This document shows, in pieces, positions 1 through 38,303 of a DNA stretch of 38,303 bases. A model generated the notes under the pieces. That model saw nothing but the letters and a program-made list of their open reading frames with translations, searched no databases and had not been told where the DNA came from. Every line of letters starts with the position of its first letter. Position 1 is the stretch's first letter. The translations under genes and the position numbers were made by a program. This DNA is from a virus, in the IMG/VR virus record IMGVR_UViG_3300025917_000009, positions 1 through 38,303 of that record; one strand, written 5' to 3'.

Positions 1-127
1 GATCGACAAGGACGGCAACACCGGCATGAGCGCGTTCGGGTTCGAGGAAGAGATGTGGCACGTCGGCAACTTCAACGGCGGCAGCATCGGCATCGAACAG
101 ATCGGCTTCGCGAGCCTCACCAAACTC
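1..127. repeat. terminal direct repeat, left copy
   Basis: Bases 1-127 are identical to 38177-38303. The repeat lies inside the amidase gene and preserves its frame across the junction. The length of 127 equals the largest k-mer commonly used by short-read assemblers, so it is best read as an assembly overlap proving circularity and not as a biological terminal repeat. Confidence 0.95.
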
Positions 128-376
128 CTGTGGAGCCGTAGCCACCAGAAGCAGATCATCAAGGTCGCGCGGTGGCTCGCCTGGTTCCACCACCGCTACG
201 GCGTCCCGCTCACGCATAGCCTCGAGGGCGTCTGTACGCACGCCGACGTCGGCGCCGCCGGCATCGACACGAGCGGCCACACCGACCCCGGCGCGAACTA
301 CCCATTGCGGACGGTGCTGTGGCTCGCGAACAGGTACGTCCGCAAGGGCGGATGGAGCCGGACATCCCCGATCTGA
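1..376 (+). CDS. N-acetylmuramoyl-L-alanine amidase (endolysin), 3' part; 5' part is at 37977-38303
   Basis: This is the C-terminal part of the endolysin split by the linearisation point. Joined across the circle (37977-38176 then 1-376) it encodes 191 aa. It matches the Amidase_2/PGRP zinc amidase family, which cuts the MurNAc-L-Ala bond of peptidoglycan. Whole-protein residues visible are H35 (VVLHDTE), E99 (IGIEQIG), H147 (CTHADVG) and D162 (GHTDPG). H35, H147 and D162 fit the AmpD-type zinc ligands, E99 the catalytic glutamate, and H160 occupies the position of the AmpD lysine. No separate cell-wall-binding domain is present, so it is a single-domain lysin. It heads a lysis and surface cluster running to 2516. 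Confidence 0.9.
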   Translation, partial: IDKDGNTGMSAFGFEEEMWHVGNFNGGSIGIEQIGFASLTKLLWSRSHQKQIIKVARWLAWFHHRYGVPLTHSLEGVCTHADVGAAGIDTSGHTDPGANYPLRTVLWLANRYVRKGGWSRTSPI

Positions 377-391
377 CAAAGGCAGGCTGAC

Positions 392-685
392 ATGCCCCCG
401 ACAACTCCAATCCCGATCACGCTCACGATCGCCGCGCTCAGCGACGCCGAGGCGGCCGCACTTCTCACCCAACGAACGAAGGAGCGCACCATGACCGTTC
501 ACCCCGACAAGCCGGCGCCCGCGAAGCCGGGCTGGCAGAGCACCGAGTTCTGGGTCTCGATCGCGACCGCCGTCGGCACAGTCGCCGCGTCCGCTGAAGG
601 GTCGCTCCCGCCCAGGTATGCCGCGCTCGCCTCCACCGTCGCCGCCGTCGCCTACGCCCTTAGCCGCGGCCTCGCGAAGCATTAG
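392..685 (+). CDS. small membrane protein, putative holin (possible dual start)
   Basis: Encodes 97 aa from ATG 392, or 64 aa from an in-frame ATG at 491. The 491 start has an AAGGAG ribosome site six bases upstream; the 392 start has only a weak AGGCAGG-like site. The shorter form begins with a charged, proline-rich stretch and the motif STEFWVSIATAVG, followed by a second hydrophobic stretch near the C-terminus and a basic end (SRGLAKH). That is a common layout for small phage membrane proteins next to endolysins. A holin role is inferred from size, hydrophobic segments and position directly after the amidase. The first 33 residues have normal codon usage, so both starts could be used. Confidence 0.6.
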   Translation: MPPTTPIPITLTIAALSDAEAAALLTQRTKERTMTVHPDKPAPAKPGWQSTEFWVSIATAVGTVAASAEGSLPPRYAALASTVAAVAYALSRGLAKH

Positions 686-687
686 AC

Positions 688-762
688 ATGCACGGCCTGC
701 TCATCACGATCGTGCTGATCCTCGCCGTCATCGCCCTGCTCGCATTCATCGTGAGGCGCTGA
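688..762 (+). CDS. 24-aa single-span membrane peptide
   Basis: A micro-gene starting at ATG 688, two bases after the upstream stop, and ending in a TGATG overlap with the next gene at 762. The product is one continuous hydrophobic helix (LLITIVLILAVIALLAFIV) with a two-arginine C-terminus. The tight packing and purely hydrophobic content argue that it is real. It could be a second holin-like or spanin-like accessory of lysis; no family can be assigned. Confidence 0.5.
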   Translation: MHGLLITIVLILAVIALLAFIVRR

Positions 763-893
763 TGACGAGCAAGCTCGAGCCCTACCCAGGGCTGCACCCC
801 GGCACGGGCACGAACGACCACGTCCACCAGTGGCAGCGGTACCGCGACGGCATCACCGCCTGCCACATCTGCGGGAAACGGAAGGAGGTCTGA
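762..893 (+). CDS. small HxH-CxxC protein, unknown function
   Basis: A 43-aa protein starting at ATG 762 (TGATG overlap) and ending by overlapping the ATG of the next gene at 893. It contains HVHQWQRYRDG followed by CHICGKRKEV, an H-x-H plus C-x2-C pattern that could bind one zinc ion. Many tiny proteins of this type occur in this phage. An AAGGAGG motif near the end of this gene probably serves the next gene. Confidence 0.55.
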   Translation: MTSKLEPYPGLHPGTGTNDHVHQWQRYRDGITACHICGKRKEV

Positions 894-1375
894 TGGCGGA
901 GTTCTCGTGGCCACCTATGCAGCCGATCACACCCGACGGGTTCGTGACGGCGGTCTACGACGGCGACACCCCGTATGCGCATATCCGGTGGAACGCGACG
1001 CCGGAGGGGATCCTGCATGACGTTCCGATCCGCGTCGACGGGATCAATGCCGTAGAGCTCCGTACCATCTATGGCCTCGAGGCGCGCGCCGCGGCGGTGT
1101 TCATCCTCGCCGGCCATCCCGAGCTCACTGGCACGGACACGAGCGCATATGCGGCGGCGGACACGCTCGACGACGGCACGAAGATCCTGAGGATGATCGC
1201 TCCGCCGCATGTCACCTTCGTGCACCAGCGACGCGAGAAGTACGGCCGGTTTCTCGCCCGGATCACTCTCTCCGACGGCGGCGACTTCAGCCAGCGGATG
1301 CTGCTCATGCCGGACGGCTCGCCTCGCCTCGCAAGCGACGGCGTGACTCCGCTCGCCGTCCCCTACACACCCTGA
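893..1375 (+). CDS. staphylococcal-nuclease-like (SNase/TNase fold) protein
   Basis: 160 aa, ATG 893 preceded by AAGGAGG. It has the SNase family pattern: VYDGDT (D25, matching Ca-binding D21 of S. aureus nuclease), IRVDGINAVE (R47 and E55, matching R35 and E43), GLEARAA, and EKYGRFLARI (Arg matching R87). The calcium-ligand position D40 of the prototype (IDTPE) is asparagine here (INAVE, N52), which may lower activity or change metal use. No clear signal peptide is visible. Family members are calcium-dependent DNA/RNA endonucleases. Its place between lysis genes and secreted proteins suggests a late role, for instance nucleic-acid degradation at lysis. Confidence 0.72.
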   Translation: MAEFSWPPMQPITPDGFVTAVYDGDTPYAHIRWNATPEGILHDVPIRVDGINAVELRTIYGLEARAAAVFILAGHPELTGTDTSAYAAADTLDDGTKILRMIAPPHVTFVHQRREKYGRFLARITLSDGGDFSQRMLLMPDGSPRLASDGVTPLAVPYTP

Positions 1376-1453
1376 ACACGGGCATCACGCCAGCCGGCGC
1401 CCGACAACCCCGCAAAGAGAAGCGGACGCCGGCCGACCACGGGAGGTTCCCAG

Positions 1454-1882
1454 ATGGGAAGCCACCGCAGAACCATCGCCGCCACCGCGGCGATCCTGTT
1501 GGCCGCTACGAGCGGCTTTTTCATGCACGCATCCGCCCACGCCGCGACGAGCATCTGCGGCGATTCATGGGGCAGCGACGGGCACACCGGCCCCTGGTAC
1601 GTCGGTTCGAACCAGAGCCTGCACGGCAACACACTCGTCATCAACTGCCCCGGCGCGTCGACGGCGTGGAACGTCACCTATGCCGTTTACAAGACGGACG
1701 GCAGCGGCGGGTCGGCGTTCTCGCCGATCTTCGTTGTGAGGAGCGGGAACGGCGACGCCTCGTTCTCGGTGTCGACGAACCCGGTCGGCTGTAACCAGGG
1801 GTGGCTCTACTACACCCAGGTCAAGAATGATTTCACCGGCAACTACATCCGGAAGCCGGAGGCGGGGAAGGTGATCTGCTGA
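1454..1882 (+). CDS. secreted protein of unknown function
   Basis: 142 aa with a clear Sec signal peptide: basic start (MGSHRRT), hydrophobic core (AATAAILLAATSGFF) and an A-S-A-H-A-A cleavage region near residue 30. The ribosome site GGGAGG lies eight bases before ATG 1454. The mature part is rich in Ser, Gly, Thr and aromatic residues and has four cysteines (CGDSWG, INCPGA, VGCNQG and the final Cys), which could form two disulfides in a small beta-rich domain. No family recognised. It is followed by another exported protein, so the two may work together at the cell envelope. Confidence 0.7.
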   Translation: MGSHRRTIAATAAILLAATSGFFMHASAHAATSICGDSWGSDGHTGPWYVGSNQSLHGNTLVINCPGASTAWNVTYAVYKTDGSGGSAFSPIFVVRSGNGDASFSVSTNPVGCNQGWLYYTQVKNDFTGNYIRKPEAGKVIC

Positions 1883-1958
1883 CCGTCGGTGCGCGAGCTC
1901 GTGTGGGCAATCCGAGCGTCGGCAGGTTCGGCGCGAAGCGAAGAGGAGGTCACGTTGC

Positions 1959-2516
1959 CTGACCAGAATCCTGATCGTCGCCGTCGTCGCGTTGTGCACG
2001 GCAGCTACCGCGTCGCGGGCCGAGGCGTGGCCTGCACCGCCAGCACGCCGAGCGGCGTGCATAACTCGACCTGTGCCGGCGCTGTGTCGCCTGCACTGGT
2101 GGGTTCACCGAGTCCACAGTCTGGAACGCGAGCGTTCGCTTCCACGTTCGCGGTACTGGTATTCGGCTGAACGACACCCGGCCGCCGCGCCGTGGCTCGA
2201 GCAGCGCGAGGCGTGGCGGGGCCGCGCCGAACGGGTAGCGCGGATACCGCTCGCGCCGTGGCCGGCCGGGTGGCTCGCCGACGCGCTCTGCGTCCACAGC
2301 TACGAAGGCGCGTGGAACGCCGTCGACCCGACCGGAACCTACCGCGGCGGGATGCAGTTCGACGAGGGGACGTGGCTCGCGAACGGCGGCGCCGCGTATG
2401 CGCCGCGCGCTGATCTCGCCTCGCCGCGTGACCAACTGCTCGTCGCGCTCGCGACGTGGCGGGCGCGTGGCTGGGAGCCCTGGCCGAACACGGCCGCAGA
2501 GTGCGGCCTGCTCTAG
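1959..2516 (+). CDS. exported Rpf-like transglycosylase (lysozyme-like)
   Basis: The C-terminal 80 residues match the resuscitation-promoting-factor/transglycosylase-like domain of Actinobacteria: ALCVHSYEGAW with the catalytic glutamate at about residue 116, then YRGGMQFDEGTW and GWEPWPNTAAECGL at the end. Such enzymes cut the MurNAc-GlcNAc glycan backbone. An in-frame stretch TRILIVAVVALCTAATASRA forms a textbook signal peptide, but no ATG, GTG or TTG precedes it. The best start is CTG 1959, nine bases after AGGAGG (1944-1949). A TTG at 1992 would cut away most of the signal. Either a rare CTG start or a local sequence error is involved. The glutamate region and the C-terminus are certain; the start is not. 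Last gene before the terminator. Confidence 0.72.
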   Translation: MTRILIVAVVALCTAATASRAEAWPAPPARRAACITRPVPALCRLHWWVHRVHSLERERSLPRSRYWYSAERHPAAAPWLEQREAWRGRAERVARIPLAPWPAGWLADALCVHSYEGAWNAVDPTGTYRGGMQFDEGTWLANGGAAYAPRADLASPRDQLLVALATWRARGWEPWPNTAAECGLL

Positions 2517-2526
2517 AAGACAAGCA

Positions 2527-2550
2527 AGGCCGGGGCTTGCGCCCCGGCCT
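2527..2550 (+). terminator. strong hairpin ending the late operon
   Basis: AGGCCGGGGC, loop TTGC, GCCCCGGCCT: a perfect 10-bp GC-rich stem starting 11 bases after the Rpf-like stop codon. There is no T-tract, as is common for actinobacterial terminators. It lies between the + strand late operon and the - strand immunity genes and could act in both directions. Confidence 0.75.
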
Positions 2551-2611
2551 CTAGCCGCCGTTGTCCTGCTCGGAAGTTGCCGTCCCGAGATTGGATCCGG
2601 CGGATCCCCTG

Positions 2612-2644
2612 CGCCCCCGTCTAGCCTTCTGGCTGGGCGGGGGC
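2612..2644 (-). terminator. weaker inverted repeat at the end of the immunity gene
   Basis: CGCCCCCG (2612-2619) and CGGGGGCG (2637-2644) are inverted copies that span the stop codon of the - strand immunity-like gene, with a smaller AGCC/GGCT pair inside. It may be a terminator for leftward transcription; no T-tract is seen. Confidence 0.35.
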
Positions 2645-2947
2645 GTTTCCGCGTTCAGCGACGCCGGGCCGGCGGTCGCCGCACGCGATCGCCAGCGCGA
2701 CGACCCACCCGATCACCGTCCAAGCGAGCAGCGCGTTCAGGACAGCCACCATGCCGACCTGGTGGTGTCGCAGCGCGGCGATGATCGTCGGCAGCCAGTA
2801 CGCGGCGAGGAACCCGATCACGAGTAGGCCGCCGCCGGGGTGCTGCGCGACGGCGAGGGCGATAGTGAACGCGACGAACGCGGCTATCAGGCCGAGCGGG
2901 ACGGCGAGGATCCAGAACAGGACGGGGTGTGTGGCCTTGAGGGTCAT
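2621..2947 (-). CDS. superinfection immunity (Imm)-like membrane protein
   Basis: 108 aa from an ATG at 2947 with GGGAGG upstream on the - strand. It has two hydrophobic segments near the N-terminus (about residues 8-45) and then the block YWLPTIIAALRHH ... LLAWTVIGWVVALAIAC. That block closely follows the superinfection-immunity family (T4 Imm-like; LPTI...LN...GWT.IGWVVALVWA). Known members sit in the inner membrane and block DNA entry of related phages. Its place beside the repressor in the leftward, lysogeny-type transcription unit fits expression from the prophage. The C-terminal 20 residues are hydrophilic. Confidence 0.72.
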   Translation of the reverse strand: MTLKATHPVLFWILAVPLGLIAAFVAFTIALAVAQHPGGGLLVIGFLAAYWLPTIIAALRHHQVGMVAVLNALLAWTVIGWVVALAIACGDRRPGVAERGNAPAQPEG

Positions 2948-2979
2948 GGGGCCTCCCTTGTCGCATTTTGCGGGAAAGT

Positions 2980-3010
2980 GTTGACGGTCACACGTTTGGG
3001 CGTTGTCAAC
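2980..3010. promoter_or_regulatory. inverted repeat and promoter-like boxes between repressor and immunity gene
   Basis: GTTGAC (2980-2985) and GTCAAC (3005-3010) are perfect inverted copies. On the - strand the right arm reads TTGACA, a possible -35 for the immunity gene, but no good -10 follows. On the + strand TTGTCA (3003-3008), a 17-base spacer and TAGTGT (3026-3031) look like a promoter firing toward the repressor 3' end. The 151-base gap has no other clear gene. Confidence 0.3.
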
Positions 3011-3098
3011 CAGGATTTGAGGCGATAGTGTCTTGATCGCGGCAGGGCAGACGCGAAAGGGGCCTAGACAGTGGCAGACAAGTCTGGTGGGGGCGCAC

Positions 3099-3452
3099 TT
3101 ATGACGCCCGGTCGTTCCTTGCGGAGTGTCCATTGGATGGTCGGTTACCATGCTGCCGACGTCGACGCGCGTCGATACCCCGATCGAGGTCGGCGGCGAT
3201 CTCTGCGGCCTTGGCTGCCTCTTTCGCGGCCTGGGAGACGTCCCAGGCTTTTCTGATCGTGCGTTCGGGCACGTCGAGCGCGGCTGCGAGCTTGGTCATG
3301 ACGGGGAGCGTCGGCAGCGTGCCGCGCACTTCGATGTTCTGCCAGGTGGCGTAGGGGATTCCGGTTTGGCGGTCGGCTTCGCGCCGGTTGGGGCCGTAGT
3401 GCCGGACGCGGAGCCTTTGAACTAGGTGGGCGAGTGTCTCTGGCTCAGGCAT
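3099..3452 (-). CDS. putative phage repressor (HTH-type, CI-like)
   Basis: 117 aa. The N-terminal 70 residues look like a Cro/CI-type helix-turn-helix: LAHLVQRLRVRHYG, READRQTGIPYATWQNIE, and TLPVMTKLAAALDVPERTIRKAW, which is the typical third and fourth helix pattern. A helical, Lys/Ala/Glu-rich segment and an Arg-rich tail follow; no LexA-type peptidase domain is seen. The start at 3452 (MPEPETL) is chosen because a -10 box ends six bases before it, implying a leaderless transcript. It faces the Cro-like gene at 3606 across a shared operator region, the classic lysogeny switch. The repressor assignment rests on fold and layout; family identity is moderate. Confidence 0.68.
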   Translation of the reverse strand: MPEPETLAHLVQRLRVRHYGPNRREADRQTGIPYATWQNIEVRGTLPTLPVMTKLAAALDVPERTIRKAWDVSQAAKEAAKAAEIAADLDRGIDARRRRQHGNRPSNGHSARNDRAS

Positions 3453-3458
3453 GCGTCT

Positions 3459-3488
3459 AGTATGCCATGTCAAGGTCGGCGTGTCCAA
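3459..3488 (-). promoter_or_regulatory. leftward promoter for the repressor (leaderless)
   Basis: On the - strand: -35 TTGGAC (3488-3483), 18-base spacer, -10 CATACT (3464-3459), then TAGACGC and the ATG at 3452. The start codon sits at the expected transcription start, with no room for a ribosome site. A leaderless message is known for lambda CI maintenance transcription and is frequent in Actinobacteria. Confidence 0.5.
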
Positions 3489-3547
3489 CCGACCAGTTAT
3501 TTCCAGAAACCCCCTGCATATACGCCTGTCATAAATCGGACGGACCG

Positions 3548-3589
3548 CGCCTAGGACGACACGCCTAGGTTGACACGCCTAGCTAGGCG
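3548..3589. promoter_or_regulatory. three 14-bp tandem operator-like repeats
   Basis: Three copies in exact 14-bp register: CGCCTAGGACGACA (3548), CGCCTAGGTTGACA (3562), CGCCTAGCTAGGCG (3576). The third is a perfect 14-bp palindrome placed within the spacer of the rightward promoter; the second contains that promoter's -35 box. A regulator bound here would block rightward transcription. Sequence near the repressor start (CGTCTAG at 3454) resembles a fourth half-site. Confidence 0.65.
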
Positions 3590-3598
3590 CGCTATGGT
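3570..3598 (+). promoter_or_regulatory. rightward early promoter for the Cro-like gene
   Basis: -35 TTGACA (3570-3575), 17-base spacer, -10 TATGGT (3593-3598). The ATG at 3606 lies at the predicted transcription start, so this message also appears leaderless. The spacer is occupied by the CGCCTAGCTAGGCG palindrome. This is the only strong promoter seen ahead of the whole early operon. Confidence 0.65.
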
Positions 3599-3605
3599 GG
3601 GCCTC

Positions 3606-3821
3606 ATGAAGTTCGACGCACAGGCTCTCCTCCAGGCACGAGAAGGCAGGGGCCTCACCCAAGAACAACTCGCCGCAGCGGCCGGGTTGACGTTTTCGAC
3701 AATCAGCCGCCTCGAGCGCGGCCTTGTCGTGCCCACGCTGAGCACGATCAACAAGCTCGCGCAGGCGCTCGACGGCGACGTGGAAGAACTGCTCACTACC
3801 GAGAACGGCGCGCCGGCATGA
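3606..3821 (+). CDS. Cro-like XRE-family regulator
   Basis: 71 aa forming one compact HTH_3/XRE domain: ALLQAREGRGLTQEQLAAAAGL (helices 1-2), TFSTISRLERGLVVPTLSTI (recognition helix and turn) and NKLAQALDGDVEELL. This is among the most recognisable helix-turn-helix families. ATG 3606 is chosen over a longer in-frame form because it starts at the predicted transcription start and the domain begins immediately. It is the first gene of the rightward operon and lies opposite the putative repressor, the position of lambda Cro. The stop overlaps the next start (ATGA). Confidence 0.88.
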   Translation: MKFDAQALLQAREGRGLTQEQLAAAAGLTFSTISRLERGLVVPTLSTINKLAQALDGDVEELLTTENGAPA

Positions 3822-3970
3822 AGAACGTCCGGCACATGACGCTCCTGCAGCTCGCGCTGCACGTCGCGAACCTGCCAGACCGCCCCATCCTGTGGACGCA
3901 GTTCGAGCGGGACGCGCGCGACGAGTACGACCGGCGCATCGTCGCACTTGAGCAAGGAGCGGCGGCATGA
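3818..3970 (+). CDS. 50-aa protein of unknown function
   Basis: Coupled by ATGA overlaps to the Cro-like gene before it and the secreted protein after it. It is helical in character (MTLLQLALHVANLPDR ... RDARDEYDRRIVALEQ) and acidic/basic-rich, with no cysteines or membrane segment. The tight coupling and codon use support it being real. Its function is unknown; being second in the early operon, it might antagonise host or prophage regulation. Confidence 0.6.
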   Translation: MKNVRHMTLLQLALHVANLPDRPILWTQFERDARDEYDRRIVALEQGAAA

Positions 3971-4809
3971 CGAGGCTTGGATACGTCCTCCTTGCGGTCG
4001 GGGCTTTCGTCCTCGCCGCCGCTCCGAACGCTTCCGCCCACCCAACCGCGACGTGGCTATCGGCCCGCACCACGATCCGCGTCCACGCCACCATCGTCCT
4101 CGCCCACCATGTCCGTGTCTGCAGCTGGCAGCCGACGGATAACCGCGTCCGCGGCTTCGTCCGCTACTCGAAGCGCCTCGCGACGGTCCCCGGCTGGGCG
4201 CAGGCTGGGCAGCGGCCGAGCCGCGCCGTCTGCGCGATCAACGGCGGCACGTATCGCACCGCCGCGCCGAACCAGTATCGGCCGAGCGGCACCGTCTACG
4301 CGCAGGGCCGGCGGATCCGCGGCTTCACCGACGCGCCGGCCGTCGGCTTCCGGAACGGCCACGCCTACATGGGCGCCCGCAACGCCTACCGGCACGGCGC
4401 CAGGTCGATCATGAACGGCCTCGCCTACCTCGTCACCAACGGCAAGCCGCTGCTCCACCACTCCCAAGCGCCATGGACGACGACGAAACAGTTCACCTGT
4501 GGAGCGCCCGGCACCGACGGCGTCTACGGATGTTCGCGTAGCGCGCTCGCCATCATGCGGACCGGCCGCGTCGCGCTCGTCGAGATCGGGCACGCCTCGA
4601 TGCCGCTCGCCGCGAGGATCCTCGCCAGGCTCGGCGCGAAGAGCGCGATCACCTTCGACTCGGGCGGCGCAGCCTTGATGTGGACGCTCCAAGGCTCGCA
4701 CAACACGGGCAGCCGCACCCAGGTCGGCCATCTGATGGGAGCGACCGTCGGCTCGGCTTGGAAGCGCAGGATCCCCGACGCGCTGATCGTGAACGCGAGG
4801 CCGCTGTGA
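3967..4809 (+). CDS. exported phosphodiester glycosidase-like protein (NAGPA family)
   Basis: 280 aa. A signal peptide is clear (MTRLGYVLLAVGAFVLAAAPNASA, cleavage near residue 24). The mature part follows the NAGPA domain (PF09992-like): CAINGGTY (about residue 90), GVYGCSRSALAIMRTGRVALVEIG, an ILARLGAKSAITFDSGGAALMW block corresponding to the family's LGA..A.NLDGGGS motif, and RIPDALIV at the end. Family members remove sugars linked by phosphodiester bonds (mammalian uncovering enzyme; bacterial exported homologues are linked to envelope glycopolymers). It is third in the early operon, an unusual place for an exported enzyme, which suggests surface alteration of infected or lysogenic cells. 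That role is inference. Confidence 0.75.
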   Translation: MTRLGYVLLAVGAFVLAAAPNASAHPTATWLSARTTIRVHATIVLAHHVRVCSWQPTDNRVRGFVRYSKRLATVPGWAQAGQRPSRAVCAINGGTYRTAAPNQYRPSGTVYAQGRRIRGFTDAPAVGFRNGHAYMGARNAYRHGARSIMNGLAYLVTNGKPLLHHSQAPWTTTKQFTCGAPGTDGVYGCSRSALAIMRTGRVALVEIGHASMPLAARILARLGAKSAITFDSGGAALMWTLQGSHNTGSRTQVGHLMGATVGSAWKRRIPDALIVNARPL

Positions 4810-4904
4810 ACCTTCTCGTCCACATCATCCTCGGCTTCATCGCCCTGGTCTCGGTCACCGCGATCGTCGTGGCGGCCGTCGACGAGTGGAGGGGCGTGCT
4901 GTGA
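4806..4904 (+). CDS. 32-aa single-span membrane protein
   Basis: GTG 4806 overlaps the previous stop (GTGA), and the 3' end overlaps the next GTG start. The product is essentially one membrane helix (LLVHIILGFIALVSVTAIVVAAV) with a short charged tail (DEWRGVL). No family can be assigned. With its neighbours it forms a run of four envelope-directed proteins (3967-5708). Confidence 0.5.
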   Translation: MNLLVHIILGFIALVSVTAIVVAAVDEWRGVL

Positions 4905-5128
4905 CCACCATCATCGCCTGCGTCATCAGCTTCTTCTTCGGCTCGACGTGCGGCCTGCTGCTCGGCGGCATCGCCGCGGCGAGTGCCAGAGCAGACGAGC
5001 GCGCCCGCGAAGCAGCTTTGGCGCAGCGACTCAGCGACAGGCTTGTGCGCGACTTCCACGTCGTGCGAGAGGAAGACGGGACGGAACACATCGTCCCCGT
5101 CGAAGACAGCTCGCCGCCGGCGGGCTGA
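4901..5128 (+). CDS. 75-aa membrane-anchored protein
   Basis: GTG 4901 overlaps the preceding stop. One N-terminal membrane segment (IIACVISFFFGSTCGLLLGGIAAA) is followed by a charged cytoplasmic-looking helix (RADERAREAALAQRLSDRLVRDF) and an acidic tail. The outline resembles small membrane-bound exclusion or holin-like proteins, but no signature is visible. Its place in the early operon makes a lysis role unlikely and an exclusion or envelope role more likely. Confidence 0.55.
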   Translation: MTTIIACVISFFFGSTCGLLLGGIAAASARADERAREAALAQRLSDRLVRDFHVVREEDGTEHIVPVEDSSPPAG

Positions 5129-5195
5129 GAAACCAGCGGCCCGGCCGAAAGGTGTTCCCCCCGAGGCCGAGCCGCAGATACAGGAGGAAGGTTAT

Positions 5196-5708
5196 ATGAG
5201 GCATCGGAGCAACCTCGTCGTTGGAGGCGTCATCGGCGTGATCGCGCTGCTGTGCATCGCGGTCGTCGCCCAGGCGAGCGTGAAGAACTCGGTCCAGCCC
5301 GGCAAGCTCGTGTTCGGCCAGGTCGTGTCGGGTCAGCACCCGAACCGGCTCGTCACGCTCCACAACGGCACCGGCGCGAACCGGCGCATCAAGACGATCG
5401 GCATCGCCGGCTCTGGTGGCTACGTCTTCACGATGCCGAAGAACACGGCGGCGCTCGCCGCGACCGGCCTGCCGACGTGCACCGTCGGACTGGTGTTGCC
5501 GGCCGGCGCGAAGTGCGCCATCGACATCCGCGTTCACACCGTCCGCGTCGGCTGGTGGCGCAGCGTTCTCCACATCGTCTACCGCAACGGGTGGTTCAAC
5601 AGCGGCAGCCTCGAAGCGCACGTCGTGCCAGCGCCGACGCCGGCACGGTCGACGACACCGGGCTCGTGCACCTCGCTGTCAACGATCAGCGAGGTGTGCG
5701 CGTCGTGA
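5196..5708 (+). CDS. exported Ig-like (ASH/HYDIN-type) protein
   Basis: 170 aa, ATG 5196 with AGGAGGAAGG upstream. The N-terminal hydrophobic segment (about residues 8-27) looks like a signal peptide or anchor. The middle shows the beta-sandwich pattern of ASPM-SPD2-Hydin/choice-of-anchor domains: PGKLVFGQVVSGQHPNRLVTLHN, IKTIGIAGSGGYVF, TCTVGLVLPAGAKCAIDIRV and WRSVLHIVYRNG. The tail is Pro/Thr/Ser-rich with two cysteines. Such domains bind proteins or sit on cell surfaces. A 67-base gap precedes it, so it may be separately translated. It probably acts outside the membrane beside the NAGPA-like enzyme. Confidence 0.62.
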   Translation: MRHRSNLVVGGVIGVIALLCIAVVAQASVKNSVQPGKLVFGQVVSGQHPNRLVTLHNGTGANRRIKTIGIAGSGGYVFTMPKNTAALAATGLPTCTVGLVLPAGAKCAIDIRVHTVRVGWWRSVLHIVYRNGWFNSGSLEAHVVPAPTPARSTTPGSCTSLSTISEVCAS

Positions 5709-6019
5709 GCACGGTTGAGCGGATCGTCGCGCTGCCCGACACCGTCGAGGAGGCCGTCAGCTTCGGCGTCGTCCTCCTCGACGAGTGGGCGCCCGGCTGG
5801 GCGGGGAGCATAGACGTCGACACGCTCTATATGAGTGACGGCGATCGGTGCGTCCTCGGCCAGTTGTTCGGCGGGTACGACTATGGCTGTGACCGGCTCG
5901 GCTTGTATGAGGACATGCCGACGCGGTTCGGGTTCAACGTGGATGGCCAGAAGCCGTGGCAGCCGCTCGAGGATGAGTGGCGCCGCGTCATCACGGAACG
6001 GCAAGAGGCGACGGCGTGA
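5705..6019 (+). CDS. conserved phage protein of unknown function, 104 aa
   Basis: GTG 5705 overlaps the previous stop. The sequence VVLLDEWAPGWAGSIDVDTLYM ... CVLGQLFGGYDYG resembles a small conserved protein type found in many actinophages and bacteria (pattern LDE.APGW...ID...L.M....CVLGQL.G.Y). No function is established for that type. The coding region lies between exported proteins and the recombination genes. Confidence 0.65.
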   Translation: MSTVERIVALPDTVEEAVSFGVVLLDEWAPGWAGSIDVDTLYMSDGDRCVLGQLFGGYDYGCDRLGLYEDMPTRFGFNVDGQKPWQPLEDEWRRVITERQEATA

Positions 6020-6351
6020 TGAACGGCGCCGCCAGACGGGGTAAGGACGCGCCTTCGGGCGCGTCCTCCCGGTCGGTCACTACCGCTGCGATCGACGCGC
6101 TCGTCACGTTCAGCGAGGCGGAGCGCGTTGTGGGTGCGGTGCTGGCCTATGAGTCATTCGCTGGGATCTTGGCGGAGCTCGCGCTCGCGCTCGAAGAGGT
6201 ACGCGACCAGCTCCGCGAGGCTCTCGGTGGTTCGCCGCTTGGGCTGAACGTGGACGGGGTCCTGGTAGCGATGGCGCGATTCGATGAGGAGATCAAGCAT
6301 GTCCAGCAACTCGCCGGACTCATAGACGAGGAGGAACCAGATGCCGAGTAA
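6019..6351 (+). CDS. unknown 110-aa protein upstream of the RecT-like gene
   Basis: Starts in a TGATG overlap at 6019. After a polar N-terminus, residues 30-105 are predicted mostly helical (FSEAERVVGAVLAYESFAGILAELALALEEVRDQLREALG). It ends in an acidic tail (DEEEPDAE), and its 3' end overlaps the RecT-like gene by 11 bases and carries that gene's GAGGAGG ribosome site. The position suggests a recombination or replication accessory, but no motif supports a specific role. Confidence 0.6.
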   Translation: MNGAARRGKDAPSGASSRSVTTAAIDALVTFSEAERVVGAVLAYESFAGILAELALALEEVRDQLREALGGSPLGLNVDGVLVAMARFDEEIKHVQQLAGLIDEEEPDAE

Positions 6352-7132
6352 CGAGGTCACCGTGCTGCCCGAAGCGGGCAGGCCCGACACCACCAAAGCA
6401 CTCGCCCTCGCCGGTGGGCTGAACCTCGAGGAGATCAAGAGCATCGGCACCGTCTTCTTCCAATCCGGGATGTTCCGGGACACGAAGAGCGCCGCGCAGG
6501 CGATCACGAAGGTGATGGCGGGGCAGGAGCTCGGTGTGCCGCCGATGCAATCGATGCGCGGCATCCACGTCGTCGACGGGAATCCGCAGCTGAGCGCCGG
6601 GTTGATCGCAGCGTTGGTGAAGCGCAGCCGCAAGTACGACTACCGCGTGAAAGATCAGAACGACACGGTCGTCGTGCTCGAGTGGTTCCAGGACGGCGAG
6701 CCGGTCGGCGAGTCCTCGTTCACGCATGGCGAGGCGGAGACCGCGAACCTGACGAGCCGCACGAACTGGAAGACGTACACCGAGGACATGCTCTTCGCCC
6801 GCGCCTTGACCAGGGGCGCGCGCAGGTATTGCCCGGACGTGTTCGGCGGCGCCGTCTACGCGCCCGGTGAAGCCGCTCCGGACGCCGATGACTTGCCGCG
6901 GCCGATGATCCAGCAGACGCCACAGGGCGGCTACACCCCGCCGCGCGTCGCCCAACTCCACGAAGAGTCCCGCTCGGCGTCCTCTGCCCATGAGGGTGCG
7001 GCCCACACCTCGGACGCTCCTGCGTCCGAGGCGCCGAGCGGGACGGAACCACACTTGTTCCCGCCGAGCGATGAGGAGTTGGAGGCACTTGAGGCCGACC
7101 AGCACCGCGACCCGACCGACGGAGACTCGTGA
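6341..7132 (+). CDS. RecT-like single-strand annealing protein
   Basis: 263 aa, ATG 6341 after GAGGAGGAACCAG. Residues 30-180 follow the pattern of RecT-type phage annealing proteins: FFQSGMFRDTKSAAQAITKVMAGQELG, PMQSMRGIHVVDGNPQLSAGLIAALVKR, YDYRV, then WKTYTEDMLFARALTRGARRYCPDVFGGAVY. The last 80 residues are disordered and end in an acidic region (PPSDEELEALEADQHRD). These proteins anneal complementary single strands during phage recombination. No partner exonuclease is recognised, although the small genes downstream (7132-7769) often accompany such proteins. Annotation by family resemblance, quite confident. Confidence 0.75.
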   Translation: MPSNEVTVLPEAGRPDTTKALALAGGLNLEEIKSIGTVFFQSGMFRDTKSAAQAITKVMAGQELGVPPMQSMRGIHVVDGNPQLSAGLIAALVKRSRKYDYRVKDQNDTVVVLEWFQDGEPVGESSFTHGEAETANLTSRTNWKTYTEDMLFARALTRGARRYCPDVFGGAVYAPGEAAPDADDLPRPMIQQTPQGGYTPPRVAQLHEESRSASSAHEGAAHTSDAPASEAPSGTEPHLFPPSDEELEALEADQHRDPTDGDS

Positions 7133-7311
7133 TGGAGCGCGTGGTTCTCGTCGCTGTATCGACCGAACTTGCCGAGCAGATGCTCGAGGACGACGGCTTG
7201 CCTCTCCGGCGCGACACGCGCGTTCGGCTAAAGCCGGCGGACGACTGGGAACGCGAGATGACGGGCGCGACCTACTCGATGATCTTCACCGAGGAGCGTG
7301 ACCCACGATGA
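7132..7311 (+). CDS. 59-aa protein of unknown function
   Basis: Starts at ATG 7132 in a TGATG overlap and overlaps the next ATG by four bases. The sequence (VVLVAVSTELAEQMLEDDGLPLRRDTRVRLK) suggests a small alpha/beta domain. It is sandwiched between the RecT-like gene and its usual neighbour, so a recombination accessory role is possible. No motif was recognised. Confidence 0.55.
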   Translation: MERVVLVAVSTELAEQMLEDDGLPLRRDTRVRLKPADDWEREMTGATYSMIFTEERDPR

Positions 7312-7769
7312 CTACCGACCTGGCACGCCAGGAAGCGCAGGCGATCACCGACCCCGCCACCGGCGAAATCATCGACCGCGCCGACACCGCCAAGGTCGCC
7401 GACCTCTACCAGCGCATCCAAGAAGTCCAAGCCCAGTGGAGTGAGGCTCGCGCGTGGTGCGCCCGCGCGTTGATCGACTCGGCGGACGCGCGGTCAGAAT
7501 GGACGTTCAACATCGGTGGCGTGGATGTCACGGTCGACCCGCCGAGCAGCGCCAGCATCGACTGGGACGAAGAGGAACTGGCGAAACTCGAGGAACTCGT
7601 GTCGCCTGAGCGGTACGGAGAGCTCGTGAAGCAGACGGTCGTCACCAAGGTTCAGACCGTCAAGCTCAAGGCGTTGGCGCGGCGTGTTGGGCCGGAGTCG
7701 GTGATCGGTCAGATCATCGCTCGGGCTGAGCGGCGCCGGCCAAAGCCCAGATCGGTGAGGGTGAAATGA
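7308..7769 (+). CDS. conserved recombination-region protein, 153 aa
   Basis: N-terminal DPATGEIIDRADTAKVADLY, a helical middle (QRIQEVQAQWSEARAWCARALID), then SIDWDEEELAKLEELVSPERYGELVKQTVVTKVQTVKLKALARR and a basic tail. Similar proteins occur beside RecT-like genes in many actinophages; their function is not established, and a Gam-like or nuclease-accessory role is speculation. It is translationally coupled on both sides. Confidence 0.62.
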   Translation: MTTDLARQEAQAITDPATGEIIDRADTAKVADLYQRIQEVQAQWSEARAWCARALIDSADARSEWTFNIGGVDVTVDPPSSASIDWDEEELAKLEELVSPERYGELVKQTVVTKVQTVKLKALARRVGPESVIGQIIARAERRRPKPRSVRVK

Positions 7770-7915
7770 CGGTCCTCGCGAAGTGCCCCAAATGCGGCCG
7801 CCTACTCGCTGTCTACGGCGGCAAGATCCGCACCCATGTCCCGCGCGGCGGATGGTCACAGACTCCATGTCCCGGCAGCGGCGCCCACGTCGAACCGGCG
7901 GAGATCCGACGGTGA
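7766..7915 (+). CDS. 49-aa zinc-ribbon protein
   Basis: ATG 7766 overlaps the previous stop (ATGA). It has CPKCGRLL at residues 7-14 and a distal CPGSG with a histidine nearby (THVPRGG, GAHVEP), forming a likely C2-CH zinc site. It overlaps the next GTG start. First of a long series of tiny zinc-ribbon proteins in the early region. Confidence 0.6.
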   Translation: MTVLAKCPKCGRLLAVYGGKIRTHVPRGGWSQTPCPGSGAHVEPAEIRR

Positions 7916-8187
7916 CGGAGCGCCTCGCAGACCTCCTCACAACCGCGGTTCGTGAACGCGCAGCCGCGTACGCCCAGCTGACCGAGGCGAAGGCGCGGAT
8001 CCGCGAGCTCGAAGAACCGTTCAAAACGGCGGAGCAGGTCGCGTTCAAGCTCGGGTATAGCGTCGACACGATCTATGACTGGGCGCAGGCTGGGAAGATC
8101 CCGGTCGTGTTCCGCGCCGGCGGCCAGATCCGGTTCGACCTCACAGACGTCGTCGCGGCGCTCAAAGAGGCGGAAAACAATGGGTGA
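7912..8187 (+). CDS. helix-turn-helix (MerR/excisionase-type) DNA-binding protein
   Basis: 91 aa from GTG 7912. Residues 1-40 form a charged helix, probably a coiled coil (RAAAYAQLTEAKARIRELEEP). Residues 42-88 match the HTH_17/AlpA/Xis type: FKTAEQVAFKLGYSVDTIYDWAQAGKIPVVFRAGGQIRFDLTDVVAAL, where the wing carries RFDLTDV. It is the best candidate in the genome for a recombination directionality factor, though it lies 3.5 kb from the integrase. It could also be an early transcriptional regulator. Confidence 0.75.
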   Translation: MTERLADLLTTAVRERAAAYAQLTEAKARIRELEEPFKTAEQVAFKLGYSVDTIYDWAQAGKIPVVFRAGGQIRFDLTDVVAALKEAENNG

Positions 8188-8659
8188 TCCCATGGTCAGA
8201 GCGTGCCGCTGCGACGGAACAGGCAAGATCGCCTACCACCACGAGCTGCGCGACTCGGACGGCAACGTCGTCCAGATCAGCAGTGGATGGAACCCATGCT
8301 CGTGTCGCACGGGCGAGGAGCCGCGCGCAGGTGAGGCCGCGACCTGGAGCACTGAGACGCCCTACGTGGCCGCGTGGCAGAGCGAGGTAGGCCATGCCTA
8401 CATCGAGGTCAGCGTGTCCGCCGAGGTGCCCTATAGCGCCGACGTGCACCGACTGCACCGACACGGCAACCGCTACTACCCGACCACAATCGACCTCCAA
8501 TGCGAGTCGCGCGAGATGACGTTCCTCTTCCCGGAGGAGGTGCGGCGGCTTTCGCGCCTTCTCATGGAGGCGGCAGACGCGGCCGAGCGCATCGACAAGC
8601 CCGACCAGGCGGCGTGCGGCCACTGGGCGCCCTGCGACTGCGAGGAGACCACACAATGA
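8180..8659 (+). CDS. 159-aa cysteine-rich protein, unknown function
   Basis: ATG 8180. An N-terminal knuckle CRCDGTGKI resembles the CxCxGxG zinc elements of DnaJ-like proteins, paired with CSCRTGEE near residue 40. The middle is beta-rich (YIEVSVSAEVPYSADVHRLHRHGNRYYPTTIDLQCESREMTFLF). A C-terminal CGHWAPCDCEE provides another Cys/His cluster. It resembles no family I can name. Translationally coupled to both neighbours. Confidence 0.6.
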   Translation: MGDPMVRACRCDGTGKIAYHHELRDSDGNVVQISSGWNPCSCRTGEEPRAGEAATWSTETPYVAAWQSEVGHAYIEVSVSAEVPYSADVHRLHRHGNRYYPTTIDLQCESREMTFLFPEEVRRLSRLLMEAADAAERIDKPDQAACGHWAPCDCEETTQ

Positions 8660-8835
8660 ACGAACGTGCGGCGACGTTCCGGCCGCGGTTCACCGACCTC
8701 GACAAGCGGTTGATCCTTGCCGCTGTCCGCGAGATGCACAAGCGCGACCGTGCTGATCGGGACTGGCGCAGGCTGACCATCACGTTCGGCCGCCTCTGCG
8801 GCTACACGCCAGAAGAGGTGCTCGATGACGACTGA
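8656..8835 (+). CDS. 59-aa basic protein of unknown function
   Basis: ATG 8656 overlaps the upstream stop. Basic, helical sequence (RFTDLDKRLILAAVREMHKRDRADRDWRRLTITFGRLCGYTPEEVL) suggests a small nucleic-acid-binding fold. The stop overlaps the next gene, which begins the series with the shared N-terminal tag. Confidence 0.55.
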   Translation: MNERAATFRPRFTDLDKRLILAAVREMHKRDRADRDWRRLTITFGRLCGYTPEEVLDDD

Positions 8836-9079
8836 CCATGGGTTAGTGGATCGTGCGGTAAAGCCCACCAGGGCGCAGAAGCGCATCCTCGCCGCCTGCG
8901 CGGACAAGGGCATCGTGGTCACGGCGCTGTGGTGGGAGCCGTGGGAACCCGCGAATGAGATGGAAGGCATCGGCGGCGGATGGACCATCGAGACGAGTAA
9001 TAGCCGCGTGGACGGCCTCATCGGTTTGAATGTCTCCGAGGCCGTTGAGTTCATCGAGCGATTCGGGAAACTGCGGTGA
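8825..9079 (+). CDS. 84-aa protein with the shared N-terminal tag
   Basis: Begins MTTDHGLVDRAV, the best copy of a tag that recurs at the start of several unrelated genes here. The rest (TRAQKRILAACADKGIVVTALWWEPWEP ... SEAVEFIERFG) looks like a small alpha/beta domain of unknown function. It starts inside the end of the previous gene, and its stop overlaps the next GTG. Confidence 0.6.
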   Translation: MTTDHGLVDRAVKPTRAQKRILAACADKGIVVTALWWEPWEPANEMEGIGGGWTIETSNSRVDGLIGLNVSEAVEFIERFGKLR

Positions 9080-9408
9080 CTCTCCCCGCGCATAATCCGT
9101 TCGGCCTGATGATTTTCAGCGTCGTCGTGTGGTGCGTGATATACGCGGTGTCGCGAGAAGACCGCAGGACTATGACGCCTGAACGATCCACAGTGGATCG
9201 CGCAGTGACGCACGTCTGCGCTTACGTGCTGGAGTTCTCAGACGGCGGCCCGGATGAGGCGCGACTTCTTCACGCTGGCACGCTGGAGGAGTGCGACCGC
9301 ACGGCTGACTCGATCCCCGCCGCCTCCTACAACGGTGACCGGCCAGTTCGGCAGGCGCACGTGATCGTCACGACGGCCGAGTCGTGGCAGGAGGCCGCAG
9401 ACCTATGA
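9076..9408 (+). CDS. membrane-start protein containing an internal tagged start
   Basis: From GTG 9076 (GTGA overlap) the product is 110 aa: a short N-terminal membrane helix (PFGLMIFSVVVWCVIYAVS), a basic turn, and then at codon 33 MTPERSTVDRAV, another copy of the shared tag, followed by a soluble domain (THVCAYVLEFSDGG ... HVIVTTAESW). The tag normally marks a protein start, so either translation also begins at ATG 9172 (giving 78 aa) or a membrane anchor has become fused to a tagged gene. The distal part looks like a small beta-rich domain of unknown function. Confidence 0.55.
   Translation: MTLPAHNPFGLMIFSVVVWCVIYAVSREDRRTMTPERSTVDRAVTHVCAYVLEFSDGGPDEARLLHAGTLEECDRTADSIPAASYNGDRPVRQAHVIVTTAESWQEAADL
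9172..9207 (+). repeat. start-associated repeat, copy within 9076-9408
   Basis: The bases encode MTPERSTVDRAV and include CAGTGGATCGCGCAGTG. The preceding ACTATGAC context is shared with starts at 9814 and 10360. It is one of at least seven related copies whose conserved part begins at the start codon. Confidence 0.6.
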
Positions 9409-10052
9409 CCGATTTGTGGATGAACCCTTGGGCTGCCGGTAACGCTGAAATCGAAAGTGCTGCTCGAAGGGCGCGGCTGCGGCGCGAGCAATCAAAGCAA
9501 GGAGGAGGACTGATGGCTGACCGGATCACAACAGATGACCCACGTCGCCCGTGCCCTGCCTGTGGGTCGCCAAACGGCGGCGGCTATATCACCCCCGGCT
9601 GCCCGGACTGCGATTGGCGGCTCGCTGTCGATCTGGACTGGCCGGGACGCCGCGATAAGACACCGATGATCGACCCAGTACGGATAGGTTCGACCGTGGC
9701 TGAGGTAGAGCGGCGATCTAGAGGCGGTCGGCCCGTTGGGAGGTCATCCGCGCACGACGACGCCGCGGGCGATCAGGGACGCCCTCGAAGCCCTCGAAGG
9801 AACCATGGGACTATGACTCCCATGGTTCGACCCCGAGGCCATGCCATCACGATCTACGTGGCCGACCACGCCACGAAGGAACAGGTCGAGCACATCCAGC
9901 AGACGCTCCAGATGGCCGTTGACAAGCTGCCCGACCGCGCGTTCATCATCGTGGACTTGCCGAAGGGACTGTCGGCCGATCTCGCCATCCAGTTGAAGCA
10001 CGAGATGCAGCAGATCGCCGACGAGGTTTCGCGGGAGTTTCCTGGTGCGTGA
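9405..10052 (+). CDS. 215-aa frame that seems to join two or three small proteins
   Basis: One open frame from ATG 9405 (ATGA overlap). It contains a strong internal start at ATG 9513 with AAGGAGGAGG, giving MADRITTDDPRRPCPACG, a zinc ribbon with a second CPDC pair. There is another start region at 9814/9823 leading into VRPRGHAITIYVADHATKEQVEHIQQTLQMAVDKLPDRAFIIVDLP, a compact alpha/beta domain. Residues between the two domains (about 90-135) are low-complexity Arg/Gly/Ser and look non-native. This may be a read-through fusion of formerly separate genes, or the domains are translated separately from the internal starts. A perfect 11-bp inverted repeat straddles the third start. Product functions are unknown. 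Confidence 0.5.
   Translation: MTDLWMNPWAAGNAEIESAARRARLRREQSKQGGGLMADRITTDDPRRPCPACGSPNGGGYITPGCPDCDWRLAVDLDWPGRRDKTPMIDPVRIGSTVAEVERRSRGGRPVGRSSAHDDAAGDQGRPRSPRRNHGTMTPMVRPRGHAITIYVADHATKEQVEHIQQTLQMAVDKLPDRAFIIVDLPKGLSADLAIQLKHEMQQIADEVSREFPGA
9800..9828. promoter_or_regulatory. perfect 11-bp inverted repeat over a start codon
   Basis: GAACCATGGGA (9800-9810), spacer CTATGAC, TCCCATGGTTC (9818-9828). The spacer contains the ATG at 9814 and the right arm contains the ATG at 9823. It could be an operator or an RNA hairpin that hides the start codons. A related half (ACTCCCATGGTTC) occurs at 10502-10514 over another start. Confidence 0.5.
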
Positions 10053-10179
10053 CACGCACGCGATTATCGCATGGGAGATCCTCGACAGACCGATCCACCG
10101 CGGCGATTCGGTGACTGTCATCGACGGTCGGCTGGTGGTTACCCGCCGTTCATGGTGGAGGAGGCTGCTTCATGTCTGA
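10045..10179 (+). CDS. 44-aa protein of unknown function
   Basis: GTG 10045, overlapping the previous stop. The product VRDTHAIIAWEILDRPIHRG ... VTVIDGRLVVTRRSWWRRLLHV is short, beta-rich and basic at the end. Its beginning (RDTHAII) loosely recalls the shared tag (SDHAIV) of the next gene. It contains the GGAGGAGG ribosome site for that gene. Confidence 0.5.
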   Translation: MRDTHAIIAWEILDRPIHRGDSVTVIDGRLVVTRRSWWRRLLHV

Positions 10180-10363
10180 CCACGCGATAGTGGATAGTGC
10201 GGTGCCGCGATACAAGGCTGGCGAGAACCCCGTGATCGCGTGGGCCGACCAGATCTGGCGCGGCGCGACCTCTCATTGGGAGGTTCAGGAGATGCTCGCG
10301 GCCTTCGGGAACGACGCCATCGACTACGCGCTGCGGCAGATGCCGAAGGACACACAACTATGA
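10172..10363 (+). CDS. 63-aa protein with the shared N-terminal tag
   Basis: Begins MSDHAIVDSAV, a clear copy of the tag, with GGAGGAGG upstream. The body (ENPVIAWADQIWRGATSHWEVQEMLAAFGNDAIDYALRQM) is helical and lacks cysteines. Unknown function. It ends in an ATGA overlap with the next gene. Confidence 0.6.
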   Translation: MSDHAIVDSAVPRYKAGENPVIAWADQIWRGATSHWEVQEMLAAFGNDAIDYALRQMPKDTQL

Positions 10364-10488
10364 CTCGCATTGTGCCGTGGTTCTGGTGCGCTGTCTGCCG
10401 TCGATTCCGACGCGGAAGCCATATGCGCTGGCCGAACGGATCAAAGGCGTGCGCGACGTGCGTGGCGAGGTGGAACCTTGGACGCTGA
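10360..10488 (+). CDS. 42-aa zinc-ribbon protein
   Basis: ATG 10360. The protein MTRIVPWFWCAVCRRFRRG...SKACATCVARW carries two CxxC pairs (residues 10-13 and about 31-34) separated by a basic segment, a minimal zinc ribbon with likely nucleic-acid affinity. It is strongly basic. The start context ACTATGAC is shared with the starts at 9172 and 9814. Confidence 0.58.
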   Translation: MTRIVPWFWCAVCRRFRRGSHMRWPNGSKACATCVARWNLGR

Positions 10489-10507
10489 CCATACGACTGG
10501 CACTCCC

Positions 10508-10654
10508 ATGGTTCCGCTTGAGGATCGCGGCAACGGTCGTCACTACTTGTGGGAGCGAGACGTCCCCGGCCTGCCGCACGCCTGGTTCTCTCAGATGACG
10601 ACCACTCCCGAAGCGCCGCCCGGTCGCGGATGGAGGTATATCCGTGCGATCTGA
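10508..10654 (+). CDS. 48-aa protein of unknown function
   Basis: From ATG 10508: MVPLEDRGNGRHYLWERDVPGLPHAWF, then TTTPEAPPGRGWRYIRAI. A TTG at 10478 would add DADHTTGTPM, which resembles the shared tag, so the true start is uncertain. The bases around the ATG (ACTCCCATGGTTC) repeat those of 9817-9828. Unknown function. Its end contains the GGAGG site of the next gene. Confidence 0.45.
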   Translation: MVPLEDRGNGRHYLWERDVPGLPHAWFSQMTTTPEAPPGRGWRYIRAI

Positions 10655-10850
10655 CGACCGCATGAGTGTGAACCCCGTGGTAGGCGTCGGCATGGACGAT
10701 TGGCGCGACGACCCCGAGCGGCGCTCGCTGGACGGGTATCCGACCGAGAGGGAGCGCGAGATCACGAACAACGCCTTCCGCATGGGCTGGCAGCGCGCCT
10801 TGCAGACCGTAAACCTCGCGCTCGACAGGCTGGAAGGCAAAGGACAGTGA
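10644..10850 (+). CDS. 68-aa helical protein, weak tag at the start
   Basis: GTG 10644 with GGAGG seven bases upstream. The N-terminus RSDDRMSVNPVV is a weak relative of the shared tag. The rest (DDWRDDPERRSLDGYPTEREREITNNAFRMGWQRALQTVNLALDRLEG) is acidic/basic and helical. Unknown function. Confidence 0.52.
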   Translation: MRSDDRMSVNPVVGVGMDDWRDDPERRSLDGYPTEREREITNNAFRMGWQRALQTVNLALDRLEGKGQ

Positions 10851-11164
10851 TTCGCGTGGAATGCACCTGCACCTACCGGCATCCAGAAGCCGAATCGAAT
10901 CCGCGCACGCCTGACCCGGATTGTCCTGTCCACCGCACGACTGGTTCTCGCGCGGCGAGCGGTGAAACCCGCGAGTTTGAAACCCACGACGGCCAAAACC
11001 GTACCGAAATAGGTACGCACCCGACACCTGATCGCGCGGTGGAGATCCAGGCGATGATCCAGACGCTGCGAGATCGGGACTGCCCATACCTCGGCCACTA
11101 CAAGCTGGGCTATGACGCCGCGCTAGACGATCTGCTCACGCTGCTGGAGAGCGCCGATGCCTGA
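10847..11164 (+). CDS. 105-aa cysteine/histidine protein with an internal tag-like segment
   Basis: GTG 10847 (GTGA overlap). The N-terminus CTCTYRHPEAES ... DPDCPVH gives a C-x-C-x3-H ... C-x2-H set, a likely zinc knuckle. Residues about 61-75 read THPTPDRAVEIQAMI, another tag-like sequence (PDRAV) inside the protein. The C-terminal half (IQTLRDRDCPYLGHYKLGYDAALDDLLTLLES) is helical. It looks like a zinc knuckle joined to a formerly tagged domain. Confidence 0.52.
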   Translation: MIRVECTCTYRHPEAESNPRTPDPDCPVHRTTGSRAASGETREFETHDGQNRTEIGTHPTPDRAVEIQAMIQTLRDRDCPYLGHYKLGYDAALDDLLTLLESADA

Positions 11165-11462
11165 CCGCACAACCAGCAATCGCGCGGTCTGCACCTGCCT
11201 GCCCGTCCTGACGACCGGCCAGCTGCGCGACGAAGGCCACCACGAGACGTGGTGCAGAACTCTCCGCGTGGTGACGTGGAACGACCAGGGCCAACGATTC
11301 GAGACTGAGCGCGGATTCCGCCTCTATGGCTGCGCGAAACGCGGCTGCGATGAGATCAACCTCGACTTCGAGGCGTTCGGCGGACATGGTGGCAAGAGCT
11401 ACTGCCTGCACCACATCCCGCTCCGCTCACGGTTCAAGCTCTGGAGGCAGCGGAATGCGTGA
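11157..11462 (+). CDS. 101-aa tagged zinc-binding protein
   Basis: Begins MPDRTTSNRAV, a good tag copy, followed directly by CTCLPVL. Further cysteines and histidines (HHETWCRTL, GCAKRGCDEINLDFEAFGGHGG, YCLHHIPL) could form two zinc sites. The GCAKRGC...C..H segment resembles small treble-clef or ribbon knuckles. Unknown function; it starts inside the previous gene and ends in an overlap with the next one. Confidence 0.6.
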   Translation: MPDRTTSNRAVCTCLPVLTTGQLRDEGHHETWCRTLRVVTWNDQGQRFETERGFRLYGCAKRGCDEINLDFEAFGGHGGKSYCLHHIPLRSRFKLWRQRNA

Positions 11463-11619
11463 CGCGACCCCGTATCGCGCGGCCGATCCGCCGCAGGGGC
11501 ATTGGCGGACGATCTTCGACGCGAACAGCCAGCCGAAGCGCATGGAATGGGTCTGGGATGTCGAGCCGACCGTCGAGTGGCTCGAGGCCGAGCTCGAGCG
11601 CAGGAGGGGCGATGCCTGA
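11455..11619 (+). CDS. 54-aa protein, last early gene before the integrase block
   Basis: ATG 11455: MRDATPYRAADPP (a weak tag relative) and then GHWRTIFDANSQPKRMEWVWDVEPTVEWLEAELERR. Unknown function. It is followed by a tag start at 11612 whose gene is cut off by the integrase module. Confidence 0.5.
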   Translation: MRDATPYRAADPPQGHWRTIFDANSQPKRMEWVWDVEPTVEWLEAELERRRGDA

Positions 11620-11647
11620 CCACGCGACTTCGCATCGCATGGTCGGG
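11612..11647 (+). pseudogene. orphan tagged gene start truncated by the integrase module
   Basis: ATG 11612 with GGAGGGGCG upstream begins MPDHATSHRMVG, a clear tag copy, but 36 bases on the sequence becomes the end of the opposite-strand integrase. The frame stays open antisense to the integrase, yet that translation has no protein-like character. It is best read as the 5' remnant of a small gene lost when the integration module joined the early operon. The same bases form an imperfect hairpin (GACCACGCGA / TCGCATGGTC) that might terminate integrase transcription. Confidence 0.5.
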
Positions 11648-12742
11648 TCACGCAGCGAGGTAGGCGTTCATGCGGCGTCTCGCGTCGTCGAGCGAGTCGG
11701 GCCACAGATGCGAATAGGTGTTGAGCGTCTCGGTCGGGTTGGCGTGGCCGAGTTGGGCAGAGACTTGGCGGACGTTCAGGCCGGCGGCGATCATCATCGA
11801 CGCGGCGGCGTGGCGCAGGTCGTGGAAGCGGACGCCGGGCAGGTCAACCTTCAAGCGCGCTTTGACCCAGCTACGCCGCATCAACCTGGCGGTGAACGGG
11901 CGAGGTTCCGGCCAGCGGCCACTCCCCGTCGTCATCGGCGCGACGAGCTCGCCCGGATACTCGGCGAGGTGGACCCGCAAAGCCTCCCCGACCGGCCCGT
12001 AGAACGCGACGCGGCGCACGCCTTCCGTCTTCGTCGAGTCGAGCTTCCCGGTGACGCGGTTGCGCTGCTGGTGGACGAACACCCACTCCTCGTCGAGGTT
12101 CACGTCGGCCTGGTGGAGGCCGAGGATCTCGCCTTCCCGCAGGCCGCAATACCCGGCGAGGAGGACGAGCGCGTAACACCGCGCGTCCGAGGCGAGGGCG
12201 AGCGCGTCGACTTGTGCCCGCGTCGGGATCGTGAGCGTCGGCCGTTTGACGCGGTCGATGGCTTCGGCCGGCGGCGGCATCGCCGGGATGTCTCCATACC
12301 TATGCGCGTGCCGCAGGACGCTGCGCAGCACGCCGTTACAGGCGGCGACCGTCTTCGGCTGGTGGATGCGGCCCATCTCCATCAGGAAGGCGTCCATCCG
12401 CCGCGCGTCGAGTTGGCTGGCCGGCATGTCGCCGAGGAGTCGGCGGATGTGGGCGGCGTGATCGTCGTAGCGTTCCCTGGTCGCGGGCTTCCACCGGCGT
12501 CCGCGGACGTCTTGCCACTCCGAGATGAGCTCGCTGACGGTGCGCGCGTCGGTCTTGGGCGCCGGCGGGTTGATCTTCTCGTCCTGCATCCGCTTGCGTT
12601 GGACGCCGAGCCACAGGTCAGCGTCGAGTTCCGAGTCGAACACTTCCGGCTTCACGCCGTTGATGCGCGCTCGATATCGGCCGCTAGGGAGGGGTTCGAT
12701 CGAGCCTGTGCCCTTGAGGCGGCGCCGCTTGGTGCGCGGCAT
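11648..12742 (-). CDS. int: tyrosine-family integrase
   Basis: 364 aa. An N-terminal arm-binding-type region (GTGSIEPLPSGRYRARING), a core-binding SAM-like domain (about residues 65-150) and a catalytic domain with the full set of active-site residues are present: R202 (GLREGE), K238 (STKTEG), H307 and R310 (FHDLRH), H333 (LGHANP) and Y343 (NTYSHL). It catalyses integration and excision between attP and attB. Starts at ATG 12742, immediately next to the stop of the upstream - strand gene, so the two are co-transcribed. attP lies about 370 bp upstream. Complete and apparently functional. Confidence 0.95.
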   Translation of the reverse strand: MPRTKRRRLKGTGSIEPLPSGRYRARINGVKPEVFDSELDADLWLGVQRKRMQDEKINPPAPKTDARTVSELISEWQDVRGRRWKPATRERYDDHAAHIRRLLGDMPASQLDARRMDAFLMEMGRIHQPKTVAACNGVLRSVLRHAHRYGDIPAMPPPAEAIDRVKRPTLTIPTRAQVDALALASDARCYALVLLAGYCGLREGEILGLHQADVNLDEEWVFVHQQRNRVTGKLDSTKTEGVRRVAFYGPVGEALRVHLAEYPGELVAPMTTGSGRWPEPRPFTARLMRRSWVKARLKVDLPGVRFHDLRHAAASMMIAAGLNVRQVSAQLGHANPTETLNTYSHLWPDSLDDARRRMNAYLAA

Positions 12743-13036
12743 CTACTGGCTGGCGTCGTCGGGGATGATCGGCGTGCTGTCGTATTCCACATTGACGCCG
12801 AGCTCGTCGCTCAGGTTCTTGGCGATCAGCCGAGCGTGCGGAGCTATGACGTGGTCATACCACGCCTCAGATGGTCGTTGGCGCGGCGTGTCGAGCAGTT
12901 CGCGGATCGTCTGCATCTCGGTGACGAGCGCCTCGATCCGCGCGCGCATCTCGCCTTCGTAGGCGCGTCCCATGACCTCGTCGTCGAGGTAGGCGCGGAT
13001 GTCGGTGACGGCGTCGCTGAGGGTGTCGCTGATCAT
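12743..13036 (-). CDS. 97-aa helical protein co-transcribed with the integrase
   Basis: The start at 13036 (MISDTLSD) is chosen because GGAGG precedes it; a longer GTG form would begin at 13054. The protein is acidic and mainly helical (AVTDIRAYLDDEVMGRAYEGEMRARIEALVTEMQTIRELLD), with a C-terminal PIIPDD. No family recognised. Its location between integrase and attP, in the integrase message, makes an integration-control role plausible (for example excision factor or attP-binding protein), but nothing in the sequence proves it. Confidence 0.6.
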   Translation of the reverse strand: MISDTLSDAVTDIRAYLDDEVMGRAYEGEMRARIEALVTEMQTIRELLDTPRQRPSEAWYDHVIAPHARLIAKNLSDELGVNVEYDSTPIIPDDASQ

Positions 13037-13042
13037 GTGGCC

Positions 13043-13093
13043 TCCGGGGATCACAGTGGATGGTTATCCCATGATACCACCATGATCCCCGGA
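13043..13093. promoter_or_regulatory. 11-bp inverted repeats flanking the integrase-operon start region
   Basis: TCCGGGGATCA (13043-13053) and TGATCCCCGGA (13083-13093) are perfect inverted copies 29 bases apart, enclosing a second imperfect dyad (TGGTTATC / GATACCA). This AT-richer patch lies just upstream of the integrase operon and beside the attP core. It may hold arm sites, an operator or the integrase promoter. Confidence 0.4.
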
Positions 13094-13109
13094 AACCGCC
13101 TTTTCTCCA

Positions 13110-13134
13110 TCGGGGCGCCGAGATTCGAACTCGC
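13110..13134 (-). other. attP: attP core, identical in form to a tRNA(Pro) 3' end
   Basis: Read on the - strand: GCGAGTTCGAATCTCGG then CGCCCCGA. GTTCGAATC is a perfect T-loop consensus, followed by a T-stem arm, a 7-base acceptor arm CGCCCCG and discriminator A. An acceptor stem with C1-G72 and A73 is characteristic of bacterial tRNA-Pro. No 5' half of a tRNA and no CCA follow, so this is not a tRNA gene but the shared core by which integration restores the host tRNA gene. The exact core limits cannot be set without attB. Confidence 0.7.
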
Positions 13135-13278
13135 CAACCCAGAATCGAGACCTAGCGGGGATTACCGGGTTTTGCCGCCTATTTCGGGGGTCGAGGCTCG
13201 ACGCTGGAGAGGGCCTGATCGCCGCGGTTGGAGCTTCTGTGGCTCCCATAAACCCACGATGAGACCACGGCGGCCAGT

Positions 13279-13557
13279 GTGACCGTCTACGGAGTCGTCC
13301 ACGAACGCGACAGCAGACACCGCGACCGGCCCGACGTCCGCCAAGCCCACCTCGACGGCCGTCACCGCCGCGCGCTCCAACGGATGCAAGAGCCGGCGCC
13401 GAACTGCACGCACGCCTTCCGGATCCGCTGGATGCCGCTCCTGTGGATCTGCCAGCTATGCGGCGCCGCCGTCACCGCCGAACAGGTCGACACGACACGC
13501 ACTTCCCGCGACATCAGGCGGCGCCTCCTACGCATCATGGACGGCCGAAGCGCGTGA
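13279..13557 (+). CDS. 92-aa protein with a C-terminal zinc site
   Basis: From GTG 13279 (a later start is possible, since the first 35 residues are Arg/His-rich). It contains NCTHAFRIRWMPLLWICQLCGAAV, a C-x-H ... C-x2-C zinc-ribbon-like pattern, then a basic helical tail (RDIRRRLLRIMDGR). First + strand gene after attP; it opens the second half of the early region. Unknown function. Confidence 0.5.
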   Translation: MTVYGVVHERDSRHRDRPDVRQAHLDGRHRRALQRMQEPAPNCTHAFRIRWMPLLWICQLCGAAVTAEQVDTTRTSRDIRRRLLRIMDGRSA

Positions 13558-13760
13558 CCAGCCGCCACGTCACCTGCGCCGCTTGTGGCCTGCACATCCA
13601 CGCCGCCACCCTCTACGACGCATGGCAGTTGTTCGACCATCACGTCGACACGGAGCATGGCCGCCGCTTCCCGCTCGGCGCGCACCACGTCATCAACACC
13701 GGGCTCGGCCCGATGCGGCGTGCGCGGGTGGCGCCGCTCACACCACAAGGAGGATCGTGA
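13554..13760 (+). CDS. 68-aa C2H2-like zinc-finger protein
   Basis: GTG 13554 overlaps the previous stop. CAACGLHIHA then LFDHHVDTEHGRRF gives a C-x2-C ... H-x-H-type arrangement reminiscent of classic zinc fingers. The tail is basic. It contains the AAGGAGG site for the next gene. Unknown function. Confidence 0.55.
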   Translation: MTSRHVTCAACGLHIHAATLYDAWQLFDHHVDTEHGRRFPLGAHHVINTGLGPMRRARVAPLTPQGGS

Positions 13761-13762
13761 CC

Positions 13763-14005
13763 ATGCCGACCTGTCCCTACTGCGCCACGGAGTGGCATGG
13801 CTCGCATGACTGCGCCGGCGTCTGGCAGCGCAAACCCGCGAAGCCGCCGATGCCGGAGTACGACGAGGGTTGGGAGATGCGCGGCGATGCGATCAAGCTC
13901 TGGCTCGACCTCTTCCGCCGCCAGGGCGACCTTGACGACCACATGATGTTCGGCCTGCACATCGCCGAGAAGGCGCTGGAGGCGACTCGGACGGTGCAGC
14001 GGTGA
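13763..14005 (+). CDS. 80-aa zinc-finger protein with helical C-terminus
   Basis: ATG 13763 lies nine bases after AAGGAGG; a GTG at 13757 is too close to be preferred. The N-terminus PTCPYCATEWHGSHDCAGVW holds C-x2-C, two His and a further Cys. The C-terminal half (GDAIKLWLDLFRRQGDLDDHMMFGLHIAEKALEAT) is helical. Unknown function; coupled to the next gene by a GTGA overlap. Confidence 0.58.
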   Translation: MPTCPYCATEWHGSHDCAGVWQRKPAKPPMPEYDEGWEMRGDAIKLWLDLFRRQGDLDDHMMFGLHIAEKALEATRTVQR

Positions 14006-14256
14006 ACCGCCAGACCAGCAACCGCGTTGAGGAGAGACGCTTCGCCGCGGCCGAGGCCGACGGGTGGTACCTCCAGGCGCCCAAAGGCGTCGGCCGGCGA
14101 CGCCGAAGCGGATTCGGCGCGCCCCGAAGCTATCCAAGTTGCGGATCGTGCTACCGGCCGATATCGGCGAAGTCCGGCGCATATTGCCCAGCCTGCGAAG
14201 AGTCCGGTGCTGCTGACCGGCATCGCCAGCGAGCAGCCGGGGGGATCAGGCCATGA
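14002..14256 (+). CDS. 84-aa zinc-ribbon protein with a weak start tag
   Basis: GTG 14002 gives MNRQTSNRVEERRF, close to the MPDRTTSNRAV tag of 11157. An Arg/Gly-rich basic region follows and then SCGSCYRPISAKSGAYCPACEES, a CxxC...CxxC ribbon. Probably nucleic-acid-binding; unknown function. It ends in an ATGA overlap with the HNH gene. Confidence 0.55.
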   Translation: MNRQTSNRVEERRFAAAEADGWYLQAPKGVGRRRRSGFGAPRSYPSCGSCYRPISAKSGAYCPACEESGAADRHRQRAAGGIRP

Positions 14257-14675
14257 CCGTCCTGCCCGAGGTTCTCACCCGGTATGTGGTCGAAGACCGC
14301 GGCTACCACACGCCCTGTTGGATCTGGACGGGTGCCTGCAAGCCAGAAGGCTACGCCGAGGTCAACTGGCAGCGCCGCGGCGGGGCCAACGCCCACCGCC
14401 TTGTCTATGAGCACCTGGTCGCTCCCATCCCGGATGGGTTGCAGATCGACCATCTCTGCCGCAACAGGTCATGCGTGAATCCAGACCATCTCGAGCCCGT
14501 AACCCCCGCCGAGAACACTCGACGCGGTGCAGGCACCAAGCTGGCGATGGACGACGCGATCAATATCCGGCGGCGTCATGCCGCCGGGGAAAGCCAGAGC
14601 GCGCTCGCCAGAGAGTACGGAGTCCACCCGGCGCATGTGAGCAAAATCGTGTCTGGGAAGAAGTGGCGCCCCTGA
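14253..14675 (+). CDS. HNH endonuclease with C-terminal helix-turn-helix (homing type)
   Basis: 140 aa. CWIWTGACKPEGYA, then AHRLVYEHLVAPIPDGLQIDHLCRNRSC and NPDHLEPVTPAENTRR form the HNH_3 motif: first His in AHRLVYE, the DH pair in QIDHLC, the N-P-D-H and two zinc-like cysteines. The last 40 residues (AINIRRRHAAGESQSALAREYGVHPAHVSKIVSGKKW) are a helix-turn-helix that would provide DNA specificity. Free-standing enzymes of this kind are mobile homing endonucleases. It is embedded without disturbing the coupled operon. Confidence 0.85.
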   Translation: MTVLPEVLTRYVVEDRGYHTPCWIWTGACKPEGYAEVNWQRRGGANAHRLVYEHLVAPIPDGLQIDHLCRNRSCVNPDHLEPVTPAENTRRGAGTKLAMDDAINIRRRHAAGESQSALAREYGVHPAHVSKIVSGKKWRP

Positions 14676-14854
14676 TGGGCGACAAGGGCTTCCATCTGTC
14701 TAGCAAGACCATTTGCCCGGTTTGCCAGAAGCCGATCCGGCGCACCAAGAGCGACTCGTACAGCTGCGCCGCGTGGCTCGACTTCCAACCCGCCCACATC
14801 CGCTGCGCCGCCGCCACGCAACCCCGCGAAATGGCCGCAGGAGGCGCCGAATGA
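14675..14854 (+). CDS. 59-aa zinc-ribbon protein
   Basis: ATG 14675 in a TGATG overlap. Contains CPVCQKPIRRTKSDSYSCAAW and AHIRCAAA: a C-x2-C knuckle with later Cys/His, the usual pattern of the small proteins here. It ends at the ATG of the Ntn-hydrolase gene, with GGAGG close upstream of that start. Confidence 0.55.
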   Translation: MGDKGFHLSSKTICPVCQKPIRRTKSDSYSCAAWLDFQPAHIRCAAATQPREMAAGGAE

Positions 14855-15408
14855 CCTGCATCGTCGGGATCGCCACCAAGACCGGCACCCTCATCGCTGG
14901 AGACAGCCTCGCGTCGAACTGGTACACCCAGACGCGGCGCACAGACCGGAAGGTGTTCAAGCTCGGCGACCACGTCGCCGTCGGCTTCACCAGCAGTTAC
15001 CGGATGGGGCAGATCATCCGCTACCACGTCACCGCGCCGAGCCTGCGCGACGCGGAAGGCGAGTGGATCGACGCCTTTGAGTACGCCGTCAAGTACCTGA
15101 TCCCCGAGGTGCGCACGCGGCTCAAGGAACACGGGTTCACGAAGGTCGAGAACAGCGTCGAAGAGGGCGGCCGGTTCGTGCTCGGGATCCGCGACCGCGT
15201 ATTCATCGTCGACAGCGACTTCCAGGTCGGCGAGTCGACCGACGGGTACGTCGCCGCCGGCAGCGGCGAAGAGGTCGCACTCGGCGTCCTCTACCACACC
15301 CGCGCCGAGAAGGACTCCGCGGCGGAACGGGCCGAGGCGGCGATCAGAGCCGCCGAGTACCACAGCCGCGGCGTCGGCGGCCCGATCGAAACCGAGGAGA
15401 CCACATGA
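14851..15408 (+). CDS. proteasome-beta/HslV-like Ntn hydrolase fold protein
   Basis: 185 aa. MTCIVGIATKTGTLIAGDSLAS matches the beginning of proteasome beta and HslV subunits, where Thr exposed after Met removal is the nucleophile (T2 here, with C3 next). Then TDRKVFKLGDHVAVGFTSSYRM (the K in the position of the catalytic Lys33 region), GRFVLGIRDRVFIVDSDFQVGE and GYVAAGSGEEVALGVLYHTR complete the fold, ending with AAERAEAAIRAAEYHSRGVGGP. Proteins of this type occur in some phages with unknown targets. It could degrade a host protein or be an inactive relative. No ATPase partner is visible. Confidence 0.75.
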   Translation: MTCIVGIATKTGTLIAGDSLASNWYTQTRRTDRKVFKLGDHVAVGFTSSYRMGQIIRYHVTAPSLRDAEGEWIDAFEYAVKYLIPEVRTRLKEHGFTKVENSVEEGGRFVLGIRDRVFIVDSDFQVGESTDGYVAAGSGEEVALGVLYHTRAEKDSAAERAEAAIRAAEYHSRGVGGPIETEETT

Positions 15409-15572
15409 CGCTCCCCAACCGACCACCACCACCGCTCCCCCCGCCGAGTCGCATCCCACACGTCTACTACGCCGGGTGGGGCCACTACTGGACAGCGACG
15501 CCTGGCACACCCGAAGCCAAAGGGCCGCCAGGCAGCCTCCGCCGATGGTGGGCACGAAAGCGAGCCGCGTGA
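15405..15572 (+). CDS. 55-aa proline-rich protein
   Basis: ATG 15405 overlaps the Ntn-hydrolase stop. Starts with a polyproline stretch (NRPPPPLPPPSRIPH), then VYYAGWGHYWTATPGTP and a basic Trp-rich end (SLRRWWARKRAA). It may bind nucleic acid or a membrane surface. Unknown function; accepted because of coupling on both sides. Confidence 0.45.
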   Translation: MTLPNRPPPPLPPPSRIPHVYYAGWGHYWTATPGTPEAKGPPGSLRRWWARKRAA

Positions 15573-15712
15573 CCGGCATCATCGTCCAGGTCTACTGCCC
15601 CGCCTGTCGCTGCCACGTCCTCGCCGAAGTCCGCCCCGCCAGCACCGCGCGTCGCTGCGCTTGTCCTTGGTGTGACCACCAACTCCGCGTCCCCCAGGAG
15701 AAGGCGGCGTGA
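15569..15712 (+). CDS. 47-aa zinc-ribbon protein
   Basis: GTG 15569 (GTGA overlap). Contains YCPACRCHVLAEV and RRCACPWCDHQLRV: two CxxC pairs about 20 residues apart form a classic zinc ribbon like those of small transcription or RNA-binding proteins. Ends by overlapping the next GTG. Confidence 0.58.
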   Translation: MTGIIVQVYCPACRCHVLAEVRPASTARRCACPWCDHQLRVPQEKAA

Positions 15713-15858
15713 CGGCTCGTGACCAGATCCATCTCCTCCAACGCCCCACCTGTCCATGCGGCGGCCTCGCCGAACGCAACGGCCGCGGCGACGGATACCG
15801 CACCCATTGCGCCCGCTGCCGCAAACACGCCCAAAAAACACGCCATGCCGCTGCCTGA
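15709..15858 (+). CDS. 49-aa zinc-binding basic protein
   Basis: GTG 15709. RPTCPCGGLAERNGRGDGYRTHCARCRKHAQK carries C-x-C and C-x2-C pairs and a strongly basic tail. Likely nucleic-acid binding. Its 3' end overlaps the following gene by 14 bases. Confidence 0.55.
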   Translation: MTARDQIHLLQRPTCPCGGLAERNGRGDGYRTHCARCRKHAQKTRHAAA

Positions 15859-15982
15859 CACTCAGCTTCAACTAGACCTCGAGGGTAGCCACCACGATGC
15901 GACGACCGCGTTCCGCGAATGGCTCAAAGCCCAACCACCCACCCACTGGACAGAGGAGCCCGAAGACGATGAGCATCGTTGA
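15845..15982 (+). CDS. 45-aa acidic protein
   Basis: ATG 15845: MPLPDTQLQLDLEGSHHD, TAFREWLKAQPPTHWTEEPEDDEHR. An N-terminal QLQLDL segment resembles short beta-clamp-binding peptides (QxxL[DS]LF-like), but the match is partial. Unknown function; overlaps both neighbours. Confidence 0.42.
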   Translation: MPLPDTQLQLDLEGSHHDATTAFREWLKAQPPTHWTEEPEDDEHR

Positions 15983-16748
15983 ACTCGTCCACACGCGCAC
16001 CCTCGACGAACTCGCCGACGCTGCGCGGTCCGAATATGCCGCGCTCCACACGGCAGCCGTATCGACCCTCGACCACGGGTTCCGGCTCGGCGAGATCCTT
16101 TGCGAAGCGCACGCCCAACTCGCAGCCGAGGAGTCATGGCGCAGGTGGTTGAAAGAAAACCTCGGCCACACCATCGGCTGGTCGTACCAGTTCGAACGGT
16201 TCGCCTTACTGCGCGACACTCTCCCCCCCGAGGTATTCGAGCCGTTCACGGACAGCCGCGGGTACACGCATCAGCCCTCCTTGACCCGAGCGTTCTCATA
16301 TCTCCGCGGCCTTCCGCCAGTGCGCGAGTTCGTGGGGACAGAGCGGCGCCCCGCAGAGATGAAGGATGAAGCGCGCCGTCTCGTCGCCGCCGGCGCCAGT
16401 CAGCGAGAAGCCGCGCGGATCCTGGGGACGACACAGACGAGCGTCGCCTACTGGGTAAACCCGGAAGCAGCCCGACGGGCCAAGGCTCGCCACAAGGCTG
16501 CTTACCGCGAGCGCGTCGCCGCTCGCCGAGCTCTGCAACGCGAGCGCGAAGCCGCCGCCATCAAGGCCAGCGGCGCCGACATCGCAGAGGTGTACTCGCT
16601 CACCAGGCGCAGCCTCCGCACCCTCGAACAGATGCTCGACAAGGCCGAGGACTCGCCGCGCTACCGCCGCAAGCTGAACGCGCTTATCACCGACCTACAC
16701 CGCGTCGAGGAATCCGTCGTCGCGATCCTGAAGGACGCCGACCGATGA
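15969..16748 (+). CDS. DUF3102-like/HTH DNA-binding protein
   Basis: 259 aa. Residues 30-85 (STLDHGFRLGEILCEAHAQL ... WRRWLKENLGHTIGWSYQFERFALL) resemble the DUF3102 region seen in phage and plasmid proteins. A helix-turn-helix follows at about residues 135-165 (AAGASQREAARILGTTQTSVAYWV). Next comes a long basic coiled-coil-like helix (RAKARHKAAYRERVAARRALQREREAA) and a helical end. It probably binds DNA and regulates or assists replication, since it lies directly before the replication ATPase. Confidence 0.62.
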   Translation: MSIVELVHTRTLDELADAARSEYAALHTAAVSTLDHGFRLGEILCEAHAQLAAEESWRRWLKENLGHTIGWSYQFERFALLRDTLPPEVFEPFTDSRGYTHQPSLTRAFSYLRGLPPVREFVGTERRPAEMKDEARRLVAAGASQREAARILGTTQTSVAYWVNPEAARRAKARHKAAYRERVAARRALQREREAAAIKASGADIAEVYSLTRRSLRTLEQMLDKAEDSPRYRRKLNALITDLHRVEESVVAILKDADR

Positions 16749-16780
16749 GCGACCTCGACCCAAGCTGCGATGGATCGTAA
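16745..16780 (+). CDS. 11-codon micro-frame between two genes
   Basis: ATG 16745 (ATGA overlap) to TAA 16780: MSDLDPSCDGS. A second micro-frame (MPDE) starts at 16795. Both begin like the neighbouring gene (MSD at 16802), and the three starts may be remnants of duplication or upstream frames that tune translation. Weak support as a gene. Confidence 0.2.
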   Translation: MSDLDPSCDGS

Positions 16781-16801
16781 CCGGGGAAGGGCCGATGCCC
16801 G

Positions 16802-17038
16802 ATGAGTGACGCGCTGCTCAACCACCTCTCAAGCGGGGGTTTGGCCGCGACCGAACACCGGCCGTGGCCCCAAGCCCTCCGCAGCCGCCTAACAGCCGCC
16901 ATCGAAGCCGTCCAATGCCTCGACATCCACGACGCGCTCGCCCTCCTCGAAGACCTCGCCGGTGACCTCGCCGCGCTCGACCACGCCTACGAATCCACGA
17001 GCGCCGAAGCGGCATACCAGCGGTGGAAGGCGTCGTGA
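16802..17038 (+). CDS. 78-aa helical protein
   Basis: ATG 16802, with GGGGAAGGG about 18 bases upstream. Sequence MSDALLNHLSSGG, RPWPQALRSRLTAAIEAVQCLDIHDALALLEDLAGDLAALDHAYE is helical, acidic and without zinc motifs. It could be an accessory of the replication ATPase that follows with a GTGA overlap. No family recognised. Confidence 0.55.
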   Translation: MSDALLNHLSSGGLAATEHRPWPQALRSRLTAAIEAVQCLDIHDALALLEDLAGDLAALDHAYESTSAEAAYQRWKAS

Positions 17039-18657
17039 CCAGCGTCCAACTCCCCCCGAGCGGGCTCCTACGCGCTTGGGTCGACACGTTCGAGCCGATG
17101 ACCGAGGCGCCCGCCGAAGCGCAACTCGCGACGGGCATCGCGATCGTCAGCGCAGGCGTCGGCTGGAAAGCACCGATCCGATGGGGCACCTCGTCTGAGC
17201 CGTGCACCATCAGCTCGATCCTGGAAGGCGGCAGCGCGATGGGCCGCAAGACAACGACGATGAACGGCGGCCGCGCGATCGTCCACGAGGCCACCGGAGA
17301 CATCCCCCCAGAGCATCGCGGCCTGTTCGCGCACATGCTCGGCCACACCAGCGACGTCGGCCTGCTCGAACTCGTCGCCCCTAAAGACAAGGAAGAGGCC
17401 GAGCGTTGGGAATCCACACCGCCGCCCGGCCACGTCCTCAACTGGGACGAGATGGGCGGCATCCTCGGCGACCCAGGCGTCGCCCGGAAAGGCGGAGACT
17501 GGCACGGCCGCACGCGCACCACCATGATGAGCCTCGCCAACGGCCGGCACGGCGGCATCAAGACGGGCGCCAAGAAGTTCCCGTCGGCCAGGTGCGCCGT
17601 CGCGATCGTCGGCACCATGACGCGAGTCGAGCTCGAACAACGAGTCGACACCGGCCTGCTCCGCGACGGGTTCCTCGGCCGGTTCATGCTCATCCCCCAC
17701 AACGGCCGCGCCCGCCTCCTCAGCCAGCCGCCCGCATGGACGCCCGCCCAGGTCGAAGCGAAACAGTCGATCGTCCAATGGGTACGAATGCTCAGCGAGC
17801 GCCGCGAACCGTTCGGCGACGCATTCTCGCTCTTCACGCCGGCCGCGCTCGAGGAACGCAAGCGGTGGTACATCGAAACGACACGCCGTCTCGACCGCGA
17901 AGCCGACCGAGACCCGACAGACGCCACCCGCGCCGCCGTAGAAGCGTTCGCGCGACTCCAAACGACACAGGTAAAGCTCGCCGTCTGCGCCGCCGTCAGC
18001 GACATGCCGACCTCGAAACTCGCCACCGGCACGCCCATCGTCACGCTCGAACATGCGCAGTGGGCGCAGAGCGTCATCGACACCAGTTTCCAGGAAGTCG
18101 TCGAACTCGCGCGCGGCGGCGGCCAGAACCCGGAAGATGAATACCGCGGCCACGTCGTCGCATACCTCGCGACACGCGGCAAGGTGCCACGCAAGGAACT
18201 TCTGCACAACTGCACCTTCAAGCAGATCTCGGCGCACCGAAGATGGAGCATCATCCGCGACCTGCATGAGGACGGGACGCTGGCCGTCGAGCTCGAGCAG
18301 ACCAGCGGCCGACCCCGCCAGGTCATCGCCGTGACCAGAGATACGGACGCTTACGACCGTCCACCAGAGCCAGAAACGGCGACTAACGGACGTTCCCCAA
18401 CCATCCACGAGACCCGAAATCCGAACGGCCATAAGCCAGATCCAGCGTCCGTACCAACGTCCGAAAGTCGAGACGCGTCTGAGTCCTATACACGTATTCC
18501 CCCCCTTACGGGAGTTACGACACATACGGACATACACAGAGACGACCCCGAAAACAGCCCTCAGATAGACACACCGCCGTCCGTAACGTCCGAAACGCCC
18601 GTAAGCCCCCCAGAACCCGACCCCTACATCCTCCCCAACGACGACATCCCCTTCTAA
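17035..18657 (+). CDS. DUF3987-like replication ATPase with SSB-type C-terminal tip
   Basis: 540 aa from GTG 17035 (GTGA overlap). A P-loop-like segment is at residues 65-74 (GGSAMGRKTT), NWDEMGGIL at about 137 looks like Walker B, and VELEQRVDTGLLRDGFLGRFM resembles the DUF3987 helicase/primase-associated family. A winged-helix-like region occupies about 365-435 (YRGHVVAYLATRGKVPRKELL ... IIRDLHEDGTL). From about residue 436 the chain is Pro/Ser/Thr/Asp-rich and disordered and ends NDDIPF. That matches the acidic tip of bacterial SSB, through which SSB recruits replication and repair proteins. The DNA of this tail carries repeated GTCCG motifs. It is the only replication protein recognised, probably the initiator/helicase. 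ATPase identity is by pattern; the tip is read directly. Confidence 0.7.
   Translation: MTSVQLPPSGLLRAWVDTFEPMTEAPAEAQLATGIAIVSAGVGWKAPIRWGTSSEPCTISSILEGGSAMGRKTTTMNGGRAIVHEATGDIPPEHRGLFAHMLGHTSDVGLLELVAPKDKEEAERWESTPPPGHVLNWDEMGGILGDPGVARKGGDWHGRTRTTMMSLANGRHGGIKTGAKKFPSARCAVAIVGTMTRVELEQRVDTGLLRDGFLGRFMLIPHNGRARLLSQPPAWTPAQVEAKQSIVQWVRMLSERREPFGDAFSLFTPAALEERKRWYIETTRRLDREADRDPTDATRAAVEAFARLQTTQVKLAVCAAVSDMPTSKLATGTPIVTLEHAQWAQSVIDTSFQEVVELARGGGQNPEDEYRGHVVAYLATRGKVPRKELLHNCTFKQISAHRRWSIIRDLHEDGTLAVELEQTSGRPRQVIAVTRDTDAYDRPPEPETATNGRSPTIHETRNPNGHKPDPASVPTSESRDASESYTRIPPLTGVTTHTDIHRDDPENSPQIDTPPSVTSETPVSPPEPDPYILPNDDIPF
18340..18605. other. candidate replication origin with iteron-like repeats inside the ATPase gene
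   Basis: Repeats in both orientations: TACGGAC at 18342 and 18525; GTCCGTA at 18447 and 18579; AACGTCCGAAA at 18456 and 18585; AACGGACGTT at 18385; ACCGTCC at 18356. The pair GTCCGTA + AACGTCCGAAA occurs twice, with a gap of two bases at 18447-18466 and a one-base overlap at 18579-18595. The segment is less GC-rich than its surroundings and includes short AT-containing stretches (CCTATACACGTATTCC). Arrangement inside the replication gene resembles the lambda O gene origin. Confidence 0.5.
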
Positions 18658-19035
18658 ATGCCCGACTTCCGCCGCCAACGAGACACCGCCAGAGCCGAAC
18701 GAGACGAAGCTCTCCAACAACTCGAAGACCTCCGAGCCATCACCGGCTGGATCGAACCCGCCTACGCCAAAGCACTCCGCGACCACGCCGAACTCGCACC
18801 CAACGCCATCCGCCGCATCTCCGCCGGCGTCAACGGCATCCCCGAATCACGACCACCCAGCTACGACGCCCGCGCCTACAACGACCTCCGCCGCCAAAAA
18901 GAGTTCCAACGCCGCCAAGCCGAATACCTACGCCGCCGCCTCCGCCACCTCGTCGACGGCGACCACGACCCCGACGACGGAGCCACCGAAATGCCCACCC
19001 GTGCGCAACCCCGGGGGGAAAAAAGAACCGCATGA
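18658..19035 (+). CDS. 125-aa coiled-coil protein
   Basis: Starts at ATG 18658 directly after the ATPase stop. N-terminal helix RRQRDTARAERDEALQQLEDL, a short ITGWIEPAYAKALRDH core, then a second Arg-rich helix (YNDLRRQKEFQRRQAEYLRRRLRHLVDG). A role as small terminase or replication accessory is possible from position, but no HTH is seen. Unknown function. Confidence 0.55.
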   Translation: MPDFRRQRDTARAERDEALQQLEDLRAITGWIEPAYAKALRDHAELAPNAIRRISAGVNGIPESRPPSYDARAYNDLRRQKEFQRRQAEYLRRRLRHLVDGDHDPDDGATEMPTRAQPRGEKRTA

Positions 19036-19208
19036 ATAAGCCAAAACCATGTCCGTCCGACCAGATCTGCTACCGTTTCCTGCAGCGGGCGAACTGCGCC
19101 ACCAAGCGCCGCACACACGCCCCACACCACGACCCCACGGCCGGCCTGGCGGCAGCGCCCACTGCCCAAACGCTCCGTGCAGGCTTCACGGAGGGCCAGG
19201 CCACATGA
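19032..19208 (+). CDS. 58-aa CCCH-like zinc-finger protein
   Basis: ATG 19032 overlaps the previous stop. The N-terminus CPSDQICYRFLQRANCATKRRTHAPHHD has three cysteines and spaced histidines, recalling CCCH fingers (C-x5-C-x8-C-x6-H as read here), though spacing is not canonical. The remaining half is low complexity. It overlaps the HNH gene. Confidence 0.48.
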   Translation: MNKPKPCPSDQICYRFLQRANCATKRRTHAPHHDPTAGLAAAPTAQTLRAGFTEGQAT

Positions 19209-19654
19209 CCAGTCGCATCTGCGCCCACCCCGGATGCGGCCGCATCATCGCCGCCACCATACGCCGCTGCCCCCAACACGCAGCAGCACACCAACAAGCA
19301 CACGCCCAACGCCCCGTCAACCTGATCTACCGCGACCCACGCTGGCGCACCACCCGCCGCCTCGTGCTCGAGCGCGACGACTACACCTGCCAACTCTGCG
19401 GCAACCCAGCAACCACCGCAGACCACCACCCCACCCCCGCGCTGCAATGCGCCGACCCATACGACCCCGACACCTGCCGCGCCCTATGCGCATCCTGCAG
19501 CGGACGGTCAGACGGCGGCAGGCGCGGCACCCAGGGGGGGGAGCCCATAACCGCGCCCCCCGCCCTAAACCCCTGGGTAACTCACCGCGAAAAAAATCGG
19601 GTTGAGCCGGGTTCGGTGATGTCGAGCTCGGTTCGGCCGAGTTGGGGTGGGTGA
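19205..19654 (+). CDS. HNH endonuclease, packaging-associated
   Basis: 149 aa. A zinc knuckle ICAHPGCGRIIAATIRRCPQH is followed by DPRWRTTRRLVLERDDYTCQLCG, TADHHPTPALQ and CRALCASCSGRSDGG, which is the HNH pattern with two CxxC pairs. Small HNH proteins directly upstream of the large terminase are common in cos-type phages and are required for packaging-related cleavage. The last 45 residues are low complexity. The stop overlaps the terminase ATG, strong evidence of co-expression. Confidence 0.85.
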   Translation: MTSRICAHPGCGRIIAATIRRCPQHAAAHQQAHAQRPVNLIYRDPRWRTTRRLVLERDDYTCQLCGNPATTADHHPTPALQCADPYDPDTCRALCASCSGRSDGGRRGTQGGEPITAPPALNPWVTHREKNRVEPGSVMSSSVRPSWGG

Positions 19655-21105
19655 TGGCGCGTCCGTTCTCGTTGCCGCACTTTCGGGCGTGGGCGCGGGA
19701 ATGTGTGTTGGACACGGGCGAGCCGTGGGTGCTTGAGGATTTCCAGGAGTGGTTCGTCCGCGACCTGTTCAAGGGTTACGCGGAGGCATGGCTGGTGGTT
19801 CCGGAAGGGAACACGAAGACGACGCTGCTCGGTGGTGTGGCGTTGTACCACTGTGAGTACCGCGAGTCGGCGATGGTGCCTGTGGGCGCGTCTGCTCGTG
19901 AGCAGGCGGAGTGGATCTATCGGCAGGCGGAGGGGTTCGTGTTGCGGACGCCGCGGCTGCGTGAGGTGTTCCGCTGCCAGGAGGGGTATCGGCGGATCCG
20001 GTGCGATTCGATGATGTCGCGGATCCAAGTGTTCGCGGCGGATGACCGGACGGGCGACGGGGTGATCCCGACGCTGTGCCTGTTGGACGAGTTGCATCGG
20101 CATAGGGATCTGCGGCTGTATCGGACGTGGCGGGGGAAGTTGGGGAAGCGTGGCGGCCAGTTGGCGGCGATCTCGACGGCGGGCGAGCCGGGGAGCGAGT
20201 TCGAGGTGACGCGCGAGTTGATTCGCCAGTCGGCGACGCGGGTGAAGCGGAGTCGTGGTGGCGCGTATCTGCGGGCCGAGTCGAGCCAGCTGGTGTTGCA
20301 TGAGTGGGCGGTGCCTGAGACCGGCAACGTCGAGGACATGGCGACGGTGAAGCGGGCGAACCCGTTCAGCGGTGTGACGGTGGTGGGGCTGCGGGATAAG
20401 CGGTCGTCGCCGACGATGACTCTTCCGCATTGGCGCCGGTTCGTGTGCAACCTGGCGACGCGGGCGGGGAACGCGGCGATCACCGAGGTGGAGTGGGAGA
20501 AGGCCGAGACGGCAGAACGGATACCGCCGGGCGAGCCGGTATGGGCGGGGTTGGATATCGGGTGGAAGTGGGACACGACGGCGATCGTGCCGTTCTGGAT
20601 GTCCCACTTTGAGCGTCGCCTGATCGGCTCGGCGTCGATCGTGACGCCGCCGCGTGATGGCACGTCGACCGACCCGCACCTGATCGAGATCGCGCTAGAG
20701 GATCTGCACTCGGTGAACCCGATCCACACCGTGGTGATGGACATGACGAAGGGCGAGCAACTCGCGGCGTGGATCGAGGCGGAGTTGGGCGCCGAGGTGG
20801 TCGACCGCGGCACGAAGAACGCGGACGCGGTGATGGACTACGACAAGTTCATGGAGGCGCTGCGCAACGGGTGGCTCAGGCATACCGGGGATGCGGCGTT
20901 GAAGCGGCATGTCTTGAACGCGGTCGCTCGGATGCTCCCGGGCGGTGACACCAGGTTCGACCGGCCATCGTCGAGTCGCGGCGGGCGGACGGGTAGCGAT
21001 TTGCAGGAGGTGCGCGTGATCGATGGACTTGTGGCAGCGGCGATGGTGAACGCGGTCGCGTCGAGCCAGCCTGTGAAGGTCGAGCCGTGGGTGGCGGTGT
21101 GGTAG
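19654..21105 (+). CDS. terL: terminase large subunit
   Basis: 483 aa. Walker A-type PEGNTKTT at residues 50-57, Walker B LCLLDELH with D145/E146, and a C-terminal RNase H-like nuclease starting with AGLDIGWKWDTTAI (D301), with later acidic residues in VMDMTKGEQ and DGLVAAAM. This protein packages DNA into the prohead and cuts it. The upstream HNH gene suggests cos-type packaging. ATG 19654 overlaps the HNH stop. No small terminase was recognised. Confidence 0.92.
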   Translation: MARPFSLPHFRAWARECVLDTGEPWVLEDFQEWFVRDLFKGYAEAWLVVPEGNTKTTLLGGVALYHCEYRESAMVPVGASAREQAEWIYRQAEGFVLRTPRLREVFRCQEGYRRIRCDSMMSRIQVFAADDRTGDGVIPTLCLLDELHRHRDLRLYRTWRGKLGKRGGQLAAISTAGEPGSEFEVTRELIRQSATRVKRSRGGAYLRAESSQLVLHEWAVPETGNVEDMATVKRANPFSGVTVVGLRDKRSSPTMTLPHWRRFVCNLATRAGNAAITEVEWEKAETAERIPPGEPVWAGLDIGWKWDTTAIVPFWMSHFERRLIGSASIVTPPRDGTSTDPHLIEIALEDLHSVNPIHTVVMDMTKGEQLAAWIEAELGAEVVDRGTKNADAVMDYDKFMEALRNGWLRHTGDAALKRHVLNAVARMLPGGDTRFDRPSSSRGGRTGSDLQEVRVIDGLVAAAMVNAVASSQPVKVEPWVAVW

Positions 21106-21341
21106 TGCGCCGGCGGCGACGGGTGCGGCTGCATCTCGTCGACCCGAATCCGCACGTGAACCATCCCAGCGTCGAGGGGCTGCTGCTCGGATGGTGGTTG
21201 GAGCGGCGCCTTGCCCGCGAGTATCGGGTCGCGGTGCCCGACCTGTTGTTCGCTGCCGGCGCGAAGCCGGAGCGGCTGCGTGACGCGCGTGAGTTGCGGA
21301 TCCCCCGCGAGAACGTCGCCTTTTACGAGGTGCTCAGATGA
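21105..21341 (+). CDS. conserved small protein between terminase and portal
   Basis: 78 aa from GTG 21105, overlapping the terminase TAG. RVRLHLVDPNPHVNHPSVEGLLLGWWLERRLAREYRVAVPDLLFAAG ... IPRENVAFYEVL has the pattern of a small conserved actinophage protein located between terL and portal genes. Function unknown, possibly a packaging or prohead accessory. Confidence 0.65.
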   Translation: MRRRRRVRLHLVDPNPHVNHPSVEGLLLGWWLERRLAREYRVAVPDLLFAAGAKPERLRDARELRIPRENVAFYEVLR

Positions 21342-21490
21342 CTGGTGCGCTCGGGAATGTGCTCGGGAATGTCCTGGACAGCGTGATCACAGGGGTGTTC
21401 ATCGTGGTCGTGTGCGCGCTGGCCGGGCAGCGGTTGGAGATTGTGAAGATGGATCGGCCGTGGTGGCGCCGGCTGCGGAGGGCGAAGTGA
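21338..21490 (+). CDS. 50-aa single-span membrane protein
   Basis: ATG 21338 overlaps the previous stop. A hydrophobic helix (VITGVFIVVVCALAG) is followed by a basic Trp/Arg end (RPWWRRLRRAK). Unknown function; ends with a GTGA overlap to the portal gene. Confidence 0.5.
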   Translation: MTGALGNVLGNVLDSVITGVFIVVVCALAGQRLEIVKMDRPWWRRLRRAK

Positions 21491-22731
21491 TCCTGCGCAC
21501 CACGACGGCCGAGATCGAGCATCGCAGCTTCGCGCTCACCGACATGACGCGGTGGGGGTACACGGGGCTGCGCAGCCAGTCGTGGGGTGACGCGACGCAG
21601 AACGCGCAGGCGATCCCCGCGATCTACCGCGCCGCCAGGCTGCGCGCCGAGGCGGTCGCGACGCTCGACCTAAAGTGTTTCCGCGGCTACGGCGTCGACC
21701 GCGCCGAGGCGCCCGGTGTGTGGCAGGCGCAGCTGTTCTCGCAGCCGCGCCAGAACGAGTACCAGACGACGCCCGTGTTCTGGGACGCCGTCGAAGAGTC
21801 GCTCGCCTACCGCGGGAATGCCTACATCTGGAAGAACGTCGACCCGGCGCTGGGCCGGATGGTCGACTGGTATGCGCTGCACCCTGACCAGGTCACGCCG
21901 GTCGATGTGAACGAGTGGCGCGTATCGGTCGGCGACGGGTATGTCGATCCGGTCGGGAACGGCCGGAAGGTGTACACCGTCGACGATTCGACGATCCTGC
22001 ACATCCGCGGCCACGGCAACGGCGGGACGCTCGAGGCGCCGAGCCCGGTGCAGGTGTTCAAGGAGGCGCTGGGCGCGAGCCTCGGGCGGATGCGGCACGA
22101 GAGCCGGATGTGGAATCGCGGCACCGCGATCCAGCAGGCCGTCGTATTCCCTCCCGCGGTGACGCCGACGGAGGCGGAGCAGTGGCGCGGCCAGTACGCC
22201 GCGCAGTACGAGGGGACGTCGGGCGACACGACGCTCGTGCTCGGCGGCGGCGCGACGGTGACGCCGATCGGGATGACCGCCGTCGACGCCGCGTATGTAG
22301 ACATGGCTGGCCTGACCGCTCGCGACGCGGCGATGATCATGGGCGTGCCGGCCGACCTGCTGGGCGTGCCGGTGCAGACGCGCGGCGTTCCGAACCTCGA
22401 GCAGGACTTGGCGACGTGGCTGCGGTTCGGCCTCGGCCCCGAGTTGAAGCGGATCGAGAAGGCTGTCGCCGCCGACCCACAGGTGTTCCCGCCCTACTCG
22501 CAGACCTACCCGTGGTTTGACACTGACCAGTTCGTTCGTGGCGACCTCGTCACCGAGGCGAACATCATGCACCTCCGGATCCAGGACGGCACGCTGGCAC
22601 CTGACGAGGGGCGTGCACAGATCGGCCTTCCGCCCCATCCGGACGGGCTCGGTGCGACGCCGCAGATCACGCCGGTCGGCGGCGGAGCGAACCCGATCCC
22701 GGCCGCGTTCAACGCCGAACCTTCCGACTAG
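21487..22731 (+). CDS. portal protein (HK97 family)
   Basis: 414 aa from GTG 21487. Features of the Phage_portal family: NAQAIPAIYRAARLRAEAVATLDLK at the N-terminus, GNAYIWKN, WYALHPDQVTPV, ILHIRGHGNGG, MRHESRMWNRGT and DLATWLRFGLGPELKRIEK. It forms the dodecameric DNA channel at the capsid vertex. The order terminase-portal-protease-capsid is canonical HK97-type. Confidence 0.92.
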   Translation: MILRTTTAEIEHRSFALTDMTRWGYTGLRSQSWGDATQNAQAIPAIYRAARLRAEAVATLDLKCFRGYGVDRAEAPGVWQAQLFSQPRQNEYQTTPVFWDAVEESLAYRGNAYIWKNVDPALGRMVDWYALHPDQVTPVDVNEWRVSVGDGYVDPVGNGRKVYTVDDSTILHIRGHGNGGTLEAPSPVQVFKEALGASLGRMRHESRMWNRGTAIQQAVVFPPAVTPTEAEQWRGQYAAQYEGTSGDTTLVLGGGATVTPIGMTAVDAAYVDMAGLTARDAAMIMGVPADLLGVPVQTRGVPNLEQDLATWLRFGLGPELKRIEKAVAADPQVFPPYSQTYPWFDTDQFVRGDLVTEANIMHLRIQDGTLAPDEGRAQIGLPPHPDGLGATPQITPVGGGANPIPAAFNAEPSD

Positions 22732-22743
22732 AGAGAGGTACAG

Positions 22744-23829
22744 ATGACGCTCATCGAGCCTGACGAGAGTCGGGGGCTTCTGGCTGCCGACGATGTGGAG
22801 CTGCGCCGCGACTTCAGTACCGCGGAGCGCGTCGCATTGGCGAAGAAGGGGCAGGCGATTCCGGTCCGCAACGCGAAGGGCGAGATCATCGACGGCCGCT
22901 ACCCGATCGTGACAGCCGGCGACCTCTCGAACGCCATCCAGGCGATCGGCCGCGCGAACGGAGCCTCTGAGGTGAAGGCGTTCATCGTGAAGCGCGCGAA
23001 GGCGCTCGGCCGGATGGACATGATCCCTGACTCGTGGAAGGGCGGGATGCGTGCAGCTGACGACGCGGTCGAGCGGCGCGTCGTCCAACTCACCGAGGTC
23101 GAGCTCCGCGATCCGCCCGGCGATAACGGGCCGGACGGTCACACGGGCGGCGACTGGTACACGGTCACGGGCTACGCCGCCGTGTTTAACAGCGAGACGA
23201 CGCTCCGCGACGGCCGTCACGTGCGACTGCGCGAGCGGATCGAGCCGGGCGCGTTCGGCGCCGTCCTCGCCAGCCGCCCCGACGTTCACCTGCTGATCGG
23301 CCATGACCTGAACTATCCGCTCGCTCGCACCGGCGTCCGCGGCCCCGGCGCCCTCGACCTCAACCAGGACGACCACGGTCTGCGTATGCACGCGAAGCTG
23401 AACCCGCGCGTGAGTTACGCCCGCGACCTAGTTGAGCAGATGCGCGCCGGCGTCGTCGACCAGATGTCGTTCGGGTTCACCGTCCCGCCCGACGGCGAGA
23501 CGTTCGAGCATGGAGAACTTGAGGATGGTCGCAGCGACACGCTGCGCACGATCCGCCAGATCGGCCGCCTGTTCGACGTGACGATCACGCCTGCAGGCGC
23601 CTACCCGGATACCAGCGTCGCCGTCCGGTCGGCCGCTGCGTATCTCGGTCGCGACGCCGCCGAGTTGTTCGGCGATGCGTCGGGCCTCACTGCCATCGCA
23701 CCAGCCTCGGATCTGGTGGGTGGGAGCGTCATCGCCCCGGATGGGGGTGACGCGCAGCGCGCACTCGTGGCGCGCAAGAAGGCGCACGCGCGGGCTCGGC
23801 TCGCAGCGATGCGCTACCCCACCCGCTAA
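22744..23829 (+). CDS. prohead protease (S78/U35-type) with N-terminal extension
   Basis: 361 aa, with GAGAGAGG ahead of ATG 22744. The N-terminal 100 residues (GQAIPVRNAKGEIIDGRYPIVTAGDLSNAIQAI) match a small domain often joined to phage capsid or protease proteins (DUF6582-like). The HK97-protease core follows: TVTGYAAVFNSET, RERIEPGAFGAVL, LLIGHDLNYPLARTG with H187, and RAGVVDQMSFGFTV with S242. The C-terminal 70 residues may scaffold the capsid. It cleaves the capsid N-terminal delta domain during maturation. Confidence 0.88.
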   Translation: MTLIEPDESRGLLAADDVELRRDFSTAERVALAKKGQAIPVRNAKGEIIDGRYPIVTAGDLSNAIQAIGRANGASEVKAFIVKRAKALGRMDMIPDSWKGGMRAADDAVERRVVQLTEVELRDPPGDNGPDGHTGGDWYTVTGYAAVFNSETTLRDGRHVRLRERIEPGAFGAVLASRPDVHLLIGHDLNYPLARTGVRGPGALDLNQDDHGLRMHAKLNPRVSYARDLVEQMRAGVVDQMSFGFTVPPDGETFEHGELEDGRSDTLRTIRQIGRLFDVTITPAGAYPDTSVAVRSAAAYLGRDAAELFGDASGLTAIAPASDLVGGSVIAPDGGDAQRALVARKKAHARARLAAMRYPTR

Positions 23830-23844
23830 ACCGAAAGGACGACG

Positions 23845-25215
23845 ATGGCCGCGAAGACCATCGACGAGCTCCGCACTGCCTACAACGAGGCGGCGGAGCG
23901 CGTTCAGGAGGCGCTGCGTCAGATCGACGACGCGCCGGAAGACGCAGACGCCGGCTACTTCGAGCCGCTCGACGCAGAGGTCGGCGCGGCCGAAGAGGCG
24001 GCGGAGCGGTGCAAGGCGGATCTCGACACCGCCGAGTCGCGGGCACGCGCCCGCGAGAAGTACAAGCCGCTGGAGGTCACATCTGAGACGCGGATCAGCG
24101 TCAACGAGCCCGACCTGTACACGAAGGACACCCCGCGGCAGCGCGGGTTCCTGCGAGACCTGTACATGCGCGACATGCGGCACGACTCGGCCGCGGCCGA
24201 CCGCCTCTCGCGGCACCAGATGCACGAGCTCGGGCGGATCGAGAAGGAGGCCGGCGAGCAGCGCGCCGTCGCCACGGCAACGCTGGGCGGCGCGATCCCG
24301 CCGCAGTACCTCGTCGACCGCTACGCGAAGGCGCTGCGGAACGGCCGCGTCTACGCGAACGCGGCGCAGCACGAGGACCTGCCCGACGAGGGCATGTCGG
24401 TGATCGTGCCGCGGTTCACGACGGGCCTCGCGGCCGGCGTGCAGGCGTCAGAGTCCACGACGCTGACCACGCAGGATCCGGTCGAGGTCGACCTGACCGT
24501 GCCTGTGCGCACCGTCGGCGGCTACTCACCGGTGTCCCGTCAGACGCTGGAGCGGGCCCAGTACAGCGAGCCGATCCTGATGGAGGATCTCGGCGCGCGG
24601 TACGCTGCTGCGCTCGACACGCAGTGCATCTCGGGGTCGGGCTCGTCCGGCCAGATCCTCGGCGTTCTGAACACGTCAGGCATCTCGACGAGCGCCGTTT
24701 CGACGGCGACCGTCGCGGCTGTGTGGCCGAAGTTCGCCGACGTCATCCAGCAGATCCAGACGTCGGTCGGCGGCCTCGGCATCAACGCCGACAAGATCAT
24801 CATGCACCCCCGCCGGTACGGCTTCTTCAGCGCCGGCCTCGACTCGCAGAACCGGCCGCTGCTCGTCCCTGACGCGGGCGGCCCGTTCTTCAACGCGATG
24901 GCGGACGGCGGCGACGTCGCCACCTACGGCTACACCGGCACCCGTATCCAGGGGCTGCCCGTGTTCACCGACGCGAACATCCCGACGAACCAGGGCGCCG
25001 GCACGAACCAGGACGTGATCATCGTCCAGGCTTCGAGCGTCGTGCACCTGTGGGAGCGCCCGCAGGACCCGGTCACGCTCGCGTTCGAGCAGCAGGCCGG
25101 CAACGCGCTGCAGGTGCAGCTGGTCGCATATGGGTACGCCGCGTTCACCGCGGGCCGCTACCCCGCCGCGAGCGGCACCATCACCGGCACCGGCCTCGTC
25201 CCGCCGACCTTCTAG
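23845..25215 (+). CDS. major capsid protein (HK97 fold) with delta domain
   Basis: 456 aa, GAAAGGACG before ATG 23845. Residues 1-75 are a charged coiled coil (IDELRTAYNEAAERVQEALRQ ... EEAAERCKADLDTAESRARA) acting as scaffold-like delta domain, probably removed by the protease. The rest follows the HK97 major capsid family: ATLGGAIPPQYLVDRY, PVRTVGGYSPVSRQTLERAQYSEPILMEDLGARYAAALDTQ, IIMHPRRYGFF, LPVFTDANIP and VHLWERPQDP. A stem-loop follows the gene. Confidence 0.93.
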   Translation: MAAKTIDELRTAYNEAAERVQEALRQIDDAPEDADAGYFEPLDAEVGAAEEAAERCKADLDTAESRARAREKYKPLEVTSETRISVNEPDLYTKDTPRQRGFLRDLYMRDMRHDSAAADRLSRHQMHELGRIEKEAGEQRAVATATLGGAIPPQYLVDRYAKALRNGRVYANAAQHEDLPDEGMSVIVPRFTTGLAAGVQASESTTLTTQDPVEVDLTVPVRTVGGYSPVSRQTLERAQYSEPILMEDLGARYAAALDTQCISGSGSSGQILGVLNTSGISTSAVSTATVAAVWPKFADVIQQIQTSVGGLGINADKIIMHPRRYGFFSAGLDSQNRPLLVPDAGGPFFNAMADGGDVATYGYTGTRIQGLPVFTDANIPTNQGAGTNQDVIIVQASSVVHLWERPQDPVTLAFEQQAGNALQVQLVAYGYAAFTAGRYPAASGTITGTGLVPPTF

Positions 25216-25237
25216 GCCGACTGGGCGATCTGACCGT

Positions 25238-25281
25238 GGGGCGAGCCGCGGCCGCTATGACAGCGGCCCGCGGCTCGCCCC
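25238..25281 (+). terminator. large stem-loop after the capsid gene
   Basis: GGGGCGAGCCGCGG (25238-25251) pairs perfectly with CCGCGGCTCGCCCC (25268-25281). A further CCGCT/AGCGG pair inside is separated by one unpaired base, with loop ATGAC. A total of 19 bp, starting 23 bases after the stop. There is no T-tract. It could partially terminate, or protect the 3' end of abundant capsid mRNA. Confidence 0.7.
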
Positions 25282-25309
25282 GCACAACCATCGAACGGAG
25301 GACGCCGAC

Positions 25310-25519
25310 ATGGCGGACAAGAAGAACTTCTTCGCGGAGCAGGGCCACGAGGATCCCGAGTGGGCGATGGAGCGTCACACGGAGGACCTCGAGCGCGAGA
25401 TCGAGGGCGCGAAGGTCCGTGGCGACAAGGAGCAGGCCGACAACGCCGCGAAGGCGCTGGCCGCGCTCGGCCACAAGAAGGAGACGCGGCCGCGCGCCGC
25501 AGCAGGCGAGGAGCGGTAA
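25310..25519 (+). CDS. 69-aa charged protein, head accessory or scaffold-like
   Basis: ATG 25310 after GGAGG. The sequence KNFFAEQGHEDPEWAMERHTEDLEREIEGAKVRGDKEQADNAAKALAAL is helical and highly charged and ends basic. Small charged proteins after the capsid gene are common and often of unknown role. It lies behind the stem-loop and so may be expressed less than the capsid. Confidence 0.6.
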   Translation: MADKKNFFAEQGHEDPEWAMERHTEDLEREIEGAKVRGDKEQADNAAKALAALGHKKETRPRAAAGEER

Positions 25520-25522
25520 CCG

Positions 25523-25801
25523 ATGGCGAACGTCGCAGTCGCCACGGCGGCCACGCAGATCCTCGCCGCGAACACGAACGTGGCGCAGCGCAGCGCCGTC
25601 GTCATCCAGAACCTCGGCCCGAACGCGATCACGATCGGCGTCGACAACACCGTCACCACCGCGAACGGGATCACCGTCCCGACGAACGGCGTGCTGACGC
25701 TCACCGCAGGGATCAACGGGACGCTGTTCGCGATCGCGGCGACCGCCAACCAAGTGTCGCCAGCCGACACGCGGATCCTCGTCGAAACAGCCGGCCAGTA
25801 G
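25523..25801 (+). CDS. 92-aa probable head decoration protein
   Basis: Beta-rich sequence (VATAATQILAANTNVAQRSAVVIQNLGPNAITIGV ... PTNGVLTLTAGINGTLFAIAATA) of a type common in virion genes: the phrase VIQNLGPNAI..GV recurs in capsid-decorating and head-fibre base domains. ATG 25523 directly follows the previous stop. Decoration of the capsid surface is inferred from composition and position. Confidence 0.58.
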   Translation: MANVAVATAATQILAANTNVAQRSAVVIQNLGPNAITIGVDNTVTTANGITVPTNGVLTLTAGINGTLFAIAATANQVSPADTRILVETAGQ

Positions 25802-25811
25802 GAGGCCATCC

Positions 25812-25970
25812 ATGACGCTAGACCCTGCACCCGTCCGGGCGGCGGAAACCGATGATGAGCAGCCCGAACCGGGCGAGATCATCCAGACCCCGAACGGCAA
25901 CATCGTGATCGGCGTCCCGACAGCCACGGCCGACGCCGAGTCGCCCGTGCCGAGCGGAGGGTCGAGCTAG
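25812..25970 (+). CDS. 52-aa acidic protein
   Basis: ATG 25812 after TAGGAGG. Sequence MTLDPAPVRAAETDDEQPEPGEIIQTPNGNIVIGVPTATADAE is acidic and mostly disordered around a short beta segment (NGNIVIGVP). Unknown function; a GTG overlap leads into the next virion gene. Confidence 0.5.
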   Translation: MTLDPAPVRAAETDDEQPEPGEIIQTPNGNIVIGVPTATADAESPVPSGGSS

Positions 25971-26413
25971 TGGCCGTCACCGCCAACATGTATCCGATGG
26001 TCCTGACCACGACCTGGAACAAAGAGGCGAACCTCAACTCGGACGCGATCAAGTGCGCCCTCACGAACACGGCGTACACCTATGCGGCGACACACAAGTA
26101 CTTCGACGCCGCGCCGTTCAACGCCGCGTTCACCGAACTCGCGACGGCGAACGGATACACCGCTGGCGGCGTCGCGCTCACGAGCCCGGCGACGACGAGC
26201 GCGCAGACGACGAGCTGGACGGCCGGGAACGCCGTGTGGACGTCGACGGGCACGCTCTCAGCGGTCGCCGCGGTCGTCTATGACTCGTCGCCGGCGTCGA
26301 ACAAGCCGCTCGTCTCGTTCGTCCAGTTCGGCGGCACCGTCACCGCGCCGTCGGGAGCGACGATCACGATCGCGTGGAACGCCTCGGGCATCATCACCGT
26401 GGCGGTGACGTAG
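25970..26413 (+). CDS. 147-aa virion-associated protein
   Basis: GTG 25970 in a TAGTG overlap. MYPMVLTTTWNKEANLNSDAIKCALTNTAYTYAATHKYF, then alternating Ala/Thr/Gly-rich beta strands ending VTAPSGATITIAWNASGIITVAVT. Comparable proteins occur in head accessory regions of many siphoviruses. Structural role inferred from composition. Confidence 0.58.
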   Translation: MAVTANMYPMVLTTTWNKEANLNSDAIKCALTNTAYTYAATHKYFDAAPFNAAFTELATANGYTAGGVALTSPATTSAQTTSWTAGNAVWTSTGTLSAVAAVVYDSSPASNKPLVSFVQFGGTVTAPSGATITIAWNASGIITVAVT

Positions 26414-26884
26414 ATGGCCGACGCGATCTATGTCTGCCAGAACACCGTCTTCTCGGCAGCAACTGGCGCGAAAACCGTCCTGAACATCATCGCGGGCGCG
26501 AACCAGCCTGTCCAGATCATCGAGTGGGGCATCAGCTTCGACGGTACCGCCGCAGCGTCGGCGACGGTCAACCTTTGCCAGTCCACCCAGGCCGGCGCAG
26601 GCACCGCTGGAGCGTCGCCGCCGGCCGTCGTGCAGGTGACCGGCCGTGCGATCACTGCCCAGTTCACCGTGGCGCACAACTACACGGCAGAACCGACGGT
26701 GCTGACGGTGATCGAGCCCTATCTCGTCAGCCAGTTCGGCGGCCAGTTCGTGAAGCAGTACCTGCCAGGCCGCGAACCGGAAACGGACCTGTCCGGCGGG
26801 ACAGTGAAGTCGCTCGCGATCAGGGTGAACACGGCGTCGACGGTGAACGTCCTCGCCTACGCCTACGTCACCGTCGGTGCGTAG
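26414..26884 (+). CDS. 156-aa virion-associated beta protein
   Basis: ATG 26414 immediately after the previous stop. YVCQNTVFSAATGAKTVLNIIAGANQPVQIIEWGISFDGTAA ... PTVLTVIEPYLV ... VKSLAIRVNTASTVNVLAYAYVTVG is typical of a virion beta-sandwich. No enzyme motif. Likely capsid-associated like its neighbours. Confidence 0.57.
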   Translation: MADAIYVCQNTVFSAATGAKTVLNIIAGANQPVQIIEWGISFDGTAAASATVNLCQSTQAGAGTAGASPPAVVQVTGRAITAQFTVAHNYTAEPTVLTVIEPYLVSQFGGQFVKQYLPGREPETDLSGGTVKSLAIRVNTASTVNVLAYAYVTVGA

Positions 26885-27663
26885 TGGCGGTCGCCTTCGT
26901 CAAGGCGCTCCAAGCCGCGGGCGGTACGAGCACCGTCAACTCGACAACGATCGCCGTCACCACGAACGGCGCCGTCGCCGCCGGTAACCACATCATCGGC
27001 TTCTACACGAACCGCCTCACAAACGCGACGACGCTCGCGAGCGTCGCTGCGACAGGCGCGACGTTCCAGGTCGACGGCACGGCGAGCGGCGCGGCCGGAA
27101 CGACAGAAGGGTGGGGCATCTTCTCCGCCTACTGCCCGAGCGGCCTCGCGTCGGCGACGACGATCACCGCGACGCTGTCGCTGGCGTCTACGCGCAAGAC
27201 GATGTCGTGCTTCGAGTTCTCGGGCCTCGCGTCGACGAGCTGGGCCTACTCGCCTGCCGTCTCTGGTAACGGGAATCCGGCGCCTGCGTCTCCGGTCACC
27301 GTCGGCACGCTCTCTGGCCTGACGGCGGGCGATCTCGTTGTCAGCGTTACGCAGTACAACAACAGCACCGGCACGATCGGCCAGATCGCAGCTGGGTCGG
27401 GGTGGACGACGCCGACAGCGGCGACGGGCGGCAACACGATCGTCGGCGCGAGTTCGTGGGACGAGTCACTGTTCCAGTACATCGCCGGTGTCGCTGGCAC
27501 GAGCCAGGCAGTGACGTTCACGTGGTCGGTCGATAACTCCTACGCGGCTGGCGGCGTCGCCTATCACCAGGCTTCGTCCGCCGTTGTGATGCCGCCCCGG
27601 CCCGTCATCGCGACCGCGCGGACCATCCCTGTGGCTACTCAGCCGCTGGTCGGATGGCGATAG
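26884..27663 (+). CDS. 259-aa virion-associated beta-sandwich protein
   Basis: GTG 26884 (TAGTG overlap). Ser/Thr/Ala/Gly-rich with alternating hydrophobic residues; blocks such as NTIAVTTNGAVAAGNHIIGF-like strands, SCFEFSGLAST, and LTAGDLVVSVTQYNNSTG then WDESLFQYIAGV resemble a beta-sandwich domain found in many environmental phage structural proteins. A short basic tail ends in PLVGWR. Probably surface-exposed on the head; cell binding is possible but unproven. Confidence 0.57.
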   Translation: MAVAFVKALQAAGGTSTVNSTTIAVTTNGAVAAGNHIIGFYTNRLTNATTLASVAATGATFQVDGTASGAAGTTEGWGIFSAYCPSGLASATTITATLSLASTRKTMSCFEFSGLASTSWAYSPAVSGNGNPAPASPVTVGTLSGLTAGDLVVSVTQYNNSTGTIGQIAAGSGWTTPTAATGGNTIVGASSWDESLFQYIAGVAGTSQAVTFTWSVDNSYAAGGVAYHQASSAVVMPPRPVIATARTIPVATQPLVGWR

Positions 27664-28506
27664 ATGGCTGTCCTGATCGCCCACCGGCCGCCGAGCGTCG
27701 CGGCGAACCAGACCGTATCCCCTCCAGCAGCGACAGCGAGTGCGTCGGCGCCCGTCCCGACGATCACCGTCACCCTCCCAGCGCCCGCAGCGACCGCAGC
27801 CGCGAGCGCGCCAACGCCAACGCTGCAGGTGACGCTCTCCCCGCCCGCCGCCACGGCGAGCGCGTCCGCGGCCACGCCGACGCCCGCGATCGGGTTCACG
27901 CCGCCCGCTGCGACAGCGAACGCGACAGCCCCGACGCCGACGCCTGCGCTCCGCTTCACACCTCCCGCCACGACCTCGAGCGCGTCCGCGCCATCGCCGG
28001 GGCTCGGCGTCACGATCAACCCGCCCGCCGCGACAGCGAACGCGACAGCGCCCGTCCCGATCGTCAGCGCCGGCCAGGTCGTCAGCCCGCCAAGCGCGAC
28101 GGCTACAGCGTCCGCTCCCGTCCCGTCGATCGCAGTCACCTTCAACCCGCCCGCCGCGACAGCAGCGGCCTCTGCCAAGACGCCTGCGCTACAGATCTCC
28201 ATCCCGCCGCCGGCCGCGACGGCGACCGCGTCAGCTCCCATCCCTGGCACTGTCGGGAACAGGATCCAGGTGCGTCTCTCGCCTGCGACCGCGACCGCTG
28301 CGGCGAGCGCCCCAACACCGACCGTCGCCGTAGTGACCGGCGCGCACATCGTGACGGCGGCGCTCACCGGCTACGTGCAGGTGGGCGCGCAGGACGGCGT
28401 CACGGCCGGCGCGACCGGACAGCCCGGCGTCGGCGCAGACGCAGACCCGGCTACGGGTGCGACTGGACAGCCCGGCGTCGGCGCGAGCGGAATCGTCAAC
28501 CTCTAA
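27664..28506 (+). CDS. repeat protein with about ten 20-residue PPAATASASAP repeats
   Basis: 280 aa, ATG 27664 directly after the previous stop. Residues 17-235 consist of about ten units of roughly 20 aa, each with P-P-A-A-T-A-x-A-S-A-P-x-P followed by a beta-like segment such as TITVTL, LQVTL or IAVTF. The C-terminus has two copies of TGQPGVGA. Such Ala/Pro/Thr repeats would form an extended stalk or fibre. It lies among head accessory genes, ahead of the connectors, so a capsid-borne fibre is the leading idea. Repeat number may vary between strains. Confidence 0.65.
   Translation: MAVLIAHRPPSVAANQTVSPPAATASASAPVPTITVTLPAPAATAAASAPTPTLQVTLSPPAATASASAATPTPAIGFTPPAATANATAPTPTPALRFTPPATTSSASAPSPGLGVTINPPAATANATAPVPIVSAGQVVSPPSATATASAPVPSIAVTFNPPAATAAASAKTPALQISIPPPAATATASAPIPGTVGNRIQVRLSPATATAAASAPTPTVAVVTGAHIVTAALTGYVQVGAQDGVTAGATGQPGVGADADPATGATGQPGVGASGIVNL
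27714..28370 (+). repeat. degenerate 60-bp-scale coding repeats
   Basis: About ten tandem units of close to 60 bases, each with versions of CCGCCCGCCGCGACAGCGA. They correspond to the 20-residue protein units. The unit boundaries stay in frame although the bases vary, showing selection at protein level. Confidence 0.75.
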
Positions 28507-28528
28507 CCCCCGAGAGAGCGAGGACCCG

Positions 28529-28795
28529 ATGACGAACCTCACAGACGCTGCGGTGCAGCGGATGCTGCGCGACGCGCAGACCACGCCCACGCCGCAGGTC
28601 GGCCCGATCGAGCATCACATCGGCGGCCAGATCAACGTCGGCGACATGGTCATGCCCGACGGGTCGCAGGTGAAGGTGCTCAGCATCGCCCACCCGAGCG
28701 GCCATGCATGGATCACGAAGCTACCGCTCGCCGCGGCACAAACGATCGCGAAGGAACTGCAGAAGCCGCCGCGGATCCCGAACGGGGCGCTCTAA
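28529..28795 (+). CDS. 88-aa protein of unknown function in the virion block
   Basis: GAGAGAGCGAGGA precedes ATG 28529. MTNLTDAAVQRMLRDAQTTPTPQVGPIEHHIGGQINVGDMVMPDGSQVKVLSIAHPSGHAWITKLPL has a helical start and a small beta domain. It is separated from its neighbours by short gaps, not overlaps. Unknown function. Confidence 0.55.
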   Translation: MTNLTDAAVQRMLRDAQTTPTPQVGPIEHHIGGQINVGDMVMPDGSQVKVLSIAHPSGHAWITKLPLAAAQTIAKELQKPPRIPNGAL

Positions 28796-28798
28796 CCA

Positions 28799-29125
28799 GT
28801 GGCCGCGAGCACCCTCTACGTCGGCGACCAGAACCCGACGCTACCCACGACCGTCAAGGACGGAAACGGGAACGTCATGGACCTGACCGGCTACCTGTCC
28901 GTCACGTTCGCGCTGGCCTACGCCTACGGCACGACGACGCTGTTCAAAGCCGCCGGCGCGTTCGTGAACCCGCGCACCAGCGGCGGCGTCACCTACGCAC
29001 TCGGCGCGCTCGACCTGTCAGGCGCGACCCCGGGCCGGTACGTCGGCCAGTGGATCCTGGTCGACGCGAACTCGAAGCCGCAACACGTCGACGCCGGCCT
29101 CTTCGACGTGAAGGTGGGGTACTAA
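28799..29125 (+). CDS. 108-aa Ig-like/BppU-type virion protein
   Basis: GTG 28799. LYVGDQNPTLPTTVKDGNGNVMDLTGYLSVTFALAYAYG ... VTYALGALDLSGATPGRYVGQWILVD follows the small beta domain typical of the BppU N-terminal type (L...L.D.dG...dL.G..v.f....G.Y...W). Placed just before the connector genes, it is probably a virion component; the exact site is unknown. Confidence 0.58.
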   Translation: MAASTLYVGDQNPTLPTTVKDGNGNVMDLTGYLSVTFALAYAYGTTTLFKAAGAFVNPRTSGGVTYALGALDLSGATPGRYVGQWILVDANSKPQHVDAGLFDVKVGY

Positions 29126-29790
29126 TGACCGACGCGATCGTCACCGTGCTCGAGCCGTGGGCGTTCACGACCGAGGCGAAAGTGAAGCAGCAGGGCAGCG
29201 GCATCGCCCCGACCGACTCGTCGCAGGACGACAACCTCCGCTTCCTGATCAACGCCTTCAGCGACCTCGCGATGCGCTACAGCGAACGCGAGTTCCGAAC
29301 GACGGCGACGAACCCGGCGACGCGCACGTTCCCCGTCGCGCCTTACAAGGTGTGGGGCGCCGACGCCGGCTACGTCGACTTCGGCCGCTACGACGCGCAG
29401 ACCGTCACCAGCGTGGTGATCAACAGCCAGGCGCCCGGGTCGACGACGACGCTCGACCTGACGATGTACCAGCCCGTCCCCGTCGAACGGTGGGACGGCG
29501 TCTACACCGGCCTGAACATCACCGGGTACGTGATCGCGTCGGCGAGCCTGCCAGGCATCGCGGTTACCGCTGACGTGACCGGGACGTGGGGATGGGCAGC
29601 GGTGCCCGACATCGTCATCCGCGACTGCGTCGAGACGGTGAAGACATGGTTCCGGATGGGCTACCAGGTGAAGAGCGGCCAGTCGATCCAGGGGGAACTC
29701 GCCGCCCAGTCGCAGCTGTTCCCCGCCGACCTGCCGAACAGCGTGAAGACGCACCTCGACGCCTTCAAGACGATCACGGTGTTCTGCTAG
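29125..29790 (+). CDS. head-tail connector (gp6-like adaptor)
   Basis: 221 aa, ATG 29125 overlapping the previous TAA. SSQDDNLRFLINAFSDLAMRYSEREF at the start and DIVIRDCVETVKTWFRMGY later match the helical core of HK97 gp6-like adaptors, with a beta insertion between (about residues 60-145). It would bind the portal ring and prepare for tail attachment. Followed by the other neck genes in canonical order. Confidence 0.72.
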   Translation: MTDAIVTVLEPWAFTTEAKVKQQGSGIAPTDSSQDDNLRFLINAFSDLAMRYSEREFRTTATNPATRTFPVAPYKVWGADAGYVDFGRYDAQTVTSVVINSQAPGSTTTLDLTMYQPVPVERWDGVYTGLNITGYVIASASLPGIAVTADVTGTWGWAAVPDIVIRDCVETVKTWFRMGYQVKSGQSIQGELAAQSQLFPADLPNSVKTHLDAFKTITVFC

Positions 29791-30212
29791 TGGCGAGCGT
29801 CCACACACACGTCGAGACGTTCGGCCTCCAGAGTCGGTTCGAGTTGTTCACCGCCGTCGGCGCGAAGAAGGCTTTCAGGAAGGGCGCGCGCCGCGTGGGT
29901 TCTCGGGGGCGAACGCTCGCCCGCGCGGGCGCGCCCGTCAAGACCGGCCTGAGCAAAGCGGGGATCAGATCCTCTGTGCGTAGCACCGGCACCGTCTCGA
30001 CAACGAAGATCTATCCGAGCGGCCCGCACCGCCACATCACGATCTGGCAGGACCAAGGCACCGGCGAACGGCACAAGCGTGACGGCCAGCCGACCGGCAT
30101 GGTCGAGGCGCAGTTCTTCTTCGAGCGGGCGAGCCTCGTTCTCGACGGCGAGGTCAGCGACATCTACGAGTCTGTGATCGACGAGGCGCTGCGCGCGGCG
30201 GGCCTGTCATGA
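29790..30212 (+). CDS. HK97 gp10-like neck/tail-completion protein
   Basis: 140 aa from GTG 29790. AKKAFRKGARRVGSRGRTLARAGAPVKTGLSKAGIRSSV followed by beta strands (GTVSTTKIYPSGPHRHITIWQDQGTGERHK) matches the HK97 gp10-type: helical start, 'APVKTG.L' signature. It joins the connector with the tail terminator. ATGA overlap with the next gene. Confidence 0.78.
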   Translation: MASVHTHVETFGLQSRFELFTAVGAKKAFRKGARRVGSRGRTLARAGAPVKTGLSKAGIRSSVRSTGTVSTTKIYPSGPHRHITIWQDQGTGERHKRDGQPTGMVEAQFFFERASLVLDGEVSDIYESVIDEALRAAGLS

Positions 30213-30679
30213 CTGTCACTACCAGCCTCAACCTCGCCGCCGTCCGCAGCGGCATCGCCCAGGTGATCAAGTCGGGCATCCCCGAGATCGTGAAAGTCAC
30301 GCGGCACGTCGACTACGTCGAGGGCGTGAACAACTTGCCGTTGGCAACTATCGGGCGTGGCGAGATCCAGGGACAGGACATCACGCTGCAAGGCGAAGCG
30401 GCGGACGCCCAACTCGGCGGGTATGACCACCTCGTCACGTGGACGGTCACCGTCTACGCGACGTTCCAGACGGTCGTCGAAGCGCAAGAGTTGGACGACA
30501 TCCTCGCCGGCCGGTTCCTCGACGCTTTCAACGGCAACCGGCTGATCGACCCGAACGGCCCCGGAGCGGTCGACTCGTCGCGCGTGCCCCTGATCGTCCC
30601 GTTCATCCTGGACGAGGAACACGCGCCGCTATGGCTGTCCGAAGTCACCCTTCGCACCTTCATCATCTCGAGCCTCTAG
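30209..30679 (+). CDS. tail terminator protein
   Basis: 156 aa. LAAVRSGIAQVIKSGIPEIVKVTRHVDYVEGVNNLPLATIG, then GGYDHLVTWTVTVYATFQTVVEAQELDDILAG and a C-terminal region follow the tail-terminator fold (alpha/beta, gpU/HK97 gp10-next position). It caps the tail tube and joins it to the head. Position between the neck protein and tail tube supports this. Confidence 0.68.
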   Translation: MTVTTSLNLAAVRSGIAQVIKSGIPEIVKVTRHVDYVEGVNNLPLATIGRGEIQGQDITLQGEAADAQLGGYDHLVTWTVTVYATFQTVVEAQELDDILAGRFLDAFNGNRLIDPNGPGAVDSSRVPLIVPFILDEEHAPLWLSEVTLRTFIISSL

Positions 30680-30688
30680 GAGCAGCCG

Positions 30689-30874
30689 ATGCTGTGGATC
30701 CTCCCCGACCCTGACCTGGTCACGAGCGGCAGCGAGCAGGACGTGCCCGACCTCGGCCTCGTCGTCCCGTGCCGGCTCGCCGACACGTCGCACACCCGCA
30801 AAGACCTCGAGGCGCTGATCAAAGAGACCGGCGCCCCGCTCATCGTCAAAGACGTGAAGGATGGTGGTGACTGA
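30689..30874 (+). CDS. 61-aa conserved tail-region protein
   Basis: ATG 30689 after TAGGAGC. MLWILPDPDLVTSGSEQDVPDLGLVVPCRLADTSHTRKDLEALIKETGAPLIVKDVKDGGD. No family recognised; its place between the tail terminator and the tube suggests an assembly role. Coupled to the tail tube gene. Confidence 0.52.
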   Translation: MLWILPDPDLVTSGSEQDVPDLGLVVPCRLADTSHTRKDLEALIKETGAPLIVKDVKDGGD

Positions 30875-31911
30875 TGGCCGTCGCAGGCGGTTACGTGCAG
30901 CTGGCGGTCGAGACGACGCCGAACGGCGAGCTGAACCCGTCGCCAGTCTCGTCGACCGTGTTCTACCACCCATACCAGCAGCGGCAGTGGGACATCCCGC
31001 TGCTGCTCGACGACCGCACCGACGAGTTGCGCGGCGTCACCGACAACGTGCAACAGGACGTCGTCGGCTATGACACCCAGCCGTGGAGCGCGAACCTGCG
31101 TCTCTACCCGAACCTGTTCGGCCTATTGATGTGGGGGTGCCATGGCGCCGGCGTGTTCACGGCCGGGAACGGCGTGATCACCGACCCGGCCAGCGTCGTC
31201 ATGCCGGTATCCACGAACCGCTGGGTGTGGACGGCCGGCACCAACAACGGCCCGGTCAGGAGCCTGCAGATGCAGGTCACCTACCCCGACCAGTCAGTAT
31301 TCCTGATGCAGAAGGGGTGTGTCGTCGAGCAGCTCCAGGTGAGCTACAACGGCGAGGTCGCGCTGATGAACGCGACCGGCCACGCCCTCTACAGCGTGCA
31401 GCAGGCCGACCCGGCGCTTACCCCGACGTATGACGCGCTGACGGTGAAGCCGTTCCTGCGGTCGATGATGGTGCAGCCCGCGACGTGGCTCGCCAGCACG
31501 GGGACGCACAGCGGGTTCACGTTCTCGCTCGCCAACCCCGTGTCGTATGACCGGACGCTGTCGGGCAGCCGCTACCCCGACGCGGTCGACCGCACCGGCA
31601 CCGGCCTGAACCTGACCGCGACCGTCGACATCCGCAACCTCAGCACCGCCGACATCGCCGGCCTCGTCGCGGGGACGGGCTTCACGGTGAAACAGTCATG
31701 GGTGCACACCCAGTTCATCACCGGCTCATACCCGTACAAGCTGTTCATCGAAGGGAACGCGATCTACAGCCAGGTGAACGCCGAATCGCTGCAGCACAAG
31801 ATCCGGCACGGCGGCACGTTCACCGTCGACTTCGGCCGCTCGTCGGGTGGCACTCCTAGCTACACCATCACCCTCTGTAACGGCATCTCCGCCTACTCGA
31901 ACGTCGGCTGA
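30874..31911 (+). CDS. major tail (tube) protein
   Basis: 345 aa. AVETTPNGELNPSPVSSTVFYHPYQQRQWDIPLLLDDRTDELRG, GVDNVQQ-type beta strands and conserved WVWTAGTNNGP, LQVSYNGEVALMNATGHALYSV fit the siphovirus tail-tube type in actinophages. Forms stacked hexamer rings around the tape measure. ATGA-type junction with the chaperone gene. Confidence 0.75.
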   Translation: MAVAGGYVQLAVETTPNGELNPSPVSSTVFYHPYQQRQWDIPLLLDDRTDELRGVTDNVQQDVVGYDTQPWSANLRLYPNLFGLLMWGCHGAGVFTAGNGVITDPASVVMPVSTNRWVWTAGTNNGPVRSLQMQVTYPDQSVFLMQKGCVVEQLQVSYNGEVALMNATGHALYSVQQADPALTPTYDALTVKPFLRSMMVQPATWLASTGTHSGFTFSLANPVSYDRTLSGSRYPDAVDRTGTGLNLTATVDIRNLSTADIAGLVAGTGFTVKQSWVHTQFITGSYPYKLFIEGNAIYSQVNAESLQHKIRHGGTFTVDFGRSSGGTPSYTITLCNGISAYSNVG

Positions 31912-32252
31912 TGGGCGACCTGAACCTCACCCAGCAGCGGCCGAAGGTGACCGTCAACTTCACCGACGACGACGGCGCGACGCACAGCCACGAGTTCGAG
32001 GTGCTACCACTCGACAAGAAGCGGTTTGAAGGGCTCGCCGCTTACCAGAAGCGGGCGCGGACGCTCGACGAGACGCAGGACGTGGACGAACTCGCGAAGC
32101 TCGTGCCCGAGTTCTGCGATTCGATGCTCCGCTCAACGAACGGCGCGGTGACGATCACGAGCCTATGGGAGAACGCTGGCCTGCCGTTCTCGTGGGTGAT
32201 GCAGATCGCGAAGCACCTGCAGCAGGAGGCCGTCGGCGACCCCCCAGCCTAG
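31911..32252 (+). CDS. tail assembly chaperone, short form (G-like)
   Basis: 113 aa. TQQRPKVTVNFTDDDGATHSHEFEVLPLDKKRFEGLAAYQKRAR ... LPFSWVMQIAKHLQQEAVGDPPA. The order after the tail tube and before the tape measure, and the frameshift site at its 3' end, identify it as the short member of the G/GT chaperone pair, which holds the tape measure until the tube polymerises. Family identity comes from position and the frameshift signal, not from sequence. Confidence 0.8.
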   Translation: MGDLNLTQQRPKVTVNFTDDDGATHSHEFEVLPLDKKRFEGLAAYQKRARTLDETQDVDELAKLVPEFCDSMLRSTNGAVTITSLWENAGLPFSWVMQIAKHLQQEAVGDPPA

Positions 32253-32282
32253 GCGCCCAACGGGTCTACGCCGTCTGGGCGC
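32240..32282 (+). promoter_or_regulatory. programmed -1 ribosomal frameshift site
   Basis: C CCC CCA (32240-32246) is a slippery heptamer in frame with GAC CCC CCA, two codons before the TAG at 32250. Six bases downstream GCGCCCA (32253-32259) pairs with TGGGCGC (32276-32282), with an inner ACGG/CCGT stem. That is slip site, short spacer and stimulatory hairpin in the classical arrangement. Confidence 0.82.
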
Positions 32283-32524
32283 GCTACGGGAAGATGCCTG
32301 ACGAGGTTGACGGGTGGCCGGTCGCGTGGTCGATGGGATGGTTGTGCGAGCGGGTGCTCGAGCTGGAGGGCGTCATCCGCGGCTCGAAACGATGGGACGA
32401 CGGCGTCCCTGTCGGGTTCGGGCTGGATGACCCCGACTATGACCCGGCGCTTCAGGTGGCTCCGCCGCCCGACGGTTACACGTCGTGGCAGCACTTCGAG
32501 GAGGTGAACGGCAGTGGCGAATGA
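32246..32524 (+). CDS. tail assembly chaperone, frameshift extension (T-like)
   Basis: The -1 frame (reading AGC CTA GGC ...) continues for 92 residues: SLGAQRVYAVWARYGKMPDEVDGWPVAWSMGWLCERVLELEGVIRG ... SWQHFEEVNGSGE. Joined to 31911-32246 it gives a 204-aa product. The acidic C-terminus resembles the T region that binds tape measure. A self-standing start is unlikely. The end overlaps the tape-measure start, as is usual. Confidence 0.8.
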   Translation, partial: SLGAQRVYAVWARYGKMPDEVDGWPVAWSMGWLCERVLELEGVIRGSKRWDDGVPVGFGLDDPDYDPALQVAPPPDGYTSWQHFEEVNGSGE

Positions 32525-34013
32525 CATCGCGATCATCGTGACCGCCGAACTCGGCGACACGCTGCTGAAACTCGACCTCGCAAAGCACGCCGTGAGCGAC
32601 CTCGGAGACGCTTCGGAGGAGAACGCGGCGAAGACGGATGAGGCCGCCGCGTCGAACGCATTCTTCTCCGACTCTCTCACCGGGCTGAACAATGTCCTGA
32701 TGCAGAGCGTGCCGCTGCTCGGCGGGTTCCAGGTGCCGCTCGTCGCATTGCCGGCCGTCGCGATCGGCGCGGCGGTAGCGGTCGTCGCGCTCGCGGACGC
32801 GGTCGGGACGCTGATCGCGATCCTCGCTGACCTCGTCGCCCCCGTCACCCTCGTCGCCGGGCTGCTCGGCGGCCTCGGCGGCGCGTTCCTGATCGCCGCG
32901 AAAAGCGCGTTCGGCGGCGGCGGCGCGCTCAGCGGCCAGCTGGGAGTGCTCAAGCACCAGTTCGACAATCTCACGAAGACGCTCGTGCAGGACTTCATGC
33001 CCGTGTTCCGGTTCCTGATCAACTCGGCGCATGACGCGCTCACCTACCTGAACCAGATCGCGAAGCTGCCGCTGAAGGAGGCGTTCCAGAGCCTCGCGAC
33101 CACCGGCATGCAGGCGGTAACGAAGTTCCTCGAGCAGGTCGGCCACTTGGTGGCTCGTCCGCTTCGCCTCGCGTTCCAGATCGCGTTCGGGACGGGGAAG
33201 GGCGGTAACGAGATCTCGAGTGCTGTCAGCGGGCTGTTCAACCAACTCGAGCGGTTCCTGTTCGGCTACACGAAGACGCACCAGATCCATATCGGCCGGT
33301 TTCTCGGTCCGATGACGACGACGCAGGTGAACGGCCTGTTCCAGCCGCTGATCGACTGGTTCAACCGGCACCACTTCACGAAGCAGGGCACCGAGATCGG
33401 CCATGACATCCTGCAGGGGTTCATCGGCAGCGGCGCGTCTCAACGGGTCGGCAAGTTCCTCGTCCAGGTACTCGAGGACGCCGTGAAGACGGTCGGCGTG
33501 CAACTCCTGCGCGCGGCCGTGGCGGTCGCGAAGGAGTTCTACAAGTGGGGGCCGGTGATCGCGCTGGTCACGAGCGGCCCGATCGCGGCGCTGTACACGT
33601 TCATCGTGACGCGGATCATCAGCGTGATCAGGCGGATCCCCGGCCTGTGGAGCGCCGTCGGCGTGGCTATCCAGGCTGTGGTCGGTGCAGCGAAGACGTT
33701 CTGGGGTTGGCTGCAGAAGATCGCCGACTTCTTCTCCCACGCCCTCACCTTGAACATCAACTGGCCGAGTCCGCCGGGTTGGCTCACATCTCTGGGCGGG
33801 TTGATCGGTGGCGGGTCGAACCCGTCGAGCAATCCGGGCGCCGGCAGTGGCCGCGGCGCAGGGTCTCACCCCGGCAGTGGCGGCGCGCAGGTCATGCAGG
33901 TCAACCACTTCCATCTGAGCGGCATGGGTAGCGACGCCGCGTCCCGCCGGCAGGTGCGCGAGATCAGCCGCGAGATTGGCCGGCAGAACCATATCCTCGC
34001 TGGAGGCCAGTAG
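32514..34013 (+). CDS. tail tape-measure protein (short)
   Basis: 499 aa from GTG 32514. N-terminal helices, two strongly hydrophobic segments (VPLVALPAVAIGAAVAVVALADAV and VAPVTLVAGLLGGLGGAFLI), a middle with repeated hydrophobic/aromatic helices (LLRAAVAVAKEFYKWGPVIALV), then a Gly/Ser/Pro linker and a helical end (AASRRQVREISREIGRQNHIL). This composition and the position after the frameshifted pair are diagnostic. Tail length scales with this protein at about 1.5 angstrom per residue, so a tail near 75 nm is expected. Confidence 0.82.
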   Translation: MANDIAIIVTAELGDTLLKLDLAKHAVSDLGDASEENAAKTDEAAASNAFFSDSLTGLNNVLMQSVPLLGGFQVPLVALPAVAIGAAVAVVALADAVGTLIAILADLVAPVTLVAGLLGGLGGAFLIAAKSAFGGGGALSGQLGVLKHQFDNLTKTLVQDFMPVFRFLINSAHDALTYLNQIAKLPLKEAFQSLATTGMQAVTKFLEQVGHLVARPLRLAFQIAFGTGKGGNEISSAVSGLFNQLERFLFGYTKTHQIHIGRFLGPMTTTQVNGLFQPLIDWFNRHHFTKQGTEIGHDILQGFIGSGASQRVGKFLVQVLEDAVKTVGVQLLRAAVAVAKEFYKWGPVIALVTSGPIAALYTFIVTRIISVIRRIPGLWSAVGVAIQAVVGAAKTFWGWLQKIADFFSHALTLNINWPSPPGWLTSLGGLIGGGSNPSSNPGAGSGRGAGSHPGSGGAQVMQVNHFHLSGMGSDAASRRQVREISREIGRQNHILAGGQ

Positions 34014-35437
34014 TGGCCGCGCCGAGCATCGTCCTCGACCCCACCGGACTGAACATCCAACTCAACAACCAAGGGTCAGCGACTGGACTGTTCACGCAGG
34101 AGGCGAACCAGCAGGTGCAGGGCGTCGACTGGGGCGGCCAGGCGATCCAGGACATCATCAACACCGGCGCGTATCGGATCGAGGACATCGACGGCGTCCT
34201 CGCCGCCACCCGCGCTGTGCGCACCATCCTCCTCCCCGTCCGGATGTTGGGCTCGTCGAAGGACAACCTCGACACGACGATCTCGAATCTGAACTACGCC
34301 TTCGCGAAAGCGAGCCGTTTCCAGCCGCTCGACCTCGTCGTCACGCCGGGCGGGTCGACGAAGACGACGACGTTCAAGGTGATCGGCGGCGACACGTTCC
34401 ATTACTACAGCCAGATGGAGGACAACCTGAACCGCGTCCGCGACGCGCAGGTACAGATCTTCTGCCTCCCGTTCGGCTACGGCGCGAAACAGACCTATGG
34501 GTCGAGCGGCGCGCCGCTCTTCGCCGCCGCCGCTGGCCCCGGCGCGTTCACCGTGACGATCCCCGCCGGGTCAGAGGGCGACGTGCTCGCCGACGTGACC
34601 GTCATTTTCCAGTTGACAGCGGACACAGCTGGCGCGGTCACGGTTGGGTGTATCGCGGGGAACTCGTCATGGACGGTGACGAGCGACATCACCAGCTGGT
34701 CAGCCGGGTCTGGCGCAGGCACCAGGGCGGCGCAGTCGAACGCGAAGTACAAGGGCGGCGCGGCGCCGGGGTATATCGCGGCGGCGCAGGGAACAGTCGA
34801 GGAGGCGTACAAGAAGACGTTCACGACGGCGGACTTCCCGACCGGAGTGCCGATCCGGTGCCTCCTGTTGGCCGACGACTTTCAGGTGCTCGCGGCTAGG
34901 CGCGGCTTGTACCAGATGCGGCTCGCTGTCGCGGCCGGCGGCGTCACGTCGTATGGGGATTGGGTGAGCGTTCCGGCGGCGGCTGGTAACGGGACGACGA
35001 CGCATTTCTTGCAGGTGATGGATATGGGCGCCTTCTTGTTCCCGCCCGGCCCGTCGGGGTCAGTCGCGTTTAGCGGGAGTACGACGGTGTCGATCCAGGT
35101 GCAGGACGCGAACGTCCACGCGAACGCGCTCACCTGCGCGTTCGACTCGATGATCTTCCTCCCAGACGCGAGCTCGCTCATCGCTGAGTGGCCGATCACA
35201 CAGCCGGCCGCGAACACGCCGATCCGCATCGAATCCGACCTCTTGTTCAACAACGCCGACGGCGCTCCGCAGACGGTGCTCGTGTCGGGTGCGCATATCC
35301 GGAGTAGGGGGACGACGCAGTACGCGATCTGGGCCAGCGACCAGACTTTGGCGAACACGTCCGGCGACGTCACCTATTCGCTCGTGAAGGCGTGGGCTGA
35401 GGTTGTGCCCAGGTATATCGGGTTGGCTCCGGTCTGA
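34013..35437 (+). CDS. distal tail protein (Dit-like)
   Basis: 474 aa from GTG 34013 (TAGTG). The first 160 residues (GVDWGGQAIQDIINTGAYRIEDIDG, TRAVRTILLPVRMLGSS and SNLNYAFAKASRFQPLDLVVTPGGSTKTTTFKVIGG) follow the ring-forming Dit-like type of actinophages. A long insertion (about 165-430), rich in Ala/Gly/Thr/Ser strands, may contain one or two carbohydrate-binding-like domains. It sits after the tape measure and initiates tail assembly. Confidence 0.7.
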   Translation: MAAPSIVLDPTGLNIQLNNQGSATGLFTQEANQQVQGVDWGGQAIQDIINTGAYRIEDIDGVLAATRAVRTILLPVRMLGSSKDNLDTTISNLNYAFAKASRFQPLDLVVTPGGSTKTTTFKVIGGDTFHYYSQMEDNLNRVRDAQVQIFCLPFGYGAKQTYGSSGAPLFAAAAGPGAFTVTIPAGSEGDVLADVTVIFQLTADTAGAVTVGCIAGNSSWTVTSDITSWSAGSGAGTRAAQSNAKYKGGAAPGYIAAAQGTVEEAYKKTFTTADFPTGVPIRCLLLADDFQVLAARRGLYQMRLAVAAGGVTSYGDWVSVPAAAGNGTTTHFLQVMDMGAFLFPPGPSGSVAFSGSTTVSIQVQDANVHANALTCAFDSMIFLPDASSLIAEWPITQPAANTPIRIESDLLFNNADGAPQTVLVSGAHIRSRGTTQYAIWASDQTLANTSGDVTYSLVKAWAEVVPRYIGLAPV

Positions 35438-37374
35438 TGGCTGCGTATACGGCGATCATCGGCGACGCGCGGTCGGTCGGCGCCCTGGCCGGGTCGGCGC
35501 TTCGCGGCGACCAGGCGGTCTTGCAGCGCCTCAACCCGCAGGTCGCGACGGCAAGGGTCCGCGGCATCCTCAACCCGCACATCGTGAAGGACGCCGTCGG
35601 CGGCCTCATCAGCGCCGACTTCACGATCCCCGCCGAAGAAGCCGCCAGGTGGCGTCCACTGCTCCGCTACGGCGCGGTCGTGTGGATGTTCGACGGCGGC
35701 GAACCCATCTTCTACGGCTACGCCGAACAGCCCGTATGGACGTCGACGGGTGACTGCCAGATGAACATCTCCGGCATGTGGACGGTCCTGAGCCGCACCC
35801 GGACCCGCGAAGTATGGGACCTGTGGGACATGAGCCTCCTGTCGCGCGGCACGGGCGCGAACGAGAACAAGGCCGGCCAGGCGAACGTCAACAGCGACGG
35901 CACCGTCACGTTCAGCATCCCGAGCGGCACCGTCGTCGCCGCTTCTGACCGGATCAGCGTCGACTACCTCCTGTTTGATGAACCGGCAGGCGTCTCGGAC
36001 GGGAAGCTGATCACGGCGTTCGAGTTCAACATCAGCGACCAAGTTGGGATGGGCACTACCGTCCGGCTCCGCGTCATCGGCAAGGCCACCGCCGCCGCCG
36101 CGACTGGTGATCTCCTCTACGACACGGGCGCGACCGGGCCGAGCACGCGGCAGGGCGCGACGAACCTGAACGGCACGAACCAGGGCGGCGTCGCATGGGG
36201 CAGCGAATCGGGGTATCGGTGTCTCCGGTTCCAATACATCTTCACCGCTGGCGGCACTCTCGGCGCGGACCACTACGCGACGCTCGACCGGATCCGAGTG
36301 TCGACCAGGGAAAGCCTCTTCCCGTCGGTCAGCGGCGGCGTTGTGGCACCGTTGGACACGGGCGTCCTCGCCCGCGATGTCCTGTCGATCCGAAGCCCGA
36401 ACAGCGTCACTACGAGCTCCACCTATCTGAGCGAACAACTCGACACGCCGCCCGAGTTCTGGCCGAGCAAGGTCGCGGCGGGTGCGACCGACACGAACAG
36501 TTATGCGTATGCGTGGGGGCTAGACCCGACAACGGGAACCGGGACGGCACCGAACAGCGGCGTCGCCACATCGGGATTCTCGGCGCTTGAGTGGCAGTCA
36601 CCGACCGACATCCTCTCGGCGCTCGCCGGGATCGACGGCAACCACGTCGGCTTCTACCTGCCCTATAACGGCCGCGGAGGGTATGACGCGCCCGGCAACC
36701 AGTACGCAGCATCGGCGCCGGCCGTTCCCGACGTCGGCTCGTTCTGGCTCGCCGCGCCGCCACAGCTCTACTACCAGGCGTTCAGCGACCCGACGACGAA
36801 CCCGGACTACACGGTGCAGACGCAGGAAGGCGCGCAGGTCACGCCGACGACGGACGTCCAACCCCTCGTCAGCTACGTCTACACCAACTATCAGACGATC
36901 AAGGGCAGGCAGCAGAGCGTCGTCGTCCAAGATGCGAGCCAGAAGAACTACGCCTTTTCGCAGGGCTACCAGCGCCGAGAGGACTACACCATCCAGCCGT
37001 CGGTGGGCGATAACCAGACACCGACGAGCCAAGCCGCCCAATACCTCGCGCAGCGCAGACTCCCCGTCGCGAGCGCGGTGATCACAATCACGAACGACGG
37101 CGCGAGCCGCTACGCGATCTTGAAACAGGGCTGCGTTATCGCGCGCCTCGCCACCATCAGGCCGGGCAGCCTCCAGATCAACGGCGTCGCCACCAGCGGC
37201 CTCAACCTCTCAGCCGGCTACGCCACCCACGTCGAATGGTGGGGCGAATCCGACACGGGCCCGGAGTACGTCGAACTCACTCTCGCCCAACCACCAGGCC
37301 AAATCTCGCGCGAGACGGCGCATGGGCGGCTCGCGTATCGCAGCCTGAAGACTCGTCACCGAATCCTTTTCTAG
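35437..37374 (+). CDS. tail hub / tail-associated protein (Tal-like)
   Basis: 645 aa, ATG 35437 in a TGATG overlap. The N-terminus (VLQRLNPQVATARVRGILNPHIVKDAVGGLISADFTIPAEEAARW) and GAVVWMFDGGEPIFYGY resemble the gp27-like hub proteins. The middle is a large beta insertion (about 150-330). The C-terminus includes YAILKQGCVIARLATIRPGSLQI. It forms the tail tip, and no peptidase or lysozyme motif was seen. No separate receptor-binding fibre gene follows, so host binding may reside here or in the Dit insertion. Confidence 0.7.
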   Translation: MAAYTAIIGDARSVGALAGSALRGDQAVLQRLNPQVATARVRGILNPHIVKDAVGGLISADFTIPAEEAARWRPLLRYGAVVWMFDGGEPIFYGYAEQPVWTSTGDCQMNISGMWTVLSRTRTREVWDLWDMSLLSRGTGANENKAGQANVNSDGTVTFSIPSGTVVAASDRISVDYLLFDEPAGVSDGKLITAFEFNISDQVGMGTTVRLRVIGKATAAAATGDLLYDTGATGPSTRQGATNLNGTNQGGVAWGSESGYRCLRFQYIFTAGGTLGADHYATLDRIRVSTRESLFPSVSGGVVAPLDTGVLARDVLSIRSPNSVTTSSTYLSEQLDTPPEFWPSKVAAGATDTNSYAYAWGLDPTTGTGTAPNSGVATSGFSALEWQSPTDILSALAGIDGNHVGFYLPYNGRGGYDAPGNQYAASAPAVPDVGSFWLAAPPQLYYQAFSDPTTNPDYTVQTQEGAQVTPTTDVQPLVSYVYTNYQTIKGRQQSVVVQDASQKNYAFSQGYQRREDYTIQPSVGDNQTPTSQAAQYLAQRRLPVASAVITITNDGASRYAILKQGCVIARLATIRPGSLQINGVATSGLNLSAGYATHVEWWGESDTGPEYVELTLAQPPGQISRETAHGRLAYRSLKTRHRILF

Positions 37375-37404
37375 CCAGAAGCAACCGGACAGGGCAGGGC
37401 AGCT

Positions 37405-37896
37405 ATGAACCCGTTCATCGTCCCGCTCCTGGCCGTCCCTGTCGTGCTCGGCATCGACTGGTCAAGCGTCAGCGGCGGCAGCCTCGCGATCATCGGCACC
37501 CTCGTCCTGATCGCCGGGTTCGGGTTGCGGTACACGTCGACCGGCAGCGAAGCGCGCGACATGCTCAAAACGATGAACGAGGAGCTGCGCGCCGACAACG
37601 CCGAACTCCGCGGCGAACGCGAATCGCTCCTCGAAGCACAAGAAGCGCTGAAAGAGGACATCCACAAGCGTGAGCTCGAGACGATGGAACGCGAGAAGGT
37701 CATCGCCGAGTTACGCGCCCGCCCGGACACGACCGAACTGATGCGCCGGCAGGACGATAACCACACCGCGGCGATGGAGATCGCGCACCAGACGGCGGAG
37801 ACGCTCGAGCGTGTCGTCGGGATGCAGGGCGACCTGCAAGCGATCGTCGCGGCCAGCCTCAACCGGCCGCAGCGCCGCACCGACCCAGGCACGTAG
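37405..37896 (+). CDS. membrane protein with coiled coil, putative holin
   Basis: 163 aa. Two hydrophobic segments (FIVPLLAVPVVLGIDW; LAIIGTLVLIAGFGL), then a long charged coiled coil (about 50-125: LRADNAELRGERESLLEAQEALKEDIHKRELETMEREK) and a helical end. The position between tail genes and the amidase suggests a holin or anchoring lysis regulator, though the coiled coil is larger than in ordinary holins. ATG 37405; ribosome site AGGGCAGG is weak. Confidence 0.6.
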   Translation: MNPFIVPLLAVPVVLGIDWSSVSGGSLAIIGTLVLIAGFGLRYTSTGSEARDMLKTMNEELRADNAELRGERESLLEAQEALKEDIHKRELETMEREKVIAELRARPDTTELMRRQDDNHTAAMEIAHQTAETLERVVGMQGDLQAIVAASLNRPQRRTDPGT

Positions 37897-37976
37897 GGCC
37901 GCCGCGAGTGACCACGACGACCCCGCCTCAAATCCTACCCACCCCGACCTTCGTGAGTGACCACGAAAGGAGCAGC

Positions 37977-38303
37977 ATGGCCATCGCTATCAAGCGGCAA
38001 ATGAGAGAACCGAGCGTCCAATACCTCGCGCACAACGCGATCACGCACGGCGGGATGAGCATCAAGCGCGTCGTCCTGCACGACACCGAATCCCACGACA
38101 CCGCCGGCATCACCGACGTCAAAGGCATCTACGACTTCTGGGCCGGACAGGGCCTCGAATACGGAGCGCACCTCGTGATCGACAAGGACGGCAACACCGG
38201 CATGAGCGCGTTCGGGTTCGAGGAAGAGATGTGGCACGTCGGCAACTTCAACGGCGGCAGCATCGGCATCGAACAGATCGGCTTCGCGAGCCTCACCAAA
38301 CTC
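37977..38303 (+). CDS. N-acetylmuramoyl-L-alanine amidase (endolysin), 5' part; continues at 1-376
   Basis: N-terminal part of the lysin, starting at ATG 37977 with AAAGGAG five bases upstream. GTG 37908 and GTG 37953 are in-frame alternatives that would add a disordered Thr/Pro-rich start (TPPQILPTPTF). Zinc ligand H35 is in VVLHDTESHD. The remaining catalytic residues are encoded after the junction (E99 and onward). See the entry at 1-376 for the joined protein of 191 aa. Confidence 0.9.
   Translation, partial: MAIAIKRQMREPSVQYLAHNAITHGGMSIKRVVLHDTESHDTAGITDVKGIYDFWAGQGLEYGAHLVIDKDGNTGMSAFGFEEEMWHVGNFNGGSIGIEQIGFASLTKL
38177..38303. repeat. terminal direct repeat, right copy
   Basis: Identical to bases 1-127. 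Removing either copy yields a 38,176-bp circle with an uninterrupted amidase gene. Confidence 0.95.

Follow-up and report, generated by a model that had tools for sequence, protein, structure and literature searches.

The locus considered here raises the question of whether two divergent HTH genes, together with the repeats lying between them, form a developmental switch, and how such short repeats might act on the promoters that they overlap. The window, that is, the whole stretch of DNA that was analyzed, is an entire virus record of 38,303 bases (67% GC), possibly only part of a genome. We consider it likely that its control region acts as an immunity switch, deciding between lysis and lysogeny in a temperate phage. 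The two divergent HTH genes surround one intergenic region, the leftward HTH match being a weak one, and operator-like sites overlap both promoters at the sequence level. The presence of a tyrosine integrase gene (PF00589) suggests that the phage is probably temperate, no lysogen having been seen; no tRNA genes were found in the window. The four sites, the matching geometry of the promoters, the two HTH genes, and the integrase are established by sequence analysis, and their positions are compiled below.

Positions of the candidate operators, predicted promoter elements, and relevant genes in the 38,303-base window
Feature	Position	Strand	Remarks
O_R1, perfect palindrome CGCCTAGCTAGGCG	3576..3589	+	Occupies bp 1 to 14 of the 17-bp P_R spacer
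O_R2, CGCCTAGGTTGACA	3562..3575	+	Abuts O_R1; includes the P_R -35
O_R3, CGCCTAGGACGACA	3548..3561	+	Abuts O_R2; upstream of the P_R -35
O_L1, CGCCGACCTTGACA, fourth unit	3468..3481	-	Occupies bp 1 to 14 of the 17-bp P_L spacer
One-mismatch half-site CGTCTAG	3454..3460	+	Over the end of the P_L -10 and the bases preceding its start codon; may be chance
P_R -35 TTGACA	3570..3575	+	Promoter scan; also right end of O_R2
P_R -10 TATGGT	3593..3598	+	Promoter scan
P_L -35 TGGACA	3482..3487	-	Promoter scan
P_L -10 CATACT	3459..3464	-	Promoter scan; with TG of an extended -10
Putative Cro-like HTH_3 protein, 71 aa	3606..3821	+	Pfam HTH_3, E 1.1e-16
Leftward HTH protein, 117 aa, presumed immunity repressor	3099..3452	-	HTH_31, E 0.0011, below the Pfam cut-off
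Tyrosine integrase	11648..12742	-	PF00589, E 1.6e-20; ~8 kb from the switch

Our data confirmed the predicted arrangement of three CGCCTAG copies in a 14-bp register over the rightward -35 and spacer, located on the plus strand at 3548-3554, 3562-3568, and 3576-3582. The palindrome that had been recognized in the promoter spacer is likewise present, as a further CGCCTAG on the minus strand (3583-3589) completes a perfect 14-bp palindrome at 3576-3589. The autocorrelation of 3536-3595 peaks at a shift of 14 (27/46), with a second peak at a shift of 28 (14/32). Three copies of a heptamer at one spacing (8 to 30 bp) arose in 5 of 200 dinucleotide shuffles of the whole window, and since this rate covers the whole window, a chance triple in this single promoter is much less likely. 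The window contains two equally spaced heptamer triples, namely, the CGCCTAG triple and a CGCCGCC triple at 18889. Palindromes of 14 bp as such are not rare, with 9 in the window versus 6.6 expected.

While the 14-bp register is real, the heptamer originally taken as the repeated unit is too narrow, and a fourth copy, located within P_L, had been overlooked. The quartet at the right end is GACA in O_R2, where it is part of the -35, GACA again in O_R3, where no promoter makes use of it, and GGCG in O_R1. From these three quartets we derived a half-site YGYC and a unit YGYC-N6-GRCR with a 4-6-4 layout. O_R3 and O_R2 are identical at 12 of 14 bases, the right-end GACA among them, and O_L1 together with the GACA preceding it agrees with the P_R 18-mer at 15 of 18 positions. 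Shuffling gave an equally good match 1 time in 5,000 for the 95-bp stretch and 4 times in 200 for the whole window. The record of 38.3 kb has GACACGCC-N6-GRCR at three places, all within the switch region, two of them beginning in a -35 and one at the boundary between O_R3 and O_R2. The 153-bp intergenic region holds four occurrences of YGYC-N6-GRCR versus 0.05 in shuffles, none of 2,000 of which reaches four, although this count is descriptive and no independent test, since the pattern was derived from the switch region itself. The looser CGCC-N6-GACA has 11 further occurrences elsewhere in the window; thus, the quartets alone lack specificity.

The same details bear on a different reading of the repeats, in which CGCCTAG would constitute direct heptamer half-sites for a dimer that binds direct repeats, in the manner of P2 C, and not 14-bp dyads. 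Perfect direct copies of CGCCTAG number three and the full dyad only one, and the direct TTCCCGA repeats of relative G005, described below, are spaced 20 and 30 bp apart. According to the accessible part of PMC4752584, P2 C is a small phage repressor acting on direct repeats over a promoter, where it binds two 8-bp repeats flanking a -10. Its two sites are spaced 22 bp center to center, versus 14 bp here (PMC4752584), and the retention of GACA both at the right end of O_R3, without a promoter role, and in O_L1, which lacks the TAG, favors the 14-bp CGCC-N6-GRCR. With respect to the leftward protein, P2 C is its sole match among PDB sequences up to an E value of 1, but at 0.78 this match is not significant, and P2 C is absent from the best 50 fold matches of the leftward model. 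We regard direct half-sites as improbable compared with the 14-bp unit.

The original prediction further argued from helical phase that adjacent dimers would occupy rotated faces of the DNA. The arithmetic of this argument is right, as 14 bp amounts to ~1.33 turns and neighbors would be rotated by ~120 degrees, but close-packed HTH dimers have a precedent in controller proteins. In the R-M controllers studied earlier, sites partly overlap, with ~4 bp between recognition sequences, as described in the available portion of PMC4321490. Half-sites 2 and 4 (3562-3568 and 3583-3589) have opposite orientations and lie at a distance of 21 bp, which corresponds to two full turns, and may offer an alternative pairing.

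Just two sigma70-type sites are found between 2500 and 5200, P_R (TTGACA-17-TATGGT, 3570-3598) and P_L (TGGACA-17-CATACT, 3487-3459 on the minus strand), the mean in shuffles being 0.2. A scan of the whole window, allowing at most one mismatch in the -35, returned three sites, among which P_R and P_L are the only two that directly precede a start codon, both with a unit in the spacer. They share a common layout of -35 TKGACA, a 14-bp unit, 3 nt, the -10, 6 to 7 nt, and ATG, so that each spacer equals a 14-bp unit plus 3 bp. This likeness might be explained by duplicated or convergent promoter sequence, with repeats that have no operator role, and TTGACAC followed by a C/G-rich stretch is also seen in promoters of three of the phage regions compared below (L059, L030, and L033). 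Nevertheless, O_R3 lies outside any promoter, and no promoter requires the perfect O_R1 dyad, which makes such an origin of the repeats highly improbable compared with a role as operators. As a separate observation, an inverted repeat, GGTCGG-N9-CCGACC, surrounds the P_L -35 (window 3474-3494) and is possibly a site for the second regulator.

Transcription normally begins ~7 to 8 nt downstream of the end of the -10 box. The ATG at 3606 lies 8 nt past the last base of the P_R -10 and the ATG at 3452 lies 7 nt past that of the P_L -10, distances that fit the earlier proposal that the repressor gene and the Cro-like gene both begin at the predicted transcription start. For the leftward gene, no Shine-Dalgarno pairing was found (-1.5 kcal/mol versus a background median of -3.3). 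The rightward gene has a weak Shine-Dalgarno-like GGTGGG just upstream, whose predicted pairing of -6.3 kcal/mol falls between the 10% and 25% marks of the values for random sequence, and its leaderless status is for this reason less certain than that of the leftward gene. If the rightward mRNA instead began upstream, GGTGGG could serve as a Shine-Dalgarno sequence, and a further in-frame ATG at 3594 would be in line with such a start. Since transcription on either side would, by the distance from the -10, begin at the ATG or right beside it, and the leftward gene does without a Shine-Dalgarno sequence, we think it unlikely that the rightward transcript carries a leader; both mRNAs probably start at or beside the start codon. 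Of the Mycobacterium tuberculosis genes with a primary start, about a quarter are leaderless, according to the accessible part of PMC3898074.

Considering these data, we propose a model in which each of the divergent sigma70-type promoters would bear a 14-bp operator, CGCC-N6-GRCR, placed directly after the -35 and 3 bp before the -10. An HTH dimer on O_R1 or O_L1 would cover the spacer, keeping RNA polymerase off. P_R carries a perfect dyad and two abutting copies, O_R2 over the -35 and O_R3 upstream, and with these units it would be expected to be more tightly repressed and to be shut first. P_L, with a single imperfect copy, would be shut only at a higher concentration of the regulator. Binding, polymerase exclusion, the order of occupancy, and leaderless starts are what we infer from the arrangement of these elements.

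Which proteins might act at these sites? The 117-aa leftward protein may be the repressor and the 71-aa protein its putative Cro-like opponent, and the two probably read identical sites. The structural model of the 71-aa protein (pLDDT 88) has as its best PDB fold match C.AhdI (TM 0.81, rmsd 0.7, 42% identity over 59 columns), with C.BclI, DdrO, and SinR close and 434 Cro lower, and the 4-6-4 layout of the unit fits a dimeric HTH_3 protein of the modeled kind. The model of the 117-aa protein (pLDDT 79) comprises four short helices and one long helix (63-102); its fold matches are weak, the best having an E value of 0.045, and no NCBIfam match was found.

Given that its closest fold is C.AhdI, the 71-aa protein could also be viewed as an autoactivator resembling R-M controllers, with upstream sites turning P_R on, instead of a Cro-like repressor. 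In the systems studied earlier, controllers of the kind of C.AhdI and C.Esp1396I have a closely packed pair of dimer sites, and they are required for transcribing their own gene and that of an endonuclease (available portion of PMC4321490). The terms controller protein and leaderless also occur together in some papers. On the other hand, O_R1, the best site here, is placed between the -35 and the -10, so that a protein bound to it should get in the way of polymerase, and the ten proteins scanned include no product of a restriction or methylase gene. The next scanned genes after the Cro-like gene encode a NAGPA-domain protein and a RecT-like protein. Autoactivation is, in our assessment, very unlikely, and we favor a Cro-like repressor. 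The phosphodiester glycosidase (NAGPA) domain protein (window 3967-4809), which is encoded behind the Cro-like gene and a 50-aa ORF, has an N-terminal signal-like hydrophobic stretch.

Sites of this kind might also be dispersed over the genome as stoperators, which the original prediction had raised for CGCCTAG. The heptamer occurs 6 times in the window versus 3.9 expected and is thus not enriched. The palindrome with up to three mismatches occurs 12 times versus 2.7 in shuffles, but a count of 12 or more is reached by 42 of 420 permutations of the half-site, the true one being counted among them, and a dispersed-site reading of these matches was rejected. The many dispersed copies that characterize an L5-like stoperator system were not found in the window.

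For comparison, we considered the divergent HTH regions of six virus records reached via related proteins (L030, L031, L032, L033, L058, and L059), together with L070, to which the P_R signature itself had led. In three of the six (L030, L033, and L059), and also in L070, a promoter-like site is followed by an ATG 6 to 8 nt past its -10. YGYC-N6-GRCR is absent from five of the seven HTH regions (L030, L031, L032, L033, and L058).

The 208-bp intergenic stretch of L070 contains four occurrences of YGYC-N6-GRCR, one of which served to find it, and none of 2,000 shuffles reaches four. Five 14-bp palindromes of the form YGCCA-N4-TGGCR lie within 382-587, with none elsewhere in its 14.5 kb. On the rightward side, TTGACA-CGCCATTAATGGCG-GAC-TACCGT is followed after 7 nt by the ATG of an HTH_3 gene, with a palindrome in the same spacer position as in the window, and the last of the five palindromes lies over this rightward start codon. 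On the leftward side, one palindrome directly adjoins TATGGT, after which the leftward HTH_3 gene begins with an ATG at a distance of 6 nt. Both divergent genes score above the HTH_3 cut-off. Judging by this layout, L070 is a candidate for another switch of this design, with both genes leaderless-looking.

Parts of this design are also seen in other records. L059 belongs to phage record G012, which has a 36% identical integrase. Its rightward side has CGCCTCACTTGGCG (CGCC-N6-GGCG) 3 bp before TAGGGT and then ATG, a -10 read by eye for which no -35 was scored, and its leftward side reads TTGACA-CGCCAGATATGGGG-TG-TATGAT-6 nt-ATG. YGYC-N6-GRCR occurs once in L059, as it does in 66 of 2,000 shuffles. 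In L030, from relative G005 (terminase 53% identical), TTCCCGA direct repeats at 20- and 30-bp spacing lie over and beside a leaderless-looking leftward promoter (1064-1120), and in L033 a GGGTGCC-N5-GGCACCC dyad (1097-1115) extends across the spacer and into the -10. Leaderless-looking promoters that contain a repeat or dyad in their spacer thus recur, with differing sequences, if not in every record examined. The HTH region of L032 (G009) contains a TTTGCGC direct repeat at 14 bp (777-797), again with a 14-bp period and of unrelated sequence.

Searches of viral and genome contigs brought up no relative that carries this array. The two-unit pattern matched two stretches of viral contigs, both in unrelated contexts (one within a long reading frame and one just past the end of one), and its TTGACA form was not found in genome contigs. 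The P_R signature matched nine stretches of five kinds in viral contigs, including L070 before its HTH_3 gene. Four others (L069, L071, L074, and L076) consist of a hairpin followed by a T-rich run and resemble terminators; two (L072 and L075) precede a 343-aa frame, L073 precedes a 13-codon frame, and L068 concerns a 64-aa frame without a Pfam match. The exact palindrome was found in 17 stretches of viral contigs; within 100 bp, none of these has a CGCCTAG array, and in none does the palindrome lie between the hexamers of a promoter scored at 9 of 12; L084 has one more palindromic pair ~94 bp away. In L086 (3430-3455), GGACACGCCTAGCTAGGCG is followed by C and TAGGGT, and this is the sole copy of GGACACGCC-N6-GGCG in a 137.6-kb record. 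The stretch is located where a reading frame ends, ahead of a gene that has a Shine-Dalgarno-like sequence, and we regard it as probable chance.

Relatives of the Cro-like protein, all below 60% identity, were detected at two loci in viral contigs, in one phage record, in 92 plasmid records, and at at least 16 loci in genome contigs, and the upstream regions of 16 such genome loci contain at most one CTAG each. The 117-aa leftward protein has no relative in the viral contigs. Terminase relatives were found at seven loci and led to G005, whose switch has other repeats. Among 396 genomes, drawn from the phylum of a Streptomyces genome, five match the terminase at an E value of 1e-10, and one holds a 49%-identical terminase, the flanks of which show no match to the window's two regulators. 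Our guess is an actinobacterial host, the terminase search having been confined to that one phylum.

Each single feature of the locus has a precedent among known phage switches, while the combination of an identical unit at the identical place in both spacers with three abutting copies was not found in a literature search conducted mostly without full texts. A speculative hypothesis, which we hold with little confidence, concerns a compact class of switches. In this scenario, each divergent leaderless promoter would be a cassette with the operator inside its 17-bp spacer (a 14-bp operator plus 3 bp), three abutting dimers at P_R, each turned by ~120 degrees, would wrap the DNA rather than line one face, and L070 would count as a further member. 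Should L070 and G012 have the design in common beyond chance, leaderless cassettes with the operator in the spacer may recur among phages and could be used to locate immunity regions in unannotated ones. Independently of such a class, a phage known from sequence alone gains a concrete, testable switch with four predicted operators, in which one candidate site is placed identically in two opposing promoters. The abutting 14-bp sites also raise the question of how HTH dimers pack when their neighbors are rotated.

Phage 434 operators are 14 bp long, have a 4-6-4 layout, bind an HTH dimer, and are separated by gaps. The candidate units described here share this length and layout, and the fold search with the 71-aa protein also matched 434 Cro, whereas three of our sites abut and the bases differ. 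In phage PY54, both the cI and the cro mRNA are leaderless by RACE, as is predicted here for the corresponding genes, but PY54 Cro binds one site, O_R3, next to the repressor gene, and not both promoter spacers, as far as the accessible text of PMC4488713 describes. The immunity cassette of mycobacteriophage BPs (O_R/O_Rep, gp33) has a 12-bp palindrome (CGACATATGTCG) with gaps of 5 to 8 bp to its partner and more sites genome-wide, unlike the abutting 14-bp units here, for which no dispersed sites were found. Furthermore, attP lies within the BPs repressor gene and the integrase gene adjoins it, while the integrase gene of the window is ~8 kb away (available part of PMC4557955). Nevertheless, BPs offers an operator, studied experimentally, between the -10 and the -35 of P_R, the position in which the 3576-3589 palindrome lies by sequence. 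The two loci further have in common divergent genes for a repressor and a Cro-like protein, a short palindrome in the P_R spacer, a neighboring site that touches the -35, and another operator close to the promoter of the repressor gene, the genes and operators of our locus being putative (PMC4557955, available part).
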